From: Campylobacteraceae bacterium | GTDB lineage: Bacteria; Campylobacterota; Campylobacteria; Campylobacterales; BB28 | Direction: 5' to 3' | DNA: 47,792 nucleotides | NCBI GenBank assembly: GCA_016744535.1 | Contig: JADGEE010000011.1 | Location: forward strand, 1-47,792 | Shown here: positions 1 through 47,792 of the stretch, one piece after another | How positions within the stretch are numbered: position 1 is the first letter of the stretch | How the letters are laid out: each line of letters begins with the position of its first letter | Translations under genes and position numbers: made by a program | The notes under the pieces: generated by a model | What the model was told of the DNA's origin: nothing | Database searches by the model: none | Seen by the model: only the letters and a program-made list of their open reading frames with translations

Positions 1-831
1 GATATTCCTATAATTAAAAAAAAAATTTATATATTTGGAATTCATCCACTCCATAATCCTAAGAGACTATTTGAAGTCTATCAGCCATTAGTTGATTATA
101 TAAATAGGCATCTTAAAGATAGCTCTTTAAAGCTTGAAGCATCAAGAAATTACGCTACCTATGATGAAAAACTATTTAGTGGTTACTTTCATTTTTCACT
201 TCCAAATCCATATCAAACAGTTATTTCAAATACAAAAGGATATAAAATATTTGGAAAAATGGGAGATGATGATAACTTTAGAGGAGTTATTTTAGTTAGA
301 AAAGATAGCAATATAAATAGTGTTTTAGATTTAAAAGATAAAACAGTAAGTTATCCAGCACCAACAGCATTAGCTGCTACTATGATGCCTCAATGGTTTT
401 TACATATAAATGGAATCAATATAAATAAAGATATTAAAAATATTTATGTAGGTTCGCAAGAGTCATCTATTATGAATGTCTATTTAAAAGAGTGTATAGC
501 AAGTTCCACTTGGCCTCCACCTTGGATAGCGTTTTTAAAAAAGAGACCTGAAGTTGCAAAAGAGATTGAAGTCAAATGGGAAACTCCACCACTACCTAAT
601 AATGGATTAGTTGTAAGAGAAGATGTGCCAGAGAAGTTAATTCAAAAAATTGGAAAATTAATTTTTAATTTACATACTCATAAAGAGGGACGACTTATAT
701 TAAAAGCTATGGAGTTAAGCCATTTTGAAGAGGCAAACTCTAGCACTTATGAACCAGTTAGAAAATTTATCAAAAAATTTGAGAGGGAAGTTAGAAAAAT
801 TAGGATAAAAAATGAAAAATTATATAACTAA
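1..831 (+). CDS. PhnD-like periplasmic substrate-binding protein (5' partial)
   Basis: The reading frame is open from the first base, so the true start and any signal peptide lie outside the window; 276 residues are visible. The fragment opens with the PhnD-family signature [19 protein letters not shown] and later has a TWPPPWIAF segment (about residues 170-178) preceded by Cys165. This form of the PhnD/SsuA/transferrin-binding fold is often encoded beside sensor kinases, where it captures a small oxyanion or organic ligand in the periplasm and presents it to the kinase rather than to a permease. No ABC permease or ATPase is visible. The stop overlaps the start of the hybrid kinase by 20 nt, which supports a shared pathway. 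The ligand cannot be read from sequence; phosphonate, phosphite, arsenite and other oxyanions are known ligands in the superfamily. Confidence 0.85.
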
Positions 832-3007
832 TTTTTGGAGTGCTTCGCTAAAAAGACAATTGATAATAGGAATTTCCTTTTTATATTTAATCATAATGGT
901 TTTATTTATTGGAAATTTGGTTAAGAGACAAAGTGATTTTTTGCACAATCAAGCAATTGAACAAACTTTAAATAGAGTAGAAATGTTAGAAAGTAATAGT
1001 ATTAGTTGGGTTTTAGCTAATGATTTTGTAGGACTTGAAGAAGTTGTAAATTCACTAAAAGTTTATAAAGATTTAGAATTTGCAATGATTATTAATACGG
1101 AAGGAAAAATAATAGCTCACACTAATCAATCAATTATAGGAAAATATATAGCAGATAAAATAAGTTTAACTATATTTGATTCTTTAAAAGAGTTGATTTT
1201 AGCTAATAATAGTGAATTTATAGATGTAGCTTTACCGATTATGAGAGAAAATCAGCATATTGGTTGGGCTAGGGCTAGGTTTTCTCAAACTAAATTAAGA
1301 GATAGTATTGACATAGTTATAAATCAAGGTGTTATCTACACCATAATTACTCTAATTTTAGGAGTTTTATTTGCATATTTAAGTGCAAATACTTTAACTA
1401 AAAAATTATATAAATTAATTAATTTTACTCATCGAGTTAGAGAGGGTAAAAGGGATATTTACATTAGTAACTTGGGTGTGGATGAGATTGGAGAGTTAGC
1501 ATTTGCATTTAATAAAATGGTTAAATCTTTAAGTAAAAATGAGAATGAGTTAAAAGAGTTAAATGAAAATCTAGAATTAAAAGTAAAAGATAGAACTATA
1601 AAACTATTAGATGCAAAAGATAAAGCAGAAGATGCAAATAGAGCAAAGAGTATTTTTTTAGCAAATATGAGTCACGAGTTAAGAACTCCAATGAATGCAA
1701 TTTTAGGATTTTCTCATATTTTAAATAGTGATTTAAAAATTACAAAAACACAAAAAGAGAGCTTAAATATAATTGAAAAAAGTGGAGAACATCTACTTTC
1801 ACTAATTAATGATGTTTTAGATATGTCAAAAATAGAAGCTAAAAAGGTTAAATTAGAAGAGGAGAGTATAGACTTATATCAATTACTTCAAGATATATCT
1901 CAAATGATGCAAATTAAAGCCGAGGAGAAAGATTTACTATTTAATATAGAACTAGATAGTGAATTGATTCAATATATAACTATTGATGTAGCAAAAATCA
2001 AACAAATTTTAATAAATATTATTGGAAATGCTATCAAATATACAGATGAGGGTGGTATCTCCTTTCGTGTTAAAAGTCAAAATATAGATAATTTAAATAA
2101 TATAATTTTTGAGGTTGAAGATAGTGGAAAAGGAATGAGTACAGAAGAGTTAAAAAGAATTTTTGATCCATTTACTCAAGTTAGTAGTAGTATAGGTGTG
2201 ACAGAGGGGACTGGACTGGGACTTGCAATTACCCACTCTTTTATTAAATTAATGGGTGGTAAAATTAATATTCAAAGTAAAGTTGGTAAAGGGAGTATAT
2301 TTATATTTTCAATTAATGTAAAATCAACAACTGCTAATAAAATTAAAAAAGATGATAAGAGAAGAGTAAAATCAATATTAAATAGAGATAAAAAATATAA
2401 AATTTTAATAGTTGAAGACCAAAAAGAGAATATGCTTCTTTTAAAAAGTCTCTTAATACCAATTGGATTTAAAGTTTATGAAGCTGTAAATGGAATAGAT
2501 GGAATAAAAAAGTTTATTAAAATTAAACCTGATTTTATTTGGATGGATATGAGAATGCCTATTATGGATGGTTATGATGCTACTAAAAAAATTAGAGAGT
2601 TACCAAATGGAGATAAAGTTATAATAGTTGCACTAACTGCAAGTGCTTTTGAAGATCAAAAAAGTAAAATGTTAGAGGCTGGTTGTAATAAGTTAATACA
2701 TAAACCATATAGACCAGCAGAGATATTTGCGACAATGGCTAAATATTTAAACATAGAATATGAATATGAAACAAAAGAGATAAAAGAGAATAAAAATAGT
2801 GAAAAGTTAAAAATTAAAGATATAAATAGTATTCCAAATAGTTTAAAAGAGGGATTAATTAAAGATTTAATAGATTTAAACACTGAAAATATTGTATTTA
2901 AAATAGAAATTATTGCAAAAATTAACTCTAAATTAGCAGAGATTATGTTAAAATTTATCAATAATTATGAACACGATAAACTTTTAAAAATTCTTGAAGA
3001 GGCATAG
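812..3007 (+). CDS. membrane hybrid histidine kinase (TM-sensor-TM-HAMP-HisKA-HATPase-REC)
   Basis: 731 residues. A first membrane helix (about 18-36), an extracytoplasmic region of about 135 residues, a second helix (about 172-193), HAMP (about 195-247) and a coiled coil lead into HisKA with H-box SHELRTPMN and phospho-acceptor His288. The ATPase domain shows N-box Asn406, the G1 box DSGKG (437-441) and G2 box GTGLGLA (466-472). A receiver domain follows with Asp536, phospho-acceptor Asp579, Thr609 and Lys631, so all key residues are intact. The C-terminal 60 or so residues resemble the short helical tail common in BarA-type hybrid kinases and contain no clear Hpt histidine. It overlaps the PhnD-like gene by 20 nt and is followed after 6 nt by a receiver-kinase gene. 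The likely role is to sense the liganded PhnD-like protein and pass phosphate on. Confidence 0.93.
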
Positions 3008-3013
3008 ATAAAT

Positions 3014-4186
3014 ATGAATGTAGAAAAGATTTCAAATGGAGATATTTTGATTGTAGATGATACTCCAACTAATTTAAAATTATTAACTTCAATTCTTACA
3101 GCTAATAGTTATAATATTAGACCCTCTTCAAATGGTAAATTAGCTCTTCGCTCAATTGAATCTAAACTACCAGATTTAATTCTACTAGATATTATAATGC
3201 CTGATATGAATGGATTTGAAGTTTGCAAAAAATTAAAAGAGAATCCTAGGGCTAAAAATATTCCAATTATATTTATAAGTGCTTTAGATGATATTAAAAA
3301 TAAAGTGAAAGCTTTTAAGGTTGGTGGAGTTGATTATATAACGAAACCATTTGAAGCTGAAGAAGTTTTGGCTAGAGTTCAGACTCACTTAAAGATAACT
3401 TTTCTACAAAAAAATGCAAATAAGCAAAATAAATTATTAAAAGAGACTCTTAAAAGACAAAGACAACAAGAAAAGATGTTAATAGAGCAATCAAAAACAG
3501 CAGCAATGGGTGAGATGGCGAGGGCAATTGCACATCAATGGAGACAACCTTTAAATGTATTAGCACTTTATATTCAAAGTATTCAAGAGAATTTTGAGTA
3601 TGGTGATTTAGATAAAGAGTTTATGGATGAAGCAGTTGAAAATAGTATGAAGCAGTTAAATTTTATGTCTGAAACAATTGATAATTTTGGAGATTACTTT
3701 AAACCAAACGATAAAAAAGAGAATTTTTCACTTCTAAAAAATATTCAAAAAAATGTATATCTATTGGTAGCAGAGTTTAAAACACATAATATTGAAATTG
3801 AAGTTAAAGGCGATGATATTATTACTTTTGGTTATCCAAATACATTTAGGCAAGTAATGCTTAATTTAATAAATAACTCAAAAGATGCAATTTTATCACA
3901 ACAAAAAGAGAATAAAGAGTTAATAGGTATTATATCAATAGAGCTTTTTAATAGTGAAAGTGAATATAAAGTCACTATTAGTGATAATGGAGGTGGAATC
4001 AATGAAGCTATTATTTATAAAATATTTGAGCCATATTTTACAACTAAATTTCAGAATCAAGGTACAGGCTTAGGGCTATATATGGTTAAAGAGATAATAG
4101 ATAGATACTATAATGGCTCAATCGAAGCATCAAATGGGATTAATGGAGCTATTTTCACTATTAAAGTTACCAAAATAAAAAATTAA
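3014..4186 (+). CDS. response regulator receiver-histidine kinase fusion
   Basis: 390 residues, soluble, with no membrane segment. The N-terminal receiver has the acidic pair in ILIVDD, phospho-acceptor Asp59 and Lys111 in ITKPFEAEE. A coiled coil (about 130-160) links it to a kinase core whose H-box is AIAHQWRQPLN with phospho-acceptor His174, the form typical of Campylobacterota kinases. The ATPase core has the N-box LINNSKDAI, the DNGGG box and GTGLGLYMV. It lies 6 nt after the hybrid kinase, in the same operon. It has no DNA-binding or cyclase domain, so it probably acts as a phosphate relay or as a regulator of a kinase/regulator pair elsewhere. The ultimate output of the three-gene system is not in this window. 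Confidence 0.92.
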   Translation: MNVEKISNGDILIVDDTPTNLKLLTSILTANSYNIRPSSNGKLALRSIESKLPDLILLDIIMPDMNGFEVCKKLKENPRAKNIPIIFISALDDIKNKVKAFKVGGVDYITKPFEAEEVLARVQTHLKITFLQKNANKQNKLLKETLKRQRQQEKMLIEQSKTAAMGEMARAIAHQWRQPLNVLALYIQSIQENFEYGDLDKEFMDEAVENSMKQLNFMSETIDNFGDYFKPNDKKENFSLLKNIQKNVYLLVAEFKTHNIEIEVKGDDIITFGYPNTFRQVMLNLINNSKDAILSQQKENKELIGIISIELFNSESEYKVTISDNGGGINEAIIYKIFEPYFTTKFQNQGTGLGLYMVKEIIDRYYNGSIEASNGINGAIFTIKVTKIKN

Positions 4187-4206
4187 TTTAAAGTTAAAGG
4201 TTATTT

Positions 4207-5124
4207 TTGAGACATATTCCAGTTTTATTAAATGAAGTAATAGAAGTTTTCAAGGATATTGAAGATGGATATATTATAGATTGTACCACAGGACTTGGTG
4301 GACACTCTCGTGCAATATTAAGAGAAAATAAAAATATAAAATTAATTTGTATTGATAGAGATATAGAGGCTATTAATATAGCAAAAGAGAATTTAAAAGA
4401 GTTTGAAAGTAGAGTAATTTTTACTCAAGGAAGTTATTCCCAAGAGATAAAGAAGTTTATAGATTATGATGTACGAGGGGTCTTAGCTGATATTGGAGTC
4501 TCTTCACTTCAATTAGATAAAAGCGATAGAGGATTTCAATTTAATAGTGAAAAACTTGATATGAGAATGAATCAAGATGCAAAGCTTTGTGCTTATGATA
4601 TAGTAAATTACTACTCACTTGAAGAGTTAGAAAAAATTTTTAAAGAGTATGGAGAGGTAAGAGAGTATAAAAAACTAGCAAGAGTGGTAATAGATAAGAG
4701 AAAAGAGTCTAAAATTGAATCTGCACTTGAACTTTCAACTCTTATAGAGAGACATTTATATAAATCTAAACTACACCCTGCTACATTAGCTTTTCAAGCA
4801 ATTAGAATTGAAGTTAATGATGAATTAGGTGAGTTAAGTAGACTTTTAGAATTTTTAGGAGATTTACCATTTAAAAATACAAAAATAGCAATAATATCTT
4901 TTCATTCACTTGAAGATAGAATTGTTAAACAAGTTTATAAAGAGTGGGCAAAAAGATGTATCTGTTCAAGTGATGTTTTTAAGTGTGAGTGTGGAAATAA
5001 TAATGATAAAGGTAAAGTTTTAACTAAAAAACCTATAATTCCAATACCAAAAGAGATAAAAGATAACCCTCGAAGTAGAAGCTCAAAACTTAGAGTATTT
5101 GAATTTGGAGGTAGTAGTGGATAG
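4207..5124 (+). CDS. rsmH: 16S rRNA (cytosine1402-N4)-methyltransferase RsmH
   Basis: 305 residues, the normal family length. It methylates N4 of C1402 in the decoding centre of 16S rRNA using S-adenosylmethionine. The N-terminal RHIPVLLNEVIE, the SAM-binding segment DCTTGLGGHSRAI (25-37), DIGVSSLQLD, the DRGFQF segment and the C-terminal FHSLEDRIVK are all diagnostic. The start is TTG with AAAGG seven bases upstream, and no in-frame ATG gives a better N-terminus. It overlaps the next small gene, as rsmH usually overlaps ftsL in division clusters. Downstream ftsI, mraY and mur genes are absent here, so the cluster is dispersed. Confidence 0.96.
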   Translation: MRHIPVLLNEVIEVFKDIEDGYIIDCTTGLGGHSRAILRENKNIKLICIDRDIEAINIAKENLKEFESRVIFTQGSYSQEIKKFIDYDVRGVLADIGVSSLQLDKSDRGFQFNSEKLDMRMNQDAKLCAYDIVNYYSLEELEKIFKEYGEVREYKKLARVVIDKRKESKIESALELSTLIERHLYKSKLHPATLAFQAIRIEVNDELGELSRLLEFLGDLPFKNTKIAIISFHSLEDRIVKQVYKEWAKRCICSSDVFKCECGNNNDKGKVLTKKPIIPIPKEIKDNPRSRSSKLRVFEFGGSSG

Positions 5125-5401
5125 GGATATAAAAGATGAACTTATAAGTATTATTGATGAGATAGATGATGAGAATAATAATCTTGAATTTGGAATATTA
5201 ATTGCAATATTTACTCTATTAATTTTAATATTAACTATTTTTATGCCTAAAATATATTTAAAACATAATATCTATTATAAAAGTAGAGATTTAAGGGTAC
5301 TTAAGTATCAATACAGTGCTCTTCATCAAGAGAATATCGCATTAAAGCAAAAACTTCAAGAGTTAAAATTTAAAAATCAAGTAGTAGATATCATTTATTA
5401 A
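5117..5401 (+). CDS. FtsL-like small membrane protein
   Basis: About 94 residues from GTG at 5117. The acidic cytoplasmic N-terminus is followed by one hydrophobic helix (GILIAIFTLLILILTIF) and a short periplasmic coiled coil with heptad-like leucines (YSALHQENIALKQKLQELK). This topology and the position right after rsmH fit FtsL, the bitopic division protein that works with FtsB and FtsI. Sequence identity in this family is always low, so the symbol is left empty. An in-frame TTG at 5099 would add six residues, but GGAGG at 5107-5111 sits five bases before the GTG, which therefore looks like the real start. The gene overlaps rsmH by 8 nt. It could instead be a generic septum-formation-initiator-like protein. 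Confidence 0.72.
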   Translation: MDRDIKDELISIIDEIDDENNNLEFGILIAIFTLLILILTIFMPKIYLKHNIYYKSRDLRVLKYQYSALHQENIALKQKLQELKFKNQVVDIIY

Positions 5402-5416
5402 GTTTTTTATTTGTAG

Positions 5417-5434
5417 TAAAATTATATAATTTTA
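5417..5434. repeat. perfect 18-bp AT palindrome
   Basis: TAAAATTATATAATTTTA reads the same on both strands. It sits in the 73-bp gap between the FtsL-like gene and the carbamoyltransferase and contains the candidate -10 hexamer for the latter. It could be an operator half-site pair or chance in AT-rich DNA. Confidence 0.5.
5425..5430 (+). promoter_or_regulatory. candidate -10 hexamer for the carbamoyltransferase gene
   Basis: TATAAT lies about 45 bases before the ATG at 5475 in a T-rich region, as is common for Campylobacterota sigma-70 promoters, which often lack a -35 box. The hexamer is inside the 18-bp palindrome, so the same sequence also reads as TATAAT on the other strand. Confidence 0.4.
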
Positions 5435-5474
5435 TATTATCTTTATATTTTTTTAAATTAAAAAGGCTTATAAA

Positions 5475-7187
5475 ATGAGTATAGTTTTAGCGTGTAATTA
5501 TGATACACATGACCATAGTGTTGCATTATTAAAGGATAATGAAATTATCTTTGCTAGTAGTCAAGAGCGATATAGTAGAAAAAAAAATGATGATAGAGCT
5601 CCACTAAAAGCTATATCTGAAGCTTTAGAATTTACAAATTTAAAACCTAGTGATATTGATTACCTTGTCTTTCCTGTTTTTCCAAAACCAAAATTGAAAT
5701 ATTATGCATTAGAAGGTTATAGAAAGATTAAATTAACAAATTGGAAATGGCCACTTAAAACAAAAAATATAAAACGAATTTTTTCTGTTTTATTATATGC
5801 AACAGGACTTCCACGCTATACTCTATATCATTTAAAACATAGATATCAAATTAATAAATTACTAAAAGGTTTTAAAGGAGAAGTTAAAGAGTATAATCAT
5901 CATATCTCTCATGCTTATTCAGCATATTATACATCAGGAATGAAAAAAGCTTTAATATTTGTAATAGAGGGAACAGGAGGAGATTTTACAACTTCTGCTT
6001 ATAAAGTAAAAAATGGCAAGTTTGAGTCAGTGTTTAATATAGAGTGGCCTCATTCACTTGGACAATTTTATAATTTAGTTACCAGAATATTGGGTTTTAA
6101 TGTTAGTAGACACGCAGGTAAAATAACAGGATTAGCAGCACTAGGAGATAGTGAAAAATGCTATGATTTAATAGAGCCTTTAGTTACCTATTCAAACTTT
6201 AAACTTGAAGTTAATCCACTCGTATATTCACTTCAAGCTGAATATTTATCTAATAAAAAATTACCTAAATATTTTAAAAATGCAGATAAAAAAGATTTAG
6301 CAGCAGGGTTTCAAAGAAGATTAGAAGAGATAGTTATTCAAATTGTAAAAGATACTATTACTACTACTGGTATAAACAATATTGCTTTATCAGGTGGTGT
6401 TGTTGCTAATGTAAAAATGAATCAAAAAATAATGGAACTTAAAGAGGTTAAAGAGATATATATTCACTCCGCAATGGGTGACGATGGAGTGGCAATGGGT
6501 TCAGCCTTTGCTTGTATGAGTGAAATTGATTCAAATTTTAAAACAAAAAAATTAAAAAACATATATTTTGGTAATGAATACAGTAGTAGTGAAATTGAGA
6601 AAGAGATTAAAAATTTTGAATTTGAATATAAATATTTTGATGATGTAGAGGTAGAGATAGCTAAACTTTTAGCAGATAATAAAGTAGTAGCAAGATTTAA
6701 TGGTAGAATGGAGTATGGACCTAGGTCTCTTGGGAATAGGTCAGTTCTTTATTCTCCAGTAGATAAAAGTGTAAATGATTGGTTAAATAAGAGATTAAAT
6801 AGAACAGAATTTATGCCATTTGCTCCTTCAACTCTATTTGATTATGCCCATAAGTATTATAAAAATATGGATAAATCAAAATATACAGCAGAATTTATGA
6901 CCATAACTTATGATTGTACTAAACTTATGAAAGAACAAGCTCCAGCTTGTGTACACGTAGATGGAACAGCTAGACCAAATTTAGTAAAAAAAGATGCAAA
7001 TCCAAGTTATTATAAGATAATAGACGAATTTAGAAAAATAACAGGAATTCCAACTCTTGTAAATACAAGTTTTAATATGCACGAAGAACCAATTGTTTGT
7101 TCGCCATATGATGCACTTAGAGCATTTAAACTTGGTGCATTAGATTATTTAGCTATTGGAAATTATATTGTTGTTGGTAAAAATTAA
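5475..7187 (+). CDS. NodU/CmcH/TobZ-family carbamoyltransferase
   Basis: 570 residues, full family length. These cytoplasmic enzymes make carbamoyl-adenylate from carbamoyl phosphate and ATP in a Kae1-like N-terminal domain, then move the carbamoyl group to a hydroxyl of a sugar or secondary metabolite. Visible landmarks are NYDTHDHSVAL at the N-terminus, the metal/active-site motif HHISHAYSA (His142, 143, 146), EGTGGDFTTS, the nucleotide-binding LSGGVVANVKMN, and the C-terminal domain motif RMEYGPRSLGNRSVL (about 411-425). AAGG precedes the ATG. It stands alone, with no glycosyltransferase or biosynthetic cluster next to it, so the acceptor is unknown; a lipopolysaccharide, capsule or flagellin sugar is plausible in this phylum. 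It is convergent with acnB, and no clear terminator lies in the 43-bp gap. Confidence 0.9.
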   Translation: MSIVLACNYDTHDHSVALLKDNEIIFASSQERYSRKKNDDRAPLKAISEALEFTNLKPSDIDYLVFPVFPKPKLKYYALEGYRKIKLTNWKWPLKTKNIKRIFSVLLYATGLPRYTLYHLKHRYQINKLLKGFKGEVKEYNHHISHAYSAYYTSGMKKALIFVIEGTGGDFTTSAYKVKNGKFESVFNIEWPHSLGQFYNLVTRILGFNVSRHAGKITGLAALGDSEKCYDLIEPLVTYSNFKLEVNPLVYSLQAEYLSNKKLPKYFKNADKKDLAAGFQRRLEEIVIQIVKDTITTTGINNIALSGGVVANVKMNQKIMELKEVKEIYIHSAMGDDGVAMGSAFACMSEIDSNFKTKKLKNIYFGNEYSSSEIEKEIKNFEFEYKYFDDVEVEIAKLLADNKVVARFNGRMEYGPRSLGNRSVLYSPVDKSVNDWLNKRLNRTEFMPFAPSTLFDYAHKYYKNMDKSKYTAEFMTITYDCTKLMKEQAPACVHVDGTARPNLVKKDANPSYYKIIDEFRKITGIPTLVNTSFNMHEEPIVCSPYDALRAFKLGALDYLAIGNYIVVGKN

Positions 7188-7230
7188 TGGAAGTTAGGAT
7201 AAAAAAACAAAAAAGATGAAAAGAAAAAGA

Positions 7231-9795
7231 CTATTTTATAAACATAGCTTTTAACTCTTCATCTGTAATTTTATGAAAATTTAAATATTTATAAATAGTA
7301 GCTTCTTTTCCTGCTATCTTTTTAGGTACAATATTCATATACTCCTCTTTAGTTGGAATTTTTCCAAGCATCGCACAAACAGCTGCTAGTTCTGCACTTC
7401 CTAAATAAACTTTCGCACCAGTTCCTAATCTATTATCAAAGTTTCTTGTTGAGGTTGAAAATACTATTGCATCATTTGCAACTCTTGCTTGATTACCCAT
7501 ACATAAACTACAGCCCGGTATTTCAGTTCTAGCCCCAGCTAATCCAAAGATTGAGTAGTATCCCTCTTCAGTCAATTGTTTCTCGTCCATTTTAGTTGGT
7601 GGTGCAATCCATAGTTTTGTAGGAACTTGCCCCTCACCTTTTAATACTTCTCCTAATGCTCTAAATAGACCGATATTAGTCATACAGCTTCCAACAAATA
7701 CCTCGTCAATATGTGTCTCTCTATCACTTGCTAAAACTTCAGTAATAGTAGCTACATCATCTGGATCATTTGGACAAGCTAAAATAGGTTCTGTAACTTC
7801 ATTTAAATTAATTTCAATTACTGCTGCATACTCTGCATCTGCATCAGCTTCAAGAAGTTCAGGATTATTTAACCACTCTTTCATCTTATCAGCTCTTCTT
7901 TGAAGTGTTCTTTTATCTTCATAATCTGATTCAATCATCTCTTCGATTAATTTAATATTAGAATTTAAATATTCACTAATTGGCTCTTTATTTAATTTAA
8001 CTGTACAAGCTGCCGCACTTCTCTCTGCACTAGCATCACTTAATTCAAATGCTTGTTCACATCTTAAATCCTCGAGTCCTTCAATCTCTAAAATTCTTCC
8101 AGCAAAAATATTTTTTTTACCTTTTTTCTCAACAGTTAAAAGACCTTGTTTAATTGCATAATATGGAATAGCATTTACTAAATCTCTAAGAGTTATACCC
8201 TCTTGCATTTCACCTTTAAATCTAACTAAAACTGATTGGGGCATATTAAGTGGCATAGCACCAGTAACTCCAGCAAATGCTACAAGTCCACTACCGGCAG
8301 GAAAACTAATACCAATTGGGAATCTTGTGTGTGAATCTGCTCCAGTTCCCACAGTATCAGGAAGACATAATCTATTTAACCAAGAGTGAATTACACCATC
8401 GCCTGGTTTTAAAATAACTCCACTTCTTGAAGTGATAAATTTAGGTAGAGTGTGTTGAAGATTAATATCTGCTGGTTTTGGATAAGCTGCTGTATGGCAA
8501 AATGATTGCATAACCATATCAGCCCCAAAGCTTAATGCTGCAAGTTCTTTAATTTCATCTCTAGTCATTGGCCCTGTTGTATCTTGACTTCCAACTGTTG
8601 CAGTCATAGGCTCAACATACATACCAGCTCTTACACCATCCATTCCACAGGCTTTACCGACCATTTTTTGAGCTAGTGTATAACCTTTTCCGTTATCTGC
8701 TGGTTGTGCTGGTTTTGTGAAGATATTTTCACTATCCATTCCTAAAAATTCTCTAGCTTTTGTAGTTAATCCTCTACCAATAATTAATGGAATTCTTCCA
8801 CCAGCTCTATACTCATCTGCTATTGTATTTGGATTTAATGTAAAAGTTGAAATACATTCACCATTTTTTGTAATTTCACATTTTACAGTATCAACAACGA
8901 TTATATCGCCTGTTTCCATCTTATCTACATCAGCTTCAATTGGTAAAGCTCCGCTATCTTCGGCAGTATTAAAGAAAATAGGAGCAATAATCTTACCAAT
9001 TACAAAACCTTTAGTTCTCTTATTTGGAACTCCCTTAATATCTTCTCCTAAATGCCATTGAACAGAGTTAATCCCTGATTTTCTACTACTTCCAGTTCCA
9101 ACAACATCACCAACATAAGCAACTGGATAACCTTTTGCTTTTAAATCTTTCATAGCTTGAAGTGGATTATCCATTTTTGCAACTAACATAGAATTAGCGT
9201 GTAGAGGAATATCACTTCTAGTAAATGCTTCACTAGCTGGACTTAAATCATCTGTATTAGTCTCTCCTGAAATTTTAAATACAGTCATAGTAATACTTTT
9301 TGGTAACTCTTCTCTATTTGTAAACCACTCTGCATTTGCCCAAGATTCTACAACTTCTTTTGCATAAGAGTTTGATTTACTAAGCTCTGCTACATCATTA
9401 AATGCATCATAAACTAAAAGAGTATTTTTAAGTGCATTTGCCGAACTTTGTGCTACTTCACTATCTGTATTACTCAATGCGTCAATTAATGGTTTTACAT
9501 TATAACCACCTAGCATAGTTGATAACATCTCTACTGCTTTTAATGGAGTAATTGCATTAACACTCACTTTAGCTGAAACTATATCATTTAAAAACGCAGC
9601 CTTAACATAAGCACTATCATCAACCCCTGGGCTTACTCTATTCTCTAGTAAATTTAATAAAGTATCTATATCGCTATTATTTGCTTTTATTAGTTCTATA
9701 ACTTCTGCTGTCTGTTTTGCATTAAGTGGAAGTGGAGGAACGCCTAAAACTTCTCTCTCTTTTATGTGATTATTATAGTTTTCCATAAAACTCAT
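7231..9795 (-). CDS. acnB: aconitate hydratase B
   Basis: 854 residues, matching the AcnB family and clearly distinct from AcnA. It isomerises citrate to isocitrate via cis-aconitate in the TCA cycle (oxidative or reductive). The AcnB order is visible: a HEAT-like N-terminal domain (about 1-160), the swivel domain (about 165-380, with [13 protein letters not shown]), then the three catalytic domains. The [4Fe-4S] ligands are Cys704 (GSCMTN) and Cys762/Cys765 ([10 protein letters not shown]), spaced as in E. coli AcnB. ATG start, with AGGAGA six bases upstream. It is transcribed alone from the divergent region it shares with the transporter gene at 10135. Confidence 0.98.
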
Positions 9796-9823
9796 TTAAA
9801 ATCTCCTAATTTAATTTAGCAAA

Positions 9824-9829
9824 ATTGTA
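9824..9829 (-). promoter_or_regulatory. candidate extended -10 for acnB
   Basis: On the minus strand this reads TGT-TACAAT, an extended -10 with TG one base upstream. Transcription would start near 9817 and give a leader of about 22 nt before acnB. Confidence 0.45.
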
Positions 9830-9909
9830 ACATAAATAAGTTAATTTAGATTATTGTGTAAAAGAGTTTTATTTTAAAGCAAAAAAAGTGAGTAATTTAG
9901 TAACGAGTA

Positions 9910-9918
9910 TGCTATAAT
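9910..9918 (+). promoter_or_regulatory. candidate extended -10 for the nucleotide-transporter-like operon
   Basis: TGC-TATAAT is a perfect extended -10. No good -35 is visible. Use of this promoter would leave a leader of about 210 nt containing the 42-bp inverted repeat. Confidence 0.45.
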
Positions 9919-10018
9919 TTTATATAAAAATTAATCAAAACACTATAAAAAAGCTAACATAATGTAAATAGAGAGTTATGTTCAAGCTTATGAGTTCTTA
10001 AATAAAATATTTATAATT

Positions 10019-10060
10019 AATCTTAAATTAATAATATTAATATATTATTAGCCTAAGATT
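10019..10060. repeat. 42-bp imperfect inverted repeat in the leader
   Basis: Outer arms AATCTTA (10019-10025) and TAAGATT (10054-10060) and inner arms TAATAATA (10029-10036) and TATTATTA (10043-10050) are perfectly symmetrical, with a 3/3 mismatch between them and a 6-nt centre. It may be an operator for a dimeric regulator or a stem in the mRNA leader. The composition is almost entirely A/T, which lowers its significance. Confidence 0.5.
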
Positions 10061-10134
10061 TGTTCTATTTTCATAACTTCTATTGTAGAATTAAATTTAA
10101 TTTATGAATCTAAAAAAAGGAAATAATACGAGTT

Positions 10135-12930
10135 ATGTTAAATATAAAAAAAAATGAAAGAGGTGTTGTTTTACTCTTAATACTACACTCATTTTTAATA
10201 GGTCTTTCCATAGCTTTTTTAATAAGTAGTACAAATTCACTTTTTCTATCTACATATTCTGCTTCTTCTTTACCATATGTATATACAGTAGTTGCTATAA
10301 CATTACCTATAATAGGAATAGCCTATAATAAAATACAAAGTATGATAAATCTTTCAAAATTATTTATGTATATAATAGTTTTTTTATTTATTTTAATAGC
10401 ATTTTTACACTTTCTGATTATGTTTTATGAAGTAAATTGGGTATATTTTACTTTAATGATAGTACTTGAAATTGCCTTAGTTTATTTTGAATTAGAATTT
10501 TGGGGAGTTGTTGGCGTAGTATTTGATATTAGACAATCAAAAAGACTCTTAGGAATAGTTGCTTCAGGACAAGAGTTGGCTATTGTAATTGGAGGTTTTT
10601 CAGTTCCATTTATAGTAAGTGTTATTGGAACAAAAAACTTATTATTTATCGTAGAGATATCTATTTTACTTACATTAATTATATTATCTGTAATATTAAA
10701 AAAATATTCAGATAAGTTTTCAAAGATAGAGGAAGAAGAGATAGAAGTAGATTCTTTTATAAGTGATTTTAAAGATAGATATATTAGTTTAATTTTTGTA
10801 GTTACAATACTTGCTAGTTTTGTCTATTATTTCGTAGATTATATATTTTATGAAGAGATTACTATTAAATATCCAAATGAAGATGAATTAGCAGGTTTTA
10901 TTGGTATGTTTTTTGCGGTAGCAGGAATTATAAACTTTTTCTTTACAAGTATGCTTTCAGGTTGGTTTCTAAATAAACTTGGTTTACTAGTAGGACTTTT
11001 AGCACTACCTATTTTAATAACCATTGGTGCTTCTTCAATGGTTATTGCACCAATTATAGCTGGAAGTTTGATAATTTTAATTCCAATAGCTATTATGACT
11101 AAAATATTTTATGTGAGTGCTGATACTTCAATCGATAAACCATCCTTTAAATTACTATATCAAGTTTTTTCTAGTAAAAAGAAAGTTGAAATTCAAGCAA
11201 AAGTTGAGAGTTTTATTGACCCTATTGCAGGTGGAATTATGGGGATACTTTTGATTTTTTTAACTTCTACACTTGAAATTGGTATAGTAGGGCTTAGTAT
11301 TATTTTAATAGGAATGACTATTATATGGATATTTTTAGCTACTATTCTCAAAAAAGAGTATACACAATATCTTTTAAAAGCTTTATCTAAAAAGAAACTT
11401 GATGTAAATTTAGAGATAGATTCTCAAAGTTTAGAGATAGTTAAAAAGGGATTAAAAAGTAAATTTCCAGCAGAGATTTTATACTCTTTAGAAATTTTAG
11501 AGAGATTTGATAAATTTATATTTTTAAATTCATTAGAGGAGTTAATTAAAAATTTTACTAAGCAAAATAGAGATATTCAAGAGTTTATACTCCAAAAGAT
11601 AGAGGAGTATAAATTAAATTTTAAAAAAGATATTGAAAAATTAATAAACTTAGAACAAAATTTAGAAAAGAAAGCAAAACTTATTAAAACTTTTGCAATT
11701 ATTGCAGAGGATGAAGCGATTAAAAAATTAACTAAATTTTTAAATTCAGATGAGTTGATACTTCAAAAATATGCAATTATTGGTTTAATACAAGCTGGAG
11801 GAATTAGTGGAATTTTAATTGCAGGTAAAAAATTTAATAATTTAGAAAACTCAAGTGATGTAAAAGATAGAATTATTGCTTGTGAAATTTTAGGAGAAAT
11901 TAAAATTTCAAATTTTTATCAACCTTTAATAAATCTATTAAAAGATAAAAATTTAAATGTAAGAAAAAGTGCAACTATTGCATCATCTAAACTAAAAAAT
12001 CCAAAACTTTGGAAATATGTTATCAAAAATTTAAATTACAGAGAGTTATCACAAGTCTCCTCTTTAGCACTTTTAAGTGGAGGAGATGAAGTAGTTAATG
12101 AGCTTGAAAATAAATTTTATAAAAAAAGTACATCAGAAGATGTTTTAATTAAAATTATTAAAATTTTTGGAAAACTAAAAAGTAATAACTCTTTAAATTT
12201 ACTTATAAAAAACATTAATTATCAAAATGAAAATATCTACTTTGAAGTGGTAAACTCTTTAGTTTTAGCTAATATTTCACTAAATGAAGATAAAAAAATT
12301 TTAATTAAAAATAAAATAAAAGATGAAATTGCAAATACTACATATTTAATGCAATCTATAATTGATTTAAAAGGTAATGATAATTTAATTAGTGCTTTAA
12401 ACTATCAATTAATCAAAAATAAAAATAGACTTTTTAATCTACTATCCCTACTTTATGATAAAGATGCTATTACAAAAGTAAAATTAAATTTGGAACAAAA
12501 AGATAAAAAGAAACAAGCTTATGCATTTGAGCTTTTAGATAATATTGTGGAAAAAGAGATAAAAAACAGTATTTTTATATTATTAGAGGATTTAGATTTA
12601 AATAAAAAATTAAATTTTCTTAAATCTAAATTTCCTCAAGAAAGCTTAAGTGTTAATGAGAGGCTTTTAGATATGTCAAAACATGATATATTTATTAGCA
12701 ATTGGGTTAAAACAACTCTTATTTATACAATGGGTCAAAGTAAGAATAAAATATTTCACTCTTATATTAAAGTTTCTTTAAATTCAAATAATTCTCTTAT
12801 AAAAGAGTGTGCTATTTGGGGAATAACTCAAATAAATTCAAATTATAAAAAAGATCTTGAAAATTTAAAATTTAAAACAAAAAATATTAATGTTACAGAT
12901 ATATTAAATTATTTTTTAAAAGGTAAATAA
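10135..12930 (+). CDS. ATP/ADP translocase-like (NTT family) membrane protein with HEAT-repeat tail
   Basis: 931 residues. The first 410 or so form about 12 hydrophobic helices beginning with VVLLLILHSFLIGLSIAFL, in the pattern of NTT/TLC nucleotide transporters rather than a typical sugar or drug MFS protein. Residues about 415-930 are soluble and strongly helical, with repeated HEAT-type pairs such as FYQPLINLLKDKNLNVRKSA. NTT proteins fused to HEAT repeats, and sometimes to cyclic-nucleotide-binding domains, are known from free-living bacteria, where their substrate is unclear; energy parasitism is not implied. The next gene encodes such a binding domain in the same frame, one stop codon away. 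The ATG at 10135 has AAAGG about 14 bases upstream, longer than usual. The NTT assignment rests on pattern recognition; a divergent MFS protein is the alternative. Confidence 0.75.
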   Translation: MLNIKKNERGVVLLLILHSFLIGLSIAFLISSTNSLFLSTYSASSLPYVYTVVAITLPIIGIAYNKIQSMINLSKLFMYIIVFLFILIAFLHFLIMFYEVNWVYFTLMIVLEIALVYFELEFWGVVGVVFDIRQSKRLLGIVASGQELAIVIGGFSVPFIVSVIGTKNLLFIVEISILLTLIILSVILKKYSDKFSKIEEEEIEVDSFISDFKDRYISLIFVVTILASFVYYFVDYIFYEEITIKYPNEDELAGFIGMFFAVAGIINFFFTSMLSGWFLNKLGLLVGLLALPILITIGASSMVIAPIIAGSLIILIPIAIMTKIFYVSADTSIDKPSFKLLYQVFSSKKKVEIQAKVESFIDPIAGGIMGILLIFLTSTLEIGIVGLSIILIGMTIIWIFLATILKKEYTQYLLKALSKKKLDVNLEIDSQSLEIVKKGLKSKFPAEILYSLEILERFDKFIFLNSLEELIKNFTKQNRDIQEFILQKIEEYKLNFKKDIEKLINLEQNLEKKAKLIKTFAIIAEDEAIKKLTKFLNSDELILQKYAIIGLIQAGGISGILIAGKKFNNLENSSDVKDRIIACEILGEIKISNFYQPLINLLKDKNLNVRKSATIASSKLKNPKLWKYVIKNLNYRELSQVSSLALLSGGDEVVNELENKFYKKSTSEDVLIKIIKIFGKLKSNNSLNLLIKNINYQNENIYFEVVNSLVLANISLNEDKKILIKNKIKDEIANTTYLMQSIIDLKGNDNLISALNYQLIKNKNRLFNLLSLLYDKDAITKVKLNLEQKDKKKQAYAFELLDNIVEKEIKNSIFILLEDLDLNKKLNFLKSKFPQESLSVNERLLDMSKHDIFISNWVKTTLIYTMGQSKNKIFHSYIKVSLNSNNSLIKECAIWGITQINSNYKKDLENLKFKTKNINVTDILNYFLKGK

Positions 12931-13344
12931 ATGTTATTGACAATAGAAAAAGTTATGATTTTAAAAAGTGTATCTATCTTTGCTACAACTCCAGAAGAGT
13001 TATTAGCACAAATTGCTCTTTCACTTGAAAATGTTTTTTTAAAAAGTAATGAAATAGTATTTAAAAAGGGAGATTTAGGAACTTCTATGTATATAATAGT
13101 AGATGGTAAAGTAAAAGTTCATAATGGGGATATTGAACTTGCAACTCTAGGAGAGAGGAATATTTTTGGTGAATTAGCTACTCTTGATCCTGAGCCTAGA
13201 ATGGCATCAATTACAACGATAGAGGATACTCATTTATTTAAACTTGAACAAGATGCACTCTATGATTTAATGAGTGAACATAATGATATTTCAAAGGGAA
13301 TTTTTCATGTGCTTTGTGATAGGCTTAGAAAATTTAAAAGTTAA
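12931..13344 (+). CDS. stand-alone cyclic-nucleotide-binding domain protein
   Basis: 137 residues forming one CAP-type effector domain with no helix-turn-helix and no membrane segment. The phosphate-binding cassette reads FGELATLDPEPRMASI, keeping the Glu that contacts ribose and the Arg that contacts phosphate, so cNMP or a similar ligand could bind. The ATG directly follows the TAA of the preceding NTT-HEAT gene and is in the same frame. AAAAGG at 12918-12923 gives it its own ribosome-binding site. The likely job is to gate or scaffold the HEAT tail of the transporter-like protein. No adenylate or guanylate cyclase is encoded nearby. It could bind another ligand, as many CAP-domain proteins do. 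Confidence 0.85.
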   Translation: MLLTIEKVMILKSVSIFATTPEELLAQIALSLENVFLKSNEIVFKKGDLGTSMYIIVDGKVKVHNGDIELATLGERNIFGELATLDPEPRMASITTIEDTHLFKLEQDALYDLMSEHNDISKGIFHVLCDRLRKFKS

Positions 13345-13345
13345 A

Positions 13346-13370
13346 AGATATTATAAGTGTTCTAATATCT
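13346..13370. terminator. hairpin between convergent genes
   Basis: AGATATTA (13346-13353) pairs with TAATATCT (13363-13370) around a 9-nt loop and covers the stop codon of the HAD gene. On the minus strand it is followed by a T-rich run, so it could end HAD transcription. On the plus strand no T tract follows. Confidence 0.45.
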
Positions 13371-13962
13371 CTTCGGCACTATTTATAACATTTTCACTAT
13401 GTTCACTAAATCCCCAATTTACAAGTAAAAATTTTATCTCTGCACTCTGGGCTGATAATCTATCTTTATGACTATCTCCAATTAAAATAGTGCTAGATTT
13501 ATGGGCATTTAAATTTTGTATCACTTTTAAAATCATCTCTGGATTTGGTTTTGGTTTTTCAACCATATCTGCACCAACTATAACATCGAAATATTTATAA
13601 ATATTTAAATACTCTAACATCTCTTTTGCAAAACTACTAAAAGCATTTGTAGCAATTGCTAACTTTTTATTCTCTCTATGAAGTATTTTCAAAATATTTT
13701 CTATACCATCATAAAGTTCAACATCTTTTGTACAGTTTTCCGTATAGTAATCTTCAAAAAGTTTGCTTTGTTTTTGAGTAAATTTTTCTGTTCCATATAA
13801 AATTTTAGCTGTATTTATATGAGGAGTATTAATATACTCTAAAATCTCTTTTTCAGCCATCTTTTTTAATCCAATATTATTTCTCACAAAATTAATAGAG
13901 TTTGTTATAACTTTTCCACTATTTATAAGAGTTCCATCCATATCAAAAATAATAGTATTCAT
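13351..13962 (-). CDS. HAD-superfamily hydrolase (phosphoglycolate phosphatase-like)
   Basis: 203 residues. All four HAD motifs are present: motif I DMDGTLINS at the N-terminus with the nucleophile Asp, motif II around ATNAFSS, the motif III lysine in EKPKPNPEMI, and motif IV IGDSHKDR. A helical cap lies between motifs I and II, giving the subfamily of phosphoglycolate and beta-phosphoglucomutase-like phosphatases. The substrate cannot be fixed from sequence; small phosphorylated metabolites are usual. It is convergent with the cyclic-nucleotide-binding gene (6-bp gap) and divergent from the chemoreceptor gene. Confidence 0.88.
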   Translation of the reverse strand: MNTIIFDMDGTLINSGKVITNSINFVRNNIGLKKMAEKEILEYINTPHINTAKILYGTEKFTQKQSKLFEDYYTENCTKDVELYDGIENILKILHRENKKLAIATNAFSSFAKEMLEYLNIYKYFDVIVGADMVEKPKPNPEMILKVIQNLNAHKSSTILIGDSHKDRLSAQSAEIKFLLVNWGFSEHSENVINSAEEILEHL

Positions 13963-14030
13963 ATATTATCCAATTAAAAATTTATTAAATGAATTTTATT
14001 TAATTTATACTTTAGACTAGCTAGAATTTA

Positions 14031-14036
14031 ATTATA
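14031..14036 (-). promoter_or_regulatory. candidate -10 hexamer for the HAD hydrolase gene
   Basis: TATAAT on the minus strand, about 70 bases before the HAD start codon. The palindrome CTAGCTAG at 14017-14024 sits at the predicted transcription start. Confidence 0.4.
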
Positions 14037-14141
14037 TCTGTTTGTAATTAATTCGTAATTTTTATCAGATAATTATATTTAAATTGTAGAATCCAACTTT
14101 ATATAACAAAAAAGTAATTTTTGAAAAAGTAAAGGGAAAAA

Positions 14142-16028
14142 ATGATGAAAAACTTATCAATTAAGTTTCAACTTATAATGATTGTTGCTGTTTTTATAAT
14201 ATCTTCTATAATTGGAGTAATGTTTTTTCAATATTCAGCTTCAACGATGGAGGATTTAGGGAAAAGTAAATTTTATATTGCTAAAATAAATAAAGATATT
14301 TTAACTTTAAGGAAAAATGAAAAAGATTTTTTAGCTAGAAAAGATATGAAATATCTTGATAAATTCAGTAAAAATTTTGAAATTTTATTGAAAAATATTG
14401 AATATTTTAAAATAAGTATAAATGGCAATAATGCAATAGCTTTAAATGAGATAAATAGAGTTCAAAAAACTTCAAAAAAATATAAACAGGGATTTGAAGA
14501 GTTAGTAAAACTTCAGCAAAAGATAGGACTTCATCATAAAGATGGTTTATACGGTGGGCTTAGAAAAGCTGTTCATCAAGCAGAGACTAAATTTAAAGAG
14601 TTTAAAGATGATACACTCTTAAAGAATATGCTAACTCTTAGAAGAAATGAGAAAGATTTTATGCTTAGATATTTAGATAAGTATATAGCTAAATTTAATA
14701 AAAATTATGAAAAGATGAAAAATAATGTTATTAGTAGTGCTAAATTAAGTGATGATGCAAAAGATAAGAGTCTAGAGTTTTTAAAAATATATAAAGAAAG
14801 ATTTTTTAATTTTACAGATGGTGTAAAAGAGAAGGGATTAACTCATAAAGATGGAAAATTAGGTGAACTTAAGGATATAGTTGATGAAACAAGTTTAATT
14901 GTAAAAGAGGTTACAGCTCATATTTTAGATATGACAAATAGTGAAATTTATGAATTAAGAAAATTTAACTTACTAATAGTTGGAATTAATATATTGATTG
15001 TTCTGATATTGTTATTTATTATTTTAAGAAGAATTTATAGTGAAATTTTAACTCTTAAAGAGACTGCAACAGAGTTAGCTGATAGTAGAGAGGCTGATTT
15101 AACTCAAAGACTTTTAATTAATGGTGATAATGAGATAACACAAGCTAACTTTAAAATTAATAAATTTATTGAGAGAATACAGAATACACTAGAGAGTATT
15201 AAGACATCTTCTTCAGAAACTGCTTCAGTTGCAAATGAGCTTTCAACTACAGCTTTACAAGTTGGAAAAAGAGTTGAAGAAGAATCTCATATAATTGAGG
15301 GTAATGTTAAATCAGGTGAACAAGTAAAAGTATTAATTAACTCTTCTGTAGAGAAAGCGACAAGAACAAAAGATGATATTATATCTGCAAGTGATAATTT
15401 AAAAAGTGTGAGAGAAGAAGTTTTAAATATGGTTTCGAAAATTCAATATACATCAGAAGTTGAGGTAGAACTCTCAAGCAAATTAAATCAATTAAGCTCT
15501 GACGCAGAGCAAGTAAAATCAGTTTTAACTGTAATTAGTGACATTGCAGACCAAACTAATTTACTTGCATTAAATGCAGCTATAGAAGCCGCTAGGGCAG
15601 GAGAACATGGTAGAGGTTTTGCTGTTGTAGCAGATGAGGTACGACAATTAGCAGAGAGAACTCAAAAAAGTTTGAATGAGATAAACACAACAATTTCTGT
15701 AATTGTTCAATCTATAATGGACGCAAGTGATAATATGAATAAAAATGCAAAAACTATTCAAGAACTATCAAATGTATCTAGTAATGTTGAAAATAAAATT
15801 AATAAAACTAATGAAATTATGGATGAGAGTGTTAGTATTGCTAATGAAGCATTAAGTGATAGTGTTAAGATAGCAACAAAACTTAATGAGAGAATGAAAA
15901 ATACAGCTCATATGAATGATTTAGCAGGTTCAAATGCTAGAAGTGTAGAAGAGATGGGAACGGCTATTGAGCATTTACACAATATGACAGAAGAGTTAAG
16001 TTCTAAATTAAATATATTTAAAACTTAA
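14142..16028 (+). CDS. methyl-accepting chemotaxis protein with helical bimodular (HBM) sensor
   Basis: 628 residues. One membrane helix near the N-terminus (about 9-28), a periplasmic all-helical region of about 245 residues, a second helix (about 276-296), HAMP, and a cytoplasmic signalling hairpin with the conserved tip [19 protein letters not shown]. The periplasmic part contains two related modules, each starting with LRxNEKDFxxR followed by YLDKF or YIAKF, which is the duplicated pattern of HBM sensors. In Pseudomonas McpS this fold binds TCA-cycle acids, but the ligand here is unknown. ATG ATG occurs at the start and either codon is possible; AAAGGG lies just upstream. It is monocistronic. 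Confidence 0.93.
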
Positions 16029-16049
16029 TTTTTATTACTAATATAGCAA

Positions 16050-16068
16050 GTAGAGATTAAATCTCTAC
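16050..16068. terminator. hairpin between chemoreceptor gene and serA
   Basis: GTAGAGAT and ATCTCTAC form a perfect 8-bp stem with a 3-nt loop over the stop codon of serA, between two convergent genes. The minus-strand side is followed by moderately T-rich sequence. A weak bidirectional terminator is likely. Confidence 0.4.
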
Positions 16069-17655
16069 AAAAGCTATCCCTAAACAGGTTTTAAGTTTAT
16101 TTAACTCATCTAAAATTTCTTTATTAACATCATCATCTACCATAATTATAGCTAATGCTTGATTATGGTTATCTCTTCCTAATCTAAAATCAGATATGTT
16201 AATATTATGTTTTGCTAAAATTGTACCTACATCTCCAATAACACCAGGGACATCAGAATTATTAAAGAAAATCATTTTGCCTTTTGGTGTAATATCTAAA
16301 CCAAAGCCATTAATTTCAACAATTCGTTGTTTATTATCTTCAAATACAGTTCCAGAAATTGTAATTACATCATTTTCAGTTGTGAGTTTTACTATAATTT
16401 TGTTTTCATATCCACTATGAGTTGAAAGCTTTTCAGTTTTTATTTTAACTTCTCTCTCTTGGGCAACATGCATTGCATTTACATAATTTATATTATCGCC
16501 TAATGCTTCACTTAAAGCACCTACTAATGCAAAGGTTGATAAGGACTCTAAAAACCCATTAATTTCACCTTCAGCACTAACTTTAATAGATTTAATAGCA
16601 CCTTTATTTTTTATTGCTTGTTCAGATAAAAATGCTATTTTTTGTACCAATTCTAAATATGGTTTTACAAAATTTGGAAGTTCATTCTCTTTAATTGGAA
16701 GATTTAGAGCATTTGGATAAGAGATTCCTTTAACTGCTTGAATTGCACCCTCTGCTGCTTGAATTGCTATTCTCTCTTGAGATTCGAGTGTATTTGCACC
16801 TAAATGAGGAGTTACTACAATATTATTTAAATCAAGTAGTTTGTGATCAGTAGCTGGCTCTTTTGAAAATACATCAATTCCAGCAAATTTAATTTTGCCA
16901 CTCTTTAATCCATTATATAGTGCATCTTCATTATAAAGTCCACCTCTAGCACAATTGATTAAAACTACTCCATCTTTCATTTTAGAAATTTCATTTTCAC
17001 CAACCATTCCTATTGTTTCTCTATTTTTTGGAGTATGAATAGTAATAAAATCACAGTTTAAAATTTTATCAAAATCCTCTTTTTTGATATATTCAACACC
17101 TAAATCAGTCGCTTTAGAACTTGGAATATATGGATCATAAGCCAAAATTTCCATTTCAAGTGCTTTTGCTCTAATTCCAACTCTGCTTCCAATATTTCCA
17201 AAACCAATAATTCCTAAAGTTTTACCTGCAAGTTCAGTTCCATACCAATTTTCTCGCTTCCAAACTCTTTTATCTTTAAGTTCAGAGTGTGCATAAGGAA
17301 AACTCCTAGCACAACTAAGTAAATGTGCCATAGTAAGTTCAACTGCAGCTAAAGTGTTAGCAGTTGGAACATTCATAACTACAATTCCCTTTTTACTACA
17401 ACCCTCAATATCTACATTATCAACCCCAACACCAGCTCTGATTATCCCTTTTAAATTTTTAATGGCATTCAAAAATTTATTATCTACATCAGTCGAGCTT
17501 CTAGTAATTACTAAATCAGCATCACTTACAATATCAAGTAGTTTTATTTTATCTTCATTAGCAGCATAAACATAATCTATTTCACTATCTTTTTGTAGTA
17601 AATCAAGCCCTTTTTGGTGAATATGGTCGCACACTACAACTTTAAGTTTTCCCAT
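16057..17655 (-). CDS. serA: D-3-phosphoglycerate dehydrogenase
   Basis: 532 residues, the long PGDH form. It oxidises 3-phosphoglycerate to 3-phosphohydroxypyruvate, the first step of serine synthesis. The Rossmann motif GFGNIG is at 151-156, and catalytic Arg237 (CARGGL), Glu266 and His284 (TPHLGAN) are in place. An intervening domain (about 320-450) and a C-terminal ACT domain (about 455-530, PGVIGDVGTILAKHNINIS) follow, the latter normally binding serine for feedback control. It is the last gene of the block pheS-pheT-aroA-ispH-rpsA-small protein-serA, which has the same order in C. jejuni (Cj0897c to Cj0891c). ATG start. Confidence 0.97.
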   Translation of the reverse strand: MGKLKVVVCDHIHQKGLDLLQKDSEIDYVYAANEDKIKLLDIVSDADLVITRSSTDVDNKFLNAIKNLKGIIRAGVGVDNVDIEGCSKKGIVVMNVPTANTLAAVELTMAHLLSCARSFPYAHSELKDKRVWKRENWYGTELAGKTLGIIGFGNIGSRVGIRAKALEMEILAYDPYIPSSKATDLGVEYIKKEDFDKILNCDFITIHTPKNRETIGMVGENEISKMKDGVVLINCARGGLYNEDALYNGLKSGKIKFAGIDVFSKEPATDHKLLDLNNIVVTPHLGANTLESQERIAIQAAEGAIQAVKGISYPNALNLPIKENELPNFVKPYLELVQKIAFLSEQAIKNKGAIKSIKVSAEGEINGFLESLSTFALVGALSEALGDNINYVNAMHVAQEREVKIKTEKLSTHSGYENKIIVKLTTENDVITISGTVFEDNKQRIVEINGFGLDITPKGKMIFFNNSDVPGVIGDVGTILAKHNINISDFRLGRDNHNQALAIIMVDDDVNKEILDELNKLKTCLGIAFVEI

Positions 17656-17667
17656 CTTAACATCCTC

Positions 17668-18153
17668 TTATTTTTCTAAATTATATTCAATTGAGTAATT
17701 ATCAAGTTCATTTAACAGAGTTTTATAAGTTTTTTCAATACTAGTCATAATAATAAGTTTTATGCTATTATTGCGTTTAAAGTAAGAGTATTCTATATCT
17801 TTAGATAGAGTTTTTAATATTTTACTTAATAGAAAAAATTGATAATTATCTAACTTATCAACTAAAATTCGGTAGAGAGGCTCATTCTTTACATCTTCTG
17901 TTAAATCTAACTTTATAAAAATTTCAGTAGCAGGAAAATGATATGTTAACTCCTCTTTCTTAGCAAACTTACCAATCCAACTACCACTATTTTCTAATTT
18001 TTTTATATCTGTATCATCAATAGAGTAATTTTGTTTTAATAACTCTTCTTTATTAATTGAAACATCACCTACTACATTATAAATAACTATTAATATAACT
18101 ATTAATCCTAAAGTTAATATAGTAAATATTATAGTAGCAAGTTTTTTATTCAT
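17668..18153 (-). CDS. conserved single-pass membrane protein of unknown function
   Basis: 161 residues. One N-terminal hydrophobic helix (about 6-29) acts as a signal anchor, followed by a mixed alpha/beta domain of about 130 residues outside the membrane with no cysteines and no motif I recognise. It lies between rpsA and serA, 12 nt before serA and 15 nt after rpsA, which is the position of the C. jejuni protein Cj0892c. The conserved place suggests a real phylum-level gene. No function can be given. Confidence 0.8.
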   Translation of the reverse strand: MNKKLATIIFTILTLGLIVILIVIYNVVGDVSINKEELLKQNYSIDDTDIKKLENSGSWIGKFAKKEELTYHFPATEIFIKLDLTEDVKNEPLYRILVDKLDNYQFFLLSKILKTLSKDIEYSYFKRNNSIKLIIMTSIEKTYKTLLNELDNYSIEYNLEK

Positions 18154-18168
18154 TCCAATTTATCTTTT

Positions 18169-19830
18169 TTACAGTTTATCTCTTAACACATCACCTAAAG
18201 TCATCTTGTCATCATCACTATTATTTATCTCTTTTAGAGTATCTCTCTCTCTTTTTTTAGCTAATTTTTTTACACTCATTCTAACTCTATTAGCTTTAGT
18301 ATCAATAAGTGTTATAACACCTTCAATAGCATCTCCAATTTTTAACTCTTCAATTTTCGTAGGATATAACTCTTCTGTTCTAATTAAAGCATCTACATCA
18401 CTACCTTCAACATCTACAAATACACCAAAATCTTTAATGTCTTTAATATCACCACTTATAATATCTCCGATATTATATTTTTGTGAAAATACTTTACTAG
18501 GAGAATCAATCAAATCTTTTCTATTTAGAGAAACTCTCTCTTTATCTCTATCTATTTTAGCAATTTTAACTTCAACTTCATCGCCAATTTTAAAAATATC
18601 TTTACATTTTTTAGATTTTTCCCAAGTAGCATCTTCATTATGCAAAAGACCCTCTATTTTGTCTATTTGAATAAATGCACCAAAATCAGTAAGAGTTGTA
18701 ACATTACCTTTGATTATATCATTCTCTTTATAGTTATTTATAAAGTCCTCAAATGGTTTTGCTTGAAGATTTTTAAGTGAAACTCTAAGTTTTCTATCTT
18801 TTGGATCAATTTCAATAACTTCTACATTAATATTTTCACCAACATTTAAATAATCTTTTGGATGTTTTATATTTTTATCCCAAGTAATTTCAGATATATG
18901 TAAAAATCCCTCTGTATCATTTCCTAAATCTACAAATACTCCATAAGGTTCAATATTTGATACTACAACTTCAATTACATCACCCTTATCAAGTTCTTCT
19001 TTAATTTCATCCCAAGGATCAGACATAGCACCTTTAATTGATAAAAATAGATGTTTTTTTACTTTGTCATACTCAATTGCTTTAACTAAAACGCTCTCAC
19101 CCTCTTTGTATAATTTTGCAGGATTAACAGGACCTTTATAACTAATTTCATTGTAGTGAACTAACCCTTCAACTCCATTAACTTCAACAAACATTCCATA
19201 ACTTGCAATCTTTTTAATTATACCCTCTAGTGGTTCTTCTGAATTTAAAATATCTTTTAATACTTTTCTCTTCTTTTTTCTATCATCTTCAAGAAATCTT
19301 TTTCTTGAAATTACAATTGAATCACTATCTTGATTTATTTTTACAAGTTTTGCTTTTATATTTTTTCCAATTAAACTCTTATCATCTCCATCTTTAAATA
19401 AAGAGAGTGATCTTGGTAAGAAAAATTCTACTCCATCAGAGTTAACAACAACATAACCACCTCTATTTTTTTTAGTAATTTTACCCTCTACTAAAAATTC
19501 TTCATCTTCGCTATGTGTTTTAATGAACTCTTTAACTTTCTGTTTAGATAGTGCTTTTCTGTATGAAACAATAGGTTTTTCATTTCTAAAACCTACAATT
19601 AAAACTGGTATCTTATCACCTGTTTTATATGAAAAATTTCCACTTTCATCGCTAATTTCAGCTATATTTAAATGACCCTCATTTTTTTGACCAACATCGA
19701 CAAAAGCTAAATTATCTTTTATTTCAACAATAATCCCCTCTATTACATGACTTCTATCTTTATCTTTTAAAGACTCTTCAAGCATTGAAGCAAAATCTTC
19801 GCTTGTTCCGTCTAAGACCTCTTTTTCCAT
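18169..19830 (-). CDS. rpsA: 30S ribosomal protein S1
   Basis: 553 residues. It binds mRNA on the small subunit and helps unfold and place it for initiation, which matters in AT-rich genomes with variable Shine-Dalgarno sequences. Six OB-fold S1 repeats can be followed (roughly 30-95, 110-175, 190-260, 275-350, 365-435, 450-520), each with the G-x-(F/Y)-V core such as ASYGMFVEVNGVEGLVH and EPYGVFVDLGNDTEGFLH. ATG start with AAGGA six bases upstream. A candidate promoter lies just before it at the end of ispH, so it can be expressed apart from the upstream genes. Confidence 0.97.
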   Translation of the reverse strand: MEKEVLDGTSEDFASMLEESLKDKDRSHVIEGIIVEIKDNLAFVDVGQKNEGHLNIAEISDESGNFSYKTGDKIPVLIVGFRNEKPIVSYRKALSKQKVKEFIKTHSEDEEFLVEGKITKKNRGGYVVVNSDGVEFFLPRSLSLFKDGDDKSLIGKNIKAKLVKINQDSDSIVISRKRFLEDDRKKKRKVLKDILNSEEPLEGIIKKIASYGMFVEVNGVEGLVHYNEISYKGPVNPAKLYKEGESVLVKAIEYDKVKKHLFLSIKGAMSDPWDEIKEELDKGDVIEVVVSNIEPYGVFVDLGNDTEGFLHISEITWDKNIKHPKDYLNVGENINVEVIEIDPKDRKLRVSLKNLQAKPFEDFINNYKENDIIKGNVTTLTDFGAFIQIDKIEGLLHNEDATWEKSKKCKDIFKIGDEVEVKIAKIDRDKERVSLNRKDLIDSPSKVFSQKYNIGDIISGDIKDIKDFGVFVDVEGSDVDALIRTEELYPTKIEELKIGDAIEGVITLIDTKANRVRMSVKKLAKKRERDTLKEINNSDDDKMTLGDVLRDKL

Positions 19831-19858
19831 AACTATCCTTTTATCTATTTTTTATGCT

Positions 19859-19864
19859 ATTATA
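19859..19864 (-). promoter_or_regulatory. candidate -10 hexamer for rpsA
   Basis: TATAAT on the minus strand, about 28 bases before the rpsA ATG and two bases from the ispH stop codon. It would give rpsA a short leader of about 20 nt and high, independent expression. Confidence 0.45.
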
Positions 19865-19865
19865 C

Positions 19866-20684
19866 TCAATATTGCTTAATTTTTTCAACAATATTTTCTA
19901 TTATCCAATTTGGAGTGGATGCACCAGCAGTTACTCCACACACCTCTTTTGACTTAAACCACTCTTGATTTAAATCTTCACTTCCTTCCACTAAGTAACT
20001 TTCAGAATTTTTTTTGCAAATATCTAAAAGCTGTTTTGTATTTGATGAATTTTTTCCTCCAATAACTAACATAATATCAACTTCACTTGAAAGCACTCTT
20101 GCAGCTTCTTGATTCTCCAAAGTAGCATTACAAATAGTATTAAAAACTCTAACCTCTTTATAGTTCTCTATTAAATAATTAACTATTTTTAAAAATTCTT
20201 CTATTTTTCTTGTAGTTTGTGATACAACAGCTACTTTATCTCTAAACTTATGTGTTTTTAACTCATTAACACTTAAAATTACTATTGAATTTTCAGCATA
20301 ACTCTCTACACCTTTGACTTCTGGATGATTTTCATCTCCAAAAATTACTATATCATAACCATCTTTACTCATCTCTTCGGAGATTTGTTGAAGCTTTTTA
20401 ACAAATGGACAAGTTGCATCAATTATTTGAGTAGTTTTAGATTTTAAGATTTTAAGATCATCTTTTGGTATACCGTGGGTTCTAATAATCACAGAATTAT
20501 CTTTATTAACATCATTTAAAGTATTTGTAATTAAAACATTATAATTTTTATTTAATCTTTCTATCTCTTTTGGATTGTGAATGAGTGGACCTAGAGTTGA
20601 AGAGTTTTGATTCTCTTCTGCAATTTTAATTGCCCTTTTTACTCCAAAACAGAAACCATAATTTTTAGCAAATTTAACTTTCAA
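19866..20684 (-). CDS. ispH: 4-hydroxy-3-methylbut-2-enyl diphosphate reductase
   Basis: 272 residues. The iron-sulfur enzyme of the last step of the MEP pathway, making IPP and DMAPP. The three cluster cysteines are Cys12 ([10 protein letters not shown]), Cys92 (DATCPFV) and Cys185 (NTICNAT). Substrate-binding His36 (IHNPKEIE) and His70 (RTHGIPK) and the SQTT segment are intact. The start is TTG, overlapping the end of aroA by 11 nt, so translation is probably coupled. Confidence 0.97.
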
Positions 20685-21960
20685 GATTTACCTTAGTTAT
20701 TTTACTTAAAATATCAAAAAAGTTTGGAAATGAAGTATCTATACACTCTATATTTTCAATTATCATATTAGAATTTAACCCTGCAATAGCAAAACTCATA
20801 GCTATTCTATGATCACCGTAGCTATTAATATTCGCCTCTTTAAGGTCGCCTCCAATTACTTCGTATCCATCTTCAAACTCTTTTACTTTAACTCCGCATA
20901 ACTTTAAATTTTCTACTACACTACTGATTCTATCACTCTCTTTTACTCGTAATTCTTTTGCATTTTTTACAACACTTTTACCATTGGCTAAAGCAAATGC
21001 AATTGAAAGTGCTGGTAACTCGTCAATCAACCAAGATATATTTTTACTAACTTCAACAGCATTTAACTCATTATATTCAACTAAAATATCACCTATTGGT
21101 TCATAAATATTCTCTTTTTCAATAAATTTAATTTTTACACCCATTTTCTTTAATATTTTAAAAGCTTCAACTCTAGTTGGGTTTAATGTTAAATTTTTTA
21201 GTAAAATTTTTGAATTTGGAGTAATGGCAGTAGCAACTGCAAAGAAAAAAGCACTTGAGGGGTCAGCTGGAACAGTTATATTTAAAGGTTTTAAAGTCTT
21301 GCTTAATGGAGTGATAAAAGTTTTTAGCCCCTCTTTTTTAATGTTAGCTCCCATTCCATTTAACATTCTCTCTGTATGATCTCTTGTTAATTCAGGCTCA
21401 AGGTAACTACAAACACCGTCACTTCGTAAGCCTGCTAAAATCATAGCACTTTTAATTTGTGCTGAAGCAATAGAACTTTTAAAATCAAAAGCTTTTAATT
21501 TACATCCTCTAATAGAAAGTGGAGCTAAATCACCACTCTTTCTTCCATCAATTTTAGCTCCGATACTTCTAAGTGGATTTACAACTCTAGCCATTGGTCT
21601 TCTTTTTAAATATTCATCACCACTTAATACAAAAAAACCATCAAGAGAACTTAAAAAACCACAAAAAAGTCTCATTGCAGTCCCAGAGTTTCCACAATCT
21701 AAAATATCATCAGGTTCATTTAAATTTTTAGGAGGAGTTATTTTTAAATTTGAACCATCTTGTTCTACAACTGCTCCAAGTTTTTTTACAATTTTTAAAG
21801 TATTTAAAGTATCTTCTGCTTGTAGATAATTTTTAATCGTTGAAACTTCTTTACTATATATAGAAAACATTGCACATCTATGAGATATTGATTTATCTGG
21901 TGCAATACTATTTATTTCTAACTCAAAGCTATTAGCTTTTTTTACTACTACACTTTTCAT
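20674..21960 (-). CDS. aroA: 3-phosphoshikimate 1-carboxyvinyltransferase (EPSP synthase)
   Basis: 428 residues. It joins PEP to shikimate 3-phosphate in the shikimate pathway. The N-terminal PDKSISHR (21-28), the [11 protein letters not shown] segment (DxGNSGT) and the C-terminal [15 protein letters not shown] are the usual signatures. The ATG overlaps the pheT stop by 4 nt (ATGA) and its own stop overlaps ispH, so pheS-pheT-aroA-ispH is one coupled operon. Confidence 0.97.
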
Positions 21961-24311
21961 CTAAGTCCTATATTTAAACTATTTTGTAAATGCTCTAATA
22001 TACTTTTTGTTACTGAATTAATATCTTCTTCTTCTAGTGTTTTCTCATTTGATTGTAAAATTAATCTTAGAGTTAGACTCATATTTTCACCTAACTCTCC
22101 ATTTCGATAGATATCAAGTGGATATAACTCTTTTAAATATGGAATCTCTTGAGTTTTTATCTCTTCTCTTATTTTATAAAATTCTAAATTTTTAGGAATT
22201 AATAGACTTAAATCTCTTGTACTTGATTGAAATTTTGAAAATTTATGAGCATCTTTTAAATTAAAATCAATTTTATCAAAATCAATTTCTGCCATAAAAG
22301 TATCAGATAACTCTAAATTTTTAGCTATATTTAAATGTAACTTTGTAATAAAACCTACTTTTTTAGAATTTATAAAAATATCTGCACTTTGATATGGATG
22401 AATAAATCCATTTTCTGTATTATCTTTATCTATTTTTTTCAATTCAAAGTCACCAATAGTAGAGTTTAATTTATCTGCAAATGTATAAAAATCTATATTT
22501 TTTGGTTTACCACCATTTACGAAAAGTTCATTTTCAACTGCTCCACTAAAAATAAAAGCTATTTTAAGACTCTCTTCTCTATTTTCATTAAATACAGAAC
22601 CAATTTCAAAAAGCTTTATACTTTTTTTACCAAAATGTACATTTTTCTGTACAGCTTCAACTAAGTTTACTAAAAGTGTACTTCTTAAAGTATTTAAATT
22701 ATCAACTATTGGATTTAATAAATCACTATTTTCGCTTATAGTTTTAAAGCCATAGTTAATTAGATTTTCTCTTTTACTGAAAATATATGTTACCACTTCA
22801 AAAAAACCATTAGCAATAGCTTTTAGTCTAATAGCTCTTCTATTTTTAAATTCATAATACTCATTATTAAATCTATTTGTCTCTTTAAAAGTTAAAGGAG
22901 TAGATTGTATATTATCAATTCCTACAATTCTAACAATTTCTTCAACTATATCTTGACCACTTTTTATATCGTGTCTAAATTCTGGTACACTTATAATTAA
23001 ATTATCATCTTCTAAATCTACACTAACTTTAAATCCTAAACTTTTTAAAATAGCAACTATTTGAGCATTTTCAATTTTTTGACCTATAATATTTCCTATT
23101 TTAGAGGAACTTATACTTAAAACTATTTCATTTTTCTCTTTTATTAACTCATTTGCACCAGAAAAAATTTCAACATTAAAATACTTTTTAAATATATAAC
23201 ATAGATAATTTATTCCATTTTCGAGGTTTGGCTCACTCCCTCTTGAAGTTCTATAATAAAAAGCATCTGTCTCTAGCTTATGTTTATAAATATTTTCTGA
23301 AATTACTTCTGGATCAATATAACTAGCTTCTATAATAACTCTCTCTTCTTCAAAAGTTGTAGGTTTTGAAAATTTCTCTTGTGATACACCAACGGTTGAG
23401 AGTCTTTTATCTTTAAAATATATATTATCAAATCCATTTTCATCTTTTTTAACTTTAAAATCTGCTTTTTCACTTCCCACTTTTTCTAAAAATAGAGAGT
23501 GTTTATATGCTCTCAAAATTACACCTGTTGTGTAAGTTGTATATTTTAAGATACTATTTAAAATATTATTCTCTTCTTCATCAACTAATGCAAGTCTTAA
23601 ATTAATTTTAAGAGAAGATTGAAGTTTTTTTAAATTTAGAGCTTTATATAATAAACTAGCATTAATATCGCCATCGTGTTGAACATGTAAAATTCTTCCA
23701 ACACCTAATCCATAATCTTCTGATTCATAAAAATTAATCTCTTTTAGTGGTAAATTAAAAGCAGTTGAAAGTTCTCTAGCAACTCCATAAATACTTAAAC
23801 AATCTCCTCTATTTGCAGTTAATTCAATCTCTATTATTTCATCATTTAAAAGAGGATACTCTTTTAAACTTTTTCCAATTTCAATTTTACCAATTGTATC
23901 ATCAAGAACTAAAATTCCATCATTTGTTTTAGGTAATCCAATTTCACTTGAACTACAAATCATCCCATCACTTTCAGTTCCACGGAGTTTTACAGGTTTT
24001 ATTTCAAGCCCATTTTCAAATTTAGTTCCAATTGTAGCAACAGCTACAAATTGTCCCTTTGCCACATTACTTGCACCACAAACAATTTGTGAAAATCTAT
24101 TGCCAATTTCTACTTTACAAATATTTAATTTATCTGCGTTTGGATGTTTTTCACATTCTGTGACTAAACCAACTATAATGCCATTTGGAATATTTATACT
24201 CTTTAGTGAATCAACTTCAAGCCCAATGGAATTTAATTTTTTACAAATATCTTCTGTTGAAATTTTAGAAATATCTATAAATTCATTTAACCAACTTCTA
24301 GTAATTATCAT
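21957..24311 (-). CDS. pheT: phenylalanyl-tRNA synthetase beta subunit
   Basis: 784 residues, full length. With PheS it forms the alpha2-beta2 enzyme that charges tRNA-Phe. The N-terminal anticodon-like tRNA-binding module (about 40-145, with [17 protein letters not shown]), the B3/B4 editing region, the B5 domain (about 390-470) and the C-terminal ferredoxin-like anticodon-binding domain (about 690-784) are recognisable. Start and stop each overlap their neighbours by 4 nt. Confidence 0.96.
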
Positions 24312-25300
24312 TTAAATTGCTCCAATAATCTTAAGTCACCTTCAAAAAGACTTCTTAAATCAGGTATTTTGTGAATAAGCATTGCAAATCTTTCAACTCC
24401 AAGTCCAAAAGCATAACCACTAACGCCCTCATATCCTACTGCTTTAAACACATTGTTATCAACTAGTCCACATCCTAGTACTTCAAGCCAACCAGTGTGA
24501 GAACATACTCTACACCCTTTGCCTTCACAAAAAATACAAGAGATATCAGCTTCAGCAGATGGTTCTGTAAAAGGAAAAAAACTTGGTCTAAATCTAATTT
24601 TTACATCTCCAAACATATATTTTAAAAAATCTTCTAACATATATTTTAAATTTGAAAAAGATACTTTGTCTTCATCTTCAACAACTAATCCCTCAACTTG
24701 ATTAAACATAGGTGTATGAGTTAAATCAAAATCTCTTCTAAAAACAGGTCCTGGACTTATTATTCTAATTGGTGGTTTATGTTTTAACATAGTTCTAATT
24801 TGGACTGGAGATGTGTGGGTTCTAAGCAAAAAATTATCTTTAAAATAGAATGTATCTTGCATATCTCTTGCTGGATGATGTTTTGGTAAATTCAGAGCTT
24901 CAAAATTATGAAAATCATCTTCTATAATCGGTCCTGTTTTAATTGAAAAGTTCATACTTACAAAGTAATCAACTATTCTATCCATTGTATCCATTACAGG
25001 ATGAAGTGCACCCCTATTTCCCTTTGAATTAAAAAGTGAAATGTCTATTTTATCAGCTTTAAGTATTTTACTTGAGAGTGCTAACTCTAAAATCTCTTTT
25101 CTTAAATTAATTGCTTTTATAAAACTATCTTTATATTCGTTTAACTCTTTAGCAAAACTTTTTTTTTCTTCATTTGAGAGAGTTTTCATTTTTATAAATT
25201 GGGCTGAAACAATCCCTTTTTTACCTAAGATTTGTATTCTTAGTGTTTCTAACTCTTCTAAATTTTCTGCTTTTTCTACTCTTTTTAGCCACTCTTTCAA
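24308..25300 (-). CDS. pheS: phenylalanyl-tRNA synthetase alpha subunit
   Basis: 330 residues. The catalytic class II subunit. The N-terminal coiled coil is followed by motif 2 ([18 protein letters not shown]) and motif 3 ([11 protein letters not shown]). An internal cysteine cluster ([12 protein letters not shown]) lies between them, as in many bacterial PheS. The start is TTG with GAGGAAG upstream. It is the first gene of the minus-strand block, with a candidate promoter about 58 bases upstream. Confidence 0.96.
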
Positions 25301-25357
25301 ACGCTCTTCCTCAATTAGAATAAATTTAAATTATCTCGATATTTTATAATAAGTATC

Positions 25358-25363
25358 ATTATA
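25358..25363 (-). promoter_or_regulatory. candidate -10 hexamer for the pheS operon
   Basis: TATAAT on the minus strand, giving a leader of about 50 nt before the TTG start of pheS. It lies back to back with the hinT promoter candidate in a 143-bp divergent region. I saw no T-box or Phe-rich leader peptide. Confidence 0.45.
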
Positions 25364-25388
25364 AAAAGCTAAGTAAGAGAAATATTAT

Positions 25389-25394
25389 TATAAT
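25389..25394 (+). promoter_or_regulatory. candidate -10 hexamer for hinT
   Basis: TATAAT, about 50 bases before the hinT ATG, in a T/A-rich stretch without an obvious -35. Confidence 0.4.
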
Positions 25395-25443
25395 TAGATT
25401 AAAATATACTAAAAAAGTAAAAGAAAAAAGGGAGTGTAGATAA

Positions 25444-25776
25444 ATGTGTATTTTTTGTAAAATAATAAAAGCAGAGATTCCATCAAAAAAAGTTTTAGAA
25501 AACAGTGATTTTTTAGCATTTGAAGATATAAATCCTCAAGCACCAATTCATATATTAATAATTCCAAAAGTACACTATGAGAGCTTTGAGACAAGTCCAA
25601 GTGAAGTTATCTCTAAAATGAGTGATTTTATAAAAGCAGTAGCAAAAGAGATTAAAGTTAATGAAAATGGTTACAGATTAGTCACTAATATTGGTGAGAA
25701 TAGTGGTCAAGAGGTTAAGCATTTGCATTTTCACTTAATTGCAGGAGCAAAACTTAAATGGGGAAATTTTATTTAA
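25444..25776 (+). CDS. hinT: HIT-family purine nucleoside phosphoramidase
   Basis: 110 residues, the usual size for HinT. The histidine triad HLHFHLIAG gives His93, His95 and His97, with His95 the expected nucleophile. A CxxC pair at the N-terminus (Cys2, Cys5) fits the zinc site seen in many HIT proteins. It hydrolyses AMP-lysine-type phosphoramidates. It is divergent from pheS, the same neighbour relationship as in C. jejuni. The extreme C-terminus (LKWGNFI) is shorter than E. coli HinT but normal for the phylum. Confidence 0.93.
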   Translation: MCIFCKIIKAEIPSKKVLENSDFLAFEDINPQAPIHILIIPKVHYESFETSPSEVISKMSDFIKAVAKEIKVNENGYRLVTNIGENSGQEVKHLHFHLIAGAKLKWGNFI

Positions 25777-25799
25777 ATAAAATATATCTTAAAAAATAG

Positions 25800-25805
25800 T
25801 ATAAT
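25800..25805 (+). promoter_or_regulatory. candidate -10 hexamer for the porin gene
   Basis: TATAAT, 48 bases before the TTG start and 24 bases after the hinT stop. Confidence 0.4.
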
Positions 25806-25852
25806 ATGAATTTAATTTTCTTTATTTTTAATTTTAATAAAAAGGATGTAAA

Positions 25853-27037
25853 TTGCAAAAAGTATTATTGTTATCATTGGTAACTTCTGGTCTTTTATTG
25901 GCTGATGGAAATTGGTTAAAAGACTCTTTTGAAAATGGAAAAGTAGAGGGGCAAGTTAGGGCGGCTGTTATAGCAAATAGTTATGATGATAAAGCTACAC
26001 TAGACGATAGTGCCTTTTCTCTAGGTGGAAAATTACATTATGAGACTGATGAATCTAATAATTATGGGGCTGGGGCTACATTTTACACTTCAAATACTCT
26101 TGGATTAACTCCTTCAAATGCTGATGAGATAAATGGGGAACTTTTATCATCAACTAAAAAAGGATATTCTATTTTAGGTGAAGCTTATGTAAGAGCAAAA
26201 CTTGGAGATACTACTCTTAAAATTGGTCGTCAAGAGTTAGATACTCCTCTTGTAAATTCAGATGATATTAGAATGGTTCCAAATACTTTTACAGGTTTAG
26301 TTGCAATTAATAACTCTGTTAAAAACTTAACTTTAATTGGTGCTTATGTCACTAAAATGAGTGGATGGGAGAGTGAAGGTAGTGCTGAAAAATTTGTAAA
26401 TATTCAAGAAGCGGCAGGAGTTGCTAATGATGACGGAGTTCCAGTAGTTGCAGGAATTTATGATGGGATTGAAGGACTAACATTACAATTTTGGGATTAT
26501 TATGTAACAAATGTAATTAATGCAGTCTATCTTGAGGGTGGATATGAATTTAATGTTAATGGTATAGATTTAGGCTTAGGGGTTCAATATCAAACTCAAA
26601 GTGATATTGGAGATAAATTAGCAGGAGAAAAAGATGCTAATATGTTTGGAATAAATGCTTCAGTAGGATTTGAGAGTGGAACTACTTTTACAATTGCGTA
26701 TAATGACGGTAACGAAGAAGGGTTAATTCAAGCTTGGGGAGCTGCTCCAATGTTTACATCTTACTTTGATAACTTAACTCCAGTAAATGGAACTAATGCC
26801 GAGGCAGTTGCTGGAGGAGTTGAGCAAGATTTAGCAAATTTTGGATTTGAAGGTGGATGGATTGGTGCATATATTGGGACATTTCAAGCTGATGGATTTG
26901 ACCAAGACGAAATTGATATTGCTTTAAGTTATGAAGTAGATAATATAGCAATCGATGCAGTAGCAATATTTTTAGAAGACAATAAAGCCCAAGAGGGTTA
27001 TAACGGGTATCTATTAAGAGCAAATTACAATTTTTAA
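25853..27037 (+). CDS. Opr-family outer-membrane porin
   Basis: 394 residues. A short signal peptide (MQKVLLLSLVTSGLLLA) is followed by alternating beta strands rich in Gly, Tyr and Asp and ending in an aromatic C-terminal strand, LLRANYNF, the targeting signal for the BAM machinery. The GEAYVRAKLGDTTLKIGRQELDTPL segment is typical of OprD-like porins of Campylobacterota. The start is TTG with AAGGA seven bases upstream; no in-frame ATG precedes the signal peptide. The substrate is unknown. A hairpin pair follows the stop codon. Confidence 0.9.
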   Translation: MQKVLLLSLVTSGLLLADGNWLKDSFENGKVEGQVRAAVIANSYDDKATLDDSAFSLGGKLHYETDESNNYGAGATFYTSNTLGLTPSNADEINGELLSSTKKGYSILGEAYVRAKLGDTTLKIGRQELDTPLVNSDDIRMVPNTFTGLVAINNSVKNLTLIGAYVTKMSGWESEGSAEKFVNIQEAAGVANDDGVPVVAGIYDGIEGLTLQFWDYYVTNVINAVYLEGGYEFNVNGIDLGLGVQYQTQSDIGDKLAGEKDANMFGINASVGFESGTTFTIAYNDGNEEGLIQAWGAAPMFTSYFDNLTPVNGTNAEAVAGGVEQDLANFGFEGGWIGAYIGTFQADGFDQDEIDIALSYEVDNIAIDAVAIFLEDNKAQEGYNGYLLRANYNF

Positions 27038-27042
27038 ATTTA

Positions 27043-27072
27043 AAAAGAGAATCTCTTTTAGAGTCTCTCTTT
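27043..27072 (+). terminator. weak terminator or attenuator-like hairpins after the porin gene
   Basis: AAAAGAG (27043-27049) pairs with CTCTTTT (27053-27059) around a 3-nt loop. The overlapping AAAGAGA (27044-27050) can instead pair with TCTCTTT (27066-27072). The two folds exclude each other. Both sit in the 58-bp gap before the lipoprotein gene, so partial readthrough is possible. Confidence 0.4.
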
Positions 27073-27095
27073 AATATTTAAAGGAGTTAAAAAAA

Positions 27096-28478
27096 TTGAA
27101 AAATTTAATATGGCTAATTATTGCTATATTTATGATAAGTGGATGTAGTACAAAAAATATATCAATTAAAAATGTAAAAGTAATTGAAAAAAAACAAGAA
27201 ATTCAACAAATAAAATTTTTACCTCAAGATACAATGCTTTACTCAAAGAGTTTATCAAATAGTTTTTTCTCAAATAGTTTTCAAAAAAAGATGGATAAGA
27301 GTTTTAATAAAACTTACTTTAAACCTTGGAATATGAAAAAAATAAGAGAGAGTAAAAAAAGTGCAATGTGGGCATTTTATGCTTATTCTAAAGCAAAAAT
27401 GTATGGAGAAAATCATATACTTTTGCCTAAAGATTGGTTTAAAAAGCAAAAAGAGAATGCAAATTTTAATAATTTTAATAAAATTAATAAAAAAGCAATT
27501 ACAGTAGTAAACTCAAATTTAAGGAACTTTCCGACTAATAAACCTATATTTAAAGATGTAAGACAAGCTGGAGAGGGTTTTCCATTTGATTATGGACAAA
27601 ACAGTGCTATTAAAGCAAATTCACCCATATTGATTTCACACTACTCAAAAGATAGAGCTTGGGCTTATGTACAAAGTTCATTTGCCTTAGGTTGGGTTGA
27701 AATTAGAGATATAGCTTTTGTAGATAAAAAATTTCAACAAAAATTTCAAAATAATAAATATGTGGTTTCTATAAAGGAAAAATTTCCTGTCTATGATTCA
27801 ATTGATAATTTTAAATTTTATGCAAAAGTTGGAGCTATTTTTCCTCTATTAAAAGAGTTTAAAGATAGTTATGAAGTCATAATCGCACTTAAAAATTTAA
27901 GTGGTAATGCTTTGATTTCTAACACAAAAATATCAAAAAATGTAGTAGCTAAAAAGCCGATTGATTTTAATCAAATAAACACAGCTTTAATTGCAAATGA
28001 ACTTTTAAATGAGCCTTATAGTTGGGGAGGACTTTTAGAAAATAGAGATTGTTCAGCAACTACAAAAGATTTTTTTGCTCCATTTGGGATATGGCTTCCT
28101 AGAAATTCAAAAGCACAAGTTAATTCAAACATAGGAAATTTTATATCTCTTAAAAATTTAACTCCAAAAGCAAAAGAAGATATAATTTTAGCAAAAGCGG
28201 TTCCATTCCTGACTATTATTTACTTAAAAGGACATATTATGCTATATGTTGGTAAGTATAACGGAAAACCTGCTGTTTTACATAATGCTTGGGGAATTAA
28301 AACTATTGAAAATGGAAAAGAGGGACGATATATTATTGGTAAAACTGCTATTACTTCACTAGAACCTGGTAAAGGCTTAAAAGGAGTTGATAATAAAAAG
28401 AGTCTATTAAATAGAGTAAGAGGAATGAGAATATTAGCAGATTCAAAAGATTTAAAACTATTTTATAGCTCTCTTTAA
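27096..28478 (+). CDS. SH3-domain NlpC/P60 cell-wall peptidase lipoprotein
   Basis: 460 residues. The signal peptide ends in a lipobox (ISGC, Cys17), so it is a lipoprotein. An N-terminal stabilising domain and two SH3b-like regions (about 135-285) precede the NlpC/P60 catalytic domain. The catalytic set is Cys319 (NRDCSATTKDFF), His380 (KGHIMLYVG) and His396 (VLHNAWG). This architecture is that of gamma-D-glutamyl-L-diamino-acid endopeptidases that cut peptidoglycan stem peptides, probably during recycling or remodelling in the periplasm. The start is TTG with AAGGAG nine bases upstream. The stop overlaps the next gene by 1 nt. Confidence 0.88.
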   Translation: MKNLIWLIIAIFMISGCSTKNISIKNVKVIEKKQEIQQIKFLPQDTMLYSKSLSNSFFSNSFQKKMDKSFNKTYFKPWNMKKIRESKKSAMWAFYAYSKAKMYGENHILLPKDWFKKQKENANFNNFNKINKKAITVVNSNLRNFPTNKPIFKDVRQAGEGFPFDYGQNSAIKANSPILISHYSKDRAWAYVQSSFALGWVEIRDIAFVDKKFQQKFQNNKYVVSIKEKFPVYDSIDNFKFYAKVGAIFPLLKEFKDSYEVIIALKNLSGNALISNTKISKNVVAKKPIDFNQINTALIANELLNEPYSWGGLLENRDCSATTKDFFAPFGIWLPRNSKAQVNSNIGNFISLKNLTPKAKEDIILAKAVPFLTIIYLKGHIMLYVGKYNGKPAVLHNAWGIKTIENGKEGRYIIGKTAITSLEPGKGLKGVDNKKSLLNRVRGMRILADSKDLKLFYSSL

Positions 28479-29389
28479 TGTTCTCAACTATAATTGCTAT
28501 TCTCTCTATTTATATCTTTGTAGCAATTGGTTATTTTACAAAAATGAAATTTAAAGAAGAGATTAGTGAGAGAACTTTAACACTAATTTCAATTTATTCA
28601 CTTCAACCTATTATGGTAATTTGGGGTTTAACTTTAAAACCAATTGATACAGATTTAATTTATTCTCCATTTATATATATGATAGCTATTTTTATAGTTT
28701 TATTACTTATTATATTTTTATCTAAATTTATATTTAACGATAGAAAAGATAAATCAATTTTTACTGTTACTTCGCTAATAGGAAATACAGGTAATTTAGG
28801 AATACCCTTAGGTATTATTTTATTTGGTCAAGAGAGTATAGCTTATACTACAATGATAAATTTAGCAAATGTTTTTTTTGTCTATACATTTGGAGTCTAC
28901 TTTTTTTCAAGAAGTAATTTTTCGATTAAAGATTCGATTTTAAATATTTTAAAACTGCCTGTATTTTGGTTTGCAATTTTAGGAGTATTACTTAATTTAA
29001 ATGGAGTTATCTTTAGTGGAAGTATATATCAAATTTTGGAGATGGGTGCTTATGCTACTATGGTTATTCAACTTATGTTATTTGGAATGTATCTATATTC
29101 AACTAAAATAAAATATATAAACTATAAATTACTTTTTCATATAGTAAATATAAAATTTATAATTCTTCCAATAGTTGGGATGATAGTTTTAAGTTTTTTT
29201 GATATTTCAACTATGACAAAATCTATTATATTTTTAGAGTTAGCTGTTCCATTAGCTGTTATGAATGTAAATTTAGCATCATTATATAATTGTAAAACAG
29301 TTGAAGTTACAAGTTTAACTTTTATTACATCTATGATATTTTTGGGGTTGATATTTATAGATATTCTAATTATAAAACATTTATTATAA
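28478..29389 (+). CDS. AEC-family (auxin efflux carrier-like) transporter
   Basis: 303 residues with about 10 hydrophobic helices in two inverted halves. Helix-breaking polar motifs such as LIGNTGNLGIPLGIILFGQ in the first half and LAVPLAVMNVNLASLYNC in the second are the family signature. Bacterial members include malate and malonate carriers, but the substrate here is unknown. The ATG overlaps the upstream TAA (TAATG), so its translation is likely coupled to the peptidase. Confidence 0.9.
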   Translation: MFSTIIAILSIYIFVAIGYFTKMKFKEEISERTLTLISIYSLQPIMVIWGLTLKPIDTDLIYSPFIYMIAIFIVLLLIIFLSKFIFNDRKDKSIFTVTSLIGNTGNLGIPLGIILFGQESIAYTTMINLANVFFVYTFGVYFFSRSNFSIKDSILNILKLPVFWFAILGVLLNLNGVIFSGSIYQILEMGAYATMVIQLMLFGMYLYSTKIKYINYKLLFHIVNIKFIILPIVGMIVLSFFDISTMTKSIIFLELAVPLAVMNVNLASLYNCKTVEVTSLTFITSMIFLGLIFIDILIIKHLL

Positions 29390-29500
29390 ATAAAATAAAT
29401 GTTTTAATAAGGTTTTTAACTTAAATATTTTATTATTTATAAATTTTTTAAATTATTGATTTATTTAATAATATAGTTTCAAATAAAATAAGGATAACTT

Positions 29501-30010
29501 ATGAAAAGACCTGCTCCAACCAATAGAGAAAAAGTGATGAAAGATGGTGATTTTTTAGTTTCAAAAACTGATCCAAAAGGTATTATAACATATGGAAACG
29601 AGATATTTATAGAGATAAGTGGATATCAAGAGGATGAGCTTTTAGGAACTCAACATAGCATTATTCGTCATCCTGATATGCCAAAGGCCGTATTTAAACT
29701 GCTTTGGGATAGAGTGAAAAATAAAAAAGAGATATTTGCTTATGTAAAAAATTTAGCAAAAGATGGAAGTTTCTATTGGGTCTTTGCAAATATTACACCT
29801 GACTTTAATTTAAAAGGAGAAATTAGAGGTTTTTATTCAGTTAGAAGAAAACCTACTAAAAAAGGATTGGATGCTATAAGTGATATATATACAAAACTTT
29901 TAAGTGCAGAGAAAATGTCAGGAGTAAGTGAATCTGAAAAACTTTTAGGTGAAATTTTAAAAGAACTAGGAGGAACTTATGACGAAATTATTATGTCTTT
30001 ACAGAAATAA
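29501..30010 (+). CDS. PAS-domain energy-taxis protein (CetB/Aer-like)
   Basis: 169 residues, soluble. A single PAS domain (about 15-120) with the Aer-type signature [22 protein letters not shown] and [11 protein letters not shown], which in Aer and CetB holds FAD and reports redox state. A helical C-terminal tail follows (about 120-169). CetB of C. jejuni is nearly the same length and works with the membrane chemoreceptor CetA. Here the following gene is likewise a chemoreceptor lacking a periplasmic domain and overlaps this one by 32 nt. AAGGA precedes the ATG. Named by similarity of architecture only. Confidence 0.85.
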
Positions 30011-31424
30011 ATCAGTATTTGTATCACTTAGTTTTATTATTATAACTATTTTTTATCTTTTACTTTTTAAACAAGACTATATTTTTACTGGAATCTCTTT
30101 TATTACATTAATAATAGTGGTATCTTTATTTAAGTGTAGAGTAGATGTAATAAGAGAGGATGAGTTGTTTCAAAAAATTAATGATGTTGCTTCTAAACTT
30201 GCTGATGGTAAATTAGGGTATAGAATTACAAGTATTGATAAAGATTCTGCTTTTAAAAATATCGCTTGGACAATCAATAATACACTTGATCAATTAGAAG
30301 CTTTTATGAGAGAAATTGAGACATCTATTCAATCAGCAGGTCAAGGAATAATGCATAGAAATATATTAGACAGTGGATTAAAAGGAAAGTTTTCACAATC
30401 AGGAAAACTTATTTCAATGGCTGTTGAAGCAATTCAAGAGAGTTATAAAGTTAAAGAGAGAGGAGAGTTAGCAAAATCTTTTCACGGTTTAGGTGGTGGA
30501 ATGGCTTCAGGTTTAGCTATACTTCAACACGATTTAAGTGAAGGTGCTAATAATATGGAGATAATCACAGAAAAAGCTATTAATATCGCTAAAAGTTCTA
30601 ATGAAAATATTAAAGTTGTGCAAGATATTACAGGTAATTTACATAATTTAATTGCTTTAATTGAGCATTCTCATAATTCAATTGAAGGTTTAAGTCAAAG
30701 AGCCGTAGAGATTACGGGAATTATAAGTTTAATTAAAGATATAGCAGATCAAACAAATTTACTTGCTCTAAATGCCGCTATAGAAGCAGCACGAGCAGGT
30801 GAGCAAGGACGAGGTTTTGCAGTAGTTGCAGATGAGGTACGACAACTTGCTGAGAGAACAGGAAAAGCTACAAATGAAATTGAGATAACAATTAAAACAC
30901 TAAATCAAGATGCAAGTGATATTTTAGGTAACTCTGGGAAAATGAGCGAAATTGCTAGAACTTCAAGTACAAGTGTTGATGATTTTGAAGCTACTTTAGT
31001 GAATTTTAATAGTGCATCAAATGAGACAGCTGAAATATCTTATATAATGGAAAATCGTCTATTTGTAACTTTAGCTAAAATTGACCATATTATATTTAAA
31101 TCAAACGCTTACGCTTCTATATTAAATGGTTCACTTAAACAGAAATTTGGAAATCATCATAATTGTAGATTAGGTAAATGGTACTTTTCAAAAGGTAAAG
31201 AGAGATTCGGAGATTCCCCAAGTTTTAAAGCATTAGACGCTCCTCACGAAGTAGTTCATCAATCTGTATTAAAAAATGTTGAATGTTTAGAGAAGGGAGA
31301 TTGTTTTAAATATAAAAAAGGTATATTGGAAAATTTTATGAAAATGGAAGATGCTAGTGCAAAATTATTTGTATTACTTGATAAAACAACAACAGAAGCT
31401 ACGCTGAATACGGAAAATTTATAA
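29979..31424 (+). CDS. membrane chemoreceptor without periplasmic domain, ending in a CZB zinc-binding domain
   Basis: 481 residues. Two adjacent hydrophobic helices (about 12-28 and 33-50) form a hairpin with no room for a periplasmic sensor. A HAMP-like region and long cytoplasmic coiled coil lead to the signalling tip [19 protein letters not shown]. The last 120 residues are a chemoreceptor zinc-binding domain: His370, then [10 protein letters not shown] with His393 and Cys396, then PHEVVH with His423/His427. CZB domains bind zinc through 3 His and 1 Cys, and in known receptors they respond to zinc or hypochlorous acid. AGGAGG five bases before the ATG supports this start inside the PAS gene. 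The pair is probably a bipartite redox sensor, with PAS signalling to the HAMP region. Confidence 0.9.
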
Positions 31425-31426
31425 AA

Positions 31427-31461
31427 AATTTAATGGCTTAAGGTTTTTAAGTCATTAAGTT
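31427..31461. terminator. 15-bp stem terminator between chemoreceptor and tRNA
   Basis: Positions 31427-31441 pair with 31447-31461 (two G-U pairs, loop GGTTT). On the minus strand the stem is followed by a run of six T, the classic intrinsic terminator for the tRNA transcript. On the plus strand it follows the chemoreceptor stop codon by two bases but has no T tract. Probably bidirectional. Confidence 0.6.
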
Positions 31462-31541
31462 CTACAAGTAAAAAACTTAATTTTTAAGAGACTAACTTTA
31501 TATCAAAATAATATTTAATAGCTGATTTTTTAAGTGAGAAA

Positions 31542-31618
31542 TGGTGGGTTCTCGGAGACTCGAACTCCGGACCACTCGGTTATGAGCCGAGTGCTCTAAC
31601 CAACTGAGCTAAGAACCC
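31542..31618 (-). tRNA. tRNA with CAU anticodon (Ile2 or elongator Met)
   Basis: 77 nt including an encoded CCA. The acceptor stem GGGTTCT pairs with AGAACCC, the D arm reads AGCTCAGTTGGTTAGAGC, the anticodon stem CTCGG/CCGAG encloses loop CTCATAA (anticodon CAU), and the T arm contains GTTCGAGTC. The loop and the bases around it resemble the Ile2 tRNA of B. subtilis, whose C34 is changed to lysidine by TilS. Elongator Met cannot be excluded; it is not initiator Met, because C1-A72-type features and the GGG/CCC anticodon stem are absent. It begins 19 nt after the rodA stop codon on the same strand. Confidence 0.93.
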
Positions 31619-31637
31619 ATCAAGGTTGTAAGTGACT

Positions 31638-32765
31638 TTAAAGCTGTTCTTTAAAATTACAAGTGGAATTATACTCAAAAATAAAACGAAATGCAAGTAA
31701 ATTCTCTAAAATTCCAAAAAGAATCATAAAATTTACAAAAGAACTTCCTCCATAGCTAAATATTGGAAGTGGAATGCCCACAACTGGGGCAAACCCAAGG
31801 GTCATAGCAATATTAACACTCATATAGAGAAAAATCATAATAGATAGTGATGTTGCGAAAACTTTGATAAAATAGTCATCTTTAACTAAATAATTTATAC
31901 TCATTAAGTGTAAAATCAATCCTGCGTAAATTCCAATTAAAACACAAGCACCCCAAAAACCAAATCTCTCAACAAAATATGCAAATATAAAATCACTTGT
32001 AGAAATTGGTAAAAACTTTAATTGTGCTTGAGTAGCATTCTCTTTATCTTTACCATAAAGTCCACCACTTCCAATTGCAATAATTGACTGTTGTACGTGA
32101 TAATTTGATTTTTCACTTAAAAAATCTTTAATTCTTTTTTTTTGATAGTTGTGTAAATTTGAGTATAAAAATGGAGCAGAGATAGTAATGAGAACTACTA
32201 GTGTTGCAAAAATTTTCCAATTAACTCCCACTATAAATAAAACACCAGCTCCAACTAATAGTAAAATTAAAGCTGTTCCTAAATCAGGCTCTTTTGCTAT
32301 AAGTAAAAATGGTAAAACTATATAAAAACTTAATTTTAAAAAATCTTTTAAATTATATCCACCTTTTGGTGGTGGGTTTGAGTGTATCAAATAAGCTAAC
32401 ATTAGTATAAATGCAGGTTTAAAAAGCTCACTTGGTTGCAAAGTGAAATTTACAAATGGTATTTCAAGCCATCTTTTTGCTCCCAGTTTTGAAATACCAA
32501 AAAATTCAACCATTATTAAAAGACCTATATTTAACCAATACATAACTGGAATTAGCCAAGATAAGCGTCTAATGGGAAACATAAAAAGTATAAAAAAGAG
32601 TATAATTCCAATCGATATATAAATAATCTGTTTTGTAGCTAATGTTTGGTTTATTTCTGAAACTAAAAATAGAGATATTATAATTATTGGAATAATTAAA
32701 AATACTGTTACATAATCAAAATGTGTTAAAATTCTTCTATCAATTTTAAACAAAAATAACTCCAT
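31638..32765 (-). CDS. rodA: rod-shape SEDS peptidoglycan glycosyltransferase RodA
   Basis: 375 residues with about 10 membrane helices. A SEDS-family enzyme that polymerises lipid II for cell elongation with PBP2. The signature segments LAKEPDLGTALILL-like (IAKEPDLGTALILLLVGAG), FVERFGFWGA and the C-terminal VVGIPLPIFSYGGSSFV are typical of RodA/MrdB rather than FtsW. The start ATG is only 22 bp from the divergent rluD start and no clear Shine-Dalgarno is visible. The same rodA/rluD neighbourhood occurs in C. jejuni (Cj1282/Cj1280c). A tRNA follows downstream. Confidence 0.95.
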   Translation of the reverse strand: MELFLFKIDRRILTHFDYVTVFLIIPIIIISLFLVSEINQTLATKQIIYISIGIILFFILFMFPIRRLSWLIPVMYWLNIGLLIMVEFFGISKLGAKRWLEIPFVNFTLQPSELFKPAFILMLAYLIHSNPPPKGGYNLKDFLKLSFYIVLPFLLIAKEPDLGTALILLLVGAGVLFIVGVNWKIFATLVVLITISAPFLYSNLHNYQKKRIKDFLSEKSNYHVQQSIIAIGSGGLYGKDKENATQAQLKFLPISTSDFIFAYFVERFGFWGACVLIGIYAGLILHLMSINYLVKDDYFIKVFATSLSIMIFLYMSVNIAMTLGFAPVVGIPLPIFSYGGSSFVNFMILFGILENLLAFRFIFEYNSTCNFKEQL

Positions 32766-32787
32766 AAAAAGTAGGTAATAATTAGAA

Positions 32788-33756
32788 ATGGAAACAAATA
32801 AAATATTCAGTGTTAATCAATCAATTAGACTTGATAAATTTTTAAGTGATTGCTTAAGTGTTTCAAGAAATCAAATTATAAATTTAATTAAAAGTGAAAA
32901 TGTTTTAGTTAATGATAAAATTATATCAAAGCAGGGCTTAAAATTAAAACCAAATGATGAAGTTATCGTTAATCTTCCAAAACCAAAAGAGATAGACATT
33001 ATTCAAAAAGTTAATTTTGATGTAGATATAATTTATGAAGATGATGATATTTTAGTGATAAATAAACCATTTAATTTAGTAATACATTCAGCTCCGTCGC
33101 TCAAAGAACCAACACTTGTAGATTGGTTAAAACAAAATGGTTTTTCACTTTCAACTATAAATGCAGAGATTAGACACGGAATTGTACATAGATTAGATAG
33201 AGATACAACAGGTGCTATGGTTATAGCTAAAAATAATGATGCACACCAATTTTTATCAGAGCAATTACAAGATAAGTCTATGGGAAGATACTATTTAGCA
33301 CTTACTGATTTAACCTTAAAAGATAATATAGAAATTAATAAGCCAATTGCTAGAAATCCAAAAAATAGATTAAAAATGGGAATTGTTAATGGAGGTAAAG
33401 AGGCAAAGAGTAAATTTATAAAATTAGCTAATAGTAAAAATAGTAAATTTGAATTAATTTCAGCTAAACTTTTTACAGGCAGAACTCACCAAATAAGAGT
33501 GCATCTCTCTTCAATTTCAAGGCATATCTTAGGGGATAGTTTATATGGATTTAAGAGCGAGAGTGTTAAAATAAAAAGAGTTTTTTTACACTCTTATATT
33601 CTATATCTATTTCACCCAAGAACAAAAGAAAAAATGGAATTTATCGCACCAATTTCAGAGGATATGAGAGAATTTTTAAAATTTAATTTTGATATGGAGA
33701 TTGTAAATGAGAGTATTGAGCCAAGTCATATTATTCACACTTTTAATAATTTTTAG
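32788..33756 (+). CDS. rluD: RluA-family 23S rRNA pseudouridine synthase (RluD-like)
   Basis: 322 residues. An N-terminal S4 RNA-binding domain (about 13-75) is followed by the pseudouridine synthase fold with the catalytic motif HRLDRDTTGAMV containing the nucleophilic Asp, and the C-terminal GRTHQIRVHL motif. RluD-type enzymes modify helix 69 of 23S rRNA; the exact target here is inferred. The last 50 bases overlap the flpA start. Synteny with C. jejuni Cj1280c is preserved. Only a weak TAGGT lies before the ATG. Confidence 0.92.
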   Translation: METNKIFSVNQSIRLDKFLSDCLSVSRNQIINLIKSENVLVNDKIISKQGLKLKPNDEVIVNLPKPKEIDIIQKVNFDVDIIYEDDDILVINKPFNLVIHSAPSLKEPTLVDWLKQNGFSLSTINAEIRHGIVHRLDRDTTGAMVIAKNNDAHQFLSEQLQDKSMGRYYLALTDLTLKDNIEINKPIARNPKNRLKMGIVNGGKEAKSKFIKLANSKNSKFELISAKLFTGRTHQIRVHLSSISRHILGDSLYGFKSESVKIKRVFLHSYILYLFHPRTKEKMEFIAPISEDMREFLKFNFDMEIVNESIEPSHIIHTFNNF

Positions 33757-34930
33757 CGGTTGTAGCACTTCAAAGCTAAAACCTAAAATTGATAAAACTT
33801 TACCAGTTGTAACAAATATTAAGACTCTAAGTGATGTAAATTCAATCGCTTTTGAGTGGTCACCAGTTAAGGACGCAAGAGTTCAAGGATATTTTTTATA
33901 TAGAGGAAGTGATGGAGTTAGCTTAAAACAAGTTGCAAAAATTAATGATAGATTTAGTTCTCATTTTGTGGATAGAGATTTAGAAACAAATAAATTATAT
34001 TTTTATAAATTTTCAGCTTTTAATAAAGATGAGTTAGAATCTCAACAAAGTGAAGTTAAAGAAGCAAAAACACTAAAACCACTTGAATCTGTAACATACA
34101 TTCAAGCAATTAGCAATTTACCAAGAAAGATAAAATTAATTTGGAGACCACACGCAAATCCAAGAGTTAAAAGTTATATAATAGAGCGAAATGATTTCTC
34201 AACTTCAAAGTGGGAAGAGTTAGCAGTGGTTGAAAATAGACTTCAAGCCGAATATATAGATTCAAAATTAAAAGATAACTATACATATAATTATAGAGTA
34301 AAAGTAAAAACTTTTGATGACTTAATATCTCTATCTAGTCTTAGTGTAAAGGCTACAACAAAGCCTCTTTTAGCCGAGGTAGTTGGTGTAAGTGCTACAA
34401 ATGATAAGGCAAATAAAATTATTTTAAATTGGGAAGCTATCCAATCAAAGGAGTTGGATTATTATAATATATATATAAGCAATAAAGTTGATGGAAATTT
34501 TAAAGTTTATAAAAAAGTTAGAACAACAACTTATGAAGATATAATAAAAGAGACAGGATTTGTAAGATTTTATAAGATAAGTTCAATTGATAAAGATGCA
34601 CTAGAAGCTCCGAGTTCTAAAGCATTTATGGGAGCAACATTAGATATTCCCAAAACTCCTTTAATAAAATCGGCTACTATAAGTGATGGTCAAGCAATAA
34701 TTAATTGGGAATCAAAAGATGATAGGACAAATAAATTTATAGTTTATAAAAAAGTAAAAGAGGGCTGGTCTGATAAAACTTATAAATTTATAAATATAGA
34801 AAATACTAGTTTTAAAGATAAAGATATTTTACCGAACATAGAGTATAAATACTCAATTAGTGCAGTAGATGAGAATAATTTAATATCTAAAGAGACTGAT
34901 GAGATTAAATTGTTAATGCCAAGAGATTAA
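33707..34930 (+). CDS. flpA: fibronectin type III lipoprotein (FlpA-like)
   Basis: 407 residues. The signal peptide ends in lipobox IFSGC with Cys19 as the lipidated residue. The rest consists of four beta-sandwich modules of about 90 residues with the FN3 pattern (for example IKLIWRPHANPRVKSYIIERN and IILNWEAIQSKELDYYNIY). Length, architecture and position between rluD and trmB match C. jejuni FlpA (Cj1279c), a surface-exposed fibronectin-binding adhesin. The gene overlaps rluD by 50 nt, and GGAGA six bases before the ATG supports the start. Its presence beside trmB and ftsEX in what looks like a free-living bacterium suggests a cell-envelope role older than host adhesion. Orthology is inferred from synteny. 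Confidence 0.87.
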   Translation: MRVLSQVILFTLLIIFSGCSTSKLKPKIDKTLPVVTNIKTLSDVNSIAFEWSPVKDARVQGYFLYRGSDGVSLKQVAKINDRFSSHFVDRDLETNKLYFYKFSAFNKDELESQQSEVKEAKTLKPLESVTYIQAISNLPRKIKLIWRPHANPRVKSYIIERNDFSTSKWEELAVVENRLQAEYIDSKLKDNYTYNYRVKVKTFDDLISLSSLSVKATTKPLLAEVVGVSATNDKANKIILNWEAIQSKELDYYNIYISNKVDGNFKVYKKVRTTTYEDIIKETGFVRFYKISSIDKDALEAPSSKAFMGATLDIPKTPLIKSATISDGQAIINWESKDDRTNKFIVYKKVKEGWSDKTYKFINIENTSFKDKDILPNIEYKYSISAVDENNLISKETDEIKLLMPRD

Positions 34931-34933
34931 TAT

Positions 34934-36097
34934 ATGCCTCATATTTTAGCTAAATCTTTAAAAGATTTTGAATTAAACTCTAGTAAATTTAAGTTTATTG
35001 CTAAGGGCGAATATTTAAATTTAATTGGAATTGAGTTAGACGGAGTTGAGTTTTTAATTTCTCAAAGCCAAAAAGGTGAAAATTTTTTAATTAAATATGA
35101 CAAAGTTACAAGAGTAGCAAGGTTAGATTTGCTAAAATTGGCTTTAGATGAATTTATAAAATCCTCAAATGCAGATGTAATTAAAACTAATATATACTCT
35201 AAAAATTTACATAATTCCAATATAGTAAAGAAAAGTTATAAATTTGTAAAAAATATTAATTTTTTTGTAAATGATTTTAAAAGTGAAAAAGAGATTTGGA
35301 TAGAGATTGGTTTTGGAACAGGAAGACATCTTTTATATCAAGCTAAAAAAAATCCAAATATACAATTTATTGGAATTGAGATATATAAACCATCAATTGA
35401 TATTTTAGCAAAACAGATAGAGATTCAGAATTTAAATAACATCTATATTTTAGATTATGATGCTAGGATATTTTTAGAGTTTATTAAGTCAAACTCTATT
35501 GGAAAAATATTTGTACACTTTCCAGTACCTTGGGATAAAAAACCTCATAGAAGAATCTTTTCTAAAATATTTATAGATGAAGCTATTAGAGTTTTAAAAG
35601 TTAGTGGAAAACTTGAACTTAGAACAGATAGTGAAAATTACTTTAACTACTCATTAAAGTTATTTTTAAATTATAAAGATATAAAATTTAAGGTTCAAAA
35701 AAATTTAAATTTAGAAATATCTAGCAAATATGAAGATAGATGGAAAAGACAAGATAAAAATATTTATGATTTGCATTTAAAAAATATTAAAAATTCAAAA
35801 GATGTTTTAATAGATAATAATTTTAAATTTAAAGATAAAGTTGATTTTTTAAAAATTTATCGAAATTTTAAAAATAGTAGCGTTAAATATGATGATTTCA
35901 TATTACATTTTGAGAATATTTACAAAATAGACGATAGTAGCGGTTTAATTAGAATTACTTTAGGAGATTTCAACAAAGTTGAAAGAAAATATCTATATTT
36001 TAGTAAAAATAGAGTTAGATATTATCAAGGAGATCCAATTCCTACAAAGGCAAATTTAAAATCTCATAAAAAAATCAAAGAGTGGTTAAATGGATAA
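34934..36097 (+). CDS. trmB: tRNA (guanine46-N7)-methyltransferase
   Basis: 387 residues, the long Campylobacterota form (E. coli TrmB has about 240). It makes m7G46 in tRNA. The central SAM domain has IEIGFGTGRHLL, FIGIEIYKPS and the diagnostic HFPVPWDKKPHRRIF. An extra N-terminal domain of about 110 residues and a C-terminal extension of about 130 residues flank it. It lies 3 nt after flpA and overlaps ftsE by 8 nt. The C. jejuni counterpart is Cj1278c. Confidence 0.94.
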   Translation: MPHILAKSLKDFELNSSKFKFIAKGEYLNLIGIELDGVEFLISQSQKGENFLIKYDKVTRVARLDLLKLALDEFIKSSNADVIKTNIYSKNLHNSNIVKKSYKFVKNINFFVNDFKSEKEIWIEIGFGTGRHLLYQAKKNPNIQFIGIEIYKPSIDILAKQIEIQNLNNIYILDYDARIFLEFIKSNSIGKIFVHFPVPWDKKPHRRIFSKIFIDEAIRVLKVSGKLELRTDSENYFNYSLKLFLNYKDIKFKVQKNLNLEISSKYEDRWKRQDKNIYDLHLKNIKNSKDVLIDNNFKFKDKVDFLKIYRNFKNSSVKYDDFILHFENIYKIDDSSGLIRITLGDFNKVERKYLYFSKNRVRYYQGDPIPTKANLKSHKKIKEWLNG

Positions 36098-36782
36098 CTT
36101 ACAGAGAGTAGAACATACAATAATTGCAGAAAATATAGTTCTAGCATATAATAATGATGAACCTATTATTCAAAATAGCACTTTTAAAATAAAATCAAAA
36201 GATTTTGTATTTATAACAGGACCTTCAGGAAGTGGAAAAACAACACTTCTTCGCTCACTATATGGTGGGTTATATATTAAAAGTGGAAAACTTGAAGTGT
36301 GTGGAGTTGAACTCTTTAAGAATATTAAAAATTCTAAATTAAATTTACTTAGGCGACACTTAGGAATTGTATTTCAAGATTATAAGCTTATAAAAGAGTG
36401 GAGTGTTGAAAAAAACATTATTTTACCACTTTTGATAAATGGTTACTCTAATGAAGTCTGTACCGCACAGATGGAAAAATTATTAGCACATGTTAAATTA
36501 TCACATAAAACTACAAAATATCCATTGGAGTTAAGTGGGGGAGAACAGCAAAGAATCGCAATGGCTAGAGCCTTAGCACATAATCCAACATTAATTTTAG
36601 CCGATGAGCCGACAGGAAATCTTGATGATTACTCAAGTGAAGTTATTTGGAATCTACTTAGAAGTGCAAATGAGCAACTAGGAATGACTGTTGTAGTTGT
36701 AACACATAGAGTCCCACATAGTTTAGGAATTCAACATAGACAGCTTAATATCGAAGATGGATTAATATATGAAATCTCTTAA
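36090..36782 (+). CDS. ftsE: cell division ABC transporter ATPase FtsE
   Basis: 230 residues. Walker A GPSGSGKT (44-51), the Q-loop in FQDYKL, the signature LSGGEQQR (148-155), Walker B LILADEP with Asp172/Glu173, and the H-loop His in VVTHR are intact. With FtsX it forms the transporter-like complex that controls septal peptidoglycan hydrolysis through a periplasmic activator. It overlaps trmB by 8 nt and ftsX by 14 nt. Confidence 0.95.
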
Positions 36783-37593
36783 AAATCACTTATCAATTAT
36801 AATACCTTTAGTAGCACTTCTTTCAGCCTACCAATTTTTTGTAGTAATTGATAGATTAGTTGATGGATATGAAAAAAAACTAGGGAGTGAATACTCAATT
36901 ATTATAGTTTCAATTTCAAAATTGAGTGAAGAGGATATTGTAAAAAAAGTTCAAAATTTTAAAAGTCTTAAAGAAGTTAGACCAGATAGTGTTTTAAGTA
37001 AATTTGAAAATCAATTTTCATCTTCAAATTATGCACTTTTAAAAGTAACTCTACCAAATTTTTATAAGTTAAATTTGGAATCATTTCCATCAACTAAGAG
37101 AGTTAAAGAGATAGAAAAAAAGCTATATGAGTTACCACCAATTAAAAGAGTAGAAACATTTGTTAAGAGTCATAATCAAATTTATAGACTACTCTTAATT
37201 TTAAATTCTGTTGCTAAATTTTTTGGAATAGTTATTTTTGTAATTAGTGCTTTACTAATTATTAAACAAGTTGAAGTTTGGACATTTGAGCATTTAGAGA
37301 GAATGAGAGTAATGGAACTTTTTGGAGCTCCTCTATGGATGAGAAGTGCGGTTCTGTTTAGACTTGCTGTAATTGATTCTATAATTAGTGCTTTATTTGT
37401 TGCAGGAACTTTTTCTTTGATAATTAAAGATGGAATATTACAACAATTTTTATATGAAATTGATATTTTAAATCTGAAATTTAATCCAATGGAAGATTTT
37501 TTTATTTTAATGTTTATAGGTATTGTATTATCTTTGCTTTCAGTATTTTTAGTGATTGTAAAACATAGAGATTATGATGAAGTTAATTTTTAA
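36769..37593 (+). CDS. ftsX: cell division membrane protein FtsX
   Basis: 274 residues with four predicted membrane helices (about 9-27, 143-166, 195-217, 243-266) and a periplasmic loop of about 110 residues between the first two, the FtsX layout. The loop normally contacts the EnvC-type activator, which here is encoded directly downstream with a 20-nt overlap. A CDS without ATPase motifs next to ftsE makes the assignment firm. Confidence 0.93.
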   Translation: MKSLKNHLSIIIPLVALLSAYQFFVVIDRLVDGYEKKLGSEYSIIIVSISKLSEEDIVKKVQNFKSLKEVRPDSVLSKFENQFSSSNYALLKVTLPNFYKLNLESFPSTKRVKEIEKKLYELPPIKRVETFVKSHNQIYRLLLILNSVAKFFGIVIFVISALLIIKQVEVWTFEHLERMRVMELFGAPLWMRSAVLFRLAVIDSIISALFVAGTFSLIIKDGILQQFLYEIDILNLKFNPMEDFFILMFIGIVLSLLSVFLVIVKHRDYDEVNF

Positions 37594-38767
37594 TTTTATA
37601 TTTTTTACAACTTTACTTTTTTCATCAACAGTTGAACAAAAAATTAAATCAAAAGAGCATCAGCTATCTAAAAAATCAAAAGAGCAAAAAAAAGTTATAA
37701 AAAGATTGAGTACAATTGTAAAAGATATTTTAAAAATAAGAGACGGATTAAAAGATTTTGATAAAAAAATTAAGTCAATTGATTTAATTTTGAATAAACA
37801 TAAAAAAAATTATAATTTAAAAAAAGCAGAATTTAAAATTTTGCAAAAGCGAGAGCGAGAGTTAGTTGAAAATAAAAAAGAGATAGAGAGAAAATTAATC
37901 TCTTTAATCGCAAAAGATTTATCTATCTCTGTTGTAATAAATACAAGTCATCCAGCAAACATTACAGATTTAATAAAAGAGGAAATTTTTTATTCTGTTG
38001 GTAAAATTACAAGAGAGGGAATTAAAAAATTAAAAAAAGATTTAAGCAAAACTCAAGAAGAACTTGAAGAAAAAAGAGATACAACTCTTAGAATAAAAGC
38101 TTATGTTGATGACCTTGATGAGAAAAAATCTCGTCAAGTTAAATTTAAAAATCAAAAAGAGGATTTATTAAAAAAGTTAAATTCTGAAAAAAAAAGTTAT
38201 AAAAAAAAGTTAGCTCAAAATTTAGCACAACAAGATAACATTAGAGATATGCTTAAAAATTTAAGATTTGGTTATAGTGATACAAGAGTTAAAGTTGTTA
38301 AAAAGAAGATAAAAAATGATTTAAATATGGATGTAAGACAAATTGGAACTTCATATTTAAAAACTAAAACTACAAGATATTATGGTAAAAAGACTATTGC
38401 CCCGCTTGATGATTTTTCAGTTGTTAAAAAATTTGGAACATATTTTGACCCAATTTATAAGATAAAAATTTTCAATGAATCTGTAATACTTCAATCCAAA
38501 TATCAAAATGCAAGAGTAAAGGCTGTATTTAATGGTAAAATTGTCTTTGTAGGAGATACTCCTATGCTTGATAATGTAATTATTATTAAACATAAGAAAG
38601 GAATTCATACAGTTTATGGTTATTTATCAAAAATTGCTCCAACAATAAAAGTTGGAAAAAATATTAAAAAAGGTTATGTAATAGGAAGAGTTCAAGATGA
38701 TTTACTATTTGAAGTTACAAAAAAAAACTATCATATAGATCCACTTAAAGTTATAAAAGTAAACTAA
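37574..38767 (+). CDS. EnvC-like murein hydrolase activator (degenerate LytM/M23)
   Basis: 397 residues. A signal peptide (about 1-18), a long charged coiled coil (about 20-240) and a C-terminal M23/LytM fold (about 270-390). The usual metal ligands are gone: HxxxD is replaced around IYKIKIFNESVIL, and the final HxH by DDLLFEV. Only KHKKGIHTVYGYL keeps a histidine-bearing strand. This is how non-catalytic EnvC activates amidases on command of FtsEX, and the gene overlaps ftsX by 20 nt. It matches C. jejuni Cj1275c by position. A start of ATG ATG leaves a one-residue ambiguity. Confidence 0.9.
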   Translation: MMKLIFNFIFFTTLLFSSTVEQKIKSKEHQLSKKSKEQKKVIKRLSTIVKDILKIRDGLKDFDKKIKSIDLILNKHKKNYNLKKAEFKILQKRERELVENKKEIERKLISLIAKDLSISVVINTSHPANITDLIKEEIFYSVGKITREGIKKLKKDLSKTQEELEEKRDTTLRIKAYVDDLDEKKSRQVKFKNQKEDLLKKLNSEKKSYKKKLAQNLAQQDNIRDMLKNLRFGYSDTRVKVVKKKIKNDLNMDVRQIGTSYLKTKTTRYYGKKTIAPLDDFSVVKKFGTYFDPIYKIKIFNESVILQSKYQNARVKAVFNGKIVFVGDTPMLDNVIIIKHKKGIHTVYGYLSKIAPTIKVGKNIKKGYVIGRVQDDLLFEVTKKNYHIDPLKVIKVN

Positions 38768-38770
38768 ACT

Positions 38771-38962
38771 CTACGATAAAATATCCATTGATTTATTTAT
38801 ATCCTCTTTAATTCTATTTAATAGTGAGCTAAAACCTAACATATCCTCTGAATTTGGCTCAATACTATCAATACCAATATATGTTGTTACTGTTACCATA
38901 AATGTTAATTCTGTTTCTATCTTCTCTAAAATTTTAATAACTTCCTCTTTTTTATTTTCCAC
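38771..38962 (-). CDS. small acidic helical protein of unknown function
   Basis: 63 residues, with no signal peptide or membrane helix; mostly helical and acidic. I do not recognise the family. It starts at GTG with AAAGGA seven bases upstream, which makes it a better candidate than a random ORF. It ends 3 bp from the convergent envC-like gene. It could be translated from its own promoter; TATACT at 38996-39001 on the minus strand is a possible -10. Confidence 0.65.
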   Translation of the reverse strand: MENKKEEVIKILEKIETELTFMVTVTTYIGIDSIEPNSEDMLGFSSLLNRIKEDINKSMDILS

Positions 38963-39067
38963 TTTTTTTCCTTTAATTATAATACTTATTTAATTAGTAT
39001 AGTTTTTTATAAATTGAAGATTTACTTGAAATAGTAGAGAATGAAGAGGAATAAAAAGAGAATAGTT

Positions 39068-40000
39068 TTAACCATCTTCATTAATTTGTTCGATTAACTC
39101 TCTTAAAACTCCTTCTGCTTTATCATTATTTATTTGACAAGTTCCAGCAGCTTCGTGTCCACCACCACCATACTTAAGCATCAATTCACCTACTGTTGTG
39201 TTTGAGCTTCTATCTACAATAGATTTACCAGTTGCAAAAACTGTATTTTGCTTCTTAAATCCCCAAATAACGTGAATAGACATATTACATCTAGGAAATA
39301 GTGCATAGATCATAAATCTATTTCCTGGATAAATTATCTCTTCTTCTCTTAAATCTAGTACTACTAAATTTTTATGTTGAGTTGAACAGCTAAGAAGTTG
39401 TTTTTTAAATGATTTTTCGTGTAGTAGATATAACTCAACTCTCTCTTTTACATCAGGAAGTTCCATAATATCAGATATTGGATGGTTTTTACAATAATCA
39501 ATTAAATCCATCATCAATTGATAATTTGAAATTCTAAACTCTCTAAATCTACCTAATCCAGTTCTAGCGTCCATTAAGAAACTCAAAAACTCCCAACCCT
39601 CTGGCTTTAAAATATCTTCCATACTAAATTGAGCAGCATCAGCTTTATCAACTGCTATCATCATATCATCAACATCACAAATTCCCTTAAATTTATCAGC
39701 ACCATAATACTCATAAACAACTCTAGCAGCTGACGGAGCTGAAGGGATAATTATATGATTATCTTGTTTCTCATTCCTAATTGTTTCACTTAAATGGTGG
39801 TCAAATGCTAAATGAACACCTTCCACATAAGGAACATTTGTTGTAATGTCATTCTCTCCAATCTCTATAATACCATCTTGCATATCTTTTGGGTGAACAA
39901 ATTTAATATCATCAATTAAATCCATTGCTTTTAATAAAACGGCACAAATTAACCCATCCATATCACTTCTAGTAACTAATCTATATTTTTTATCATTCAT
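39068..40000 (-). CDS. DHH-family phosphoesterase (exopolyphosphatase-like)
   Basis: 310 residues. The DHH fold is shown by RSDMDGLICA near the N-terminus and the metal-binding FDHH motif at about 67-70. The DHHA1 domain ends with GGGGHEAAGT (about 285-294), which binds substrate phosphates. Members cleave polyphosphate, oligonucleotides (NrnA) or cyclic-di-AMP, and the exact substrate is uncertain here. AAGGAG precedes the ATG. It is separated from trpD by 84 bp of AT-rich DNA. Confidence 0.88.
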   Translation of the reverse strand: MNDKKYRLVTRSDMDGLICAVLLKAMDLIDDIKFVHPKDMQDGIIEIGENDITTNVPYVEGVHLAFDHHLSETIRNEKQDNHIIIPSAPSAARVVYEYYGADKFKGICDVDDMMIAVDKADAAQFSMEDILKPEGWEFLSFLMDARTGLGRFREFRISNYQLMMDLIDYCKNHPISDIMELPDVKERVELYLLHEKSFKKQLLSCSTQHKNLVVLDLREEEIIYPGNRFMIYALFPRCNMSIHVIWGFKKQNTVFATGKSIVDRSSNTTVGELMLKYGGGGHEAAGTCQINNDKAEGVLRELIEQINEDG

Positions 40001-40084
40001 ATACTCTCCTTAAAACATTTTATATATTCTGTCTATATCTTATAAAAAACTCTCTTAATATTCTATATAATATTGCTCATATTT

Positions 40085-41074
40085 TCAGTCTATATATTGA
40101 TTACTAGATTCAATTATCTCTTTTAACTTATCTTTTGCTTTTCCTGAATCTATCGCTTCTTCTGCTATTTTTATTCCATCTTTTATACTCTTTGCTTTAC
40201 CATCAACAACTAAAGCTAATGCAGAATTTAATATAACTATATCTCTTTTTGCATCTTTAATTTTTCCATTTAAAATATCAATTATAATTTTAGCATTCTC
40301 ATTTGCATTTCCGCCTTTGATGGCGTCAAGTGTTGCTAATTTAAATCCAAAATCTTCTGGATTTATAACTCCTGTTTTAACTTGACCATCTTTTAGAGTT
40401 GCATAGTGAGTCTTTGCACTAATACTAACTTCATCTAATCCATCTTCACTACTTACAATAGTAGCACTTAGGCTTCCTAAATCTTTTAAGGCATAAGCTA
40501 ATTTCTCCACATAACTTTTATCAAAAACACCTATTAACTGTTTTTTAACTCCAGCTGGATTTGTAAGTGGACCTAAAATATTAAATATAGTTCTATGAGA
40601 GAGATTTTTTCTAATTGGCATAATATATTTCATAGTTGGATGATGATTTTGTGCAAACATAAATACAAAACCTGTATTCTCAAGTAAGTTTACAGCTCTA
40701 TTTGGCGTTAAGTTAAGATTAATTCCTAACTTTTCAAGTACATCAGCACTTCCACTCTTACTTGTAATACTTCTATTTCCGTGTTTTGCTACGAAACAAC
40801 CACAACTAGCTAATACAAATGATACTGTTGTAGAAATATTAAAGCTTCCACTCTTATCTCCACCTGTTCCACAATTATCAATTAATTTATTTTGTAACTC
40901 TTTTGAGACTGGAAGTTGTAGTGCATATTCTCGCATAACTTCAGCCCCTGCACTTATCTCTTCGCTACTCTCTCCTCTAGTATATAAATCAATTAAAAAC
41001 TCTTTTGCTTCATCTTCACTTAAGCTATTTTCAAAAAGTAGTTTAAATTTATCTTTTGCTTTAGTATAATTCAC
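40085..41074 (-). CDS. trpD: anthranilate phosphoribosyltransferase
   Basis: 329 residues, a stand-alone enzyme (not fused to TrpG). It adds phosphoribose to anthranilate in tryptophan synthesis. The PRPP/Mg site reads DNCGTGGDKSGSFNIST, followed by KHGNRSITSKSGSADVLE and the MKYIMPIRKNLSHRTIFNILGPLTNP segment. It starts at GTG, overlapping the stop of the S4 gene by 4 nt (GTGA). It sits away from other trp genes, in an operon with mog and an S4 protein. Confidence 0.96.
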   Translation of the reverse strand: MNYTKAKDKFKLLFENSLSEDEAKEFLIDLYTRGESSEEISAGAEVMREYALQLPVSKELQNKLIDNCGTGGDKSGSFNISTTVSFVLASCGCFVAKHGNRSITSKSGSADVLEKLGINLNLTPNRAVNLLENTGFVFMFAQNHHPTMKYIMPIRKNLSHRTIFNILGPLTNPAGVKKQLIGVFDKSYVEKLAYALKDLGSLSATIVSSEDGLDEVSISAKTHYATLKDGQVKTGVINPEDFGFKLATLDAIKGGNANENAKIIIDILNGKIKDAKRDIVILNSALALVVDGKAKSIKDGIKIAEEAIDSGKAKDKLKEIIESSNQYID

Positions 41075-41319
41075 AAAATTTCCTTTATATATCTATCTTT
41101 TTGACTCTTTGGTGTAGTTTTTACAGTTGGAACTTCTAACACTTGATATTTTTTAACACTCTCTAAATATTTAATTTCGATAATATCATTAGCTTTTACC
41201 TCTTTTGATGGTTTTACAACTAAAGAGTTTATTAAAACAACTTTATTAGTACACATATCTTGAGCAATTACCCTTCTCTTCGTAATATTAACTGCATTTA
41301 AAAAAGCATCTATTCTCAC
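41071..41319 (-). CDS. S4-domain RNA-binding protein (Hsp15-like)
   Basis: 82 residues consisting of an S4 domain (MRIDAFLNAVNITKRRVIAQDMC, then VNSL-type loop and KVKANDIIEI-like strand) plus a short basic tail. Hsp15/HslR proteins bind stalled 50S subunits carrying peptidyl-tRNA; the assignment to that subgroup is by size and motif only. The start is GTG, overlapping the mog stop by 1 nt (TAGTG). Confidence 0.85.
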   Translation of the reverse strand: MRIDAFLNAVNITKRRVIAQDMCTNKVVLINSLVVKPSKEVKANDIIEIKYLESVKKYQVLEVPTVKTTPKSQKDRYIKEIL

Positions 41320-41849
41320 TATTTAGCCTTTGGACGAAATGCTTTTATTACATCTTCGTTTGTTTCGATATAAGCACCTTCAATTAAATCTATACAATAT
41401 GGCACTGCTGGAAAAACTGCATCTAAACATTCTCGAATAGATTTAGGCTTACCAGGTAAATTTATAATAAGAGAATTTCCTCTAATTCCCGCACTCTGTC
41501 TTGATAAAATTGCTGTTGGAACATATTTTAAACTTACACTTCTCATTAACTCTCCAAATCCTGCTAACATTTTTTCGCAAATTGCTTCAGTTGCCTCTGG
41601 TGTTACATCTCTTTTGGCAGGGCCCGTTCCTCCAGTTGTAACGATTAATGAGCAATTTTCTATATCTGCAAGTTCTATCATAGTTTCTTCTATAATTTTT
41701 TGTTCATCAGGAATACATCTATAAACTTCTTTAAATTCACTTTTTAAATAATCTTTCATAGTATCAATTATTGCCATTCCAGAAATATCTTCATAAATTC
41801 CTGCACTTGCCCTATCTGATGTTGTTATAATTCCAATTTTAAGTTCCAA
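41319..41849 (-). CDS. mog: molybdopterin adenylyltransferase Mog
   Basis: 176 residues. It adenylylates molybdopterin before molybdate insertion. The MPT-binding fold shows TTGGTGPAKRDVTPEAT at about 70-86, DRASAGIYEDISG at the N-terminus and the conserved NLPGKPKSIRECL near the C-terminus. The start is TTG with AAAGGA eight bases upstream. It is the first gene of the mog-S4-trpD operon, with a candidate promoter about 36 bases upstream. Confidence 0.94.
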   Translation of the reverse strand: MELKIGIITTSDRASAGIYEDISGMAIIDTMKDYLKSEFKEVYRCIPDEQKIIEETMIELADIENCSLIVTTGGTGPAKRDVTPEATEAICEKMLAGFGELMRSVSLKYVPTAILSRQSAGIRGNSLIINLPGKPKSIRECLDAVFPAVPYCIDLIEGAYIETNEDVIKAFRPKAK

Positions 41850-41884
41850 AATTTTTTCCTTTATTAATATTAATTTTTAAATAT

Positions 41885-41890
41885 ATTATA
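41885..41890 (-). promoter_or_regulatory. candidate -10 hexamer for the mog-S4-trpD operon
   Basis: TATAAT on the minus strand in a T-rich context, giving a leader of about 30 nt before mog. No MoCo-riboswitch-like structure is visible in so short a leader. Confidence 0.45.
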
Positions 41891-41979
41891 ATAGCAAAAA
41901 GAGGGTAAATATGCTCAAATATAGAAAGTATAAAGGGCTAAAAAGTCAATATATATAAAGTGAATTTATTTAAATATTT

Positions 41980-43206
41980 TTACATTCCTCCACTTAAATT
42001 CATAGAAAAAATTGGAAGTAGCATTGCTGTTACAATAAAACCAATTACGCCACCTACAAGTAACATAATTGTAGGTTCAATTAAAGATAATAGTACATTT
42101 ATTTTTTCTTTATTATTTTCAAAATATAACTGTGCTAGATTCTCTAATACATTAGCTACTTCGCTTGTCTCTTCACCAAGTGCAATAGCTTGAATAAAAG
42201 CTTTATCAATATATTTTACATCTTTCATAAGTGCATTTGAGAGTTTTCCACCCTCAACCACTCTATCAGCAGCTTCTTCAAACTTTTTTTTCAGAAGTGA
42301 ATTATTCATAATATCACTTGCTAATTTTATAGCTTGAATAAATGGTACTCCTGATTTTATTAGAGTTGAAGTCATATAAGCAAATCTACCAAGTTCAGCG
42401 GATTTTGCGATTTTACCAAAGAGTGGTATTTTTAAAATAATAGTATCTACATTATATTTAAATTGTTTATTAAATTTTAAAAATAGTTGAAAAATAGTAG
42501 CTATTGTAAATATAGTTCCAACCATTAAAACCCAATAAGAAGCAAAAAATTCCCCTGTGGAAATTACAAATGTCGTAATTTTAGGCAACTCTTGACTAAG
42601 TGATTCAAAAATAGATGTAATTTTAGGAACTACAACTGTTAGCATAAATGAAATCATTAAGACAGAGACTATCATAATAAAAGTTGGATAGATAAAAGCG
42701 TTTGAGACTTGTCTATTTATTTCATCTTGTTCTTTTACATATCTTGCAAGTTCTATCAAAATTTGAGGTAATAATCCTCCATCTTCACTAACTTTAATTG
42801 ATTGTTTATAAAAAGATGGTAGTGCTATAATTTTTTGAGTCTCTAGCGATTGATAAAAACTTTTTCCCTCCTCTAAACTTGTCTCAATAGAGTTTAAAAA
42901 ATAGAGTAATTTTTTATCACCTTCATATAGAGTTTTTGAGAGTTTTATTGCATTTATTAGTGCTACGCCTGAGCGTAAATATATAGCTAAATTTGTACTA
43001 AAATTTGCTAACTCTAAATTTGTTAATTTTCCAACACGAAAAAGTTCGATTTTACTAAAAATACTCTCACTAGATTCACTAACTTTATTATAAATTATAT
43101 TTTTTGCTTTTAATCTAGCTTTCGCATCATTTAAGTTAGTAGCTTCAAGTTTTCCTCTTGCTTTTTTTCCAGTTCTTTTATCTATTCCACTATATTTAAA
43201 AATCAT
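41980..43206 (-). CDS. gspF: type II secretion inner-membrane protein GspF
   Basis: 408 residues, three membrane helices (about 172-195, 220-243, 378-402) and two homologous GspF domains (about 68-190 and 273-395), the standard PilC/GspF plan. It anchors the assembly ATPase and the pseudopilus base. The N-terminal FKYSGIDKRTGKKARGKLEA is the usual opening. It overlaps gspE by 1 nt and is the last gene of the operon here, with no pseudopilin gene downstream. Confidence 0.95.
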   Translation of the reverse strand: MIFKYSGIDKRTGKKARGKLEATNLNDAKARLKAKNIIYNKVSESSESIFSKIELFRVGKLTNLELANFSTNLAIYLRSGVALINAIKLSKTLYEGDKKLLYFLNSIETSLEEGKSFYQSLETQKIIALPSFYKQSIKVSEDGGLLPQILIELARYVKEQDEINRQVSNAFIYPTFIMIVSVLMISFMLTVVVPKITSIFESLSQELPKITTFVISTGEFFASYWVLMVGTIFTIATIFQLFLKFNKQFKYNVDTIILKIPLFGKIAKSAELGRFAYMTSTLIKSGVPFIQAIKLASDIMNNSLLKKKFEEAADRVVEGGKLSNALMKDVKYIDKAFIQAIALGEETSEVANVLENLAQLYFENNKEKINVLLSLIEPTIMLLVGGVIGFIVTAMLLPIFSMNLSGGM

Positions 43207-44723
43207 TATGAATCTTTAATTCCAACTCTAATAATCTCTTCCATTGAAGTTATCTCATTTAATAGAAGTTTTTTTAATTTATCTGCTAGAAATTCCATTC
43301 CCTTCTCTTTCATTAATTTTTTTATCTCATAATCATTACTTGTATCTTTCATTAATGCTTTTATATCATCATCAATTACAAAAAGTTCACCCACAGGCAT
43401 CCTACCAATATAACCTGTAAAATTACACTTTACACAACCTGATGGTTTATAAATTTTAGCACCATTTGGTAAATCAAACTCTTTTGCATACTCTTCAGCT
43501 ACAAAGTCTTCCTCTTTACAGTGAGGACACAATTTTCTAACTAATCTTTGTGCTAAAACTCCAAGTAGACTTGAGCCAATTAAAAAGCTGTCAATTCCCA
43601 TATCTACAAGTCTTGTAATTGAGCTTGTAGCATTATTAGTATGTAGAGTTGAAAGCATTAAGTGACCCGTTAGGGCTGCTTGAATTGCGATTTCAGCTGT
43701 CTCTTTATCTCTAATTTCTCCAACCATTACAACATCAGGATCTTGTCTTAAAATAGAACGAAGAGCTGAAGCGAAAGTTAAACCTACTTTTGAATTTGCT
43801 TGAACTTGATTTATATTTTCTGCATTATACTCAACTGGGTCTTCAACTGTAATAATATTTTTTTTAGGACTAGCAACCTCTTGTAAAAATCCATGTAGAG
43901 TTGTTGATTTACCACTACCAGTAGGACCAGTAACTAACACCATTCCGTGTGAGTGTTTTAAGAGTGCTTTGAAGTCATCAATCATAGCTTTATCAAAGCC
44001 TATGTCATCTAAATGAGGAATATCTTCAGATTGCATTAAAATTCTCATAACAATTCTCTCACCATAATATGTTGGTAAAATTGAAACCCTAATATCTAAC
44101 GCTTTTCCTGCAATTTTAATTTGAGTTCTACCATCTTGAGGAACTCTTTTTTCTGAAATATCTAAATTAGAGATAACTTTAATACGACTAATTACTAAAT
44201 TTATCACTTTTTTATCTAAATCAACGTGTTTTATTAAAACTCCATCTATTCTATATCTAACTTCACCTCTTGATTCATAAGTCTCAATATGAATATCACT
44301 TGCTCGTTTTTTAATTGCTTGATAAAAGAGTGAATTGACAAATTTAATAATAGGGGCTGACTCTTCACTTGTCAAAATATCTTTTGAAGTTTGTAAAAAT
44401 TCAACTAAAGAGAAGTCATCATCAACTCCCTCTTCTTTAGCATCACTTGTAACTTCTGTTAGCTCTTTATCAGTTTTAATTTCTAAAAATCTATGATAAA
44501 GTCTCTCGTACGAGTTTTTATCTACGTGTAAAAGTGGATAGTTTAAATTATATTTAGATAAAAAATTAAGTGCATTTGAGAGATTATCTTGTGATAATAT
44601 TGTATAAATTTCATCTTCAATAGAGCTAAATAAGACTCCATATTTTACTGATAAATCACTATTTACATCTTCTACTACTTCTGGATAGAGGTCAATATCC
44701 TTGATAATTGGAATATCAAGCAT
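43206..44723 (-). CDS. gspE: type II secretion assembly ATPase GspE
   Basis: 505 residues from the ATG at 44723; an in-frame TTG one codon earlier directly abuts the gspD stop, so the start is uncertain by one residue. It powers pseudopilus assembly. Landmarks are Walker A GPTGSGKST, the Asp box, Walker B with RSILRQDPDVVMVGEIRD, the His box TLHTNNA, and a four-cysteine zinc site (CPHC ... CVKC). GAGG upstream serves as ribosome-binding site. Followed by gspF with 1-nt overlap. Confidence 0.95.
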   Translation of the reverse strand: MLDIPIIKDIDLYPEVVEDVNSDLSVKYGVLFSSIEDEIYTILSQDNLSNALNFLSKYNLNYPLLHVDKNSYERLYHRFLEIKTDKELTEVTSDAKEEGVDDDFSLVEFLQTSKDILTSEESAPIIKFVNSLFYQAIKKRASDIHIETYESRGEVRYRIDGVLIKHVDLDKKVINLVISRIKVISNLDISEKRVPQDGRTQIKIAGKALDIRVSILPTYYGERIVMRILMQSEDIPHLDDIGFDKAMIDDFKALLKHSHGMVLVTGPTGSGKSTTLHGFLQEVASPKKNIITVEDPVEYNAENINQVQANSKVGLTFASALRSILRQDPDVVMVGEIRDKETAEIAIQAALTGHLMLSTLHTNNATSSITRLVDMGIDSFLIGSSLLGVLAQRLVRKLCPHCKEEDFVAEEYAKEFDLPNGAKIYKPSGCVKCNFTGYIGRMPVGELFVIDDDIKALMKDTSNDYEIKKLMKEKGMEFLADKLKKLLLNEITSMEEIIRVGIKDS

Positions 44724-44726
44724 CAA

Positions 44727-46784
44727 TTAATCCTCATAACTTGGTGTAATAACATCAAATTTATTTTTACTCTCATCGTTAGTTTTAATATCTACTTTTT
44801 CTTCGTTTTTATCTTTTTCTTCATCTTTTTTAATTCCCAAAATTTCTAATACATTGTTAGCATATTCTGTCTCTATTTTATTCAGTACTGCTAATTGATG
44901 TTTAAACTCTGTTAAATCTGCACTAGTATCAATAATATATGGGGTTAAAATAATTACTAAATTAATTTTATCAACTGTTTTTGATTTATGTTTAAATAAA
45001 ATATCTCCAATTATTGGAATATCTCCTAATAGAGGAACTTTTGTCTCTCCTCCTTTAATTGAATCTCTAATCAATCCACCAATAATTACACTCTCTCCAT
45101 TTCTAACAATAGCTTTTGTTGTAACTTCTCTTTTTGTTGTTCCATTTTGGTTAGAGCCAGGAATTGTATCTTCTAATTTGGCTGAAACTTGAAGCGTTAC
45201 TTTTTTATCATTTGAAAGCCTAGGTTTTATTTTAAGTGTCAAACCAATATCTTCTACTTTAGTTAAATTTTGAGTTGTAGTCCCAACAACACTACCAGTT
45301 GTGATTCTTCTAGTTTCTCCAACATAAATTGAAGACTCTTCATTATTAATACATAAAATTGATGGTTCAGAGAGTTTATTTGTTGCACCTGATGAATCAA
45401 GTAGTGATAATGATACTGCTAATCCAAAGTCTGGTGCTCCTGTGTAAGTTTCTTTCATAGGCTGACTTTCGTAAGTTGTTGTGGTTTTACCTGTATCTGA
45501 ATCTGTAGTTTCAACAGCTGTTGTTTTAAATGTTGTTTTTGTTTTTTCTTGCAAAATATTCGATATATCAAATCCAGGTATTCCAGCAGCTGATGTTATT
45601 GCCGCACCTACTAAGTCAGTACCATCTCCAATGAGTGAGCTTACACTAAATAGAGTGTTTCCATTTAAAAATGGTGTAGTCATAATTCCATATTTTAAAC
45701 CAAATTCTGTAAATTTATTATCGCTAATTTCAATAATTTTAGCTTTGACATAGACTTGCTGTCTCTCTCTATCAAGTTGTTCAACTAAATCTTTAATATA
45801 TTTTAAATCTTTCTCAACTGCCATTACTACAATTGCATTTAAACCATTATCGGCAGTAATTGTTGGTCTAGTTTCACCTTTTTTATAAACTCTTTTTGAA
45901 ACTACTGCATTTACAACACCTAATAAATTTTTTGTTTCAGAGTTTCTAAGTGGAATAATTTCAATTTTTTGTGCTGTAATATCATCATCTTCCTCTTTAT
46001 CTAACTTTTTAATATAAGGAACTAATATATCAATATTTGATTTTTTAGCAATTAGAATAAGTGAATTTGTTGTATCATTTTTTAAAATTTGAACTTTATC
46101 TTCGTCTACTTTTTGATTTATCAAACTAGTAGAAATTTTTGTAATATCTGCCACAATAGAACTAGCTTTTATATATTCAAGCTTAATAAATTTAATTTTA
46201 GTTTTAGGCATATTTACTAATCTATTAATTACTTTTTTAATAGTTTTAAGACTTTGTGGATAATCTGAAATTATAAGTGAATTTATCTCTTTTGAAGTTA
46301 CAAGTTTTGCACTTTTACTAATTAAGTGTCTAATTTTACTTGTCACAATATCGACATTTTCGCCTTTAACTCTTATAACTTCTGTAACCATTTGAGAAAT
46401 ATTACCTTTATCATCATCAATAATTCCATCCCCAACAATAGGTAGATTCTCTTTTGCTACATCAGATGTACGAACTATATTTAAAAAACCTGCCCTATTT
46501 TCAACGATAGTAAAACCTTTTGTCTCTAAAATTTGAAGTAATAAAATATAAAGTTTATCTTTCTCAATAGGTTTTACTGAAATAAAATTTATTTTACCTC
46601 TAATATTAGTTGTTATTAAAATATTTTTATTTGTTATTTTTGCCACCATTTTAACAAAATCTTCAATCTCTAAATCTTTAAAATTTATCTCAATACCTTT
46701 TATGGGTTTTACTTTAGTAATATCTTGTGCTATTAAGATATTAAATATAAAAGTTGTAAAAAATATAATTTTAATTAATTTCAT
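44727..46784 (-). CDS. gspD: type II secretion outer-membrane secretin GspD
   Basis: 685 residues. A signal peptide (about 1-19), an N0 domain (about 28-100), ring-building N1-N3 domains (about 135-335) and the secretin barrel (about 345-645) ending with VPLLGDIPIIGDILFKHKS, the family signature. A Thr/Ser-rich insert (TTTYESQPMKETY region) lies in the barrel. The C-terminal tail (about 645-685) is Glu/Lys/Asp-rich and may be the pilotin-binding S domain. It overlaps gspC by 14 nt. Confidence 0.95.
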   Translation of the reverse strand: MKLIKIIFFTTFIFNILIAQDITKVKPIKGIEINFKDLEIEDFVKMVAKITNKNILITTNIRGKINFISVKPIEKDKLYILLLQILETKGFTIVENRAGFLNIVRTSDVAKENLPIVGDGIIDDDKGNISQMVTEVIRVKGENVDIVTSKIRHLISKSAKLVTSKEINSLIISDYPQSLKTIKKVINRLVNMPKTKIKFIKLEYIKASSIVADITKISTSLINQKVDEDKVQILKNDTTNSLILIAKKSNIDILVPYIKKLDKEEDDDITAQKIEIIPLRNSETKNLLGVVNAVVSKRVYKKGETRPTITADNGLNAIVVMAVEKDLKYIKDLVEQLDRERQQVYVKAKIIEISDNKFTEFGLKYGIMTTPFLNGNTLFSVSSLIGDGTDLVGAAITSAAGIPGFDISNILQEKTKTTFKTTAVETTDSDTGKTTTTYESQPMKETYTGAPDFGLAVSLSLLDSSGATNKLSEPSILCINNEESSIYVGETRRITTGSVVGTTTQNLTKVEDIGLTLKIKPRLSNDKKVTLQVSAKLEDTIPGSNQNGTTKREVTTKAIVRNGESVIIGGLIRDSIKGGETKVPLLGDIPIIGDILFKHKSKTVDKINLVIILTPYIIDTSADLTEFKHQLAVLNKIETEYANNVLEILGIKKDEEKDKNEEKVDIKTNDESKNKFDVITPSYED

Positions 46785-47565
46785 ACTCTATTTCCTTCTC
46801 TAAATTATCTCTTATAAGTGTCACTTTTAAGTTTTTTATTTTACTAATTTTTTTATAAATTCCAAAAGCATCTGCATAACTTTTAAGCTCAATATTATTA
46901 ATTGCTATAATAATATCTCCAGCCTTCAAGCCAATTTGATTAAATATAGATTTTGGCTTTATATATCTAACTTTAAAACCTTTAATTTCACCATTCTCTT
47001 TAATCTCTTTAATAGATATATTTTTCCAAATTTCATCAAAATTATTTGAAAACTTTTTTATAATATCTTTCTTAACTGTATAAAAATCATCTTTTATAAT
47101 ATCACTCTCTTTAACTTCAGGAAGTTTACTATCATCAATAATTAACTCATAATTTTTATTATTTTTTTCAAATATAGCTCTATTTATCTCTACTTCTATT
47201 AATTTATAACCATTAAATTCTGAATTTAAATCTATAAATTCTGTTTTGTTTTTCTCTTCAACTGCAATAAAAGTGTTGCCCTCACTTATATAAACAGCTT
47301 TAAGTTTTAAATTTACAAGTTTATAAATTTCTGTTTTTAGTTCAATTTTTTTAGTTTTTGGAGTATTTTTAGCTACTTTTAAATCAAAGCTTTTAGAAAA
47401 TTTAAATTTTTCATAAAAGTTACTATTATTCTTAGCTTTATAATTAACTCCTCTCTTTTCTAAAAAATAGAAATTTAAACCTAAATAGAGGGCTTTAACA
47501 ATAATAAAAGGTATAAAGATAAGAAAAAATATTTTTATTATCTCTTTAATTATAGCTTGATTCAT
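46771..47565 (-). CDS. gspC: type II secretion GspC-like protein with PDZ domain
   Basis: 264 residues. One N-terminal membrane helix (about 9-31), a linker, a central homology region (about 65-145) that in GspC contacts the N0 domain of the secretin, and a C-terminal PDZ-like domain (about 190-262, with KPKSIFNQIGLKAGDIIIAINN). This is the GspC layout, and gspD follows directly. GspC sequences are variable, so the symbol rests on domains and order. Confidence 0.86.
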   Translation of the reverse strand: MNQAIIKEIIKIFFLIFIPFIIVKALYLGLNFYFLEKRGVNYKAKNNSNFYEKFKFSKSFDLKVAKNTPKTKKIELKTEIYKLVNLKLKAVYISEGNTFIAVEEKNKTEFIDLNSEFNGYKLIEVEINRAIFEKNNKNYELIIDDSKLPEVKESDIIKDDFYTVKKDIIKKFSNNFDEIWKNISIKEIKENGEIKGFKVRYIKPKSIFNQIGLKAGDIIIAINNIELKSYADAFGIYKKISKIKNLKVTLIRDNLEKEIEYEIN

Positions 47566-47791
47566 ATACCAATTTATCCTCTTGTTTTTTTAATTTTGAA
47601 AGAATATTCCTATTTTTATTTAGTTCCTCACTTGGAGTTATAATGATTTTTATTTTTTTATTTTTTAAATCTATAAATCCTTCCGCTTCTCCAAAATCAC
47701 CACTTCCTTTAATTGTGGCTTTTAAAGGATTAAAGATATGATAATAGACTTTTATATTATTAATATTTTGTGGAAAAAACTTTTTTAAACT
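47546..47791 (-). CDS. partial gene upstream of gspC, possibly GspN-like
   Basis: The last 81 residues of a gene whose start lies beyond the right edge. The frame is open from the window end to a TAA at 47546-47548 and overlaps gspC by 20 nt. The visible part has alternating strands (KVYYHIFNPLKATIKGSGDF, then GFIDLKNKKIKIIITPS) and a Lys/Glu-rich helical end. The position before gspC and the strand pattern recall GspN-type accessory proteins of type II systems, but the fragment is too short to be sure. Confidence 0.6.
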   Translation of the reverse strand, partial: SLKKFFPQNINNIKVYYHIFNPLKATIKGSGDFGEAEGFIDLKNKKIKIIITPSEELNKNRNILSKLKKQEDKLVYESSYN

Positions 47792-47792
47792 C

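Follow-up and report, generated by a model that had tools for sequence, protein, structure and literature searches.

A CetB/CetA gene pair with a predicted zinc-binding CZB domain, and sequence evidence that the C-terminus of C. jejuni-type CetA derives from a CZB

The window analysed here (the whole stretch of 47,792 nucleotides, contig JADGEE010000011.1 of a Campylobacteraceae bacterium) carries an overlapping gene pair that probably encodes a bipartite CetA/CetB energy-taxis receptor, in which FAD would be the core input and zinc a modulatory one, the two cytoplasmic inputs acting on one signalling hairpin. Membrane-bound CZB chemoreceptors are already known as a class, and the combination of flavin and zinc is widespread in the CetA family. 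The new element is that the founding CetA, that of C. jejuni, looks from its sequence like a zinc-less descendant of a CZB-bearing form.

The gene pair and its two predicted cofactor sites

The cetB-like gene (29501..30010, +) encodes a protein of 169 aa with a single PAS domain. The cetA-like gene (29979..31424, +), on the same strand and sharing 32 nt with it, encodes a receptor of 481 aa composed of a membrane hairpin, a HAMP region, an MCP signalling domain and a C-terminal CZB domain. A Shine-Dalgarno-like AGGAGG lies within cetB (29968..29973, +), 5 nt before the cetA ATG, and translational coupling of the two genes is predicted. In Kyte-Doolittle hydropathy (17-residue windows, threshold 1.6), hydrophobic windows were confined to CetA residues 11-58 (two segments, 30009..30152, +), so the receptor has a membrane hairpin without a periplasmic domain. 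The MCP signalling domain occupies residues 230-359 (30666..31055, +; Pfam MCPsignal, E 1e-34). Just downstream of the pair, on the opposite strand, there is a tRNA-Met (CAT) gene (31542-31618, -).

The HAMP region and the first part of the signalling helix (approximately residues 60-133; 30156..30377, +) were delimited with alignment A4, a profile of 22 rows covering only the N-terminus and HAMP part (by later scoring 14 rows with all four zinc ligands, hereafter intact, 4 ligand-less and 4 CZB-less). Pfam HAMP_2 matches this region of the window CetA only below threshold (E 0.086); in A4 it aligns with the family. Nine columns, G77, R82, W97, N100, L103, D104, E107, R127 and G133, are invariant in the 22 homologues, and the window CetA has all of them; the number nine is the count from our own alignment alone. 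Elliott et al. reportedly described nine conserved HAMP and proximal residues in CetA/CetB receptors in 2009. A single-PAS gene adjoining the gene of a HAMP-MCP membrane receptor that lacks a periplasmic domain is the CetA/CetB architecture, and the overlapping pair of this kind proposed in the earlier note was borne out by open reading frames, Pfam and hydropathy.

The window CetB matches Pfam PAS_3 (E 2.3e-13), and its closest solved chain by sequence is the PAS domain of E. coli Aer (8dik, E 1.4e-26). Its Aer/CetB-type flavin-pocket residues are H52, R56, H57, F65, W69, N84 and R115. When compared with the FAD-pocket residues given for Magnetospirillum gryphiswaldense CetB2 (H54, N55, R58, F67, W71, N86, V100 and R117; PMC12442639), six of eight are identical, and the two exchanges, N55 to S and V100 to I, are mild; the same S is found in 25, and the same I in 40, of the 96 CetBs that stand beside intact CetAs. 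CetB2 binds FAD and interacts with CetA2, and its Asn55Asp variant has an intermediate phenotype (PMC12442639); the Ser of the window CetB at this position is a point against the flavin reading. By its pocket residues as a whole, the window CetB would be an Aer/CetB-type FAD-binding PAS protein, with predicted FAD occupancy.

The CZB domain of the receptor is recognised by Pfam at residues 370-430 (31086..31268, +; E 5.1e-15, 56 bits against a cut-off of 29.4), as the earlier note had proposed. Alignment to the ligand pattern gives a full 3His/1Cys set of predicted zinc ligands: H370 (codon 31086..31088, +), the Cys ligand C396 (31164..31166, +), H423 (31245..31247, +) and H427 (31257..31259, +). 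The note had named H370, rightly, and the motif HHNC (393-396), in which C396 alone belongs to the consensus ligands and H393 and H394 are additional. Zinc occupancy is predicted, and the flavin pocket and the complete zinc site agree with the two inputs, flavin in PAS and zinc in CZB, that the note had foreseen. From the signalling tip, taken at the Arg of the RAGE motif, it is 98 residues to the first ligand His in all 100 intact rows measured (those among 110 in which a script found the motif; a few rows were later dropped as weak or long). Given this constant spacing and the recurrence of the four ligands in 104 of 215 CetA homologues, the ligand set is not a matter of chance.

Beyond the last zinc His, the window CetA has an extra Cys pair, C436 and C442 (CX5C; nt 31284-31304). 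By a loose pattern, CX5C occurs in 34 of 86 intact and 1 of 104 ligand-less CetAs (the intact ones from Campylobacterota), in none of the 23 intact CetAs of Pseudomonadota and in 10 of 36 non-CetA CZB receptors. The pair is possibly a second redox element.

An AF2 model of CetA residues 344-471 reached a pLDDT of 94.5. Its highest structural match was the CZB domain of DgcZ (3t9o; Z 11.4 and rmsd 2.4 over 109 aligned residues), level with unrelated four-helix bundles and below the Z of about 13 from which matches between helical bundles become telling; the DosC middle domain (4zvc) matched as well, with Z 11.0. Foldseek also placed the DgcZ CZB at the top (E 0.042, probability 1.00), with nothing under E 0.001. 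TlpD was absent among the best 50 matches in Foldseek and in the Z-score comparison alike.

Seven CZB matches occur in the genome that contains the window (3.0 Mb, 174 contigs), and the best Pfam CZB score among them is that of the window CetA. Four cetB-cetA-CZB pairs are present (in the window and on C72, C30 and C144), along with a soluble MCP-CZB protein of 445 aa (C77) and a 743-aa CZB receptor with a different N-terminus (C173). The seventh match, on contig C124 (L008:2401-3834), is a CetA-CZB gene without an adjoining cetB, whose product is 53% identical to the window receptor. Two further loci are of note. On C88 (L073:1777-3664) there is a cetB-cetA pair in which the CZB-aligned C-terminus of CetA has lost all three His ligands and kept the Cys; this C-terminus matches a profile of non-CetA CZBs at E 7e-9 in a single comparison. 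The other, C3 (L074:1634-3171), combines a short CetB-like PAS protein (127 aa) with a 381-aa receptor that ends without any CZB. The notion that the CZB is a peculiarity of the window gene was ruled out by the paralogues and by the order sample and named loci described below.

CZB domains across CetA receptors and in the C. jejuni type

When named genomes were scanned with the CetA N-terminal/HAMP alignment, 54 loci were obtained from Campylobacterota, Gammaproteobacteria, Betaproteobacteria and a few other phyla. Among their 50 usable rows, counted before weak, long and truncated rows were removed, 40 were intact, 4 ligand-less and 6 without CZB. Of 80 genomes sampled from the order, among them that of the window, 49 had a CetA. 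The 79 usable different CetAs of this sample stem from 46 genomes, with the window's excluded; 58 keep all four ligands and 21 are ligand-less, and at least one intact copy is present in 36 of the 46. All 21 ligand-less proteins match a profile of 35 non-CetA CZBs at E 1.8e-5 or better in single comparisons. A CZB domain on CetA is the majority state in the sample of the order and at the named loci alike. The earlier note had implied that it is unusual, a view to be given up if CetA-family receptors generally carried the domain, and these counts overturn it.

The whole set of 215 CetA homologues, from which eight weak or long proteins and one truncated protein had been removed, divides into 104 intact, 105 ligand-less and 6 CZB-less proteins; given the selection of rows set out below and the kinship among them, it is no census. 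All rows from outside Campylobacterota come from the 54-locus scan, whose query was CZB-type CetAs, and each of the other genome searches contributed about 30 loci, to which two selections of 15 and 20 stretches were added. Eleven of the twelve order-sample matches of 63 bits or less were left out, and four order-sample loci have no entry: L131 (its tail equals that of L095), L185 (cut), L213 (weak) and L133 (no usable frame). Also left out were 11 profile matches without the HCD pattern, among them L099 and L105, in which the CZB motif is present; L279 and L284-L286 (390-391 aa) are likewise among the left-out matches without this pattern and stand outside the ligand scoring.

The six CZB-less CetAs (two Melioribacter-type records, one each from Ignavibacteriae, Kapaibacterium and Planctomycetota, and one record titled Arcobacter) make up one side of a tree branch with support 84, two of them being long branches. 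A separate family, f9 (L191, L194, L197, L248 and relatives), comprises CetAs about 412-421 aa long, which begin close to HAMP and apparently have no membrane hairpin. They are still paired with CetB, and their CZB region is without zinc ligands too.

For C. jejuni, the published residues are K3, H24, R44, H46, K47 and Y116 of CetA and G21, R50, H51, E53, V58 and V92 of CetB (PMC2628428). At locus L339 (genome G192), a CetA of 459 aa has all six of the former, and a CetB encoded 18 nt downstream of cetA has all six of the latter; another PAS gene lies upstream of cetA. Judged by these residues, the locus is that of C. jejuni or a near relative. Profile A4, in which the window protein is included, matches the L339 CetA, which establishes homology in the HAMP region. 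At the position of the window's first-ligand-His segment, the L339 C-terminus reads KIDHILYKSNIYL, and the His is, as in the window, 98 residues away from the signalling tip. It is the only ligand kept, the Cys ligand and the HxxxH being missing.

Taken alone, this C-terminus matches the profile of 35 non-CetA CZBs at E 1.4e-11 (single comparison). Searched at E up to 10, two near relatives had no Pfam CZB match (L275, among the best 25 of 27 matches, and L257, among all 22); L178 and L165, which are also without the full ligand set, score above the Pfam CZB cut-off. In profile-profile comparison against the same 35 CZBs, 12 Campylobacter-type C-termini gave 97.2% (E 4e-11, about 120 columns), the f12 group 98.0% and the membrane-less CetA group 99.1%. 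The second paralogue type, like L169, reached only 77.5%, and its single rows were the weakest among those listed (L169 itself 1.8e-5 and 2.7e-4). The controls were 0.2% for four CZB-less tails and, with 25 column shuffles for each set, a highest value of 3.7%. With the start moved 20 residues on, 32 sequences still gave 96.7% (no shuffle above 5.3%, and 0.3% for six control tails). When the first helix was cut as well, the Campylobacter set fell to 62.1%, so much of the CZB signal sits in that helix. Across the whole set, all 105 ligand-less CetAs match the non-CetA CZB profile at E 1e-3 or better and none of the six CZB-less rows does; in these single comparisons the latter range between 1e-3 and 0.1, and two of the six match when the threshold is set at 1e-2.

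Three betaproteobacterial CetAs, from Chitinibacter (L098), Chitinilyticum (L100) and Deefgea (L102), have a ligand-less CZB-like C-terminus, and their loss of the ligands is apparently independent. The AF2 model of L098 had a pLDDT of 91.1, from an alignment that included intact homologues. Here the DgcZ CZB ranked 13 (Z 11.2) and Foldseek put generic bundles first. Structure as proof of a ligand-less CZB was dropped, since unrelated sensor bundles outscore the DgcZ CZB, and the CZB ancestry of the ligand-less regions consequently rests on sequence profiles. By these profiles, descent of the C-terminus of C. jejuni-type CetA from a CZB is well supported, which gives an identity to the last hundred or so residues of that receptor. 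The earlier note knew of no CZB in C. jejuni CetA; this is correct for the annotation, but the C-terminus itself appears to be CZB-derived with its zinc site lost.

Loss of the zinc site, a proposed mechanism and its alternatives

A quick SH-aLRT tree, built from 145 CetA bodies stripped of the CZB, has long branches; on it the intact/ligand-less label needs 17 changes, and the starred branches alone force at least 12. If loss is taken to be irreversible, the ligand-less CetAs fall into 17 maximal clades; 13 of these consist of one row each and are possibly assembly errors or pseudogenes. The direction, loss and not gain, is argued not by the tree but by the fact that the ligand-less regions are homologous to non-CetA CZBs. 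Because the ligands have been lost many times, zinc is not required for the receptor to persist. Among the 105 ligand-less CetAs, 27 keep none of the aligned ligands, 60 keep one, 15 two and 3 three, and with so few retaining three of four the site tends to go or stay as a unit.

The FAD pocket of CetB is near-invariant whether the partner CetA is intact or ligand-less. The R58 equivalent is found in 103 of 103 CetBs beside ligand-less CetAs and 95 of 96 beside intact ones, N86 in 102/103 and 96/96, W71 in 103/103 and 90/96, and R117 in 102/103 and 96/96, counts that are not independent events since the rows are kin to each other. Positions 55 and 100 vary in both groups. The repeated disappearance of the zinc site alongside a conserved flavin pocket, together with intact, orphan and zinc-less copies within one genome, amounts to a set of natural experiments.

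In the mechanism that we propose, CetB would carry FAD in its PAS domain, dock on the HAMP region of CetA and report the redox state of respiration. The C-terminal CZB of CetA would fold back along the coiled coil, by analogy with TlpD, where the signalling helices lie between two CZBs. In that receptor the signalling coiled coil is flanked by CZBs on either side, kinase activation is attributed to the zinc-bound form, and lost zinc coordination accompanies tip shifts of 18-20 Å (PMC12871147). Since the tip-to-His distance does not vary, the zinc site has a set place with respect to the kinase-control tip. By arithmetic, its mirror position on the N-terminal arm would be close to residue 175, about 40 residues below the conserved segment on the HAMP side. 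Any flavin signal that enters at HAMP would in that case run through the stretch between the two CZBs, placing the two inputs in series on one hairpin, a plausible though hypothetical convergence. Zinc-bound and zinc-free states may shift the hairpin between kinase-on and kinase-off. The zinc input could come from the pool of free zinc or from the Cys-Zn site becoming oxidised; the question of direct oxidant sensing by CZBs, as against sensing by way of the zinc pool, is under revision (PMC13370339). In several lineages, including the C. jejuni type, the zinc site would have been lost and the domain kept, often as a scaffold.

A broader version of this proposal is that CetA/CetB was ancestrally dual-input, at least in Campylobacterota, Gammaproteobacteria and Betaproteobacteria, that C. 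jejuni CetA is derived, its CZB a zinc-less scaffold, and that the zinc site tunes the flavin response in gain or sign. We advance it tentatively, as somewhat short of probable. If it is true, zinc availability or oxidants would retune aerotaxis.

The persistence of the domain without its ligands also bears on a different explanation, in which the CZB serves chiefly structure or localisation, stabilising the dimer or the polar array, with zinc as a fold cofactor and not a signal. The match of every ligand-less row to CZB profiles fits it, as do the retention of the first-helix His in 67 of the 105 and the dependence of polar TlpD localisation on the C-terminus (PMC13001251, PMC12871147). We nevertheless consider it rather unlikely: the full 3His/1Cys set is present in nearly half of the 215 CetAs, the set tends to be retained or lost as a unit, and in Salmonella McpA taxis to oxidant and zinc depletion needs the zinc-binding Cys (PMC13370339).

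The proposal that CetA-CZB is a zinc or oxidant receptor by itself, with CetB only modulating it or serving another receptor, might draw on the orphan on C124 and on 14 of 110 rows scored intact for which no adjacent CetB was found, some perhaps cut at contig or locus ends and a few weak or long. The other 96 do have an adjacent CetB-like PAS protein (counts that, again, precede the removal of weak, long and truncated rows), and in M. gryphiswaldense deletion of either cetB2 or cetA2 phenocopies the double deletion (PMC12442639), which makes such independence improbable. Decay of the window's CZB, with its function gone, would have a precedent in the sister copy on C88, but the window protein has four ligands and outscores the other six CZB matches of its genome, and we give this idea very little credence.

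Relation to known systems

The gene pair joins two redox-sensing fields, flavin energy taxis and CZB zinc/HOCl sensing, that are treated apart in the literature found. Within the passages that our literature searches covered, no paper connects CZB with CetA, and the main text of a 2026 review (PMC13401364) does not use the word zinc. Tlp6 is named as the CZB receptor of C. jejuni (PMC9665402).

With C. jejuni CetA/CetB (Tlp9/Aer2), the window pair has in common a separate PAS protein and a membrane-hairpin HAMP-MCP receptor, adjacent genes and FAD-type PAS residues. The order differs: the C. jejuni-type locus has a PAS gene upstream and cetB downstream of cetA, whereas in the window cetB precedes cetA. 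The CZB-homologous C-terminus of the C. jejuni type is without Cys and HxxxH, and the zinc site of the window is complete. M. gryphiswaldense CetB2/CetA2 shares with the window overlapping cetB-cetA genes and the FAD pocket residues; neither CZB nor zinc occurs in the main text on that pair (PMC12442639), and our comparison with it covers the gene arrangement and the CetB pocket.

H. pylori TlpD and Salmonella McpA likewise have a C-terminal CZB past the MCP hairpin with the 3His/1Cys set, but are soluble receptors, whereas the window CetA is membrane-bound. TlpD has an N-terminal PAS domain of its own with no obvious ligand pocket (PMC12871147), in contrast to the separate flavin PAS protein of the window. 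Membrane-bound CZB chemoreceptors are a described subgroup in a survey of 10,140 CZB proteins and belong to the same architecture class as the window CetA; the passage that describes them mentions neither a partner PAS gene nor CetA (PMC8262984). The DosC middle domain (Pfam DosC_2nd, PDB 4zvc), which Pfam names as CZB-like, gives weak matches in some ligand-less CetAs and occurs in a protein context other than a chemoreceptor. E. coli Aer shares FAD-PAS, membrane anchor, HAMP and MCP domain with the window pair and, unlike the pair, combines them in one protein with no CZB.
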